Assembly: GCF_032854445.1 (NCBI RefSeq)
Contig: NC_088302.1
Location: 17,665,338-17,729,337, forward strand
DNA: 64,000 bases
Direction: 5' to 3'
DNA from: Liolophura sinensis
Lineage: Eukaryota > Mollusca > Polyplacophora > Chitonida > Chitonidae
Positions 1 through 64,000 of the stretch are shown in pieces; position 1 is the stretch's first letter; the number at the start of each line of letters is the position of its first letter. The position numbers were made by a program, and so were the translations under genes. The notes beneath the pieces are model-generated. The model saw only the letters and a program-made list of their open reading frames with translations, ran no database searches and was not told the origin of the DNA.

Positions 1-218
1 AATATTATCAGGAGACGAATGTGTCAGAGTTTCATTTTCCATTGCCATATACTAAACATGAGTAGGTTTTAAATCTTGACTTAAGTCAGAAACGGCTTTG
101 TGGAATCAGCCATGTGTCATGTACGACATGTAGTCAATGGTCCAGTACAGATATCTGCCATAGTGCAGGAACTTCTTGTAACCAGGGAGCTTTCTTCACT
201 TTTCCAGTCTGTTATCTT

Positions 219-290
219 CCCATGTGGCTGGTTCCCATGTGGCTGGTTCCCATGTGGCTGGTTCCCATGTGGCTGGTTCCCATGTGGATC
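219..290. repeat. 15-bp minisatellite, about 5 copies
   Basis: A 15-bp unit (ccatgtggctggttc) is repeated head to tail with almost no divergence. Because 15 is a multiple of 3, open frames across it read as a repeated CGWFP-type peptide. There is no sign that this is coding. Confidence 0.9.
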
Positions 291-504
291 AAGATTCTTC
301 TGTCACCATAACATAACTGATATACTACCAATTTTGCGTCATTCGTTTCTCCTGAATTTTTTTTCTCTTTTTATTATTTATTATTGTCATTATTTTTCAA
401 GTATAGATTGTCTACAATTTTTTTGTGGGGGGGGGGGGGGAAGCTGGGCGGGGTGGAGTGCAAGGTATGATAGGTTCTGCAGTAAGTCACTGGTATAGGT
501 TCTC

Positions 505-3500
505 CAGAATATTATTCTTGATATATTCAGGAGATTTTCTGTATGGGATAGATTGTCCATCATATATTCAGGAGTTTTTGTGTATTTTGTGTACAAGATA
601 AATTGTCCATCATACAGGTATATTCTGGAGATTTTCTGTATTTTCTGTATGGGATAGATTGTCCATCATATATTCAGGAGTTTTTGTGTACAAGATAAAT
701 TGTCCATCATACAGGTATATTCTGGAGATTTTCTGTATGGGATAGATTGTCCATCATATATTCAGGAGTTTTTGTGTACAAGTTAAACTGTCCATCATAC
801 AGGTATATTCAGGAGTGTTCTGTATGGGATAGATTGTCCATCATATATTCAGGAGTTTTTGTGTACAAGATAAATTGTCCATCATACAGGTATATTGAGG
901 AGATTTTCTGTATGGGATAGATTGTCCATCATATATTCAGGAGTTTTTGTGTACAAGATAAATTGTCCATCATACAGGTATATTCTGGAGATTTTCTGTA
1001 TGGGATAGATTGTCCATCATACAGGTATATTCAGGAGATTTTCTATATGGGATAGATTGTCCATCATATATTCAGGAGTTTTTGTGTACAAGATAAATTG
1101 TCCATCATACAGGTATATTCAGGAGATTTTCTATATGGGATAGATTGTCCATCATATATTCAGGAGTTTTTGTGTACAAGATAAATTGTCCATCATACAG
1201 GTATATTCTGCAGATTTTCTGTATGGGATAGATTGTCCATCATATATTCAGGAGTTTTTGTGTACAAGATAAATTGTCCATCATACAGGTATATTCTGGA
1301 GATTTTCTGTATGGGATAGATTGTCCATCATATATTCAGGAGTTTTTGTGTACAAGATAAATTGTCCATCATACAGGTATATTCTGCAGATTTTCTGTAT
1401 GGGATAGATTGTCCATTATATATTCAGGAGTTTTTGTGTACAAGATAAATTGTCCATCATACAGGTATATTCTGGAGATTTTCTGTATGGGATAGATTGT
1501 CCATTATATATTCAGGAGTTTTTGTGTACAAGATAAATTGTCCATCATACAGGTATATTCTGCAGATTTTCTGTATGGGATAGATTGTCCATTATATATT
1601 CAGGAGTTTTTGTGTACAAGATAAATTGTCCATCATACAGGTATATTCTGCAGATTTTCTGTATGGGATAGATTGTCCATCATATATTCAGGAGTTTTTG
1701 TGTACAAGATAAATTGTCCATCGTACAGGTATATTCTGGAGATTTTCTGTATGGGATAGATTGTCCATCATATATTCAGGAGTTTTTGTGTACAAGATAA
1801 ATTGTCCATCATACAGGTATATTCTGGAGATTTTCTGTATGGGATAGATTGTCCATTATATGTTCAGGAGTTTTTGTGTACAAGATAAATTGTCCATCAT
1901 ACAGGTATATTCAGGAGATTTTCTGTATGGGATAGATTGTCCATCATATATTCAGGAGTTTTTGTGTACAAGATAAATTGTCCATCATACAGGTATATTC
2001 TGCAGATTTTCTGTATGGGATAGATTGTCCATCATATATTCAGGAGTTTTTGTGTACAAGATAAATTGTCCATCGTACAGGTATATTCTGGAGATTTTCT
2101 GTATGGGATAGATTGTCCATCATATATTCAGGAGTTTTTGTGTACAAGATAAATTGTCCATCATACAGGTATATTCTGGAGATTTTCTGTATGGGATAGA
2201 TTGTCCATCATATATTCAGGAGTTTTTGTGTACAAGTTAAACTGTCCATCATACAGGTATATTCAGGAGTGTTCTGTATGGGATAGATTGTCCATCATAT
2301 ATTCAGGAGTTTTTGTGTACAAGATAAATTGTCCATCATACAGGTATATTGAGGAGATTTTCTGTATGGGATAGATTGTCCATCATATATTCAGGAGTTT
2401 TTGTGTACAAGATAAATTGTCCATCATACAGGTATATTCTGGAGATTTTCTGTATGGGATAGATTGTCCATCATACAGGTATATTCAGGAGATTTTCTAT
2501 ATGGGATAGATTGTCCATCATATATTCAGGAGTTTTTGTGTACAAGATAAATTGTCCATCATACAGGTATATTCTGCAGATTTTCTGTATGGGATAGATT
2601 GTCCATCATATATTCAGGAGTTTTTGTGTACAAGATAAATTGTCCATCATACAGGTATATTCTGGAGATTTTCTGTATGGGATAGATTGTCCATCATATA
2701 TTCAGGAGTTTTTGTGTACAAGATAAATTGTCCATCATACAGGTATATTCTGGAGATTTTCTGTATGGGATAGATTGTCCATTATATATTCAGGAGTTTT
2801 TGTGTACAAGATAAATTGTCCATCATACAGGTATATTCTGCAGATTTTCTGTATGGGATAGATTGTCCATCATATATTCAGGAGTTTTTGTGTACAAGAT
2901 AAATTGTCCATCATACAGGTATATTCTGCAGATTTTCTGTATGGGATAGATTGTCCATCATATATTCAGGAGTTTTTGTGTACAAGATAAATTGTCCATC
3001 ATACAGGTATATTCTGCAGATTTTCTGTATGGGATAGATTGTCCATTATATGTTCAGGAGTTTTTGTGTACAAGATAAATTGTCCATCATACAGGTATAT
3101 TCAGGAGATTTTCTGTATGGGATAGATTGTCCATCATATATTCAGGAGTTTTTGTGTACAAGATAAATTGTCCATCATACAGGTATCTTCTGGAGATTTT
3201 CTGTATGGGATAGATTGTCCATCAGTTATTCAGGAGGTTTTCTGTACAAAATAAATTGTCTATCATACAGGTATATTCAGGAGCTTTTCTGTGTGGGATA
3301 GATTTTCCACCATAGGAGGTATGCAGATGTGTTCAGGGGATATTCTGTGTTAGATAGGTTCTCTGCCATATAGGTATATTCAGGAGATATTATGTGTTGG
3401 ATAGGTTCTCTGCCATATAAGTGTATTCAGGAGATATTCTGTGTTAGATAGGTTCTCTGCCATATAGGTGTATTCAGGAGATATTCTGTGTTGGATAGGT

Positions 3501-3540
3501 TCCCTGCCATATGGATGGATTCAGGGGATTTACTGTATTA
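505..3540. repeat. 88-bp dimeric minisatellite array with higher-order repeat
   Basis: The array has about 33 copies of an 88-bp unit made of two related ~44-bp halves. One half carries 'caggagtttttgtgtacaag' and the other 'ggagattttctgtatggg'. Both halves end in a shared 'attgtccatcata' block. Marker variants (agttaaactg, aggagtgttctg, gtatattgagg) occur once near 781-892 and again near 2235-2347, an offset of about 1,454 bp. This implies a block duplication of roughly 16.5 units. From about 3290 to 3540 the units decay into a 'ggttctctgccatata' variant. A poly-G run (about 426-440) lies just upstream. Confidence 0.93.
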
Positions 3541-3984
3541 GATATCCAACAGCTGTCCAGTGCTATTTTTATTTATTTATCTTCTTTCTCTTTGTGTACT
3601 ACTTGTCGTCCACCAATATGGTGTGCAAGTCACATGTTTGTCACATGTGAGTCCTTTTGCATGCAATGATGAAATGATATTGTTTGTTTTCAGTGATAAG
3701 AGAAGGCAATATACCCTCCACCGTTTTCAGGAGTTACACTAAATCCGGATCACTTGTGTGTATACAAGCCACCTCCAGCATTTGTTGTGACAACTGGACA
3801 AAGCAACCGAAGTTTATTCTCAGCAATAATGTGATCATTAGGTGAGAAATAGACATCTTCAGGCAGTTGCGTTTGTGTAGCTGTCACAGAATAACCATGC
3901 TAAGCTATGCATTCAACGTATTGTCTGATACAGCTATTGATTTACTGTAATTCTTCAGCCTTTTAGCTTGATTGCAAGGTGTTT

Positions 3985-4130
3985 GTTTTTTAAAGCGTAT
4001 TCTGAAGGCATTATTCTGTGCAGACTGATAAAATTGTACTTTTTGGGAAGCCCTGAAATTGGCCAACCCAACCGATAGAGTTTTGTCTCCAAAATCAAAT
4101 TAAAAATGTACATAAATTGCATTAAAAATT
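3985..4130. repeat. Dispersed intronic repeat, copy 1
   Basis: This stretch resembles 7595-7735 closely. Shared blocks include 'ccctgaaattggcca', 'gttttgtctccaaaatc' and 'cataaattgca'. Both copies lie in the non-coding parts of the same unnamed gene, so this is a dispersed element or an internal duplication. I do not recognise the family. Confidence 0.7.
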
Positions 4131-4504
4131 GCTCTTGTTTATAATGGTAAACTTGAAGGCTTTATGAACATGTATGTACACAGCACTGATACAACTATTG
4201 TCATATGTTACTCTTGAAGGTTGTAGTTATGCTGTCAACACCTATTGTCACATCTGTTGATTTGCTTCTCTGAAGGTTTTAGCCGTACCTTGAAGACTTA
4301 TACAGTCATTGACTTTCTTGGCTTGTGTTTATCTTGAAGGTTATAGTTAAATGTTAAACACTGACACAGGTAGGGTACCGTGCAACCGTAATCCTATTCT
4401 TGAGTACGGCATAGAAAACACCCATGAAATAAATAAAAATTTATTGGCTCTTGTTTACTATGACTGTTTTATTTTTTTTTATTTTTTTTTATTTGATTTA
4501 TGAT

Positions 4505-4700
4505 TATGCCATATTCATAAATACTTCAATTTTACAACGGCAAACGGCATTATGGTGGGAGGAAACCAGGCAGAGCACAAGGGAAACCCAAAACCATCAA
4601 CAAGTTGCTGGCAGACCATTCCCATGTATGGCAGGAGAGCAAGCCAGCATGATTTGGACTTGAACTCACTACGACAGCATTTGGGAGAGGCTTCATTAGC
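4505..4700 (-). repeat. Degraded tRNA-derived SINE (main family)
   Basis: The antisense blocks 'gcattatggtgggaggaaac' and 'gttgctggcagacc', and the antisense tRNA-like B box (gaactca), match the main SINE family of this window at reduced identity. It lies just upstream of the first visible exon of the neighbouring gene. Confidence 0.75.
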
Positions 4701-4854
4701 ACACTAGGGCCGGTGACAGTGAAAGTTATGCATTCGGCATGTTTATTGCTCCATTCATGTATTCGTTTGTCTTCACGTAGAAAGTTTTAGTGAACATATT
4801 CAACAGTGATATAGCCGTTTTGTTATACACTGAACATTGACTTTGTCTTTACAG

Positions 4855-7800
4855 TGAAGACGATTTCAGTGTGCTGATGTTGAAGCAGAGGGAAGACTTA
4901 AACAGAATTCTAAATGCATGTAAACAGTCAGATAGTGCCATAACCGAGAGTCCTCAAGAATCAGACCAAGAAGGTCCTGTGTCTGCAAAGAGACAGCGAT
5001 TGGAACCTTCTCCAGACTCCCAGCGGGACTCTGAGGTGTCTGCCAACTCCAGAGGAGAGCAGAACCTTTCTGAAGAAACCAGCCCTCTGTCTTGTATGAG
5101 TAACAGCCTTGTTGATAGCCCACATGTGTCTCCCTTATCCAACCAGGATCCAGCTAGCGAGCTTACAATGGAACTGACACCTGATGTTAGTGAAGCCAGC
5201 ATAAACACCAGGAGGAATGATTCCACCAATAACAGCAACATTGACTCCTCGTTTACAGATCTCCAGTCCCAGGGTTTGGACTCAAGGACAGGTAGCAGTA
5301 AAAATGGCTCTATACTGGCTAACTTGTTGTATGGCCTTGACAGTCCTCAAGAGAAGGCCGTATCCTTGCCACTGCCTGTTGTATCCAGTGATGCAGGAAA
5401 CCAGCCTTTATCAGCCAATACAGACGTATCCATCACTTCAGGACAGCTAGCTACAGGCAGTATATTTGACCTGTTTGAGCATGTGCGTCCGATTCCACTA
5501 AGCCATTTCTGTCAAAATTTTAAATTCGATTTTAGAGGTTATTTTTGATGCCTAGAAATTAAAATGTTGACAAATTGTCACATTTTCTTGAGACAAATGC
5601 GTCAAAATTTTAAATTCCAGCACTGAAATGTAAGGATTGTCACTAGGTTTCACTGGAATTTATAAGTCAGAAATAGCTTTGTGGAATTCTTAAATTTTAT
5701 TTGCATTAGAACATCAGTTGTGTCTTTAAAGGGATACAGAATAGATTCTGATTAGCTTGTGTAAGAGATAGGCAAGTCCAGGCTATGACTTGCCTAAGCT
5801 GAATTTTGCGTATGGTACATTTATTCAAGCGTGACCATGGCTGCAAGATTGAACTCAGAGAAACCCTCTCTCCACTGTCAGCCACTCAGCGTCAATTCTG
5901 TATCCCTTTAATTTGGGGATTTAGTCAGCTTCATGGTAAATGGTGATAGTTTACACTGGGTGCTACAGTTGCCTAACATAACCCTGAAGGCTGTCATATA
6001 CGTGAAGCATTTTGGGGTATGGGACTTAACACCAGTCAACAGCACGTAACTTGTCATGTACCTGTATTGTTGTTACTTTTTGTACCTGAAATAAATGAAA
6101 TTGATTTCAGCAACAAACTGAGTTTAACTCAGTGTTTGGCATGAACACTGAAAGGACAAGGTAAAGCATAAAACAATATAGATCAGCCCCAAAGAGAAGC
6201 AGTGAAAATGTTTAGAATTAATGAAAGTGTATGAATGATAAAAACTGAAGTATAAGAGGCGCTGGTATAAAACTGAGCCAAAGTACGTTTTTCACATCCA
6301 TAGGTTGCCAGTTAAAGATCCCTAAGAAAGAGTTTTGTTGATCAGATGTGTGAATTTTCAATTCATCTATTTTCTTGTATACTTGTAATATGGTACCGTA
6401 TTGTCGTAGTCATGAGCTTGTTAATTGGTGACCTTGTTTTAAATCTTCTTGTAATGAGAAGTAAAATGAGCACGGGTGAACAATATTTTACTTGGTTATG
6501 CCCCTTTATTAAAATGTTCCGCTAGTGGATATTTTGTCCTTTAGACCAATAAAAATGTGCTAATTTTTTACCTTGGACAATTATTTTAGTTTCAGAAAGT
6601 GCAAATCCCTCAGGTAGTTCGGCCTCAATGCCTTCAGGATCCAGTGTTTCAGTTTCTGTAAGTATTATTGTGACATATAAATTTATTTATTTATTTTTTT
6701 TTTTTTTTATTTATTTATTATATTGATCTTTTGTGCTCATGATTTGTTTTAGTTACATGTTTGACTGCAGGCTGGTCTATGGTTGAGGTAAAAGGAATGA
6801 ACGAGATAAAAAAACCATTGACTTTATAAGGCTGCAGATAAAACAGCAAGAGCTGGATTTGAACTCATGATCTCAGTGGTCATTGATAGTCCCAGTGAAC
6901 CATTGCCTTTACTATCCAAGCCTTTGACTGATACATTAACACTGATGAAACAGGCAGCAGACTCAGTCTCGAGTTACTCAGTTCAAAATTCAAAATGCAC
7001 ATTTTGTTTTTTTTTTGATGTTAATATGTGCGATTTCCCTCTTTTTTAAGGCTTTTTGACCACGTAAATATGTCTTTAACAGGAACAGTTTCTCGGACAG
7101 TCCACATTTCCCACAAAATAGATTATTTTTCAGTTTTATTATTATACCCTCTGTCGACATTGAATAAAAATTATTCTTTTTGCCTGTAAAACTAAAATTT
7201 TAATTGTTGCGGCCTAATTCATCTTGAAATCTGTTAAAGACATTATTTTATCCCTTCGGTGATCATTTTAGAAAACACCCAACTTGAAAACAGTTATGGT
7301 ACAGAATCAGCTGTCTCGGCAGCTCATGGATAAGTACCAACTGCTGGAGAGCACTATTGAGAAACAGGAGAGTGAATTGACCAATCTACGACAACACATG
7401 GTCAAATACCTCCTCATCCACCCTGATGTCCAGCAGGCCTATCTGAAGAGACTTCAGGCTCTAGAGGTGAGTGGTCGGTGTGAGGTTGTGGTGAAGTCAT
7501 TGTCTTCAGTGTGTTTTCTGGGTTGTTTGAAATATGATGTTGTTGACTGTAAATCCTCAATCTTTTCACATGTTTGTGAAGTGTTTGTTCAAGCATATCC
7601 TGAAGGCACTATTCAGTGTAGGCTATTAAAATTATACTTTTTATGAAACCCTGAAATTGGCCAGATCCAACCAATGTAGTTTTGTCTCCAAAATCTAATT
7701 ATAAATTTGCATAAATTGCACTGAAAGTTGTTCAGTGGAGGAATTAGAGAAATCTTGATGGAAAGAAAAAGAAACCTTTAAGATGGAGTCCATATATTGT

Positions 7801-8930
7801 ATCAGTTTCTTTGTGGTGCTGAAGCAAGATTAGCATAACTTAAGAAATGTGATGATCCAGAGAAAGTAACTTGGTAATCATAATTCTTGGTAAGCCAAGT
7901 TTTAAATTCTTGTCAAAATATCAACCAAGGTATACAATATTCTCAGTGCCTTTGGTGTTAAAACGGAGGACCTCTCATGTCTAAAGTGAATAAGGCTTAA
8001 GTTATGTAGTCTGTGATATATTTCTGCCTTTGTTGTGGCATTTTGTCAGCAAATTAGTAACCCATTACCCAAGTATTGCATGAAAACTATGATGAATTCA
8101 GCTTGGAACTCGGTCATCATTGTACAGGTTACGTATAATTTCTTGTCACGTTGCTGCAGCAGATGTTTTACACAGGAGATACAAGTGCCTCTGTGGTTTT
8201 ACACAGAATTGTCCCGTGCTTATGTTTCCTTGAAACATGCTGCAAGTACCCTAAATCCTAAAAAAAACTTTGACAAGTAAAATATAACTTCAGTTGCACA
8301 TTGGAAACATAATTCTTACTTTTGTCTAATAAGCCATACCATGCACTACATGAACATGTATGTTTGTGGTAACATTTGGTAAGGATTTAGTTAATTAAGC
8401 CATTAGCAGTATGATTTGCAGCACACTGGGCTTTGGTTTTTGAGCTCTGAAACTTCACATTTGACCATTTGTATGTTTTTTCCTTCTTGATAAAGGCCAA
8501 GAGAAAGCAGCATGAGAGCACGTTGAGGCGGTTAAAGGAGATTCATGATTACCAGCAGAGGGCTTTACACCACAACTCCCCCACTTCCTCCACACCACCT
8601 TGCTCTTCAGGGATTACGTTGAAAGCCAATACATCTCCTGGTCCTCTTGGCGATCTATCCTCAGCAAGTACCCAGTCTAGTGTGAGAGATGTTGATGAGA
8701 AAATTAAAAGGGTTGTTGATAGTGACCCATTATACATTCCATTGAACGATTTGCGGTCAGGTACCCAACAGTATTTCTGTGAGGACAATTCAGCAGAGGC
8801 AGAAACTGATCAGAACAGGCTGTTGCCATTAAATGATGTCTGTTGTCCACAATTAAAAGATCACCAAGATGATTCAAGAATGTCCACATTGCTCAGTGTG
8901 GCTGAGAACAGTGCCTCGCATGTCAGCTGA
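4855..8930 (+). CDS. Unidentified Ser-rich coiled-coil protein, 3' part of gene
   Basis: I do not recognise this gene. Four coding segments join in one frame. Exon a starts at 4855 after a tttacag acceptor; its donor is uncertain, with phase-compatible candidates near 5291 or 5456. Exon b is about 6595-6660, exon c 7272-7466 and exon d 8496-8930, ending in TGA. Exons b, c and d are phase-consistent and have good gtaagt or gtgagt donors. Exon a encodes a polar, Ser/Thr/Asn-rich stretch with a basic KRQR motif. Exons c and d form a heptad-like helix (NQLSRQLMDKYQLLEST, then KRLQALE joined to AKRKQHESTLRRLKEIHDY), so a coiled coil is likely. The tail is again Ser-rich. A nuclear regulatory protein is a guess from composition. 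The 5' exons are not found in the window and may lie left of it, beyond the minisatellite. An AATAAA occurs at 9950. Confidence 0.7.
7595..7735. repeat. Dispersed intronic repeat, copy 2
   Basis: This is the second copy of the element at 3985-4130, in the intron between exons c and d of the unnamed gene. Confidence 0.7.
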
Positions 8931-9970
8931 CTGCTCTGGTAAAAACCTCATTCAGAACCTTAACTTCAAGACAGATTCACAGATGTTCTATCAAGAATTG
9001 CCAAGAGCTGTGATTCCAACTTCTGTTTCCCATGATGGCCATTCCAAGAACCAGCTTACATGAAGTTTACTTACTGTGAAGTTGTCCTCAACTAAGTGCA
9101 CTTTATATTTCTACAGCATCCGTTGTCATGGTAGTTAAGGGCTTACTTAGCTGTTAAAGTAAACTTCATGAAACCGGCCCAAATCTTTTTGAACCTGCTA
9201 GTGGAAGCTCACTTTCCAGCTTTATGGCCACAATGACAAAGTTTCAGCCACTTTAGTATGAACCCTTAAATGATTGCTTGTGTATATTGACAGCGTAGCC
9301 ATTTGTTTCTCTGAAATAGAGCTACATGAAGAGAAGATTTTTTTTTTTTTTTTTTTTGGCTAAAAAGACTTTAAAGTACTTTTTCTGCTTTATTTGAAAG
9401 TAACAGAAACATTTATATGTATTTACCTATTTCAAAATCCAATTATGTATTTTTGAATGCTGTTTTTAATATATTAGTAATTTGCATAATAACAGCGCAT
9501 ATCTTTTCTGTCTCCGGTTGAAACTGGGTCCAATCGCTATGATTTCTTCACTCAGATTTCAGGTATGAGGTTAAAGTGTAGGCCTCCTGTACTTAACAGG
9601 CAAAATCGTGGTATTTAGGGTTTTATTTGCTTAAAAGCTGTTTAGTGCTTTTATACTTTGACTGTGGAACAGGTTTTTGTAAATATGATAATCATGTGAT
9701 ACATTAACCCATCAAAAAATGTGCCTGAAGACAGTAATTATACATTTATTTTGATATAGTGTTTAGATCGTCAACAGTGATTTCTAAGTTAGAAAGCACC
9801 CTGTCTAAATTGCTTTGTAATGGAGCATTTGTATGGTTGATTCAGCTCAGTCAAACATAGCTATTCTGCTTGACTGAAGGTTTATAGTTGATTATCTCTA
9901 ATGTTCAACAGAACACAGTTTTTGTATAAGTATGTGGCTTGTGAATCAAAATAAATTTAACTGTATATTT
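8931..9970 (+). other. Probable 3' UTR of the unnamed gene
   Basis: The sequence is non-coding and A/T-rich after the TGA at 8928-8930. It has a poly-T run near 9340 and a candidate poly(A) signal AATAAA at 9950-9955. The end of the transcript is inferred. Confidence 0.45.
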
Positions 9971-12640
9971 TAAAAACCTGAATAATGTTGCTGTACTAGT
10001 AAAATATATGGAAAATCTAATTTAGATAGCCACCAAAAAAGCATATGGAAAAAGGTGCTAAATAAGGCTGAATAGAAATATATTGTTAAGTATGGAAATT
10101 GTATTGAAGCTTTAAGCTTGCTTTTTTATTTTGGAGAGTGCTATATTTGTATATACCACAAGGCAGGTATAATCACCACCTCGTTAACGCTAGCCCCACC
10201 AGTGCCGGTATATGGTCATAGTTGAAGCCTATAAGAACCAAGAACCACTTCAATTTTTTTGTGATGGATGTCAGCTCCTTGCAAATGAAGACCACTTAAG
10301 TCTTCCCCATGTAACCAACATCAGCAACACTCAGATACATCAAACTCTTTGGCCATTTGCTGCTTAGAAGTCGTTTTGCCATTGAACTGTAAAACAACAC
10401 GGACACCTGAGAAAGAAAAAAAGAAAAGAAAACCGCACCCCCCAACCGCAAACATTTCACTACCATGACCTTAATGGGCTCAAAATTTTGTCCATCTACC
10501 ATCATTCCTAATCTGTAAAACATTCAACGTTTGCACTGAGAGAAGTGCATGTGGATCAGGGTAGAGTCTGGTCAGATCTTTTGTCTTGCAGTTACTCCAA
10601 TACGCCAGTGATTCGTCTTCTCCCAGTCGTGGACAGGACATCTCCTCGGTTTACTCCAGGCTCAGATTTGCTGCACCAATAACACTGGGTTAAATATTCT
10701 CGAGTATATTGTTCAACACTACAGATGTAATAAATAAATCAGATTATACGCATTGCCTTTAAATTAGCAGGGTATATTCCAGCAGTTGAACCCAATTATT
10801 CCACAAGTTGCTATTTCCTCATTCACAAGATGTAAGGTCAGCCTTATTCTCAAAAAACGAAAAAAAAAATTACAGCAGGTGTTCAAACAAGGTGCAGTGA
10901 TATGAACTGTCTACAGATACGAGTTATCTATGGGTTATAATGTACATGGGCTTGCTTCTCAGAGGCCTTTGTCTCGCTCTGTATGTTATGTTCATGTTGC
11001 TTCGCCAGTCTGACTACATACCACGGTTAAACACTTTTCGGTACTTACACTTTTATAACTTGTACAAAATTCTTAAATATTCGGAGGAATATGCAGCCTC
11101 TCAGAAAAACTATCCACTACGGTTTTGTTTATTTCATCGTTTACTTTATCCGCATATCTGTCTTGAGAATGTGAAATTTTAGGATAGGTTGAAAAATGAT
11201 TTCCGTAATGTTATTGCTCTATATGTTTCCATATCAAATTTAACTTCCTCTCACAAGCATTCATTGTAATGCCTTGAAGATTATAATGGTTAATACGAAT
11301 GTAACTGTTCTAATAAAGCCTACTGCAGTTCAAATGACATGTAGGAAGAACTGTCTGCACAAAGCTGACATTCGCTGAGTATTATTTCAAATATTCTCGC
11401 GAAATATTAAAATACTAAAAACAAAAGATCATGCATAATTGACTGTCTTCGCCATATTTTAAATTAGACTCCTTGATGAAGTCATTGCATTTTTCAAAAT
11501 GGCCGCCGCTTGAAAACGTTCATTTTGGTACATTCCTTGTTCCAAATTCTGCATTCAGTATCAACCATGACAAAGCGTGCACACAGTCGAATGCCTTGTA
11601 CATCCCAGATTGTCGGCTTAAGCATTTTTCACCGTAAAGCTATGTGTACGTAGTGCGGAGTAATCGTTGATTTGTCGCATCTTCCGAAAAGCAAGTTCGC
11701 TTTGCAGTGTTTGACTATTTCATTATATTGATGTTGCCCGTTAAATCTCTGTTTAATTCATCTCTTCCAAACCTTTGATCCGTCCGTAACTACACGGCTG
11801 ACAATCAAACACACATAGGGCACAAAAAGCTTTTACTTAGAACGGAGTTGACTGTTGAAGATGGCTTTGCCACTTAGACATAAATCTATGATCCGTTTTG
11901 TTTCTGTGAACCTTTTTGCTACGATGTGTCAAACTCTTAACATCCTATTTGTTTTAGTCGGCTATTACCAGATACATTTATCATTATGAATTGTAAATAA
12001 GCTGAACGAAATTCGGAATGCATTCAATTCACAAGAATCAAACTTTATATGGCACTGGACACAACCTGATATAAAGAAATTTTATAATGTATATCTTAAT
12101 TATGTTTGCGTGCTCCAGACACTGACCAATTGGTGTGTTATATAATATTGTACAATAAATATGCCTGGGATGCAAAATTCTCATATTGTATCCCTGTTAG
12201 GCTTATAGTTTACGTGTGGAAAGGAACTGAATAAGCACGTTTTTATGGGGATCGAACCCAATGTTCTGCTAGGAGCCGAGGGGTAAATATGTCTAGGCTA
12301 AACTAGTTTGGGTTTTTTTGGTTTTGTTTCGTTTGTTTTTTTGTCAGTAGACTTATATGATCACAAAGGCAATGTCCTTAACATGATTTACTCAAGTAGT
12401 AGTACTACGTTTTGTTACATATATTGTGTCGCTCTAGTTATGGGATATGAAAACAACCCTTTCCTATACGAGGGTCTCCCGTTCTGAAATCGCCCGCACA
12501 TCGTATGCGGCAACTTCCGTGGTGACATATAATTCCTATCCCACGCGGGTTGCCATGGCACTATATGTATATTTGGTTATACAGGACTTAAACGGTTTCA
12601 GTCTATCTGTTTTAACACACGTCTGGTTTAACACACGTCT
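9971..12640. other. Intergenic, no gene recognised
   Basis: Only short ORFs without family resemblance are present. Base composition is A/T-rich with scattered homopolymers. I see no RNA gene, transposon end or splice-flanked exon that I would defend. Confidence 0.5.
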
Positions 12641-12651
12641 GGTTTTTGAAG

Positions 12652-12652
12652 C

Positions 12653-12716
<64 letters not shown>
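12652..12716. repeat. (TA)n microsatellite
   Basis: About 30 uninterrupted TA dinucleotides. They account for the Tyr-Ile repeat ORFs on both strands. Confidence 0.98.
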
Positions 12717-12718
<2 letters not shown>

Positions 12719-13159
12719 CATGTATATATATAAATAAACAGGTGAACGTAATATGTAGCTTGTTTATGTGGAGATAAGAATTTATATGGATATACACATG
12801 TGGAATCTTTTGAAATATGTCTTCAATACTGTTTTTTCCCCTGTTTATCTGGTCATAATAAATGAAAACAAAAGTTCTGTGATGTTATTTAGACAAAATC
12901 AAATTATAATTGTGCCTCAAATTCTGAAGAATCTTGCATCAATAAACACAAAATTACAACTAAACATGTATGTGACTATCCTGTTCTCGTTTATTAATTA
13001 TAATAAAAAATGTGAAAGTATATGCATGTAAGTTGTAGTTACCCCACGGTATAGCTCCCCTGGCCAAGTCTCATAATGGGTTCTCTCGGAAGACAACTAT
13101 ACGTCTTGATCATTTATGTGCATCGTGTTGCAATCTACCACCCGCTGGTTCTGCTCTGC

Positions 13160-13446
13160 ATTGAAATCCGCCCCGCGGGGGATGGGAGAGGAGGAGAGTT
13201 CGCCGGCTCAGGTGGTAGAAACCTTGGCCGGCTTGCTGGGACATCATGCTGTCCTTCACCACTGAGGTCACTTGTTCGAATCCAGCTTTCGCTGTTTCGG
13301 GTGAAAGAGGTTGGGCAGGTGCCTAGCGAAGGCCTGCGGTACACACATGGCACTCCGGTTTCCTTCACCCATAAACCTGACTGCCGTCGTATAAGTAAAT
13401 AATTCTCGAATACACCGTTAGACTCCAATCAAATAAATAAATAAAT
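13160..13446 (+). repeat. tRNA-derived SINE, variant head
   Basis: A tRNA-like head carries a B box (gttcgaatcc). It is followed by a 3' block (gccgtcgtataagtaaata) and an (aaat)n tail. The head differs from the main family while the 3' block is shared. Confidence 0.75.
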
Positions 13447-13449
13447 CAG

Positions 13450-13613
13450 CCGGTTTGTCACATTTGTATCAAAGTACACTGATTTCCTTCTGGTTTGACT
13501 TGCCGGCCAGATGCAGTTCATGTTTATTTCAATAAATAAACCGGTTTGTCACATTTGTATCAAAGTACACTGATTTCCTTCTGGTTTGACTTGCCGGCCA
13601 GATGCAGTTCATG
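13450..13613. repeat. Direct duplication of 73 bp, offset 91 bp
   Basis: Two identical blocks, 13450-13522 and 13541-13613, begin with 'ccggtttgtcacatttgta'. An 18-bp spacer containing an aaataaa-type tail separates them. The arrangement looks like duplication of sequence flanking the SINE tail. Confidence 0.9.
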
Positions 13614-13764
13614 CAGACATTTATAATGCCGACTTTTCATAAGACACCAAACTTGACAAAATGGCAATGTACTGACACCAATTAACCAATGACTCCGCCA
13701 CACAAAGTTCTTGGCCAAGTAGCTGAATCGAAACACCAGAACTTTTCACAAATATCTGGGTCTA

Positions 13765-13840
13765 TGCGCAGATATACAGACATTGGCATACCATTCGTCA
13801 GCCAATAAGGACGTTCCAGGTCAATAATCGTCAGAAGACA
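13765..13840 (+). repeat. Dispersed repeat family D, diverged copy
   Basis: The block 'cagacattggcataccattc' followed by 'gtcagcc' matches related stretches at 22380-22470, 30960-31050, 43920-44030 and 48060-48165 (reverse). The family is unknown. Confidence 0.5.
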
Positions 13841-14869
13841 CGCTGTTCTCCCAGGAAAGAACCTTTTTAACGGCATTAGACTGACAGGCTGTCATTCGGT
13901 GCCTTTAAAATCTATAAAAGCCAAGTCCTGTGGAAATCACCGCGTCTGGCAGCTGCTCTAACAACGTTTACACCTCACTGATGTTGCTGCAGTAAACATC
14001 AAAGAGCTCTACGAGGAAACTAGATAAACCGAGAGACACATAACACTTTGATTATAAGTTTTGTCCCTGTATTACATGTTTACATGTATATACCGGATAA
14101 CTGATTGGTTCGAGAAATTCACAAACATTCAACATCTGAATACTCGCGTGCACTGAACGTGAGCACTATTGTCTGAGGTAAGACATCACTCAATCTGTTG
14201 GAATTGCATGGAAGATCCTATCGTTTCTTGTGTGATACTGCTGATCCAGTGAACAATAACACTGTTATAACTTACACCCATTACAGAAAAATGACTGCCA
14301 CAACCTCTGTTCAAGCGCAACATGGGACGTATATCTGCTGAAACGCTTCAAAGTAAACTAAAACAATTAATCTATTAACTTTAACAGAAGGTGAGTGATG
14401 AAAGAATGTATTCTGTTATTGCAACAGATAATTCTGTTAAATAATATAGCACACATATTCTGTTAATAGGGCTTTATCCCTGAGAGATAAGCTGGGTTAA
14501 TCTTTAGACGTTCTAGCCATGAGGCCACTGGAGCCGTCTATTTCGTTTGGATGAGACGCATATATTTTATACTCGTCTGTCTGTTTTTATTAACAACACT
14601 GAATGAAGCGTTGGAGACTTTTTCTGTTAAATGACCCTGTCATTTTCCCTTAGTTTTTGGGTGCATTTTTCATCGGCCCACTTGGTGGTGGATTTCTTGC
14701 GGGTTATACGCACAGTATTTAACTTGAAGTTAGGTTTCGCTCACATCTGTGTTTCTACACGGCGAGATCTGATAGCATATCATTTACATATATACATTAG
14801 TCACCTTATTTTTCCAAAGGGTGATATGAGGTTCACCTGGCTGTTCCAAGGGGCGTGTTTTTGACACCG

Positions 14870-15920
14870 TATGTGTTCACAATTGCCATTTGTCATGCAT
14901 TTTGCCATGGACTGTATTACGTTTGTCATGCATTTGGCAGTTTACCGGCCGTGACTTTTTTGAGTCCGCGTACATTGTCATGTATTTGGCAATCTAACAG
15001 CCGTGATGTTTTGAGTTCGCGTACATGCATTTAACACCATATGTGTATGCAGTTATCATTTGTCATGTATTTGGCTGTTGACTGTAGCACGTTTATCGTG
15101 TATTTGGCAGTTTACAAACGTGACGTTTTTGAGTCTGCGTATATGCATTTGACATTATATGTGTCTGCAGTTGTCATTCGTCATACATTTGGCCGTTGAT
15201 TGTAGCGCATTTGTCATGCATTTGGCAGTTTAACAGCCGTGTCGTTTTGAATTCGCGTATATGCATTTAACACCATATGTGTCTGCAATTGTCATCTGTC
15301 ATGCATTTGACCGTTAATTGTAGCACGTTTGTCATGCATTTGGCAGTTTAACAACCGTGACGTTTTTTAGTCCGCACACACGCATTTGACATGGCATGTG
15401 TCTGCAGTTGCCATTCGTCATACGTTTGGCTGTTGACTGTAGCACGTTTGTCATGCATTAAGCAGTTTAACAGACGTGACGTTTTGAGTTCGCGTATATG
15501 CATTTAACATCGCATGAGTCTGCAGTTGTTATTTGCCATGTATTTGGCTGTCAACTGTAGCACGTTTATCGTGTATTTGGCAGTTTACTAACGTGACGTT
15601 TTTGAGTCTGCGTATATGCATTTGACATCGCATGTGTCTGCAGTTGTCATTTTTCATGTATTTGGCTGTTTAACAGACGTGACGTTATGAGTCCGCGAAC
15701 ATGCATTTGACATTGTATGTGTCTGCAGTTGTCATTTTTCATGCATTCGGTCGTCAACTGTAGCACGTTTGTCATGTATTTGGCAGTTTAACAAACGTGA
15801 CGTTTTTGAGTCCGCGTACACGCATTTGACATCGCATGTGTCTGCAGTTGTCATCTGTCATGCATTTGGCCGTTAACGGTAGCACGTTTATCACGTTTTT
15901 GGCAGTTTAACAGCATGTTT
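14870..15920. repeat. ~118-bp tandem satellite, about 9 copies
   Basis: Diverged units share 'gtgtctgcagttgtcat', 'catgcatttggcagttta' and 'cgtgacgttttgagt' blocks in fixed order. Divergence between units is clearly higher than in the 88-bp array, so this array is older. No splice site or coding sequence is associated with it. Confidence 0.9.
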
Positions 15921-18900
15921 TCCAATATGAATCTGATAGTTTTGTAGTTAATCTTAAATAAAGATTTAATTAGAATAACAGTATATTATGTTGAATATGA
16001 CACAGTATTATATTGTAAGAATACATTCCAGCATCACTCAGACAATAGACTTTCTTTTAAAATAAACAGATTGATTTTTTGAAGTGTAAGTATCAAACAG
16101 TCGTTTCTAGTTGCATATTCGTTTACAAACTGCAACGAATAACTGATTCTAGAAAAACCATGTAAACGCAAACAAATTATCTAGATCACTGGAGTCCGCT
16201 ATTATAAGTTTACATCAAAGCAGGATCAAAGGCATTATAGTAGTAGGTCTATTTGAAGTAAAAAAATATATGGAATGCCTGACACCGCCCTTTAACTAAC
16301 GAGACAACGTATTTGAAGAAACAAGTTGCTTATATATAAAATCTGAGGGTTAACGATAGCGAGGGTAGTAGCGTTGTTGTTATTTTAGGATGTTGGAATG
16401 CTAAAGCTGGTCAGTATTAAATTGGCTGCGCAGAGATACGACTAGACTGGCACGCCAGGTCCAGTTTCCTTCAAAGGGGTGATCAAAGTTCAGCCGCTTG
16501 GGAAATGGTGTAGCTTATGTGTTGGAACTCGTACCTTTACGCTCGGAAGCGACTGCATTTCTTAGTGTAGGAATTGTATCTAGAAGTACCATTAGTACAG
16601 AGCACCATGTGTTGAGCTACTGGTCTGTAACCCTAGAAACGTGACGAGGAGGGACGTGGAGCTCTAAAGTACACGTGGAACTAAGGTAGGCGAGAGGATA
16701 AAGGCATGCATGCAGAGTATAATAGTGCTTCAGTGTAACTTGTAAATACGTTGAGCATAATATATTATATGGGCTGATTGATTGAGTGAGTGTTTGGGGT
16801 TTAAGGTCGTACTTTTATATGGGTTGAAGTACATGTAATATTCATGTAAGTTCTTTTATATGTTTAATGTTTAAATGAATTTTTCTGAGGATTCTGGCCA
16901 GATTCTACCACTTACAGATAAGAGTGATCGTCAGCGTGTAAGTGGAATGTATATTGGGCTGAGTCAAGTAATTAATAAACAAATATAAAAACTTCAGTTT
17001 TGTGTCGTGAAACTGAAATAGAATAAAAAGGATATATTAGCTGGACCATCGCTCAAATACATATAACAATGTCAGAGGCAATTACGTCGCCTCTCAAATA
17101 ACTGACAACGGAAAAATTAGAAACTCTCTACTTTACTAAAACCGTCTTGATATGTCTCGGACTGTTCGTTGTTGATGAGATAAAGAAATACTGGCCGTAT
17201 AAGAAAAATCATTAAAACTATACCGTGATAAATTTATTTAATCAGGGTATCCTATCTGTTGTGTTCACGAATGCAGTGCACTGACCCACAAATGTATATT
17301 GTGACACTGAATTACGGGAGGATATTGAAAACAAATAGTGAATGTAATATTTCACATTTTTTGTAAACATGCGCCTGTCGTTTGAGGAATCGCGTTTATA
17401 GAAGTGGTTATCATTGAGAAAGATCGCCATGCATATACATGTGTATTAATATATAAGGATTCGGACCTCTTAAAATTTAAATACTGTGTACAGATTTCTG
17501 GATGAATGTTATGTCCATAATAACCATTTCGATTTAGCGCGTGTAATTAATCATAGCTTAAAGCAAACAAGTTTCTCATATATCTGTTTTAGACGACCAA
17601 TGGGCCCTATGATTTCCATTCATGCACACATTTAATTTGCACTTCGGTTAATCCGGCCGTCATTCTGACTGTACCCGATTTCCAGCTCGACCCACGTGTG
17701 CGTGAAGACATAGTTACATGCCTTACGTTATCTCAGGTGAGACAACGTTATAAGTATTGGCATCAAGCCGTGTTTCATGGAGGGAAATTATGTCGGACGT
17801 TGAACTTTAACCTGTTCTACTCATGCATATCATGTTGATGAGCGGATCCTGATTCTTGAGCCTCCAGATCATATACCTATTTGTAAGAACCAAAAGTACA
17901 TAGTGTATGAACAGACTGGAGTCAGCTATGAAGAATGTTTGCTAAACAAGTGTGCCACGTGATTTCGGTTCTTCTGACATAAAACAGAAGTGTTCCGACC
18001 ATGAAGGCCCATAACAGACAAGATCCTTTAATGGTTTAGACCGACCTCTGGGTCCTAGGTTAGACACTGACAGACCACATTAATCATGCCGCCACCAACG
18101 AGCATTAGAAAGCTCAAACTTCTGGCCTGGTGTAAGCCGAGAAGGGTGAAGCCAAATCCAAACAGCAAACTTAGCCTCAGAGGCCAACCCTCGGGATTGA
18201 GGCAAGAGCATGGGGGAGTCGGAAGGGGGGAGGTGGGTTGTGAGTGGACAAACTTTCCGCTCTTAGTATGTTCGGTTTTTGGGTTGGTATTTCCACGTAA
18301 ATGAATGGTTTAGTAACACATGTTACTCTGGCCAATGAAATACCAAGATTCTATCGTCGTGTCTCGCGGGAAATCCCTTTGTGCATTCTTTTAGTCCTCA
18401 GCATTACCGTGATTTGTAGCACAGGAGTGTGTGAAAGGATAACTTTTACGTTTTCAAGAAGTTTCGGAGGTCCGATTGCTGGGAGAGGCATTATACGCAC
18501 GTTACTTGTTTACATAACAGTTGGTTTGGTTTTGGTATGTATAGTCAGTGTCCTATTCAGGCTAAGGTTTGATACCCTGCTATATTGGCTGAGATTATGT
18601 GCTGTTATAACATATAAAGCATGACGTGAATGAGATGAGTAAGTTTAATTCGCTTGGAACAGATACAGTATTTATTAATTTTTCATGGGTTTATACTGCC
18701 GTTATGGACAAGGCGTCGGTGTCTGTCGCAAACAGATTCTTGGTTAAAATTCGACTCAATCTAGTATTAGCTCGAAACGTTTTATATTCTGTGAACATCC
18801 TGCTTTTGATTTGAATCTTTTAAGTAGAGCTATTGTCTTATGGTTTACAATTGCAATAAAGCTTCAGAGTTTTGTAAAAACCCATATAATTCCAAATAGT

Positions 18901-20020
18901 CGACTGATGAATACTTCGACCTCTTAACCTCTAAACCGTGAATAGTTAAGTCAAAAGCATGCATTTTTTAAATAAATGAACTATTTAAATTGAAATGTGT
19001 TGCAGATATTTTAAGGACACTGTTTCCTCGTTAGTCCAAATGTTTGACGTCTATATTTCCTACTACAACTATGGTGTTGGGTTGTGTAAGTCTAAGGTTA
19101 TCAATCAGTCTGTAGTCTATCCTACTTCTTATCATATGTACCTGTGCAGCAAGTTTTTTTTTGTTCACACCCAAGGTCACTGTCTGTGGGTTATGGGCTG
19201 ACCAAATGCCCGTTTGGTTGTACAACTGTCAACTGTACAAAACAGATAGCATATTCTCAATGATTAAAATTCCAGAATTTTAAGGACGAAAATTCCGCAT
19301 GTATACAATGAACTAATTAGCTCTCGACAAGTTTCAAAACAATTGATTTAGCAATTCGCAAATAGTATTTGGTAATTAGATTTCCAAAAGACTTATAACC
19401 TTGTGTAAAATAAGTATACAGGCATGTGTTGACTTGATGATCATGTTTTATGACGTCACACAAGAGTACAACTCACCACTCTGCCGTGGAAAATTTCCAT
19501 TGGTCAGGAACGGAAACCCGTTTATTCCACTTGGCACGCCACTCACCACCGACCTGGCACGTGAGCAAGTCGCTTTCCCTAATAGTTAGCGTCTATTTCG
19601 TTGAAACCAATACCTCATGGAGAACATACAGTACGTTTACGCGCTAACACCGCGAACATAAATTTATTTGGTATACCCATGCAGTACCTTATCTCTCATC
19701 TTTTCTCAGACATTCACAACGCTCAGATGTGGAATACGTCTCCCAGAATTGCTGCCGACTATGTTTACACATCCCTTGTAGGCCATTGCGCTGCGGGAGT
19801 TCCCATTAGTGTAGTCGACTACAGTTAAAATATTTTGATAAAATTCCGATTTAATCTGCCGTATTTTAATTATATCACGCTCTATAGGTTTTGTTAAATA
19901 AAGTTAAATATAGGCCTATGCCCTTTAGCTAAGACTGCTTTGCCGTTTAGCCATATATTACCAATTTCTGATAACAGTTACCAATTTGCAGTTAATACTA
20001 TTCATCAAGCTATAGTTTCT
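15921..20020. other. Intergenic, no gene recognised
   Basis: No splice-flanked exon and no recognisable protein or RNA family. An open frame at 18301-18624 contains two hydrophobic stretches but has no other support. An A/T-rich composition with ordinary short ORFs prevails. Confidence 0.45.
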
Positions 20021-20029
20021 TCTCTGTAT

Positions 20030-20245
20030 GCGGTCGCTGTGAGTTCAACTCCAGCTCATGCTGGCTTCCTCTCCGGCCGTAAGTGGGAAGGTCTTCCAGC
20101 AACCTGCGGATGGTCGTGGGTTTTCCCCGGGCTCTGCCTGGTTTTCTCCTACCATAATGCTGGCCGCCGTCGTATAAGTGAAATATCCTTGAGTACGCCG
20201 TAAAGCATCAATCAAATAAATACATAAATAAATAAATAAATTCTT
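20030..20245 (+). repeat. tRNA-derived SINE (main family), 5' truncated
   Basis: Begins within the tRNA-like part (ctgtgagttcaactcc), then shows 'gcaacctgcggatggtcgtg', 'ataatgctggccgccgtcgt' and 'gtataagtgaaatat'. It ends in an (aaat)n tail. Confidence 0.9.
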
Positions 20246-21077
20246 CTCCGTATTCGGTATGTCTGGAATAACTTTTAACGTATCGTTCGTCTTTAGTTAT
20301 TGTTTTTAGTTCCAAAGACTAATAATATACATAAATATGAATTCTTTATACATGCGTAGCCTATACAGGCGAAGGACAATGTTTATTAGTCATATAATGA
20401 ACATGTCACTTAAAGTTCAATCATCAAATTTGGTATCTTCCTTTCCATTATTTTAGCTGGAATTTGTTGTACAATAGGTTGTCAAGCGATATTTAGGCCT
20501 TGTTATATAAAAAAAATAACAATTTTAAAGCTATTTTGAAATTTTGACTGAACTCTTAGGTGGCTTCGTGATTCCGGGGCCAGATCTCCTTGAACTAACA
20601 ATCGGTTGCCTAAAGAATGGTACGCTTGTGTAGAATGTACCTCAATGAGTTCCGAGGTATGAGCCTTTCCCTTAGTTATATCCGCGATTTTCTTGCCTGA
20701 CTATTCTCACACAGCCTACAAAACCAAGTCCGAAAATCTCAGAAATAGTGATTTTTGCTATTGTATATGAAAATAATGTCATATAAATAAAGCCCATTTC
20801 CAAACGGTGGCGTGTTATAGATGTACCTTTTGTTTTAGGCCTATTCACAAACATTACATGGGTTATTGATTGACAGTTATATTTACTCTCAACAATGGAA
20901 ATAAACGTGTATCTGGGACTGCTTTCGTCTGAAATTATCATGAGAGGGATACTCTTCAGAATGTTGAACCAAATTCAGTCTTGATGGAAAGTGTGTAGAA
21001 CTTGGTACAGAAATACAGCAGAATATGAGAAAAGAAAGATGCGATATATATTGTGTGTATCCAAGAAACGTGAAAAA
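20246..21077. other. Non-coding, no feature recognised
   Basis: A/T-rich sequence between a SINE tail and the left end of the Tc1-like element. Nothing supported. Confidence 0.4.
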
Positions 21078-21079
21078 TA

Positions 21080-22145
21080 AATTGACGGCCAAAAGAAACT
21101 TTACGACTCCGTGAGTTAAATTTAAGCAGCCTTTTCGGCAAATTACTACCAAATTATGAAAACATCGTACGAAACATATTCCCATGTGCGACAAACGTCA
21201 TATACGCCCACACGAATTTGTTTTGAGACAACGAAGACAGTTGAAAAATCACGTGACCCATGGATGGCCGCACCTGCACATGTAATAAGTATATAAAAAG
21301 ATTACACACAGTGTGCTGGACTTGCACACTGACTAAAAACCACCAAAGTAATGCCTCGGTTGACTCCAGAACAACCCGAGAGGGCCCTGGGCATGATATC
21401 CATAGGAGCCACCCATGCCCATATTGCAAGGATCTTCGGCTGCTCTCGTTTAACTGTGTCAAACTTTATGCAACGTTACAAACAGACAGGGCAGACATTG
21501 GACAGGCCAAGAACAGTTCAACGTTACGTGGATGAAATTCTACGTCCTGTTGTCTTGCCATTCCTTTAACAGCAGCCACGTGGTGTCCTGTACCAGCATG
21601 ACAAGGTCAGACCTCATACAGCTCGAGTTGTTCAGAACTTCCTGGACTCCAAACGACGTCAACGTCTTGCCGTGGCCTGCACGCTCCCCAGATATGTCCC
21701 CCCACAGGATACCTCTGGGATATCATGGGCTAACCTTGCAGCTAACCGACAAGAACTGGCGTTCGCTCTCCAAGATCAATGGCAAAGAATCCCATGTCAT
21801 CTCATCAGACGACTGGCTTTTTCTTTTTTCGGAGAGTTTTTGCATGCACTGAAGCAAGGGGTGGTCACACGCGATATTGATTGGCTTTGATATTGACTGA
21901 TTTTCAAAATAATCAACTTTTTGTATACTCTGCCCATTGTTAACCAAGATAGAATGGCTATTTTTCTACCCCTGCTCTGTTTGTTCACTTGTAAAATGAT
22001 TTGAGGGCTGATTTATCCATTCTTATTCAAGACTTTCAATATCTAAAGTCATTAGTCTTTTCAATTAAACTTCAGTCATCCTGTTTTTGCTTTGGTAAAA
22101 TAAATTGATTTGAACCTTTTGTAAAGTTTCTTTTGGCGGTCAGTT
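21080..22145 (+). mobile_element. Deleted Tc1/mariner-superfamily transposon
   Basis: The ends are inverted repeats: AATTGACGGCC then aaaagaaactttac at the left, and its near-perfect reverse complement at 22118-22145. TA dinucleotides flank both ends (21078-21079 and 22146-22147), the target duplication of this superfamily. Inside is a broken transposase on the + strand. The element is about 1.07 kb, shorter than an intact copy, because the middle of the transposase is missing. Confidence 0.9.
21351..21890 (+). pseudogene. Tc1-like transposase remnant
   Basis: The start reads MPRLTPEQPERALGM and then a helix-turn-helix segment (HAHIARIFGCSRLTVSNFM) typical of Tc1-type DNA-binding domains. 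The next recognisable piece is the middle of the DDE domain, with a YQHDKVRPHTARVVQ motif holding the second catalytic Asp, then 'LPWPARSPDMSP' in another frame. The first catalytic Asp region is absent and at least two frameshifts separate the pieces, so the enzyme is dead. Confidence 0.88.
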
Positions 22146-22379
22146 TATATGAAAAAAAATAAATAAATAAAAAAAAGAAACAACGTCGGACTGTAGCATA
22201 GATAATGCTGTGGGTGATGTTGATCGATATACAAACAAAACTGCATGGACGTTAACGGTGCGGTTGTGAATGTGGAAGCTTAGGTAGGGGAAAAGTTGCG
22301 TGGAATGTGCGTATATATGTCGGTTAATGACTGTAACATATTTATGGCTGTAGGCATCCTAGTACAAGTACAAAGCGTC

Positions 22380-22470
22380 GAAACAGACATTCGCATACCA
22401 GCCGTCAACCATCACTAAACCAATTTCCAAAACAAGGTTACAAACATTAATCATAAAAGAACTGAAATAA
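22380..22470 (+). repeat. Dispersed repeat family D, copy
   Basis: Contains 'cagacattcgcataccagcc', 'gtcaaccatcac' and 'ccaatttccaaaacaagg', matching the copies at 43920-44030 (+) and 48060-48165 (-). Confidence 0.65.
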
Positions 22471-22721
22471 AAACCAAAAAAAAAACCGAAAAATTAAGAA
22501 ATTAGGATGCATGTATTCAGATTGAATGACGCGAGGAACGTTCTAGACGGAGGAATCAAAGTGAAACGAGTAAAAATTGTTTAGCGTGCTTGTTAATAAG
22601 TTGCCGTTAATTAAAATATGTATCTATTTTACACTTTGATGGTAACTGTTCATGTATCCTTTTGACTCAACATGGCCTCCAAATCTGGGTTAAGCGGAAC
22701 TACAAATAACTATATAAAGCC

Positions 22722-23028
22722 AAGGGACACTCCGTGGCCGAGGGGGTTAGCACGCCAGCACGGCGCAATGACCCAAGAGCCTCCCACCAATGCGGTCGCT
22801 GCGAGTTCTTACGTCCAGGTAGTTCATGCTGGCTTCCTCCCCGGCCGTACTTGGGAAGGTCTGTCAAAAACATGCGCATGGTTGTGGGTTCCCCCCCACC
22901 CCCCACCCTGGGCTCTGCCCAGATTTCTCTCACAGTAATGCTGGTCCACGTCGTATAAGTGAAATATTCTTGAGTATGGTACGGCGTAAAACACAAATAA
23001 AATGATCAAATTAATAAATAAATATAAG
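22722..23028 (+). repeat. tRNA-derived SINE (main family), near full length
   Basis: The head reads 'ctccgtggccgagggggtta' with a tRNA-like A box. A B box follows (gcgagttc). Next come the conserved central block, 'gtcgtataagtgaaatattc' and an A/T-rich tail. Confidence 0.92.
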
Positions 23029-23274
23029 GCAATTATGTCCATATTTACTTACAAGAGTACTCACTGCAAAATTGAAGAAACCTAAAGTGAAGTGGCATGA
23101 TGGATTATCCTTCATACTTTGTGAACACAATAGTTCTTTCGCTTTTCTGTTGAAACTGACATTTTCACGTACAAAACGTGTCGACCGATGAAAAATGTCA
23201 ACACTTTACTGACATGGATACGACTTGTTAATTAACGGAGCACTGTAGACAAAATAAAGTTTACCGTTTTTATG

Positions 23275-23440
23275 TATTTATTTATTTGTTTGTTTGTTTA
23301 TTTGATTGTTACTTAACACCAGGGTGAAGAAATTTTCATTTATGCTATAGCGGTCGGTTTTATGGGTGAAGGAAACCGGATTGCCCGGGGTAAACCATTG
23401 ATCTTAGTGCTGTAGGTGGTAACACAGTGCTTAACACATA
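23275..23440 (-). repeat. Degraded SINE, reverse orientation
   Basis: A (tttg)n/(ttta)n start, 'gattgttacttaacacc' and 'gggtgaaggaaaccgg' resemble the reverse complement of the SINE 3' half. It lies just upstream of the first coding exon of the SLC6 gene. Confidence 0.6.
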
Positions 23441-23506
23441 TTTCACACGCTCTACAGGTCTTCAGTACTGTACCTCAGCCAGAGTCCCCAGAAGTTCACT
23501 CACATC

Positions 23507-26500
23507 ATGACTGTCGGAGGAGAAACTGGTGATAGAGAGGACAAGGAAACCCTGAAGGAAGATGAAGACCGTGGCCACTGGAGAAACCCGCTGGAATTTC
23601 TCTTATCCACACTGGGCTATGCCATCGGTATGGGAAGCCTCTGGCGGTTTCCATATTTGGTGATGAGAAACGGAGGAGGTAAGAAATAAATACGTTTTTT
23701 TATCGCCAAAAGGAAAATGATTAGCAAAGGACGAAAAAGGAACGACTGGATGACCACGTCTGGTGGACTGGAAAAACCGATGACCCTATTAAATTCGCAA
23801 TCATTGAAAATGTTTCAAATGCAAGAAATCATGTCATGATTTCACTGCATTTTTGTTAATGGGTATTAGACATACAATGTATTTCACGAAAATTTCAGCT
23901 TTTTTAAGTAGGAGAAATAGCATGGAAACAACAAAAAATGTAGAAGTGTGTGCGTGAATTTTTACAGTTATAGTGTCAGAACAAAGTCTATCTTAACATT
24001 TGATTAAATATCGCACTTGTCACACTTGAATTGGTAAACTTTACAGTTACAGTGTCTGACAGAACAAAGTCTTCTTAACATTTGATTAAATATCACACTT
24101 GACACACTTGAATTGGGAAACTTTACAGTTACAGTGTCTGACAGAACAAAGTCTTGTTAACATTTGATTAAATATCACACTTGAAATGGGAAACTGATAT
24201 CACCTATCATATTGCACCGAAAAATTTGTCTTGTTTAGTGAAAATTGTATACAAAACAGTTGTGATGTTTTGTATGTGGTCTGTAGTGTTTAATCGTTTT
24301 GCATTATCATGGGCAATTCATTGGGGTTTTTTTATTTCATCTCGTGATATGTGGTGGTAAATCAAATATGATTCACGTTGGATCAAAGGATGTCAAGAGA
24401 TATTATGTGATCAAAAATTCACCCATTCCAAATTCGCTGGAATAAACTTGATTACTAGTTGTCATGATAACAAAAATGTGAGTATAAGATGAAATTATTA
24501 CGCTAATAAGCTTTTAACAGGTGTACAAGTGTCTGAACTACCTGTTACGTTTAAAAGAGTATAGCGTAAAAACTTTTGGAGATAAATAAGTAACCAAAAA
24601 GCTCATCAGCTCTGTAACTCAAGCATTTGTGGCACTGATATAGTTTGAAAAGTACTGTTGTGCCCTTACTTCTAGGAAATGAGAACTTGTAGGCAAATTC
24701 GTTATTGTGCTTCGGATGTTAAAGGCCGACAACTCTTCTTCACCACACGTCTAACCTATTTTAGTCCCAAAAAGTGCTAAATACCTGATGGATCATAAAT
24801 AACTCAAGATATGGTATTTGCGGTCCGTTTCTTTCCTTTTCAGGGTGGATGTAGAACCAATATGCTTTAAAATTCAATAAATATTTCATGAATATATTTT
24901 CTTATTGTGTCATCTTTTACAGGTGCCTTTTTAATTCCCTACATTATATTTGCTGCGATATTTGGATTCCCCCTATTTTTCATGGAGTCCGCATTAGGAC
25001 AATACTTCCAACAGAGTCCCATCCGGGTCTTTGACATCTGTCCCCTGTTTAAAGGTGAGCAGTACTTTGGCTTATATTTGGTGACGTTTCCTCTAGGTAC
25101 AAAGGAAGCCCATCCTCAGCAGTTTTGTTAATTTGTTAATTGACACCTGTCTCTTATCAAAGGATTATTTATGTAGTTATTTGATTGGTGTTTAACGCGT
25201 TACCCAAGACTATATGTCCCTTTTCCTCTACACTGGTTCTTATCTATAACACAAATGTATATTAGTGTAATACATGTACTTGCTGGATTTTTTGGTTCAT
25301 GGAGGCCCTACTTACACTTAGTTGGTGGATTTCTTGGTTTCATGGAGGCCCTACTTACATGTAGTTGCTGGATTTCTTGGTTTCATGGAGGCCCTACTTA
25401 CATGTAGTTGCTGGATTTCTTGGTTTCATGGAGGCCCTACTTACATGTAGTTGCTGGATCTCTTGGTTTCATGGAGGCCCTACTTACATGTAGTTGCTGG
25501 ATTTCTTGGTTTCATGGAGGCCCTAATTACATGTAGTTGCTGGATTTCTTGGTTTCATGGAGGCCCTACTTACATGTAGTTGCTGGATTTCTTGGTTTCA
25601 TGGAGGCCCTAATTACGTGTAGTTGCTGGATTTCTTGGTTTCATGGAGGCCCAACTTACATGTAATTGCTGGATTTCTTGGTTACATGGATGTCCCACTT
25701 ACATGTAATTGCAGGATTTCTTCATTTCGTGTCTTTACATGGAATTGCTGGATTTCCTAGTTTCGGTAGTGAAGAAATCACGAGTAACTCAAGATTCCTG
25801 AAAAAGAATGAACCAGGCGAGACGCGCCGAGTTTATTACTTGTCACGAATCTACAGTTACGAGTGTTTTCTCTCACTTAAGCGACACGATAGACCCATGC
25901 CATAGTTGTATATTATCTTTTAAGAATAGACAGTTTATGTGTGTGGTCTTATCCGCATAACAATACAAATACCAGGTCAGCAAGATTTCTATGGAACATG
26001 TTAAACGGATATCCTTCGTATAAAACGAAACCAAAGCATTTTGCATTTGAATCCACAAACTCCCGAGCTTGGATACTTAAAAAATGGTTAACAGCTCAGA
26101 CAATAATGTGATGTCACAACTGTCGTTTAATGTAGGCCTACGTACAGTTAATTACCGCTTTTCCTGGTTTCCTTTAGTTGTTAGATTCGTGTCTTTACAA
26201 CTTATTTCCTGTTTCCTACTTTCGTGTGTTTACATGTAATTCCTGGATTTCCTGGTTTCGTGTCTTTAAATGTGATTGCTGGATTGGTGGTTTCATGTAC
26301 TTACATGTAATTGTTGGATTTCATGGTTTCGTGTCTTTACATGCAATTCTTGGATTTGCCTCTTTTCAACATATACTTACATGTACTAATATGTAATTGG
26401 TGCATTTTCTGGTTTCATGTACCGGTACTGACATTCAATTCCTGGTTTTCTGATTTCCTGGTTTTCTGTACTTACATATGGTTGGATTTCCTGATTTCGT

Positions 26501-29500
26501 GTACTCACATGAAATTACTGGATTTGGAGGGTTCATGTATTTACATGTAATTACATGTAAATGATTATCTGATTGCTTGGTTACTTATTTTCATGTGCGT
26601 GCATGTAATTACGGAATTTCCTGATCACGTGTACTTCGATGTAATTGCTGGATTTGCTGGTTTATTGTATTTGTATTTATTTGCTGGCTTCCTGGTTTCG
26701 TATGTTTTAGGTATCGGCGTCGTGATGTGTATGGTCTCTGTTCTGGTCCCCGTGTATTACATGACTGTCATAGCCTGGGCACTGTACTTCCTGTACAACG
26801 CCTTCTCGTCTACATTGCCTTGGACGACGTGTGGAAACATCTGGAACACTAACTCCTGTATGCCGCTGACGTCACTCGGGAATGACTCCTTCAACGCTTC
26901 AGGACTGGTGTTCACAAAGCCTGTACTGTCCACAGAAGAATTCTGGGAGTACGCACATTATTTGTTATTTTCAGTTAACTATTCCTTCGAATCTACAATC
27001 TGATTATCGGCATATACTGGAAAGCAAATGGCACTATATTAGATGTTATATTCGATCATGTTTTCCTAAATGTTTCCCTAAAATCACTGGCCTTTCTCTG
27101 GGATCAATAATTTTATTTATTTGCTAATTATTTTTTATTATTATTGTCCGGCAGCACGTGAAAAGGTCTGACAACAACCTGCGGATGGTCGTGCATTTCC
27201 CCCGGGCTCTGCTCGGTTTCCTCTCCCCCACCCATAATGCTGGCAGCCGTCATATAAGTGAAATATTCTTGAGTACGGCATTAAACACCAATAAAATAAA
27301 TAAGTTAATAAATATTTTTTATTGCAATAATTTCAGTTTGCATTCACCCGTTCTTTTATTGGATATCATAGATAGCAAATTCTGGGCATCAAGGGTATGT
27401 GTTTTGCAGAAATAGTCTTTTGGTATGAAAGTGACTAGTGTGTATGAACCTTCGCTGGCAGAATGGTGTAACAGACTCTGAAGAATCTCGAATAGGCCCT
27501 TAACATTGTCATCGCACTTTCGAATCCATCTCCGCTGCCCTGACCGTGGCCTCAGCAGGCTTGTCAGATTTCTGATGAAGTGCACTGTTTTCTCGCCACT
27601 CATTCCATCGGTTCATCTGCCCATTCCATTAGTCTTCTTTTCTCATTCCTTTCGTTTCCTCCACCATTTCGCTCTGTTTCCCCCACACATTACATCGGTT
27701 TCTTCTACACATTCCCTCAAATTCCTCCTCTCATTCCCTCGGCATCCTACACCCATTCCCCTGGCATCCTCCACCTATTCCCTTAGTTTTCTCCACCCAC
27801 CTGTGCACTGGTTTTACCCCGGATCTCTCCACTCCTTCTCTCGTTTCTTTTGCACATTCAATCTGTTTTCTCCACACATCCCAGCAGTTTCCCTTGGTTT
27901 TCCCTCCCAGTCCCTCGGTTTCACCCACTCATTACGCAGAATGCAGTCAAATAAATGAAATGTTCTTTAGAATCTTATTCACTTATTTCTTTGTTCTTTA
28001 TCGTCATGGTCAAGAATCCGTTTTGAGAACTGCGTGAAACAGCACTCTAATGCATAAATTGATTTTCAGACCCTGCCCTTAGATCGTCTTCATATATATG
28101 TCACCTTTATTTAGATATATAAACTGTGTGTCTCGCGCAGCTTAGGAATTTGATCATCTTTCAAACATTTCATCCAACATGCTGACAGTGTTTCTGGCAT
28201 AAGGCTTTAGCAGAGTGATCAATCTTGCATCTCAATGTAACAGTGTGAGGTGAAATTTTGGGTAAAAGTTTGTTGTCTTGATTTTTACAGGAACAAGGTG
28301 TTGGGTATTACAGAAGGAGTGGAGGACGTTGGATCAGTCCAAGGACATTTAGCCTTAGCACTGCTTGTGGGATGGTGCTGTATATTCATCTGCATATTTA
28401 AGGGAATCGAATCGTCTAGAATAGTAAGTATCAGGGAGAAAAGTAAAGAAACGAAAAAGTTAAAATTCAGAACTGGAAATGATGACTTTTGTTTGAGACA
28501 TTGTTAATATTTATTTATTTATTTATTTATATTTTTATTTATTTATTTATTTTATTGGTGGTTTACGCCGTACTCAAGAATTTTCACATATACAACGGCG
28601 GTCAGCATTATGGTGGGTGGAATCCCGGGGGAATCCCAACAGCATCCGCAGGTTGCTGACGGACCTTCTCACGTACTGCCGGACAGGAAATCAGGATGAG
28701 ACAGTGTTAATAAAACTGTTGGCGAGGTTTAAACATACAAGGATCGTATTTACAAGAACGTCTAGGGGATATTGATTTGATTTTGTTTATCTGATTGATG
28801 TTTTACGCCGTACTCGAGAATATTTCACCTACACGACGGCGGCCAGCATTATGGTGGGAAACCCACAGCCATGGTCAGGTTGCTAGCACGTACCAGGAAA
28901 AGTGGAGGAATTGCAATCAAGACGTAAAGCTGGTGCAAGTGTGTATAAGGCACGACGCTGAAATGTGGGGACTGAACGACTATGTACATAACCATTATGC
29001 AGTCCTATTGTACACAGGGTCTTGTTATCAACAGCGTGTTTATAATAACTGGTTATGCAATAATAATAATAATTCCAATATTTGCATTCTCACAAAAATG
29101 GCGAGATTTAAATTTCAGAGAAGGGTTTAACATATAATGCTATTTGGAATAAATATTGCCCAGTTTGTATTTATATTTCCTGTCGGTATACATCATTCCA
29201 GGTATCCCGTTTATCTTATATCTCGATATCACCTTGTGTGTGCTTGTATTTCTAGGTTGTATACATCAGTCACCATCCCACTTATCCTTTATCTCGGTAT
29301 CCCCTGTGTTTGTTTGTATTTCCAGGCGGTATTCATCACCACTACCATTCCACTTATCCTGTATCTTGATATCACCCTGTGTGTGTTTTGTATTTCCAGG
29401 CTGTATACATCACCACAACCATTCCCCTTATCCTATATCCCGGTATCACCTTGTGTGTGTTTTGTATTTCCAGGCTGTATACATCACCACAACCATTCCC

Positions 29501-32500
29501 TATCCTATATCCCGATATCACCTTGTGTGTGTTTTGTATTTCCAGGCTGTATACATCACCACAACCATTCCCATTATCCTATATCCCGATATCATCTTGT
29601 GTGTGTTTTGTATTTCCAGGTGGTATATATCACCGCAACCATTCCCTATCCTATATCCCGATATCACCCTGTGTGTGTTTTGTATTTCCAGGCTGTATAC
29701 ACCACCGCAACCATACCCCTTATCCTATATCCCGATATCATCTTGTGTGTGTTTTGTATTTCCAGGCTGTATACATCACCACAACCATTCCCTATCCTAT
29801 ATCCCGATATCACCTTGTGTGTGTTTTGTATTTCCAGGCTGTATACATCACCACAACCATTCCCTATCCTATATCCCGATATCACCTTGTGTGTGTTTTG
29901 TATTTCCAGGCTGTATACATCACCACAACCATTCCCTATCCTATATCCCGATATCAGCTTGTGTGTGTTTTGTATTTCCAGGCTGTATACATCACGGCCA
30001 CTATCCCGTTTATCCTGCTGATCATCCTATGCGCCTGGTCGTCCTCATTCCCGGGCGCCACAGACGGAATGCTGATCTATATCACTCCGAGGTGGGACAA
30101 AATGAAAAATTACCAGGTGAGCTTATACTTATTTCTGACATATGAAATTCGTTAAATTTATTGGTGTCACTTTTGCTGAACACTCCAAAATGTCTCAATT
30201 AGACCAAGGGGATATGTTTAAGATAAAGGAAGCCAAATGAAGACGAGTTCAAACCACCTTCTGTCAGCAGATATCTGGCAGAGTTATTACAATTTTTGCC
30301 TGCATATTTTGTGGAGACATTTGCAAGGAAATATCACACGTGCGCTTCCTGCTAATTATGCTAATCGTGTATTTACTCGTCCTACGTTTACACAGTCTAG
30401 GTTCATTGTCTCTGGATTAATTTACAGTATACAAAAAACACTTGTGTTGCAATCTTACGCAACAACTTGTTGTGTCTTCATTTAACACCGAAATGTCTTA
30501 CCACAACGCAATCGTGTGTTAAATCTGAAGTACACATGTTTGTGTTTCAAAAATAATAAAACACAAACTTGTGTTTAACTAAAATGAGGTTATTTATACA
30601 GTAAAACTTTCTGTATTATGCAACAAGTATTGTGTATCATCAACATCAGACACATTATGTGTTCAATTCTTTCAACACATGATCTTGTGTTAATACAACA
30701 CAAGACAGAGTTCTTCAAATATGACATAAGACCTTTGTTAGAAAGAACACAAGTTTGTGTTTGTGTTGAAAACAAAACACTTCTCGCAGATTCCTGAAGA
30801 AGTTATTGCATTATTAAGTAAGATCAGAATAAATGTAGAATTTATGTGTATTTTATTTATATATTTTATACCCACTCCATTCGTAATCTTCACCGTTGTC
30901 ATGTAAGTGAAAATGTCTTGATGTTTTCGGCGTTAAATCTGGGCGTCGTAAGAGATATTTTTATATCAGCTGTCAACCAGGTCAGCACTCGAAAGACCAA
31001 CTTCCAACTAACAATGTTCAATACAAACCACCCAGAACAAAGAAAGTAGACCGCTATAAAATAAAATATTCAGACTGAGTCATGTAAAGAAAGGCAGCCC
31101 ACATTTTTCAGTGATGTAGGAAAGACGCAAGGAGCTTTCGTGTATAAACCAGGATTCTGCTGGTGGACTAAGCATCCCCGAGACCTGGATCTTGTATATT
31201 AACCGTGATACACACCACAGTGTTTTGAGTAGCTCATCAGTGACGTGTAATAAATTACAATTAACATCACTGCATTTTTTGCCTAATTCTGCTTAGACCA
31301 TAATGCTGGGGGGCATGTAATTTGCTACTGGTTAAGCATTTACATGCACAGTCAGAATAAAACCCTGAGTGAGGTAAATTGGCAAGAGGCTGTGTTTGCC
31401 TTACGTGTGACCAATTGCCAGCTATCACACTGTCGTGGCTGCTCTGGTTTTACTTTCTATGCCGTACGTTTTTAATCATGTTTATTTTATATGCGCGTAA
31501 ATTTAATCTGCGTCTTAATGGTGCACCGTCTTATTTTTATAAGATGTCTTTAGCCTGGACGCTTTAATTGCTATTGCTCAAGCATCGAATCAACAGGATA
31601 CATATACAGCCCCTAGCAACACGATGCATATACAGCCCTTAGCAACACGATGCATACACAGCAGCTAGTCCCTTATTAATCGGACTTAAGTTACATGTAG
31701 ACATAGTTGATGATTTGATGAATCAGAACACAGAAATATTTGCGCGATACTCAAGAAAATTAACTTATAACGACAATGGTCAGGTTAATGAGTGGAGGAT
31801 ACCACCGCCCATCGACTGTCGAGTACCTGGCAAATTTCTGACTCAATGCCGCAGTGACGTTAAGTACTAATTGTCTGTCCCTGTTCTCTCTGCGTTCACC
31901 AGGTATGGGTGGAAGCATTCATCCAAGTCTTCAACTCACTCGGCCCAGCGTGGGGAGGTCTCATCACACTGTCTAGCTTCAACCCCTTCCGCCATAACTG
32001 TGTGAGGTAGGCACGTGTACATGTAAATCTACAGCTCTCGGCTTGAATAAAGTCATCAAAAATGTGACAACAGCAGGAGACAATATATAGTTTTCGCATC
32101 GACGTACTTTTATTCTGAGTGTTGTACACGGTGCCCCAGAAGTCGTGCACCATCCTGATTTTCATTTTTTTTCTGTGTTTCAGATTTAATACTGATTTTA
32201 ATTTTTTTCTCTATCTTTCAGAGTTAATTATGGCTAATAAACTAACAGTACAAAAAAGACTTGAATTTTGTTTTGACTTATGTTTGGAAGAGATGGGGCA
32301 ACACAAGCATTCAACCTCAACGTGGATGGTGCACGACTTCTGGGACACCCTGTATTTTGAATTTCAGGGTGAGATGATGCAAATAACGGACAAAGTTGCA
32401 GCCTGTTATTAGCCACATTGGCCGGTTGTCAAGTGTGCGCATAGATATATAGGGTGGTTTTATATTATAATTTACGATTCATTTCAAGAGAAAAAAACAC

Positions 32501-35500
32501 CCAACGCATGAACAATTGCATCTGTCATATAAGCGGTATATATTCATAAAGTGGTATAAAGCACGAATCAAATGGATAAATGATGAAACAAACTAGCATA
32601 GAAATGTTTGAAAGCGTACACAATGTGGAATTATCTCAGAGCAAAATGTCCTTTACATCAGGATGTTTGCCAGGTAAAAATATAACCTCTCAACTTTGCT
32701 TCGAGACTCCACCCACGCCGCATAACCTATTTGCTTCGTGTTTTCTTCAATTCTTTATTTATTTTTCTCTTCTTCTGTTTCAGCCTGACTCTAGACACAA
32801 TGTGAAATAGTTTTCCGTTTTAACGGACAGTGCTGTACTGCTTGTTTTCCAGGGACGCTGTCTTGGTGACTCTAGCCGACACGGTGACCGCGATATTCTG
32901 TGGTTTTGTCATATTTAGTGGATTGGGTTACATGGCCCACGAGACTGGAACTCCCGTCTTAGATGTTGTGAGGACAGGTGCGAACCATGGAACCATATTA
33001 CGGTATAGTTTGTATTACGAAATATCAGCAGTACTATTTGCAAGTGTACTAATTCGCCTTTGTTCTCTCTGTACGCAGGTCCTGGCTTGTCCTTCGTGAC
33101 GTACCCTCAAGTTGTGTCTAGCATGCCGATCCCTCACCTCTGGGCCGCTCTATTCTTCATCTTGGTCTTCTTCTTGGGAATTGACAGTGCTGTGAGTCAA
33201 AGGCTTGGTTTTGTCCTGCGTCCAAAGTCAAATGTGTCCACTCAGCTCCGTGTATTAGGCACTGTTTCACGAAACTTCCTAAGTGTTTATTTCTTAAACA
33301 AATGCATATTGCTTATTAAAAACATATCATTACCGTACTAAGTCGTGTTTCACTTAAGTTTTTGGAAAAAATCTCCATTGTTAAAGTAAATTACTGAACT
33401 TAGGAGACTTCGTGAAACTGGACTCTGAGCTGTAAATTAAGGAGTGTAAAGGAACAGTTAGAACATCGAAGGAAAATACATTAGTTCATTTCAGGAAGTT
33501 ATGTTTTGTATAAGACTCGAAAGACATTACGTGAATATAAGCTCTGCCGTTATTACAGATAATTGTAGATAAATCCTTTGGTAATTAATACAGGTAATAA
33601 TCCATTGGTATCAAATTGCAATCAAAGTTGCAATCACAGCGCAACTGAGATACACATTTTATTATCGACAAACTTACATTCTAACATGGTACACGATTTG
33701 AATACTGATTTCAACAAATAAATACATTCACAGGGTTATCATCTTACCGGTCCCGATAGTACAGTTGGTAGAGCGTCGGCGTCGGGAGCGGTAGATCCAG
33801 GGTCAATCCAAGCTCTATCCAGAGTCGATGCATAATTAGGGCGTTAAAAGAGGAAGTTTTGAATTCCTCGCTTGGCGTTCAGCAAACGTATAGGAATAGT
33901 GCATTGACTGGTTGACCCGTATCAGTATAATGGCTCGGTCAGGGCGGCTTCGGTAAGGCGTCTCATTGAAGCAGCACTAGATGAAAGAGCGGTGGATCCG
34001 TCCTGCAACAACGAGGCACATTACATGCATTCTAAGGATTCCTTCGTCGTCGTATGACTGAAAAATTGTTGAGTACGACATTAACCCCCAAGCACTCACT
34101 CACTTACTCATTATTCTTTATTCAGTTTGGGATGATCAAGACGTTCACTAGCGGGCTGTTTGACATGTACCCAACCACGCTTGGACGGTACAAGGTACTA
34201 GTCACACTGGGCATATGTATGGCAAGCTACCTGTCCGGACTGATTTTTGTCACAAAGGTAAACTAATTAGTATGCAGAATGACCTGTTAATTGACTGAGT
34301 GGGTCCAGTCCCCTCCTTGTCAGGGCCTCACTGTAAAGTTACGTGTTGAATAGTAAGAGTAATGTAACAGAGGTCACAATAAGCGCGTACTGTAATGTGA
34401 CGTAAGGTATAACATGTGAAGTTCACGTCAGTGAAGTGACAGTGGCATGAAAAATAGTAAGTGCTTGTGGGCGCTGCGATAATGTGACAGGTGTATGAGC
34501 AATTAGACGGAGGGAACAACAGAATAAAGAATTGTGTGAAACAGGAAAGAATAGAGTGAGGTGTTATTAGTAATTAGACGAAAGGAATCACTGAATAAGT
34601 TTTTGTCATTAAAATGGCACAGGGATAACAGAATAAGTTTGTGAATAAAGGGACGGAGGTAATAACAGAGTAAGTTCGTATGTATATTGGGAGAGTTCTG
34701 GAAGTTCATAATAATGACGTCACTGTTGACAGAGTAAGTTCTGATGAATACAATGTGACAGATGAGATAAACTTAAGCCATAATGAGTAATGTGACAGAC
34801 GAGATAAAAGTAGGCCAAAATGAGTAGTGTGACAGACGAGATAAAAGTAGGCCATAATGAGTAATGTGACAGACAAGATAAAAGTAAGTGATAATGAGTA
34901 ATGTGACAGACGAGATAAACGTAAGCTATAATGAGTAATGTGACAGACGAGATAAAAGTAAGCTATAATGAGTAATGTGATAGACGAGACAAAAGTAAGC
35001 TATAATGAGTAATGTGACAGACGAGATAAAAGTAAGCTATAATGAGTAATGTGATAGACGAGACAAAAGTAAGCTATAATGAGTAATGTGACAGACGAGA
35101 TAAAAGTAAGCTATAATGAGTAATGTGATAGACGAGACAAAAGTAAGCTATAATGAGTAATGTGACAGACGAGATAAAAGTAAGCTATAATGAGTAATGT
35201 GATAGACGAGACAAAAGTAGGCCATAATGAGTAATGTGACAGACGTAATAACAGAATTAATTCTGATTGTGTTCACAAGGATTGGGATCACCAGGTTATC
35301 ACATTAATAATTTTTTATTTGATTGGTGCTTAACGCCGTACTCAAGAATATTTCGGCTTAATAACATCTGAAATTACACTGAAAGTGTTATGGCATGACA
35401 GTTGTGTCATCAGGACTAAAGCGAATTTAACCCTAACCTTTAACCTTAACGAAAACCTTGTTTTCCACAGGGAGGAATGTACTGGTTCCAACTCTTTGAC

Positions 35501-37884
35501 TGGTACCTTTGTTTCTTCGCGTTGATGCTGGTCGCTCTGCTAGAGTGTTTGGTAGTTTCCTATATATACGGTTAGTTGAAGAAACCTTGTGACTCTTACT
35601 GAATCAATGTAAAACGTCTTCACCAGTTTTGGTCACATAATCAGCGTGGGTTGAGCGCTTAACTTTAAAATGTTTGCGTCATTGGTCCTGTCAAGGTCAC
35701 CTTATGTATAGGCCTTAAAGAGTTTGGTAAAGATGTCCTTTCGCAAAACAGGAAGTATATATATGCTTCTTCAGAAAAGTACAACTCCGAGATTATAAAT
35801 TAGACCGACGAATGAAAAAAAAGACAATATCTAACGGAAATCCTCAAAACTATTTTATGAAATATTTAACCTCACAATCCCGTTTAATAATTAATAACTA
35901 ATAATTTGGCATTAGATTGTTAAACTAGATTCCTCAAATAGATACATACTTGCATAAAGTATCCCCAAACGCATCCATTTTTTCATTAACTGAAGTCGAA
36001 GTTTTTCTGGTTTAGAACTTCTTACTGTTTTTTCTGTCCATAGGAATCGAAAGGTTTCTAAGAAACGTTAGAGAAATGTTGAAGCCAGTGAATAACACAT
36101 TTCTGACGGTGATGAAATACTGCATTATGGTGGAAGTTCCGATTGTAATGGCAGTGAGTATATATAGGTCTATATATACACATTTACTTCCGCCATATAT
36201 TGAATCTCTGTGTTGAAAAACAAAAGTAATCGGTGAGATATTGTTGGTAACTAATATGTTTTGTGGTTGAATCTCGCGTAAGCAGCAGAGATCATTTGAT
36301 AACCCCAACTCAGACTTCAAGCATGTTTTGTCGAACCTCACGAAACAGTAAAAAGAAAGCGAGCGTTTTGATCAAGCTGTAAACCTAAAGAACCACGGAA
36401 TTTTACATTAACACCTTTGTGTCTAAATGTAAAATCTCGTTTTGTCCCCCGTTGTATTTCAAAAGAAGAGAGATGCGCCAATTTAACGGTAAATTGAAGG
36501 CTATCTATTGTCAAACGCCCAAACAATTTTCTCTCAGTATTAAATAACTCAACAATTAGGGTAAGTATTCATTATCATTCGTGGCTTCAATTTCCACCAG
36601 ATTTTCATATCTTATGGCAATAATCCATGAGTTTTGGCGGCGTGAAAACAGAGCGGTCGGTAATCACAGTTCACAGCACTCAGTACCGAGTATGTCTACC
36701 GTTATCATCACAAAGTGCATGAACTGTGATTACCGGCCCCTCTGTTTTCACGCTGCCCTAGCTCTTGGATTATTGCCCTGAAAGGTGAAAATCTGGTGGA
36801 AATTGAAGCCACAATTGATAATGAATACAACCGTAATTGTAACAAGTTGAGTTAACACGTTATTTAATATTTTAATAAAACTGTTTCGTGCGTTTCTATT
36901 GCCGAGTACAGATCCCGTGTTTGAGATGTACTTGACAATTTCACTTTTACAACACTAACTGTACTTTCCAAGAATCAGTAAAACCCTGATAGCTGCTTTC
37001 TTACATGTCAACTTTGCTGGATGTCTGTTCTTGATTTGCAGGGTGCGCTGATCTTTACAGTTGCCACATTTCGTTCACCGAAGTATGGCAAGTATGTCTA
37101 TCCTGAGTGGACGAATGTGTTCGGTTGGTTGCTCGGTATGAGCATGACGTTGCCTATCCCCATAATCATTGTGTACAATATTCTCTCGGCGAAAGGCACC
37201 TTTATCGAGGTAAGCCCCTGCATCTTTAGAGCGTTGATATACCATCCACTATATGGCAACATTCGTATATGTAAAATTTCGTACATGTATATTGCTACAT
37301 TCGTACATGGAAACATTCGTACATGCTTATAGTAACATTCGTACATGGAAACATTCGTACATGTAAACATTCGTGGGTGAAAACGTTCTCATACATTAAT
37401 ATACACGAGAATACACTTGGAGAATCAAGTAATTGTTTGGTTATTTGAGAAATTCCAGGGCCTTTTTCTTCGAATTCTTCAGTTGTTCAACGGGATGGGA
37501 CAAATATCGGTACAGTATACGCGAGAAGTTTCCAGGTCTTTAGCATCTTCACTTGCCCAGCCCTTTCTTACATTTTTGATTGTATAGGAATCGACTCCTT
37601 ATGTTTGTGTAGTATATTCTTTGTCTAGATAAAGTAAACGAATTGGCTGGGGTTGGTGTAAATGGGGGAAGGGAGGGGCGCGTAATCGTGTATGCAATGT
37701 GGATGTTTTTTTTATTTTATTTCTCTTCACCTCTGCCTATATGCAGCGCCTGAGAGAGACAGTAAAGCCTGTCATCACCAGGAAAGGTGGTGTCATCACC
37801 GACCTCAAGGACGAGGATTGCGCGCATGTCATGTTCCCTCAACCGGATATTGTTTCCGTTACAAAGGAAACAACGGAATGCTGA
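23507..37884 (+). CDS. SLC6 Na+/Cl--dependent transporter homologue, 13 exons
   Basis: Coding exons: 23507-23678, 24923-25054, 26711-26948, 28291-28423, 29982-30116, 31903-32006, 32853-32977, 33079-33191, 34126-34257, 35471-35570, 36044-36153, 37042-37209, 37747-37884. All junctions are GT-AG and phase-consistent. They give 1,800 nt, or 599 residues, a normal SLC6 length. TM1 has '[14 protein letters not shown]' and 'NGGGAF' (about 37-60). Extracellular loop 2 has the Cys pair C142/C151 and sequons N159 and N163. TM6 has SLGP (282-285) and TM8 has IDS (381-383). Compared with canonical members such as SERT, both Na1-site Asn are changed (S44, D314) and the TM7 chloride-site Ser is Ala (A318). 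Na2-site D382/S383 are kept. The substrate is unknown: Gly rather than Asp in TM1 points to an amino acid-type, not monoamine, carrier. An untranslated 5' exon is possible, since an acceptor-like site lies at 23456. Introns 1, 3, 4 and 9 carry tandem arrays. Confidence 0.95.
23958..24192. repeat. ~82-bp tandem triplication in SLC6 intron 1
   Basis: Three successive units share 'gtgtctgacagaacaaagtc' and 'aacatttgattaaatatcac'. The second and third copies are nearly identical; the first is more diverged. Confidence 0.9.
25265..26710. repeat. 43-bp minisatellite in SLC6 intron 3 running into the exon 3 acceptor
   Basis: At 25265-25700 there are about 10 close copies of a 43-bp unit containing 'ttgctggatttcttggtttc' and 'atggaggccctacttacatg'. 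After a non-repeat gap, decayed units of ~36-45 bp resume from about 26160 to 26710, with 'ctggatttcctggtttcgtg' and 'tttacatgtaatt' blocks. The last decayed unit, 'ttgctggcttcctggtttcg' followed by tatgttttag, is itself the pyrimidine tract and AG acceptor of exon 3. Confidence 0.88.
27150..27305 (+). repeat. SINE 3' half (main family)
   Basis: Contains 'caacctgcggatggtcgtgc', 'ataatgctggcagccgtc', 'ataagtgaaatattcttgag' and an A/T-rich tail. It lies in SLC6 intron 3. Confidence 0.88.
27590..27945. repeat. Degenerate pyrimidine-rich repeat tract in SLC6 intron 3
   Basis: C/T-rich units of roughly 25-30 bp (cattccctcggtttcctc-like) give long open frames on both strands, but there is no splice support. 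The tract lies about 350-700 bp upstream of exon 4. Confidence 0.65.
28505..28695 (-). repeat. SINE 3' half, reverse orientation
   Basis: A (tttat)n start, 'ttacgccgtactcaagaat', 'cagcattatggtgggtgg' and 'atccgcaggttgctgacgg' mark a reverse copy in SLC6 intron 4. Confidence 0.88.
28775..28900 (-). repeat. SINE 3' fragment, reverse orientation
   Basis: Contains 'gttttacgccgtactcgaga', 'acgacggcggccagcattat' and 'ggttgctagca'. This is a second reverse copy in SLC6 intron 4, only about 80 bp from the first. Confidence 0.88.
29185..29981 (+). repeat. 70-74-bp array of duplicated 3' splice sites before SLC6 exon 5
   Basis: Each unit holds a T-rich tract ending in 'tgtgttttgtatttccag' and then 'gctgtatacatcaccacaac' or a close variant. 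This corresponds to the acceptor and first codons (AVYIT..TIP) of exon 5. AG acceptors end at 29255, 29325, 29399, 29473, 29545, 29619, 29691, 29765, 29837, 29909 and 29981; the last is the real exon 5 acceptor. Spacings are 70, 74, 74, 72, 74, 72, 74, 72, 72 and 72. A more decayed unit precedes the first. All three forward frames are open over hundreds of bases. Confidence 0.93.
30425..30780. repeat. Cluster of short palindromic AACACAAG/CTTGTGTT motifs
   Basis: The octamer and its reverse complement recur many times, often back to back (aacacaaacttgtgttt, cacaagtttgtgtttgtg). This may be a decayed foldback element in SLC6 intron 5. Confidence 0.5.
30955..31050 (+). repeat. Dispersed repeat family D, copy
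   Basis: Contains 'atcagctgtcaaccaggtca' and 'ctcgaaagaccaacttcca', matching the copy at 43920-44030. Confidence 0.6.
32127..32352 (+). mobile_element. 226-bp mariner-like deletion derivative (MITE)
   Basis: The left end 'cacggtgccccagaagtcgt' is repeated inverted at the right end, where 'acgacttctgggacaccctg' is followed by TA. Both ends are flanked by TA (32125-32126 and 32353-32354). The interior contains an ATG ORF start reading [13 protein letters not shown], which resembles a transposase N-terminus, and it breaks off at once. Located in SLC6 intron 6. Confidence 0.85.
33735..34117 (+). repeat. tRNA-derived SINE, second family, abutting the exon 9 acceptor
   Basis: The tRNA-like head has an A box (agttggtagagcg) and a B box (ggtcaatcc). 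A long body follows, then 'cgtcgtatgactgaaaaatt', 'gttgagtacgacattaa' and a (cact)n-type tail. The tail ends within about 20 bp of exon 9 of the SLC6 gene. A reverse copy of the same family lies at 62975-63330. Confidence 0.88.
34745..35250. repeat. 37-bp minisatellite in SLC6 intron 9
   Basis: About 13 units of 'aatgagtaatgtgacagacg' plus 'agataaaagtaagctat' are present. Type variants (gacagacgagat, gatagacgagac) alternate, so the recent amplification unit was a 74-bp dimer. Each core contains 'aaagtaagc', which resembles a 5' splice site. A decayed version extends left to about 34340. Confidence 0.92.
35308..35360 (-). repeat. Short SINE 3' end fragment, reverse
   Basis: Contains 'gattggtgcttaacgccgta' and 'ctcaagaatatttc', the antisense of the main SINE 3' terminus. 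Confidence 0.8.
36552..36843. mobile_element. ~290-bp foldback (long inverted repeat) element in SLC6 intron 11
   Basis: The left arm (caattaggg..., tcgtggcttcaatttccacc, tgaaaacagagcggtcgg) pairs with the right arm in reverse complement (ccggcccctctgttttca, ggtggaaattgaagcca, aattg). The arms are about 120 bp and the central loop is about 45 bp around 36680-36720. This structure is typical of a non-autonomous foldback/MITE. I see no ORF. Confidence 0.85.
37255..37375. repeat. ~16-bp minisatellite just after the SLC6 exon 12 donor
   Basis: Repeats of 'acattcgtacatggaa' with minor variants begin about 45 bp downstream of the exon 12 donor (37210). Confidence 0.85.
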
Positions 37885-38580
37885 CGAAAATTTTAACTGA
37901 AAACAGGCGAAAGGAATTTTGAGCACATACCCCGGTGGAGACAAACAAGTTGGAATTCACCTAAGAAATGAAGCTCGTGGAAAGAGGTTTACTTTCGTTA
38001 TGTGGATGCAGCTGTTTGAGTCTTTATCCGGAAGTTAAAGGCCAAGAAAATAGTAATATGAAGTGTGTTAAACACTCTCCATGAAGATGAGTTTGATTTA
38101 CTCTCAGGTAAAATACTTTTGAAACATCGGATTCTGTGGTGACTATTCTGACCATATTGTGACAAGTGACGTCACATCGGGTTTTTTACCCTCAAGATAC
38201 ACAGTCTACGAGATTTGTAGCATTGAAAAAGCATGTATACATATATGCACTCAACGAATTGAACTTTTAAGGAACTATTTGAAGCAAAAACACTGATGTG
38301 ACGTCGTAGATACCTACTGGGTTTCAACAGACCACCGTAAAATCGGATGTTTTAAAAGCATTTTACTTGGTTAAACAATTGATTGTTCACTTTGCCTTAA
38401 ATGGACAATTTTATATTTCTCACTGTTTTTTTTTTCCACTCAAATCATGTACATTGTTCTGTTCAAAAAAATCATGCTTTCCATTGAATATCTTAGAAAC
38501 TTTGGTGCATGGAAAAGCCAGTTTAATCCGCTATGCTTTTTTTGTGTAAAGAAACAAAAATAAAATACTTCCGACAATTA
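37885..38580 (+). other. Probable 3' UTR of the SLC6 gene
   Basis: Non-coding sequence after the TGA at 37882-37884, with a candidate poly(A) signal AATAAA at 38559-38564. The transcript end is inferred. Confidence 0.5.
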
Positions 38581-41030
38581 ACAGAGGATGTAAATATTGC
38601 ATTAGCTCTGTTGATATGGATAAGTTAAGTGGTGAATAAGTACATGCGTTGCATCTACTTCAAAGTCACATATACATCTTACTGTCACGTGCCCGGAAGT
38701 GGCGGGTCATTCATCGGAGGTGGGATGACTTAGTAATGACTGGCGAGGTGATGAGGAAGTGGGAAAAAAAAGCATTAACGTCTCTCTAAGGTTTTGACAA
38801 GTTTTCATGTACTGCCTTATGTTTGAGGCGATCTTGTTTTATCAGACTGTAGTCATATGACTCAACCTACCTCACGTCGTTGTAGACTTTGACAAAATGT
38901 TTATTTGTAACATAGAACAAACAGCATTTACTAATGAACGAACAGGTGCTAATGCATCTTTTAATAGCTCGCCTGATTAATTTTAGCTTTGTTATGAGAA
39001 TCAATGGGGCTTGGCTTTAGCCAGTCTAATATTTGTGGTTGGCTTTACGGGATGTTCCGACGACTTTGGATATGCAGCCGAAAAACCAGGTCATGAGTTT
39101 GAATCTTCCACGTGACGTTCATATAAACTGTCTGCAGTTGTGACCACCGTACATACTGACTGCGGGAAACAGCAAATGCTTTACAGTCTTAAAAAAAATT
39201 CGTAAATCATTTGATCTCTTCGGGAAGATTTCATTTATCGTGTTACTTATTTTTGATCCGAAAAAAACCAAATAAAATATTTTTGTGTTTTTGCTACATC
39301 TTGTTCTGTGAATTTAATATACATCAACTGCATAGACCTATACTATATTATTGGTTGAATGATGACTGTGGCGTGGACCACAGATGATGATTTGATTGGT
39401 CTCGATATACCACATTGACGCAAATGCACAAAATTTATGGGTATGTGAAGTTCTATTCATATAGTTCATTTCTTTATTAAATTCTGCCTTTTATAAAATG
39501 GTGAGGTGTGTGCAGTTTGTATTGAAATATCACAATAAAAGCTGCAAAATAGAAGGTCAGGTTTTTCATTTTTACTTTGAAAGATGGAAAGAACACGTCA
39601 CCCTGTCCTTTATTTTCAAGATATATATAAATCACAGATCATTCTTAGACATGAGTCCAATAAAATGATCAATCATTAAACAAGCTGTGTGAAAGGTATT
39701 CTATAACCGTTGTATAAACACATGTTTAGCATAAGTAAAAGTGTAAATCTGTAAGCCCTTGTTACTAGTGTCTATACTTCGCCTTACTGTATACCTCACC
39801 ATGCCGGATGATTTCAAACTACGTTGGCTGCACCGTGTCTCAGTGGTGATCATATCTTTGATGCAGCAAATTGGCTGCAACATCGACGATCGATCAGGCA
39901 CTTAATCAAAATCAGTTTTCACGCGAAAGAAAATTCAACTGTAATCTTATCCCTTAACCCTTTGATTTTAATCAGATCTTATACTTTTAATCGAAACATT
40001 TTCTGATTTCCATCAAATCTGATTTCCATTACAGTGCAGGATAAAAAATAACGGTAGCTTCAAAAAGAGAATAATCTGAATCTTTCATCTAAGTAGAAAC
40101 GAAACTTTGGCGCTTTTATTTCCAGTGTTGAGCGGGTTCCGTCGAGTCCATAATCGACATTTTGACCCGGGGATCCTTCAATAAGTAAGGTTAAGCTGCT
40201 TTCAAACTCAGCGGGAAGTAGATTCAAACGAGTGGCCTCGTTGAAGGAGACTGTCTTGTGAGACGACAGAATAGGAGGCGCTTCATATTTAATTGTCTAC
40301 AGTATACATATGTTACAGTCAAAAAATCAGAATTGAAAAAAAATTATGATATACGATCTTCAGACGAAGAAAATGTTACACAAATAAAGTAGTATCTTTC
40401 TATAATAGTGAACTGTAATTTTAACTGCCCATGAATTGAGCATTACTATTGTATTAGCATTAGTAATTTGATTTAAAGATCACATACTATGAATTGAGAG
40501 ACTAAACGTTCTATAACAAGTACAGTTTTTGACCTAAAGTTTGATGGGTGAAAAACGCACTATCCTGCCGCTCTAAGCACATAAAGGCCTTAAAATGATA
40601 CTTTTGATGCCAACAGTAAAGTTTCTTTGCTCAGAGGAAAGTAACCAAGTTTAACAAAAAAGTGGCCCTATAATGTGGATGAAAACCCACGAATCGAGCA
40701 AAATGTGTCTTGAAAAATGCTGAACTTAAGGTGAAGTGCAGTATGCGAAGTGTTTTTGTAAGGTTCTATATTGTCAAAATAAATTTGAAACCAAATTCTG
40801 CCACAGTAACCAGAAAATCCATCTTCAAGATATAGGAAGTTTGGTTTCCTATTACAAGCAATTTATAAAGCTCTGAAAATCTGTAGACAAATTGCGAAAT
40901 TTTACGCTGTCTTTATCTCAAAAACCCTGACTGGAGTTAAGCTGAAAAAATATAAACAATGAAAACCAACAAAAACTAACACGCGTAAACGGGGAAAGTA
41001 AAATGGTGATCATGGAAAGTTTGTTAGAAA
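38581..41030. other. Intergenic, no gene recognised
   Basis: Only short unsupported ORFs. There are several AATAAA-like strings, including one near 39533, that could serve a longer SLC6 transcript. No transposon ends are seen. Confidence 0.4.
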
Positions 41031-41034
41031 GTCT

Positions 41035-41170
41035 AATTTGATTTATTCATTTGATTGCTGTTTTACGCCTTACTCAAGAATATTTCACTTACACATCGGC
41101 GGACAGCATTATCGTGAGAGGAAACCAGGCAGACCTTGGGGGAAACCCACGATCATCCGCAGGTTAGAAA
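41035..41170 (-). repeat. SINE 3' half, reverse orientation
   Basis: Contains 'tttacgccttactcaagaat', 'ggcggacagcattatcgtga' and 'gaaacccacgatcatccgc'. Confidence 0.88.
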
Positions 41171-41395
41171 ATGTTGAAGTTGATTTTAGGTGTAGACCCC
41201 TTATTGATAGCAATATGCGGCTTCTGAAAGCACGGGTATTTGGCTCTGCATACACAGAGGTCACGTCGGGTCAAAGTGGCGGCATAATGAGCTTTCTTGG
41301 CTGGAGACAAATGTAAATACTATGTAAAAACCTGCACCCCTAAAGGAGTTAAAAAAGCCGTACCTATCCACAGCCGTGTCGTGTGCACAGTGTAG

Positions 41396-41411
41396 GTCTA
41401 TATATATGCAC
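41396..41411 (+). promoter_or_regulatory. Candidate TATA box of the small secreted-protein gene
   Basis: The sequence 'ggtctatatatatgca' lies about 100 bp upstream of the ATG at 41507. A cluster of 'acaggttacctacaggt'-like short repeats sits between them. The start site is not visible, so this is a motif call only. Confidence 0.45.
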
Positions 41412-41506
41412 GTTCATCATCATACAGGTGACTTACAGGTTACCTACAGGTTTCACCTGCAGAGGATTTTTTTAATCTTGTTAGAAGCCTCAAGACAAGA
41501 CTCAGC

Positions 41507-44492
41507 ATGAAGGTTCTACTGGCTGGTCTCCTTATTCTGTCGGGTGAGTTTATCATATTTCATCTGGTTCTGGTAACTGGTGTGAATCAAAACTTTTATT
41601 CACCGTTTAGGCTTACGTTCGCTCTGCCCGGTTTCCTCCCACAACATATAATGCTGGCCGCCATCGTATAAACACCAATCAAATAAATAAATAACACCAT
41701 GTACATTCATTTCAATTGCTCAATTATCGCATCATGAAAAACAATTCTTTTCTTAAGACGTCTACATTATATTGCTATAGAAATTTTTTTGTGAGCGTTT
41801 ACCTTAAAAAAAACTTAGGCTACTGCATATTACCATTGCCGTTGTACCTTAGTTTTAAGGGAATATAGAAATAAAAGAGAATATGGACAAAGCCCTGACT
41901 TTATTATTGCAAACTGAAAAATTACCACACTAACTCATTACCACGCACAACGTTGTCTGAATTGTTTTTGTTTCGGGTTATCCGCACAGTGATGGGCCAG
42001 GCTTACATGTGTGGACATCCGATGAAGAGTTGCGCCATTAGGGATATCAGCAGCCAAACGCCACTTAGTTGTAGGTAAGTCACCTAAAACGTCCATTCAA
42101 ACGTCACTCGTCTGTAGGTAAGTCACCCAGAAACATCCATTCAAACATCACTTGTCCGTAGGCGAGTCACTTCTAAACGTCTATTAGGCGTCACAATACT
42201 GTAGGTATGTCAACCCTGACGTCACTCAACTGTATAAGTAAATCAACCTAGAACGTCCATTTAGACGTCACTAATAAGCCAACCCAAAATATCCATTCAG
42301 ACGTCACTGGCCTGTAGGTAAGTCAATCCAAAACATCCACTTCAACGTCGAACCTCTCAGCTGTAGGTAAGTCAAACCAAAACGTCCATTTAGGTGTCAC
42401 TAGGCTGTAGGTAAATCAACCCTGACGTCACTCAGCTGTATGAGTAAGTCAACCCAAAACGTCCATTCAGACGTCACTAGTAAGTCAACCCAAAATATCC
42501 ATTCAGACGTCACACGCCTGTAGGTAAGTCAATCCAAAACGTCAGTTTGGACGTCGAGTCAATCGGCTGTATGTAAGTCAACCCAAAACGTCCATTTTGG
42601 TGTCACTAGGCTGTAGGTAAATCAACCCTGACGTCACTCAGCTGTATAAGTAAGTCAACCCAAAACGTCCATTTAGACGTCACTAGTAAGTCAACCCAAA
42701 ATATCCATTCAGACGTCACTCGCCTGTAGGTAAGTCAATCCAAAATGTCAGTTTGGACGTCGAGTCAATCGGCTGTAGGTAAGTCAACCCAAAACGTCCA
42801 TTTTGGTGTCACTAGGCTGTAGGTAAATCAACCCTAACGTCACTCAGCTGGATAAGGAAGTCACCCCAAAACGTCCATTTAGACGTCGAACCACTCGGCT
42901 GTAGGTAAGTCGACCCAAAACGTCCATTTAGGCGTCAGTAGGCTGTAGGTAAGTCAACCCTGACGTCACTCAGCTGTATAAGGAAGTCAACCCAAAACGT
43001 CCATTTAGACGTCACTAGTAAGTCAACCCAAAATATCCATTCAGACGTCACTCGCCTGTAGGTAAGTCAATCGAAAACATCCACTTAGACGTCGAGTCAA
43101 TCGGCTGTAGGTAAGTCAACCCTGACGTCACTCAGCTGTATAAGTAAGTTAACCCAAAACGTCACTCGTACGTTAGTCGTCCCAAAACGTCACTTATTTG
43201 TAGGTAAGTCAGCTCAAAACGTCTGTTTGTGGATAAATTCCCATCAAATAAATGAAAAACGTCACTTATCTGCAGATAAGACAACCCAAAACATCACCCA
43301 ATTGTATAATAAAGCAAGCCAACCCAAAACGACCATTCGGACGTTACTCAGCTGGTACAGTAAATGTAAATCAGCCAGAACATCACTGATTGTGTTACCC
43401 CCAGGCTCTGCCGTGTTCCTCCCACCGTAATACTGGCCGCGGTGGTATAAGTGAATTCTTTTTGAGTATAACGTAAAACCCTTAAAACGTTACGCAGCTG
43501 TGAGCTAGTCAACCCAAGTCGTCACTCAGTTCTTGGTAAGTCAACCCAAGACTGACTATGTGATAAAAGTGCATATTTTTTTTTAATTTACAATAAAACT
43601 TCAAAGTAGTTTATCGTTTTATCATAAATGATTTTTTATTTCACACATGACAGCGTGATATATTATGATATTTCGTCAAACTTACTTGGAAGGTTATTAC
43701 ATTATGTTTCAGAGCTGTAGAAAGCATGGTATATTGCTTAGAGAGCAAAAGTAGGGGATGCTCGGAGGACGATCGTCAGATCGCCGAGGAAGTTGTCCGC
43801 AGCGCGAAATCCAGATATGCCTATTGCTACTTCAGCAACGGTGAGTTTGCAACACGCATTCTTCGCTTTATAACACTATGTAAAACCGTTTTTCTTGAAT
43901 CGAGGTGAGGAAATAGAAATCTATATCAGCCATCAACCATAATGGACATTCCGGGTTAATACTCGAAAGACCAATTTCCAAAACAATGGTCAACATAAAC
44001 CAACAAACAGCTGAACCAGAAATTAGGACGAATTTATGCGAAGAGGTGAACTCAGCTTTCCAACCCTAACTACAGACCTTTACCATTTGCTGCTTTGGTA
44101 TATTTGCCATTAGTATATTGAATCCTCACTATCAATGTCAAGACTTCAATCTTCAAACAGACTTCAAATTCTCAGTTCGTGATAGTGTCCTGCGAATTTG
44201 ATAAAAAAAAAAAAAAAAAATTATGGAGTGCCATATTGCTTTGAACAAGAATTCGGTTAACTTCCAAAGAGTCTTGTTTACACCATTTGGTAGAATTTTC
44301 ATGCTTTCTTCAACTATATTTTTTACACCGGTTGTGAAAAGGTTACGGTACTTATCTACATGCGTCCTGACGTTCATATAGACGCTTTATACATTTTTCC
44401 TTCATTTTTCAGCCTCCCTGATGAAGAGTTCCAATGCTTTGATCCCAGCCATCATCGTCACATGGATAAGTTACTTGACGAGCCGGACATAA
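41507..44492 (+). CDS. Small secreted six-cysteine protein, 4 exons
   Basis: Exons 41507-41543, 41990-42074, 43713-43840 and 44413-44492 join with perfect phases (1, 2, 1) at GT-AG junctions. They give 109 residues. Residues 1-17 (MKVLLAGLLILSVMGQA) form a clear signal peptide. The mature part has six Cys at about 20, 27, 40, 49, 57 and 79, enough for three disulfides. The end (SSNALIPAIIVTWISYLTSR) is small residues plus a hydrophobic stretch. It could be a GPI-anchor signal or a membrane tail. I do not recognise the family; small extracellular Cys-rich domains of molluscs are the broad comparison. Intron 2 is almost wholly a minisatellite derived from its own 5' splice site. The gene was missed by simple ORF reading because every exon is under 45 codons. 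Confidence 0.82.
41606..41695 (+). repeat. SINE 3' fragment in intron 1 of the secreted-protein gene
   Basis: Contains 'gctctgcccggtttcctccc', 'ataatgctggccgccatcgt', 'caccaatcaaataaataaat'. Confidence 0.85.
42055..43560 (+). repeat. ~45-bp array of duplicated 5' splice sites (exon 2 end plus GTAAGT)
   Basis: The exon 2 end 'acgccacttagttgtag' followed by gtaagtca is the first unit. It recurs as 'acgtcactcgcctgtag' followed by gtaagtcaa with 'cccaaaacgtccatt' spacers, in about 30 units of 40-50 bp. The exact string gtaggtaagt occurs about 12 times, including the real donor at 42075. Longer composite periods of about 205 bp are visible (for example 42520 against 42724). A SINE fragment interrupts at about 43390-43485. 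Confidence 0.93.
43390..43485 (+). repeat. SINE 3' fragment inside the donor array
   Basis: Contains 'cctcccaccgtaatactggc' and 'ggtataagtgaattc', main-family 3' blocks, with array units on both sides. Confidence 0.75.
43918..44032 (+). repeat. Dispersed repeat family D, copy
   Basis: Contains 'atcagccatcaaccataatg', 'ctcgaaagaccaatttcca' and 'aaacaatggtcaacataaac'. It lies in intron 3 of the secreted-protein gene. Confidence 0.65.
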
Positions 44493-46855
44493 AAGGCTTC
44501 TCACCTATGCCCTCTGCAGTACAACGAACTCTCATCAAAATTCCAGCATATAAAATCGCGGAGCTATCGTTCATGGATACGGTTACTGGACTGTCAAATA
44601 TTTTCCTTCAAGATCATCAGTGACATTGGGATTATTTGGTATAAGTGAACATTCGGGCTCTTCCGTTTACAGAGTTCATATTAGGCATCTTTTTATAGTT
44701 GACATCGATGCAGATATGTAATCTCTCTTTTTTTCGTCGACATCTTAAAAAGTTGACACGGATGGGACACTGTTGGCAATGACTCTGTTTACACCCATCA
44801 CATATTACGTCTCTTACTTTACAATGGTGGACATACGTTTGACCTCTACCTCTGACCTTGCCAATTCTTTGTATTCAGGATACAGGCATCACGACCCTGC
44901 ACCGATGGAAAAATAGCGTTGGACATTTGTTTTCAAGGACATGCTTAGGCCTAATATTGTTCAGGATAGTTTATTATTTTTTGGATTTAACAACACTGTT
45001 TTTTGTTTGTTTGTTTTTGTTTTTGTGGGGTGATATTTAAAACTGGTAATCTGGCTGCGATAGCATGGATAGCTGTGTTGACATTGGTTCTGATTAACTG
45101 AGCATGGACCCGAAAAATTAGGCCCAGACGTTAAATTACCGGTAAACAGATTTAGGAAAATATTCAACAAGGAAGAAAAAGAGAAATTATAAAGGAAACG
45201 TCTTGAAAATATGAGCAAGCTTTGTCCTGCTATATGTGTTTGGATGGAATGAGACACTAAAGACCTGTAATTAGTGGTCGCTGTGGAATTTCAACCAAAA
45301 TGGTTGAATTGGGGGGAAACCTGTTTCATGAACACTAAAAGATAACACCTGTCAGCTACGAGATAAAAGGGCTGCCATACAACAGAAGAGCGGATATTAC
45401 ATCACTTATATACCGAATTTTAGTTCTCGGTAAGTTCACCTTAAAACATGTTTGTAGCAGTGTGTTTGTGTGCTCTCACGAAAATATAATGTTATGTTCG
45501 CAGTTACTTTGTAAAAGATAAAAAGATTTATAACAGATATGCAAATAAACGAGACATACAGAACATGGCTTATTTCGCTCATTTCTTTCGTGAAACTTCT
45601 TTAAATTGCGGGTCGTGTTAACTGTGGTGGGAAACGCGAATCGTGGAAGTAATATTTCAGTGATTTTTTTCTCAATGTGATTTTGGATGACGTCACACCC
45701 GGACGAGAAGAGGACTATTCACCATCCGACAACACCGACAGCAGAGGAGTAATCCACGTTCTCGAACTGAGTGCGTACAAACAGTCGTCAGTTTTAGCTG
45801 TGGTGTTCACCTTCAAGGTTATATCAAACAGGTCTCTGAGCGTCAGGGAAGACCAATAACTATGAAATACACGTTATCTATTATCTGCAGATCGCTACCC
45901 ATAGGACACAATTTGTGAAGGACAATCCTGTAGGCAAATTTATAAACTCATTCTAATAATGAACGCTAGATTGCTTAAACCATTTTTTTTTACTTTTCTT
46001 AAAGGTAAAAGCAAAAGGAAATTAGACATATAGAAAGACAGGTTTACAATTTCTGAAGGAAAAGTAAGAGGGATTACCACGTGGTCTTTTGCATGTTTTA
46101 AAACGAACATTTAATAGATAGAAACAAAAACTGGAATCAGTTATATAATTGAGGGATATACCAAAAAATGGACACCGAGAGAGATACATGATAAAGAAAT
46201 GCAAGGAATACAACTAAGGGATCATATAACAGTACAAGATATATAACCAAAATACATTCTAGATATAGTCAGCATAGATAACACAACACGTGGCTACAAC
46301 TCATCTGGCTCTTGCGCTCCTCGGGCGCTTCCTTTGACCTGGCTTTGCAATTCTGTTCGACAGCGAGAAATTTCCATTTGTAGCCAAATGTTTTCTTGCT
46401 ATAATACATTTCTTTCTATTTAAAAAGTTGACAAATCTCTCTTTCTTTTCATCTTCTGACGGTTTGCTCCACACACTTTGAAATTACCTATTTTTCTGCA
46501 ATGGGGTTTAATCACATAAATACCGTCACCATGCAATATACGTCCCATGAATCCAACATCCACATTTTCTGCATTCCAATTTGTTGTCAGTTTCAAGATA
46601 CTGTTCGAAAATTCACAGTTGTTTGTCCAAAGCTTTTCTGTATTACCCGTTTGGAAATGTGCACATACATATATAATGAAAGATCATTTCGGCACATTTT
46701 GGTGGTCATCTAACAATGAAAGTACTTCAAGCACTTCATCTGCTACATTACCTCTATGAAACACACCCCTTTCTTCCTTTTATTAGAATTTTTGTCACGA
46801 ACCTGCCTAAAGTTTCTGAGAGCATTAACAGAACCGTCTTCTATCGTTTCCTGAT
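44493..46855. other. Poorly resolved stretch, no gene recognised
   Basis: Probably begins with the 3' UTR of the secreted-protein gene. An AATAAA at 45544 is one candidate signal. A TGACGTCA-like site near 45688 sits in an ORF of 60 codons with no recognisable family. Nothing else is supported. Confidence 0.4.
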
Positions 46856-46899
46856 GTACCTAAGTGGAAGTTTTAAAGTGACACCCTGAGAAATCTCCA

Positions 46900-47270
46900 C
46901 CTTGGTTTTGGATCCATCCGTGCATTAATTTCTCGTTTGACGCTGCCATGAGACGCTGGAATACTTTCCTCCAACTCCTAATGACGATATACTCGTCAAG
47001 GTTTGTATGCCTGTGCCAGACGCCACACTTGGTACCCTTTTTGTTGTTTCGCTGTAGCGTAATAAGCTTTACAAAATCAACTACTGGCGGTTGCTTGATT
47101 TTGGGGTCTGTCCATGTATAAGGCATTTCTCGTTTAATGTTACCATGAGAAGATAGAAAACTTTATCCCAACTTTAATGCTAATGTACCCTTGTTGTTGT
47201 TGATTCACGGTAGCGTAATAAACTTTATAAGATCAACATCTGACTGTGGTTCGACTTGTGGAACATACGT
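46900..47270 (-). repeat. Two diverged tandem copies of an ORF-bearing ~199-bp unit
   Basis: Copies at about 46920-47118 and 47119-47270 keep the same block order. On the minus strand the peptides correspond: DFVKLITL against DLIKFITL, and KVFQRLMAASNEK against KVFYLLMVTLNEK. The first copy is an open frame of 88 codons; the second is broken by stops. The family is unknown. It could be a decayed gene or an element. Confidence 0.5.
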
Positions 47271-48055
47271 GACTTTCCTGTTAATTAGCATCGCAGCACA
47301 GTAGACATTGTTTTTCAAATAAATCATCTTTACTTCCCCATACCCTTCCCTCAGTAAATATGTATTAGACGTAGTTTCCCCTGCCCACTATCCCAAAGTC
47401 CACATTAGGAAAGTAATGTCTGGCTTTCCCCTTTTTTCAACATAATGTTTATTACTGTAACTTGTTCTATTACACCAGATATTGCAAATTCTACCTGATG
47501 TACATTTAATCTGAAATTTGGATAGCGTGAGAATGTTCGAACACGTAGAGTACCTTAACGCCTTCAAAAGCAGGGGATTAATTCTAACGTTTCACTGCTG
47601 CGATTATAAGACAGAAACGACTTCTAGTTACAAAACACGACCCCAGAAGCTGGAATCAGCGCGTGTATAGTTGGCTGGCCTGAATCAAATGTGCGCAAGT
47701 ATCCGGGCGGTGTATTCCGCAACCATCCCACCATCTTCGAACAGCTGACAGCGAGAAAAAACTGAACACATCAATGTAAAGTTAAAATAAAAACTTGTGT
47801 TTTATTTCACCATGTTGTTTTGTCTCATGAGGGTGTTCCGGTGTCGTACATTAACAGTTTCTAAACAATACTGCCGTATAGGTTGTGGGTCATTTTTACA
47901 TATTTTATTATCGACAACTTATATAGGCTTACCAGCATGGTAAACGGTTTGACTACTGGTTTCACTTATTCGCCTAGAACATTCCTTGCGTCTTTCCACT
48001 ATGATTGTTAATTGTAGATTTCTTCTCTTTGCAGGATTCCGTAACATTTTCGTAC
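47271..48055. other. Non-coding, one short dispersed repeat
   Basis: Around 47895-47970 the words 'ttttattatcgacaacttat' and 'agcatggtaaacggtttgac' match 33657-33715 in SLC6 intron 8, so this is another low-copy dispersed repeat. Nothing else is supported. Confidence 0.5.
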
Positions 48056-48059
48056 TTTA

Positions 48060-48165
48060 TATAGTTTCATAGTTCTTTGGCGGTTTGTGTTAATCTTTGT
48101 TTTGGGAATTGGCCTTGCACGTCCATTTTGATTGGCAGATGGTATACGAATGTCTGTTTTGACGC
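48060..48165 (-). repeat. Dispersed repeat family D, reverse copy
   Basis: The reverse complement reads 'cagacattcgtataccatct', 'gccaatcaaaatggacgtg' and 'ggccaattcccaaaacaaag', matching the + strand copies. It explains the short minus-strand ORF here. Confidence 0.65.
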
Positions 48166-48277
48166 AGAAATTAACGTGTCGGCAAACATCCATGATGAAG
48201 AAAGCTCTCGATCCTTAGACAACTCCGACTGACGATATCATTTGCAAGCATTCTACGGTGTACGAATGTATAAATAC

Positions 48278-48514
48278 CGTGCCGAGGTGCTTAGCATGCC
48301 AGCACGACGCAATGACCCAGGAACCTCCCACCAATGCGGTCGCTGTGAGTTCAAGTCCAGCACATGCGCTGGTGGGTGGTAAGGTCAGCCAGCAACATGC
48401 GCATGTTCGTGGGTTCCCCCCCGAGCCCTGCCCGGTTTCCTCCCACAAAAATGCTGGCCACCTTCGTATAAGTGAAATTCTTGAGTACGGAGTAAAACAC
48501 CAATCAAATAAAGA
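48278..48514 (+). repeat. tRNA-derived SINE with target-site duplication
   Basis: The head 'cgtgccgaggtgcttagcat' is followed by the B box and main-family 3' block. The flanks are ataaatac at 48270-48277 and at about 48515-48522, a plausible 8-bp duplication. Confidence 0.88.
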
Positions 48515-48526
48515 ATAAATACATAC

Positions 48527-48640
48527 TTGGAGATCGGTGACGACGTCCGCCCATTCTTCCAACCTGGCTTTGGTGGACAAGATATTCCGGCTGGAAATTT
48601 TTAAACACCCTTCACATATCCAACCCAGTATGTTTTTTAA
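48527..48640 (-). CDS. Orphan exon candidate, 38 codons
   Basis: On the minus strand a 'cattcag' acceptor precedes 48640 and 'ctccaa' followed by gtatgt is a good donor at 48527. The 114 nt between them are open with both phases 0. The peptide includes GWICEGCLKISSRN and KARLEEWADVVTDL. I do not recognise the family, and no neighbouring exon of the same gene is secure. It could be a real exon of an unfound gene or chance. Confidence 0.4.
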
Positions 48641-48804
48641 CTGAATGTGAATCAATAGTGAAAAAGCAAGGCAATAAAACATGTGCTGTCATGTGCTCGA
48701 CGTACATCCGAGAAAAGAACATATTGGCGTTCTTGATAGGCGTCTCGTTCACAAACTGACGAATTTGCTCTCACCTCCTTGTCTTGCCTCCAGCGTAGTG
48801 ACGC

Positions 48805-49030
48805 CTCGTGGACTTCTGTTCACATCCAGCGTCACCTTATCAGTTCAGTTCACCTCCTGAGTCGTCACCTTATCAGTTCACTTCCGTCGTAACTCATCAC
48901 GGTATCAGTTCCGTTCACGTCCGTCGTCACGGCATCTGTTCCGTTCAAGTCCGTCGTCACGATATCAGTTCCTTTCACGTCCAATGTAGCCATTTCACTT
49001 CTGTTCACATTCAACGTCACGAAACCACCA
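48805..49030. repeat. ~33-bp degenerate minisatellite
   Basis: Units such as 'cgtcacggtatcagttccgt' followed by tcacgtccgt recur about 7 times. The array ends close to the stop codon of the NR2C2AP homologue (49039), so it probably lies in its 3' UTR. Confidence 0.8.
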
Positions 49031-49038
49031 TGTGCACA

Positions 49039-52000
49039 TCATGTCACTCCCAGCAAGTTTAGCTGGTACACAGTAACTCTTCCATAGAAGTCAGTGCTTG
49101 TGTTGAACACTATCTTCACACTAGTGCAACACAGGTTTTCTGGGAATGGAAACCTGTAATCAGGGTCAAGGAATTGGTCACAAAAAAATTAATTGCAGCT
49201 GGTCAAGATATCTACATAGGGTACAGTAACATTTCACTCCCTAACAACCCAGCTGTACAAACAGTACATAGAAACATGATTAGCTGATTGGTGTTTAAGG
49301 CCTTGCTAAAGAATTTTTCACTCATACAGTGGTGGTCAGGAGTAGGAAATCCGAGTGCTGGGAGTAAACCACAGTGCCTGGAGTATTTATGTATTTGGTG
49401 TTTAATGCCGTCCTCAAGAATATTTCACTTCTATGACTGCACCCAGCATAAAGGTAAACCAGGCAGAGCCTAGGGGAAACCCATGACCATTTGCAGGTTG
49501 CTGTCAGACCTTCCACGAAAGCCAGCATGAGCTGGACTGGAAATCGCAACGAACGCATTAGTGAGAGATTCCTGGGTCATTGCACCGTGCTGGTGTGATA
49601 ACCACCTCGGCCACGGAACCCCCCAGGTGCACAGTGTAGTAGACCACAGGCCAGATTAGTTCCTGAAAAATCATGATGTGAAGTCATATGTAATTCATAT
49701 AAAATTTCATGTGATTTCTCAACAAAACAGAGTAATAAGTGAAAAATTCCATGAAAATTACAGGTTTGGTGATTTATTGCACTTTAGACTTAAGCAGGAA
49801 ACGGTTTTGAGGAATTTGTCCCTTGTGCTTAAAACAGCTATAAATTGCAAAAAAGCTTCAGCTTTTTCACAGCCAACATCCAAAAAGGATATCTGAAGAG
49901 AGTTTGAATCCTCAGGATAAAACTTGATTGGGTCAACCTTGTTCTCAGCTCCCTCCACTTCTATCCAGCATTCCTTGCCAGCAAATCCACCTTGAAACCG
50001 AATGTGCATTTCCTGTAAGGTGACTGCTTCTGGAAACTGCACATGAATCCATTGTGGTGAACCCTGAAACCAGAGAGACTTGCTTTCAAATGTGACACTA
50101 AGAGCACTAAAAGTGACAAAACACAAAACCACAATATTTTACCACACTGACCTCTGCCAGAGAGGTTATGTTTTCACCAGCCTGTCGGTCAGCAACTTTA
50201 CAGATAAGTTACGCAGGAATTTGGATAAACTTTTGTGCCCAGGTTGTCATTTGGCTAAGGACAATTCCATTCAATATAGATTTAGGTGATGTCTGATATG
50301 GATCTGGGAAGTTTTTAAAATGATTATTTGCCTTGGACAGACACGACAGAAATGGAGAGTTTTGTCCCTTCCTCTGTGGTAGTGGAATTTGTACAATGAA
50401 CTGTGGTTTGCAGTCTCACAGTGCCTTTCAGATAGGAAATAAGCAATGTCTTAATGGGTAGTGAAAAAAATGTTAAGATTTCATAACTTCAAGGTGATAT
50501 CAAAAAAACTACATGCAGGCCTGTTAAAATGAAAGTCAACATATATTTTATGTGTTACTACATGAAGTTATTTTGGAAGGAGTGTAGAAACTAACCTAAG
50601 TGGCCAGAGCCATTTTTTTCTTCACCTGGTTGATAACAATAAATTAACTTTTAATCTCATGACCTGGAAGTCTGACATGTTTATCGAGAAACTAGAAACC
50701 TTAAATTATTTATCTGATTTGTGCTTTATGACAGTTGTCAGCATTGTGGTGGGAGGAAAGCACAACCATCCGCAGGTTGCTGGAAGACCTTTGGAAACAT
50801 TGATGTTGCATCACTTCTATCCCATGCACATGTGTACAAGGCAAAACAATGTACGGGTGTCAATACGTCAGCAGAAACAGCTGCACTCTGGGTTTGTAGA
50901 AAAAGGTTGCCTCTGATTGGTTGAAATTGCTAACATGGTGGCCCTTTTGAGTTTCTCAATGTGACCAATTACGCTTATGTGACCTCAAAAAAGATATGTT
51001 TTTTAAACTTTTTGTGGGAGACTTTATCAACACATATATGCTTTAGTAGTTTCACGGTAACAGGTATTGGACAGGCCACTGAAGGTCATGTGGGTGGTTT
51101 AGGCACTTTGACATGACCTAGTGATGATGATGAGGAGGGTGACTGTTGTGGGACAGGTGTTGGACGGGCCACTGAAGGTTGTGTAAGTGGTGTAGGCACT
51201 TTGACATGAGCTAGTGATGAGGATGAGGAGGGCGACTGTTGTGGGACAGGTGTTGGACGGGCACTGAAGGTCGCGTGGGTGGTTTAGGCACTTTGACATG
51301 AGTTGATGATGATGATGAAGGCGACTGTTGTGGGACAGGTGTTGGACGGGCCACTGAAGGTTGTGTAAGTGGTGTAGGCACTTTGACATGAGCTAGTGAT
51401 GATGATGAGGAGGGCGACTGTTGTGGGACAGGTGTTTGACGGGCACTGAAGGTCGCGTGGGTGGTTTAGGCACTTTGACATGAGTTGGTGATGATAAGGA
51501 GGAGGGCGACTGTTGTGGGACATGTGTTGGATTTTTTTTTTTTTGATTGGTGTTTTACGCCGTACTCAAGATTATTTCACTTATACGACGGTGGCCAGCA
51601 TTATGGTGGGTGGAAACCGGGCAGAGCCCGGGGGAAACCCACGACCATCCGCAGGTTGCTGGCAGACCTTCCCACGTACGGCCGGAGAGGAAGGCAGCAT
51701 GAGCTGGTCTTGAACTCACAGCGACCGCATTGGTGAGAGGCTTCTGGGTCATTACGCTGCGCTAGCGCGCTAACCGACTGAGCCACGGAGGCCCCTGGGA
51801 CATGTGTTGGACGGGCCACTGAAGGTTGTGTGGGTGGTGTAGGCACTTTGAACAGACAGCCACATGTTCCAGTGTCTGTAGCGTGTGGTGAGCCTATATA
51901 ACAGAAAAACACCTCTCACATTAGTTGGACATGGACCACTGACGAGTCTATAGTCTAAGCTGAAGGTAAGATGAAGAAAGGTAAAGACAAAGGTAGACAG

Positions 52001-54752
52001 AAAAACCGTCTAGCAAGCCTTGAAGTGAAGCTCTATCCACACTATGTATCTAGCATCTCTGATGCAATAAAATCTGAAAGGACGCAATAAAGTCATTATC
52101 GACACATCTGAGGGACATACAATGTTTTGCTTTCCTGAACACTACATCCTTTTAATAAAAATTTAGCAAATGGTCAGCCTTTTCCTGTAATGCTATCAGC
52201 ACATCTATGTTACGCAGATGAGATTGCATGTTCACTGTGTCCATATCATTTTCAATCCAAATACCGCAAGACCTGCATACTCCTAGAATTCTAAGATAAA
52301 GCCCTGATGTAAATACCAACGATCTTACACTTTTAAAGAGAGACTGACTGCTGCGTTTACTATTCCTTATTATTTATGTAGTGAGGAATGGAGTGTAATT
52401 TAGTAAATGGTCAGCCTTTTCCCGTAATGCTGTCAGCACATCTATGTTACGCAGATGAGATTGCATGTTCACTGTGTCCATATCATTTTCAATCCAAATA
52501 CCGCAAGACCTGCATACTCCTAGAATTCTAAGATAAAGCCCTGATGTAAATACTAACGATGTTACACTTTTAAAGAGAGACTGACTGCTGCGTTTACTAT
52601 TCCTTATTATTTATGTAGTGAGGAATGGAGTGTAATGGAGTCCTTTAGGCCATTTCATGTGGTGGGGAGCATCCACGATTCAACTCTAGACATGCCAATT
52701 GCCACCTGTAAACGGTATTTATTTATTTAACAGGTGTTTCATGCCGTACTCAGGAATATTTCACTGATACGACAGCGGACAGCATTACGGTGGGAGGACA
52801 CTGGGGACCCTGGGGGAAACCCATGACCATCCGCAGGCTGCTGTCGGACCTTCCCATGTATGGCCGGAGAGGAAGTCCGCATAAGCTGGACTTGAACTCA
52901 CAGCCACAGCATTGGTGGCAGTCTCCTGGGTCATTGCGTTATATATATACTACTCCTACATCTGATCCTTTGTTATGGATTATGAACAACATACAAGTAG
53001 CTAGATACTTGTACCTCACCTCGCGCAGAATTGAATGAAGAGAAATAGGATCCTTTTTCAAAGTGGGTGGATATCTAGATTAAATGGCATCTGACCGCCA
53101 GCAAGCACCTATCATAGTTGTGAGGCTATGGATTACACATTCAAATCCCCCACATGTACATCAAAGAACAGTGAACTAACTTGGTCAGAGTTCCAGCAAG
53201 TATCCTCTTCTGCATCAAACAAGTATTTTTTACCGAACTGCTTGGTGTCTCGGTTCAAAACTGAACTGACTCTGCAAGTAAAAGAAACACAGTTTCAGGA
53301 ACATTTTTCATTGATTATAATGAAAAGAACATGACCAGATGTATAAATAGTGTCATTATATTGCAGTTATGATTTATTTATTTATTTGATTGGTGTTTTA
53401 CACCGTAGTCAAGAATATTTCACTTAAATGACAGCGGCCAGCATTATGGTGGGAGGAAACCCGGTAGAGCCCATGGAAAACCCACGACCATCCGCAGGTT
53501 GCTGAGAGACTTCCCACGTATGACCGCAGAGGATCCCAGCATGAGCTGGAGGCCCCTGGCAGTGGTGAAATCTGCCTTGTTTTCCATGTAACTTTTAACA
53601 TCAGTTCATGCCAGGAACAGTTTAATACCGTCTTATGACAACAACAACCCATGGGAAACAGGAAGCTGTTAGAGTAGATTCCGCTTCTTCTTGAATATGT
53701 ACCCATAGAACAGTGACAGACTACAATATGAAGAATCACGAATGACACCCATTTATACTAATTGTTTTGAAAACAAAATATCTCCCCATTTATTTTTAAT
53801 TAATTTTTTAGGAATCAGGAATACCATACATCACTGAGGCTGAAGGTCTGATCTACATGTATCCATGCTCCAGTTTGTTCTCAGAACATGACAAAGAGTT
53901 CCTGTCTACCACTTTGATCTTCCAGCGATTGGATACCACATTCTCAGTCACCTAAGATTACAACCAAAAAAGCACACACACCATTCATCAAGGTTCTCTG
54001 TTCACCCAGTGAGACAACCAACGTGGATACACTTCGCTTATTTGCCGCCACCACAAAAACTCGACCACGTCAGAGGGGAAGAGCTCACTACAGGTTCCGC
54101 ATTTTTGACTAAGTCGTTGCTTTATAGCCCGCCAGGTGCTTTCGATTGTATGTCTGTGGGCACTGGTATGGGGATCTACGAAGTTCATATTATGATTGAC
54201 TGTGAATTGTTTGAAACCTTCATCAGTCAAACCACACCGATCTCTTTTATCACTGCATGTCCTCATGATATAAAAGGTCAAATAATGTCTTTCTATTCAC
54301 ACCACGCTTAAAATATCTCCAAGAAACCAAAAGATCTGCAATGCCTGTCTGCTGATCCAAGATTTAATGGGGCCAGCAGTGTCATGGTCAAGAACAATCC
54401 GCCCGCTGTTTTGGGCTACAGATTTGACGAACTTCCAAAGATTTAGAATAGCCACCTTTACTTTCCTGAATGGACTGCCACCATGTATATTTTATCTATG
54501 GGTAGAACTTATGCACTTGACAACTGACATGACCCATTTACAATACCTGCTGCAGGCATTTCGGGCAGACAGCTATGGAAACCATTATTTTGCCTACAAT
54601 GTCGTCATGGGGTATTATCAATGGCTTAATGGCAAGCCAAAACACCGCTAATTTAAATGTACAGAAAATACCACATACTTCCGCACAGTAACCTTTTAAG
54701 ACCAAAAATTTTACCTCACACGTGTCTCAGCATTCACCAATGTCGTCGCCAT
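49039..54752 (-). CDS. NR2C2AP: Nuclear receptor 2C2-associated protein homologue, 4 exons
   Basis: Exons on the minus strand: 54752-54715, 53271-53181, 50063-49893 and 49155-49039 (stop). They total 417 nt and 138 residues, against 139 in human as I remember it. Family landmarks occur in order: MATTLVNAETRVR, VSSVLNRDTKQFGKK, DTCWNSDQ, then GSPQWIHVQFPE and RFQGGFAGKECW, FYPEDSNSLQ, and STDFYGRVTVYQL near the C-terminus. The protein is a single small discoidin-like beta-sandwich. In mammals it is known as TRA16, a repressor of the nuclear receptor TR4; conservation of that role here is not shown. Introns 1 and 2 are GT-AG. Intron 3 is AT-AC. Reading through intron 3 gives a false open frame. 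Introns 1 and 2 hold a dead transposase, SINEs and tandem repeats. Confidence 0.96.
49156..49892 (-). other. U12-type AT-AC intron (intron 3 of NR2C2AP)
   Basis: On the minus strand exon 3 ends ...CTTCAG and the intron starts ATATCCTTTTT, an exact match to the U12 AT-AC donor consensus. It ends with TTCCTTGAC (U12 branch-point consensus), then CCTGATTAC, then exon 4 in phase 0. The branch A lies about 11 nt from the end. No GT donor or AG acceptor joins these two exons in frame as well. The 737-bp intron contains SINE fragments. Confidence 0.93.
49280..49630 (-). repeat. Two adjoining reverse SINE copies
   Basis: A short fragment (gattggtgtttaaggcct..., 49280-49345) is followed by a longer copy from 49385. 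The longer copy has 'ggtgtttaatgccgtcctca', 'accatttgcaggttgctg', an antisense B box and 'accacctcggccacgg' at the head. Both lie within the AT-AC intron. Confidence 0.82.
50700..50795 (-). repeat. SINE fragment, reverse
   Basis: Contains 'cagcattgtggtgggaggaa' and 'accatccgcaggttgctgg'. Located in NR2C2AP intron 2. Confidence 0.8.
51060..51855. repeat. 90-93-bp minisatellite split by a SINE
   Basis: Six units with 'actttgacatgagctagtga', 'gactgttgtgggacagg' and 'tgttggacgggccactgaag'. Two alternating types (tgtaagtggtgtaggc, gcgtgggtggtttaggc) imply a ~183-bp dimer. The last unit is interrupted by the SINE at 51532-51795. Located in NR2C2AP intron 2. Confidence 0.92.
51532..51795 (-). repeat. 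Full-length main-family SINE with 16-bp target-site duplication
   Basis: A poly-T start (antisense tail) leads through 'gattggtgttttacgccgta', 'ggccagcattatggtggg' and 'accatccgcaggttgctggc' to an antisense tRNA-like head ending 'accgactgagccacggaggc'. The duplication tgggacatgtgttgga is at 51516-51531 and 51796-51811. This is the best reference copy in the window. Confidence 0.97.
52161..52635. repeat. 237-bp tandem duplication, very recent
   Basis: Units start at 52161 and 52398 and differ at only a handful of positions (for example cctgtaatgctatcagc against ccgtaatgctgtcagc). Located in NR2C2AP intron 2. No coding content. Confidence 0.95.
52712..52945 (-). repeat. SINE, reverse orientation
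   Basis: Contains 'tttcatgccgtactcaggaa', 'cagcattacggtgggagg', 'accatccgcaggctgctgtc' and an antisense B box. Confidence 0.88.
53370..53560 (-). repeat. SINE, reverse orientation, 5' truncated
   Basis: Contains 'gattggtgttttacaccgta', 'cagcattatggtgggaggaa' and 'accatccgcaggttgctgag'. Located in NR2C2AP intron 1. Confidence 0.9.
53985..54290 (-). pseudogene. ISXO2-like (Merlin-type) transposase fragment
   Basis: The minus-strand frame reads GFKQFTVNHNMNFVDP, then TSAHRHTIESTWRAIKQRL and a FLWWRQ-like end. This is the pattern of the C-terminal catalytic part of ISXO2-like/Merlin transposases (NH..FVDP..G.HT..IES.W...K). The N-terminal parts are missing or scrambled, and no terminal repeats were found. 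It sits in NR2C2AP intron 1. Confidence 0.78.
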
Positions 54753-55097
54753 ATTGAGTGCTGAACTTAACTTCAACGTTAAAGAGTTCGCATGTCAACT
54801 CTGATAACACGTGGAGATGTTACTGAAAGTTTAATTAGGATTGGGACTGCGTGTTCTTTCTTCTGTCTTTCCAGTTGCTTCTTAAACTGTCGGATGGGAT
54901 ATTGTTTTATTCACTAAGAAGGAATGACTCCATTTGTATGAAGTTATATGCAGAAGCTTAGTTTGATCTTGTTCAACAATGCTCTTTACACGTACATATG
55001 GCTTGTTCAAAAATTGAAACTAAAGGTTCTGTGGCCAAAAGATCCATTGATATCAGTAACATGTACTAATGCAATACAGCGGTGGAGAGACGTTTAA
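54753..55097. promoter_or_regulatory. Candidate shared (bidirectional) promoter of NR2C2AP and C15orf40 homologues
   Basis: The two start codons face away from each other across 345 bp with no repeats. No clear TATA box is seen. The sequence 'tcaatatggcgacgaca' around the NR2C2AP start resembles a housekeeping-type initiation context. The shared promoter is inferred from spacing alone. Confidence 0.55.
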
Positions 55098-57758
55098 ATG
55101 ATTTCTCGAAGATTTGCAGGACTTTATGCAAATATCTCAACAAACAGAACTATGCCGAAAAACAAGACAGCCAAGGTACCAGTGACATACATGTACATAT
55201 AAGACAATAAATTTGATTTTTGTTGGTCTTTAAATAATAGATACAAATCATTAGAATTGGTTGGTATTTTATGTACTGTCATTATTTGTTGTGGGCTAGA
55301 TAGATATTTGACTTAAAAGGGACTTGGGGCCTCCGTGGCTCACTTGGTTAGCGCGCTAGCGCAACGTTATAACCCAGGAGCCTTTCACCAATGCACTCGC
55401 TGTGAGTTCAAGACAACTCATATTGGCTTCCTCTCTGGCTGTGTGTGGGAAGGTCTGCTAGCAACCTGCGGATGGTCGTGAGTTGTCCCAGGCTCTGCCT
55501 GCTTTTCCTCCCACCATAATGCTGGCCACCGTTGTATAAGTGAAATATTCTTGAGTACGGCGTAAAACACCAATCAAATAAATAAATAAATAAATAATAG
55601 GGACTTACTTCAGTAATGCACAGGTATAAATTACAAAGGGTGTAGGCCTACATGTACGGTGTAAGGCATTCTATTTGCTGAATTAACAGCTTGAAAAAAT
55701 CTGTGGGTGTTTTTGTTGAATTTACTCACCTTTCTAAGATCAAAAGCCGCAAAATGTGCACAGAGGATGTTGCTCAGGGTAATGCCCAAACCTGACAGTG
55801 GATAACAATGTTATGGACAGTTCTTTTTTTCTTACCTCAGAAATCCTCCATACCCACTGAGACAACTCAGATACAAGGACCTGTTAGGGAGAACAAGAAT
55901 GGGTGCTTCACTATACATATACAGGCAAAACCAGGAGCCCAGCAAAACAACATAACTGGTACATACATGTGTTTATATGATGCATGACAGTTAGGCCTAC
56001 AATGAAGAATTGAGATTCTTATGTTCAGTTTAATCATACTTTTTTCCCCTTTGATTGGGGTTTAGCACCACACGCAAGAATGTTTCACTTAGACAATGGA
56101 GGTAAGGCCCCCGTGGCTGAGGGGGGTTAGCACGCCAGCACGGCGAAGTGACCCAGGAGCCTCCCACTAATGCAGTTGCTGTGAGTTCAAGTCCAGCTCA
56201 TGTTGGCTTCCTATCTGGCACTATGTGGGAAGGTCTGTCCGCAACCTGCGGATGGTCATGGATTTCTCCTGGGCTGTGCTTGGTTTCCTCCCACCATAAT
56301 GCTGGCTGCTGTTGTACAAGTGAAATGTATGCTGTAAATTTGTGTTTAGTGAAATGCCAGATTTTATTTATTTATTCATTTTATTGTGAAGGGGGTGGTG
56401 ATGGCAGGGAGAATAATGAATGGTATTAGAATGCACGATTGAACTATCATCGTCTGTTACAGATATTGGAAAGGAAAGTATCGGAATCCAGATAGCTGCC
56501 CCTCCTGTTGATGGGGAGGCGAACACCGAGCTGATTAAATATCTATCAAAAGTTTTGTCCGTGAGGAAATCAGACCTTAGTCTTCAAACAGTAAGCTGAA
56601 ATTTGTAACTGCAAAGTTGACCTTTCAATCCAGCACAATTTTTATTTAGTAATAATTTTACTGCTGAGTGGATGTACATTTTAAATAGAATCCGAGCTCA
56701 GAATAAGCACTGGTCCGGTGGTCCAAGGCCAGTAGATTTTTTGTCAAACCAGTAGAGTTCACAAGGTACTATTCCAACAAGCCTGTAGGAAATAAAAACT
56801 TCTCATAGAAATGAGGGCGTTAAAAATTATCAGACAATCAAAAATTTGAAAGAAACCTTCAGTATGACAAGGAGCATCGGCAGCTAGCATTTCAGGTGTC
56901 GTGAACTCATTCGTTGCTTCACAATTTGAAATTTGCTTCCACCGAGAATGACGAACAATTTTGGCAAAATCTGGACAAGGCAAATGCCTTTTGTGTCAGG
57001 ACCATTAAACTTGTGGGCAGATCAGTAGAACTGGCTCAAGTGTCCAGTTTGACTTCCGCTTAAATTCAAACCATGAAAATCTTCGTGTTCATTGCGCTAA
57101 TCTGTCACTTTGAAAACATGCATCCAAAGGGTTTACTTAAGAGAGCATAGGAGTATTTACTAATTTAACATTCATCCTAGGTAAATGTAGCTTTTATATT
57201 CGTGTATTGTCATGAGCATTCACACCAAAATGTCCATTAATGTTGCAAAACGGCATCAAAATCCAACTCATGCTGTTTTATATTTCTATTTTTGTTTTGA
57301 TTAGTATGTGATATCTGTTGCATGTCTTGTGACGTCACTTTTTTTCTCAGTCATCTTAGTCATTTCAGTCGTCTGCTGCAATGTGAAAAATAAGCCTTAA
57401 ATAACATTTGTGATATGATACGTGACCTAACATTTCAAGGCAAGAAGGGTAGTATTTGAAGGCATAAATGTCATAAAATATTACTTTTGGAACTGAAACT
57501 TACATTTTCCCAGTAGGATATCACCTCACATTCCAAACAAACCTCAAAGCGCCTTTCTAAGATCAGAAGCTGGCAAAAAGTGCAACTTAGTCATGGACGA
57601 AATTGTAGGTTAAAAAGCCTTTGCAATGCTGCCGTTAACTTTTATTTTTGTTTTTTCAGGGGTCCAAATCCAGGAGTAAAAGCATCTCTATCACATCTGC
57701 CTCACTGAGTAAAGACCAAATCCTGGACATTCTGAAAAGCCATCTAGAAGAGAGATGA
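55098..57758 (+). CDS. C15orf40: UPF0235 / DUF167 protein, C15orf40 homologue, 4 exons
   Basis: Exons 55098-55175, 55841-55958, 56463-56590 and 57660-57758 join in phase at GT-AG junctions, giving 423 nt and 140 residues. The start [18 protein letters not shown] looks like a mitochondrial targeting sequence. It is followed by MPKNKTAK, which matches the internal MPKK start of the human protein. The DUF167 core follows: [53 protein letters not shown], then GSKSRSKSI. These are the family's AKPG, APPxxGxAN and GxKSR signatures. Biochemical function is not established for the family. A poly(A) signal AATAAA lies at 58013-58018. Confidence 0.96.
55326..55598 (+). repeat. Full-length main-family SINE in C15orf40 intron 1, 8-bp duplication
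   Basis: The head 'gggcctccgtggctcacttg' carries A and B boxes. The central block, 'gtataagtgaaatattcttg', 'gagtacggcgtaaaacacca' and an (aaat)n tail follow. The target duplication agggactt is at 55318-55325 and 55599-55606. Confidence 0.96.
56048..56335 (+). repeat. Compound SINE insertion
   Basis: A reverse 3' fragment (gattggggtttagcacc..., 56048-56100) directly abuts a forward copy starting 'gcccccgtggctgaggggg' with A/B boxes and central block to about 56335. The forward copy lacks the normal tail. Located in C15orf40 intron 2. Confidence 0.85.
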
Positions 57759-58934
57759 CACGTTTGTATCTCCAGGAGAGAGGGATCATCCGTTAATCAT
57801 GGGAACAGTAGATACAGCCCTTACGCAATTTGGAAAGTTGTTCATCATCTTTTCTTCTTTCTTCTCTAGAGTTTGAAGAAAAGTGGTTTTCATTTTGCAA
57901 GAATCTTGCAGTATTCTGGGAGCTGTAATAGGAAAAGTACATTTTCCAGAACTCTTTGTTTTTGGGGTTTTTTTTAGGTATTATACATGCTATCGCAGTT
58001 ATGTCTGTTGACAATAAACCCATCACAAGATGTGATTTCCAATCAGTTCTCTGCACTTGTTATTAATTTGTGACTTTGAGCAAATCTGAAAGTCGTCACA
58101 AGTTTGTCATTTACCCCACTTTGTTGTTTGTCCCTACAATTTGGTCTAATTGGTCCAATTTGTCAAAGTAACTCATAGTTAGTTTTTCAAAACAGCTTAC
58201 TTGGCCTTAAGAAGTTCTTACTTGCTTGAATATGATGCAAGTTGTATTTGGAAGTCTTTATGTTGCTGGAAGCTGATCGGGAAGGTTCAGCTCATTTCAA
58301 GTGAAGACGAGCGATGGACCATCAGCGAAGCATCATAACCTTTGGCAGTGAGCACATACAGCCAGCGGCGAACGCCGCTGAGAACCAAGCTTTATGTGTC
58401 TTGTGTGTGTGATGGGGGTTAGGCCGGGAGGGAGGAGGACGGTGACTTGTTTACCTAGTGTATGGTAGTAATCGTCATATATCATTGTATGTACGAAACC
58501 CCTCAAAAAATGTAAATGTATAAATACAATACGCGCTTTTGTGCTGAGAAGTAATATTTGCCATGCATTGTACAGCGATGTCTCTCCTGTTGTGAGTAAA
58601 TAGCACATGGTCTGTGTGGCTAAACCTATCAGTCATGGCTGATCAGAACTTGAAACGGTACTAGGTGCCGTTGAAAGCTCCATAAATGTGCCGCGAACCG
58701 GTCCAAACTAGGGTTTGCTGTTTAAGGCATTGAAATGTTCTGTTAACCTGTTGACACATGCATGGCGTATACTCTCCCTTCTATGCCATCCTTGATATAG
58801 AACTGAATTTATTGACTGCCTCACTGTCTTGTGGTCGCTGTCTACATTTTATAACCCTGTAAGCATTAACGTACTGCGTATACCTGGGGAGGGTTTTGGA
58901 ATTTGAGCAAACGTACTTTATGGATGACCCCTTA

Positions 58935-59172
58935 TGTATTCATTTGATTGGTGTTTCACGCTGTACTCAAGAATATTTCACTTATATGACAGCCGCCAGC
59001 ATGATGGTGAGAGGAAACCGGGCATAGCCCAGTGAAACCTACAACCATCTGCAGGTTTCTGCCAGACCTTCCCACGTACTCCTGAGATTAAGCCAACTGC
59101 ATGCCAGCATGAGCTGGACGTGAACTGTGAGCGCATTGGTGAGAGGCTCCTGGGTGGCCACGGAGGTCACTA
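58935..59172 (-). repeat. SINE, reverse orientation
   Basis: Contains 'gattggtgtttcacgctgta', 'cagcatgatggtgagaggaa' and the antisense head. It lies between the convergent C15orf40 and UPF1 genes. Confidence 0.9.
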
Positions 59173-59399
59173 GTACTTCTTCTAATAACGATTATTAACT
59201 TTCCTTAAAGAGTAGTTATTGTATATGACCAAGCAACAAAGAGAGTTGGCATACATATTTAAATTACATATTTAAATTACAAAAAAAAAAAAAATGTGTA
59301 TCTCTACTGTCATAATCAAAATAATAACACTCTGTAAATTTTACTGCTTTCCCTCTCAGTTTTAAAGCAGACAAATGGCAAAAACAATATTTTAAGCCA

Positions 59400-62340
59400 A
59401 TTTCTTTATTACATAAGCATTTGTGATCGTCGCATTAAGACAAAATTGGGGTGGCAAATCATCAAACATTCCAGTTAACTTTACACAAGCTAGCTCTGGA
59501 AGAATTAAAACATTCGTCTAGATTAATTGCAAAGGCGTAACAAACCAAGCAAAGGCAGCGGCTAAAAAAAACTGATCAGTTTGGTGGCAGGCTAGTGCAC
59601 TTTAACAGCCTTTTTTTAAAATATGCTGAACTAAGAATAAACAATTGCAATTTTTCACCACGCTGAAAAAAGGAACACCCAATACCAAGAACATTATATG
59701 GTCAAAACGTGTATATATTTACCATAATAATAAAGTCTGTTACCATATTCTGATTATTTGTACTGATTAAGATGTGGAGTGGGGATTGGGGAGGGGGAGG
59801 GGACCTTTGGGAGGAGGATGAAGGCCGAACTGAGCACACCAGCTGATGGCAAAGGAGGCACACATAACCACTTTCTCTATCAATCTGTACACTGAAACAC
59901 ATTCAATTTCTCTGTATCAATCTGTACAACTAAATGTGATCACTTTCTCTGTATAACAGTCTCTAAATGCTCGAATACCAGTGCTGCAAGCATGCGAAAT
60001 AGACACCATGGATCCATATGTACCAAACTCCATTTGCACCTAATCGTTTTAAGTACATATGCTCTGGCCAAATATTCCTGAATGCATATATCTTCCTTAA
60101 GGCTATAGAAGCTTCATGCAAGCAAGCCTGGCTAGAAGCCAACGTTTCTGCTTCAAACGACCATGGTGACCACTTGTACTAAGCCCTTACCCCTATCTGC
60201 CATAGCAACTAGTAGTGAAGTCACATAGTTGTCATGTACCACAGGCATACTGTAAACTATGAGAGCATCTGGACCCTAGTTACAACCTCCCTAGTCGTCA
60301 TCAGCTGGACAGCCCTGTTGCAGGAGGACTTTCTACACAAGCTAATGCTTTTCCCATGAAGGTGGTTATCTCCCTTTCTGGTGCATTCCTTAAAGGCTGC
60401 ATAATAACATCAATTAATCAAGGTGCCACAAATGTTTAAAGTGGTAAGTATGACTCCATGTCCTATGCAGAGGTGTGTCCTCTCTGATGTCCTTTCGCAA
60501 CACACACCTTTTCTGAACAGATGCCCTCAATATACAGCATATAATCAAAAAGGAGATAACCATCTTACAATAACAAGCAAAACCAGTCCAACATGAAAAA
60601 CAGGAGTGTTAAGCGTGATCTGGCGAGATGACTGGCCCTTCATTACTGGGTGGGGAGACAGGTGCAAGTCTGTGGTATGTCTGACTCAGGTGTCTATATT
60701 CATCATACGGTGTATCACAACAAAGCCTGCATTCGTATTCAACACTGAAGTGCTTAGGTATCTGTGAAGATATCACACGACTGGGGCACACTGGCCAATG
60801 AAATGGCAAGAAAACGATTGAATATTTTCTATATAACTGTATTCCACCGATGGAATGGACCTATATGACTACGATGAAATGGGGTTGTGCCCAATTTGCT
60901 TTCTAGGCCTTTCACAATTGTCAGTCTTTGATGATCCCTCTCATGACCATACTATATTTATCACTTGACTCTTAATAGGAGTTTTATTATCTTTTAAGCT
61001 CCATGGAACATTCTACACAGGCTATACAGCAACATACAAGCCAGGGATTGCAGTATATGTGATCTTTGAAAGCTTACAATGTCGGCTGTAAGTTACCTGA
61101 CTGGTTATAAAGATGTAAGCAAGACTGGTCACATAATTCTTTGGACTGGTCACATAATTCCGTGGACTGGTCACATAATTCCGTGGACTGGTCACATAAT
61201 CAAACGAACTTAACACTTAAATCAATGGACACATCTCATGTCTGAGAAAAGGCTGCTGCTTCTTAATGCACATCAGACTTTGATGGCCTTCAATTTCTTA
61301 ACATTCGGAGAGAATAACAAACAACATCCGAGATCAGTCGGATGGACGACTGACATGCCTGTTGTGAGCTTAGTGTAAGAGACACCATATAATAAGTTAC
61401 AGACAATTCTAGTCTTCCCTCCAGCATCCGGGCGAAGCCATCAATCACCAGTGGTGACATTCCGTTCACTCCTCCCACTTTCCTAACCATGTTCATCAGC
61501 ATTTTAGTCAAGTCAGTCCTGTCATTTCAACCATCCTCACCCAGGGGGGAATTACATGTATTAACTGACATATGAGGCATATAAAGTAATTCTAAAAGAA
61601 AACAAGATACTCAAACAGCTTGTCCCATCTCCTTGTCCCATAGCGTAAAAGTCAATTCTTTTCTTTTTCAAGAATGACAAAAACAAACACCTTTATTATC
61701 TGCACAGGCTGATGACTCAAGCAGGCAAACAACATATCAGATGTAAGTGTACCAAGTTAATATTGTTATGATCTCTTTGTCCCATTTTTTTTTCCCCTAA
61801 GCTTCTCGGGAAGTTAATCATGAGTGTATCATGGGATACATTAGGGTTTCTCTGCTGGAACCCTTGCCATGTGTCCCTTGTTTTGGGGCCCTCAACGCCA
61901 GGGAAGGGGGTGCTGGTAAACATGTCTGCTGGATACAAAATTGAACTCCTTCTTCTCCACTCTCCAGGTGAAAGATACCGCTCAGCTCTCCATCTTTATT
62001 TGTCACGGCTGATGTCGTCCACGTTTGTCTACCCACCATTCACATTGGTGCCGCCTGCCGCCCGCACCAGAGCGCTATCAGCATCGGCGCTGTGCGAGGC
62101 AAACTCCCCCTGGTGAGCGACAGTTGCCTGGTGATAAGGACGCGGGCTTGTGCACCTCGCGACGTGGCTGGTCATGGGGAGGTAACTCTCCTCATCTCAC
62201 CCTCAGCGATGGCGGCTCTTGCTGGATCACACTCGCTGGACACCTGCCAATCTATGTATCTTTCCTGGCGGACACTGGTGGAGCTCTCATCATGTTTTCT
62301 CCTAAAGCCTTTCCACAGTAGGATGTTGGCAAACCTCTGT
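59400..62340 (-). other. Probable 3' UTR of UPF1
   Basis: No splice-flanked coding exon was found on either strand. The reverse complement has an AATAAA at 59410-59405. The ORFs here (for example near 61290-61511 and 61820-62116) show no recognisable family. The length of about 2.9 kb is inferred from the first plausible signal, not proven. Confidence 0.5.
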
Positions 62341-63598
62341 CTAATTGAAGGGCCCCTGGGACAGCTGAGAGGCGTAGAACAGGCGGTCTCCCTGATAGGT
62401 GGAGTCCTGGGACAGCATACCATCCGCCTGGGACTTAAAGTCATCCCCCAGATAACTGTCCTGTAACCACACAAAAACAACACATCTAATTGTGCACTAT
62501 CCAAAACCTTGTTAACGGGAAGTTCAGTTCAACACAGAATAATAGAAGAGATGAGCTGCTCCAAAGGCAGATGAAAGATTGGTTGACTGAATGCCATGCT
62601 CATGGATTTTTCATTTATATCATGGACGGAGGAAACCGGAGCGTCCAGCGTAAACCATCAACCTTTGACAAGTTAGTGACAAGTTTATCTATAGGTGACA
62701 ATACAGGGATTGCTTTCACACGACTAAGTTGTATTCATCATAACTTTTTTTTTCATGCAAAATGCTATCTAGGCTGTAATGCCATAAGGCAACCTGATTA
62801 ACGAGAAAAATTATGAAAAGTTCCTTTGTGAAAGTAGACCCAGATTCATAATTGTGGAGAAGCTTTCTTCATTAGATACAAGACTGGTCAAATGGCTCTA
62901 TTGCCGATAAGGCCCCTATGAATAGTGAGAGAAAGGAAATCTAGCAATTCCCCGTCAAAGGCGGGTAATTAGTGAGTACTTGGTGTTTAACATTGTACTT
63001 AACAATTTTTCAGTCATATGACGACGAAAAAATCCTTAGAATGCATGTAATGTGCCTCCTTGTTACAGGATGGATTTCCACCGCTCTTTTAACTACTTCA
63101 CTGCTGTTTCACTGAGATGCCTTACCGAAGGCAAGTAAACAGCACCGCCCGAGGCATTATACTGATACGGGTCAACCAGTAGTTGCACTATCCCCTTCAT
63201 GCTGAATGCCAAGCGAGGAAGCTGAAACTTCCTCTTTTAAAATCTTAGGTATGACTTGACCCAGGACTGACCCTGGATCTACCACTCCCGAAGCAGACGC
63301 TCTACCAACCGTGCTAGCGGGGGCGGTAAGGCGGGTATTAAACGAAAGAAACAACTGAAAGCTCAGAACAGGTTTAATAATTCAGTTTTGTTAAAACTGA
63401 AAGAACCTCCCAAGGCAAGAATTGTGCAACATCGAATTAACAGGACTACATGTATGAATCAGTGCAAACAAGTCCACTTACCTGAGACAGTTCTGGCTGA
63501 GAAAGGCCCGTTAGCCCTGGCTGACTCATCTGGAAAGGCTGGCTCATTGACATGTGGCCCTGTGTCAGAGGGCCCTGTGAGAACGGCTGAGAGGCATC
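62341..63598 (-). CDS. UPF1: UPF1 RNA helicase, last two coding exons (C-terminal tail), partial
   Basis: Minus-strand exons 63598-63482 (39 codons) and 62460-62341 (39 codons plus TAG) have GT-AG junctions in phase 0. The first reads [16 protein letters not shown], then [16 protein letters not shown]. The second reads [26 protein letters not shown], then LSQGPFN. These match the C-terminal SQ-rich tail of UPF1, the superfamily 1 helicase that triggers nonsense-mediated mRNA decay. About 11 S/T-Q dipeptides are present, the targets of the SMG1 kinase; phosphorylated sites recruit SMG5/6/7. The end differs from the vertebrate GLSQY terminus. The helicase and CH domains lie to the right of the window. 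Confidence 0.95.
62975..63330 (-). repeat. tRNA-derived SINE, second family, reverse, near full length
   Basis: The antisense of the element at 33735-34117: 'tttcagtcatatgacgacga', 'aatgcatgtaatgtgcctcc', the antisense B box 'actgaccctggatctacc' and the antisense A box 'cgctctaccaaccgtgct'. It lies in the last UPF1 intron. Confidence 0.9.
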
Positions 63599-63610
63599 CT
63601 GTCAATAGAT

Positions 63611-64000
63611 GTATGTACACGTAATACAATGATTGGCAACACCCAGCATGCACAGACAACGCATCCAGGCATTAGTCTCGACTTTAAAGTCAGTCTGTCT
63701 TGTTTTAAAGACTGATACTTGTATTAAATTTAGCTGACATGCGTTTTAACTTTTAACATACTTCCAGACAACCACAATCCTGCTGTCAAAATGTATACAC
63801 TTAAAGCAGGACACCACCACTTATCACATGACTGCAGCCTGTTGACCACAAAAATAGCTAGACAAAGTGTAAATATTTTCTATATAACTGCAGTCCACTG
63901 ATTATGGATGGGGGTGGCAACCTATACAATGATTCTGAAATGAGACTATGCCCAATTTGCTTCCAGGCTTGAGACCGGGTTAGTTGTACTGTAAGTCTTT
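63611..64000 (-). other. UPF1 intronic sequence to window end
   Basis: Upstream of the penultimate UPF1 exon. No further exon was recognised before the window ends. Confidence 0.5.

Follow-up and report, generated by a model that had tools for sequence, protein, structure and literature searches.

A gene of the SLC6 family in the chiton Liolophura sinensis raises a question about how splice sites are chosen. In the stretch of 64,000 nucleotides of contig NC_088302.1 that was analysed (the window), the 3′ end of intron 4 of this gene carries 11 YAG acceptors (29255-29981) ahead of exon 5, in units of 70-74 bp. Which of these acceptors is the original one, how did the others arise, and would the splicing machinery be expected to use them? 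The features concerned are the following:

28291..28423, + strand: coding exon 4 of the SLC6 gene (Pfam SNF, 28.8 bits; donor GTAAGT at 28424; joined frame of exons 1-5 open)
28424..29981, + strand: intron 4, 1558 nt, delimited by its donor and acceptor, with the array as its 3′ half
29202..29325, + strand: 5′ copies of the array, the most diverged (acceptors 29255 and 29325; 62-82% identity to other copies)
29326..29765, + strand: central part of the array, where 74- and 72-bp units alternate for the most part and make up a 146-bp higher-order repeat (from Tandem Repeats Finder and copy comparison; acceptors 29399 to 29765)
29766..29981, + strand: three exon-adjoining 72-bp units, two identical and the last with one base change (acceptors 29837, 29909 and 29981; identity 0.99-1.00)
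29982..30116, + strand: coding exon 5 (TM5), taken as authentic, with donor GTGAGC (Pfam SNF, 32.3 bits; solved SLC6 chains; 33/33 paralogs)

All seven of the exons given to Pfam match SNF/SLC6 (PF00209) with 28.0-65.8 bits over a cut-off of 27, and exons 1 to 5 join in one continuous open frame, whose product finds solved SLC6 chains with a best E of 5.4e-76. When the genome was searched with exon 5 (45 residues), 33 other copies were returned, and in each of them (33/33) the homologous first codon is immediately preceded by an AG; three of these paralogs (L072, L053 and L094) themselves carry upstream acceptor copies. Moreover, the protein encoded through the 29981/29982 junction aligns without any gap across it to each of the three solved SLC6 chains with alignments shown, two of betaine transporters and one of GABA transporter 3. 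Given the AG common to all paralogs and this gap-free alignment, 29981/29982 is very probably the authentic, ancestral junction, the other ten acceptors being extra.

The acceptors are located at 29255, 29325, 29399, 29473, 29545, 29619, 29691, 29765, 29837, 29909 and 29981, with spacings from 5′ to 3′ of 70, 74, 74, 72, 74, 72, 74, 72, 72 and 72 bp, and a degenerate twelfth is found at 29201. Nine of the 11 share an identical terminal 22 nt, and Tandem Repeats Finder reports the region with a period of 72 (29211-29995, 10.8 copies) and with a period of 146 (29212-29995, 5.4 copies), at 91% matches. Judged by eye, the 74-bp form of the unit is composed of about 38 nt of the end of intron 4 and about 36 nt of the start of exon 5. 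The two structural claims of the earlier note, namely that 11 near-identical acceptors precede exon 5 and that a minisatellite arose by amplification of the intron-exon boundary itself, are thus borne out. The start of exon 5 coincides with the commonest unit of the array over its first 14 bases, GCTGTATACATCAC, and diverges beyond them. None of the ten upstream copies has lost the YAG. The acceptor region resembles the sequence upstream of it far more than shuffles do (z = 15.1 for positions -20..+25 and 21.7 for -40..+5), and a DNA search of the genome with the array sequence, in which common words were skipped, gave five matches, all inside the array. The copies also show a gradient, the two 5′ units being 0.62-0.82 identical to the rest and the three 3′ units 0.99-1.00 among themselves. 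Two of these three have an exact counterpart in the unit that ends at 29545, which indicates that units of the array have been homogenised.

Arrays of this kind have a precedent in lancelets. The available parts of two publications describe so-called mirage minisatellites in the genes for Adh3, the globins BflGb6 and BflGb9, troponin C and PGBD5, with units of 10-72 bp in Adh3 and 150-160 bp in a globin gene (PMC3087553, PMC3902484). In both the lancelet mirages and the SLC6 array, the repeats straddle an intron-exon boundary, splice signals are present in many units, and concerted evolution has acted inside the cluster with the edge copy left out. Three traits of a mirage are found in our case: the unit joins an intron end to an exon start, the splice signal is kept, and homogenised inner copies are accompanied by a diverged edge. 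Unlike the lancelet examples, the new ones belong to a mollusc and to SLC6 and P450 genes, and in the window array each of the ten upstream copies has a YAG. That the genome is molluscan agrees with eight haemocyanin domains of the type found in molluscs, arranged in tandem on one of its contigs; for one of these domains the best solved match is a haemocyanin subunit of 3314 residues, with eight matched stretches. In lancelets, splicing (for Adh3, globin and troponin C) and length variation have been studied. According to PMC3087553, many mirage units have splice signals that could serve as cryptic sites, a point against predominant use of 29981; its RT-PCR results and the Adh3 data, however, speak for undisturbed regular splicing (PMC3087553), and the mirages of Adh and troponin C are cited as giving no aberrant mRNAs (PMC3902484). 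The PGBD5 mirage was added without transcript proof, and in the model of this lancelet gene a predicted exon is placed inside the mirage repeats (PMC3902484), which likewise counts against it. One lancelet mirage differs in length between two haplotypes (6 and 3 units), and somatic instability of the Adh3 mirage is cited in the available text of the same paper (PMC3087553). By analogy with those two haplotypes, length variation between individuals is plausible for the chiton array.

Two other systems invite comparison, again from the parts of the publications that were available. The IFI6-type minisatellite is similar in that its units are splice sites, but these are donor sites, of which the downstream repeats are used and three mRNA species result (PMC4526556); the SLC6 array was considered as a member of this type and rejected, its repeated sites being acceptors. 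In a potato RdRp gene, intron gain by tandem genomic duplication (PMC4974935) also ties duplication to splice sites, although the potato case is a new intron, whereas the position of the SLC6 intron is common to 33/33 paralogs. No mirage outside lancelets, molluscs included, was found in the open-licence literature searched, and the available text of a mollusc paper (PMC3862624) deals with microsatellites only, with no mirage. As far as these searches reach, the SLC6 array is a long, intact example of a mirage in a new phylum, Mollusca.

How alike the acceptors are for the splicing machinery was approached with a position matrix for 3′ splice sites made from 102 other acceptors of the same genome (leave-one-out median of 11.1, 5-95% range of 2.0-15.9). 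The real acceptor at 29981 scores 13.6 and the ten copies 9.2-16.5 (from 5′ to 3′: 9.2, 16.1, 13.1, 13.4, 13.4, 16.5, 13.1, 13.7, 13.4 and 13.4), that is, from the 29th to the 96th percentile of the 102 acceptors. Two of the upstream copies, 29325 (16.1) and 29619 (16.5), outscore the real site by more than one point, which speaks against a predominant use of 29981. None of the 39 AGs in the stretch from 28430 to 29180 scores above 4.9, and the degenerate copy at 29201 reaches 7.5. The last copy is the only one with an extra in-frame AG, at 29957 (8 residues; matrix score of 1.4), and the only one with ATCAG about 25 nt upstream, where the others have ATCAC or ATCAT; this ATCAG adjoins the likeliest branch point, picked by eye. 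Matrix scores do not separate the real site from its copies, in agreement with the earlier remark that there is little local sequence with which to choose among the acceptors.

The consequences for the protein would depend on the acceptor used. Four of them (29399, 29765, 29837 and 29909) keep an open reading frame in phase with exon 5, with inserts of 194, 72, 48 and 24 residues; the earlier note had called the copies starting at 29400, 29766, 29838 and 29910 in frame and had given the inserts of 24, 48 and 72 residues. From 29473 and 29545 the frame is shifted and stays open through exon 5; 29325, 29619 and 29691 shift it and run into a stop in exon 5 (at 30019), and 29255 is in frame with a stop within the array. 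Altogether, six of the ten upstream copies give a frameshift or a stop, and the three nearest to the exon, 72, 144 and 216 nt upstream of the real acceptor, are all in frame and open. It had also been claimed that the copies with 74-bp spacing shift the frame while all three frames are open: the frames are indeed open within 29370-30018. As a sign of coding use, three open frames were considered and rejected, since shuffling the unit left all three open in 277 of 5000 trials (5.5%), which makes the observation unremarkable.

These frames bear on two explanations that give the array a function. In the first, the upstream acceptors would be used in graded amounts, and copy number would set the mix of isoforms with 24, 48, 72 or 194 residues before TM5. 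Such a role would agree with ten upstream copies that all have a YAG and score like real acceptors, and it predicts the three nearest copies in frame and open, a point that counts against the array as a mere passenger. We nevertheless regard it as unlikely, because six of the ten copies disrupt the frame, the protein without inserts is the one that aligns gap-free to the solved chains, for published mirages normal splicing is reported in the available text (PMC3087553, PMC3902484), and it would be nothing unusual for copies of such similarity all to have a YAG (rough estimate of about 0.16). With the AG before the same codon in every paralog added to this, the proposal of the earlier note that copy number tunes isoforms finds no support. 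In the second explanation, a shade less likely than the first, out-of-frame copies would send some transcripts to nonsense-mediated decay, so that array length would lower expression. The stop at 30019 reached from three copies and the one within the array reached from 29255 are what it calls for, yet the copies nearest to the exon are precisely the in-frame ones, and the lancelet precedent, in the text available, is normal splicing (PMC3902484).

The SLC6 gene of the window is accompanied by other cases in the same genome. From the 109 hits of an SLC6 search, 60 stretches were fetched. At 105 SLC6 acceptors of four exons, the 340 nt upstream were examined for copies of the acceptor region, and such self-copies were found for six of these acceptors, the window's included. 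Exon 5 contributes four of 34 (window gene, L072, L053 and L094) and coding exon 2 two of 40 (L127 and L120), with no upstream self-copy at the acceptors of exon 6 (0/20) and exon 7 (0/11). For the P450 family, 40 of the 99 listed hits were fetched, and one of the 22 usable acceptors, those with a score of at least 4, was positive (L197, a long array with a 32-bp unit). When the three window rows are left out, six of 124 acceptors are positive, five from SLC6 and one from P450. As to the composition of these sets, the 40 rows of coding exon 2 include the window, and the hits in L004, L054 and L055 were unused among 42 others; the exon 6 set used 19 of 21 other hits, and the exon 7 set 11 of 16, without the window's own exon 7. 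In an earlier run L007, which resembles exon 2, was negative, and so were L009 and L059, which resemble exon 5 and are outside the 34.

The arrays at these loci are diverse. The one before exon 5 of L072 has a 69-bp unit in about 12 copies, and its YAG is kept in four of 11 upstream copies, the other seven reading CAT; these four are all in frame, and three of them reach a stop before exon 5. As a possible sign of shared ancestry with the window array, the intron end of L072 ranks first of 33 in similarity to it, though by a one-point margin (34 vs 33). L127 shows three acceptor sites, 70 and 68 bp apart, L120 has by eye a single, diverged copy, and in the shorter arrays the units measure 53, 55 and 68 bp. 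Outside the counted sets and positive by eye, coding exon 2 of another SLC6 gene (L054:145-290) has a 68-bp tandem duplication of its acceptor and exon start, with two acceptors 68 nt apart. The acceptor sequences copied at other loci differ from those of the window array, and they occur on several contigs (C1, C4, C8 and C10). This diversity makes it very improbable that the array, or its number of copies, was made or miscounted by the assembler. One lancelet mirage was apparently aberrantly assembled in a draft genome, according to the available part of PMC3087553, but here substitutions and a 2-nt length change set the copies apart, along a gradient. The exact copy number of the array could still be wrong in the assembly.

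As a background, 30 of 510 positions located 150-640 nt upstream of SLC6 exons were positive, in 13 of 85 loci, a rough rate in that six of the 30 positives are in L072 and scores under 36 were taken as negative without shuffling. No general enrichment at acceptors was seen (6/105 vs 30/510), and none is claimed for exon 5 (4/34 vs 2/71 for the others, Fisher p = 0.085, with the window row chosen in advance; 4/34 vs 0/27 in an earlier run). Minisatellites are frequent in this genome and, with 6/124 acceptors against 30/510 background positions, 3′ splice sites are not clearly spared or favoured by them in this small sample.

As a lead, drawn from two cases, the long SLC6 arrays with units of 72 and 69 bp point towards the idea that long acceptor arrays persist where leakage is in frame, which would give a copy-number-dependent ladder of in-frame isoforms. 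The three nearest copies of the window and all four YAG copies of L072 are in frame, as this idea would have it, and the units of 53, 55 and 68 bp belong to shorter arrays. Three of the four L072 copies run into a stop, however, the unit of L197 is 32 bp long, and five of the ten spacings in the window array measure 70 or 74 bp, so that such a ladder seems improbable to us.

Other repeats occur in the window. One of them lies in a neighbouring intron of the same gene:

25271..26703, + strand: older, decayed minisatellite of intron 2, with 43- and 36-bp units (Tandem Repeats Finder)

It resembles the stretch of 60 nt that precedes the exon-3 acceptor (26710), with no repetition of the AG, and the similarity of this acceptor to its upstream sequence gives z = 7.6 for positions -60..0 and 2.7 for -20..+25. 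A 37-bp dimer (32155-32228) in the intron that separates exons 6 and 7 has a consensus with an acceptor-like TTTCTCTATCTTTCAG. A tandem array at 42000-43300 holds 12 exact AGGTAAGT donor-consensus words, which are all 12 of those on the + strand of the window, and a large minisatellite at 804-3267 has 88-bp units with higher-order periods of 176 and 264 bp. Open frames at 21333-21887 resemble, by eye, what we take to be pieces of a Tc1/mariner-type transposase.

Altogether, the array before exon 5 is probably a mirage minisatellite of which the 3′-most acceptor would be mainly used, a reading favoured by the composition of the unit, the gradient among copies, the AG in 33/33 paralogs, the gap-free alignment, the acceptor copies in other genes and the lancelet precedent. 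A segment straddling the 3′ splice site of exon 5 would have been amplified in tandem, and repeated duplication, through slippage or unequal exchange, would have made the array grow into the intron, since only the 3′-most copy is attached to an intact coding exon. The 72-bp unit, 2 nt shorter than the 74-bp form, may have arisen from it by deletion. Splicing would then occur predominantly at the 3′-most acceptor, and what selects it may be the 135-nt exon body with its donor (exon definition) rather than the acceptor itself; exon definition is the likeliest selector because the 3′-most copy alone is joined to a complete 135-nt exon and a donor. Leakage to the upstream copies would be low at most, and the array would be mostly a tolerated passenger.

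If splicing is normal, ten acceptors of similar local strength are passed over and the eleventh is taken, and exon-side information must therefore decide. In that case, the SLC6 array would be a natural version of the experiments in which splice sites are duplicated. Within the open-licence literature searched, it extends mirages from lancelets to a mollusc, and with about one in 20 of the acceptors sampled (6/124) having an upstream copy of itself, the rule of choice among near-identical 3′ splice sites becomes testable by ordinary RNA-seq.
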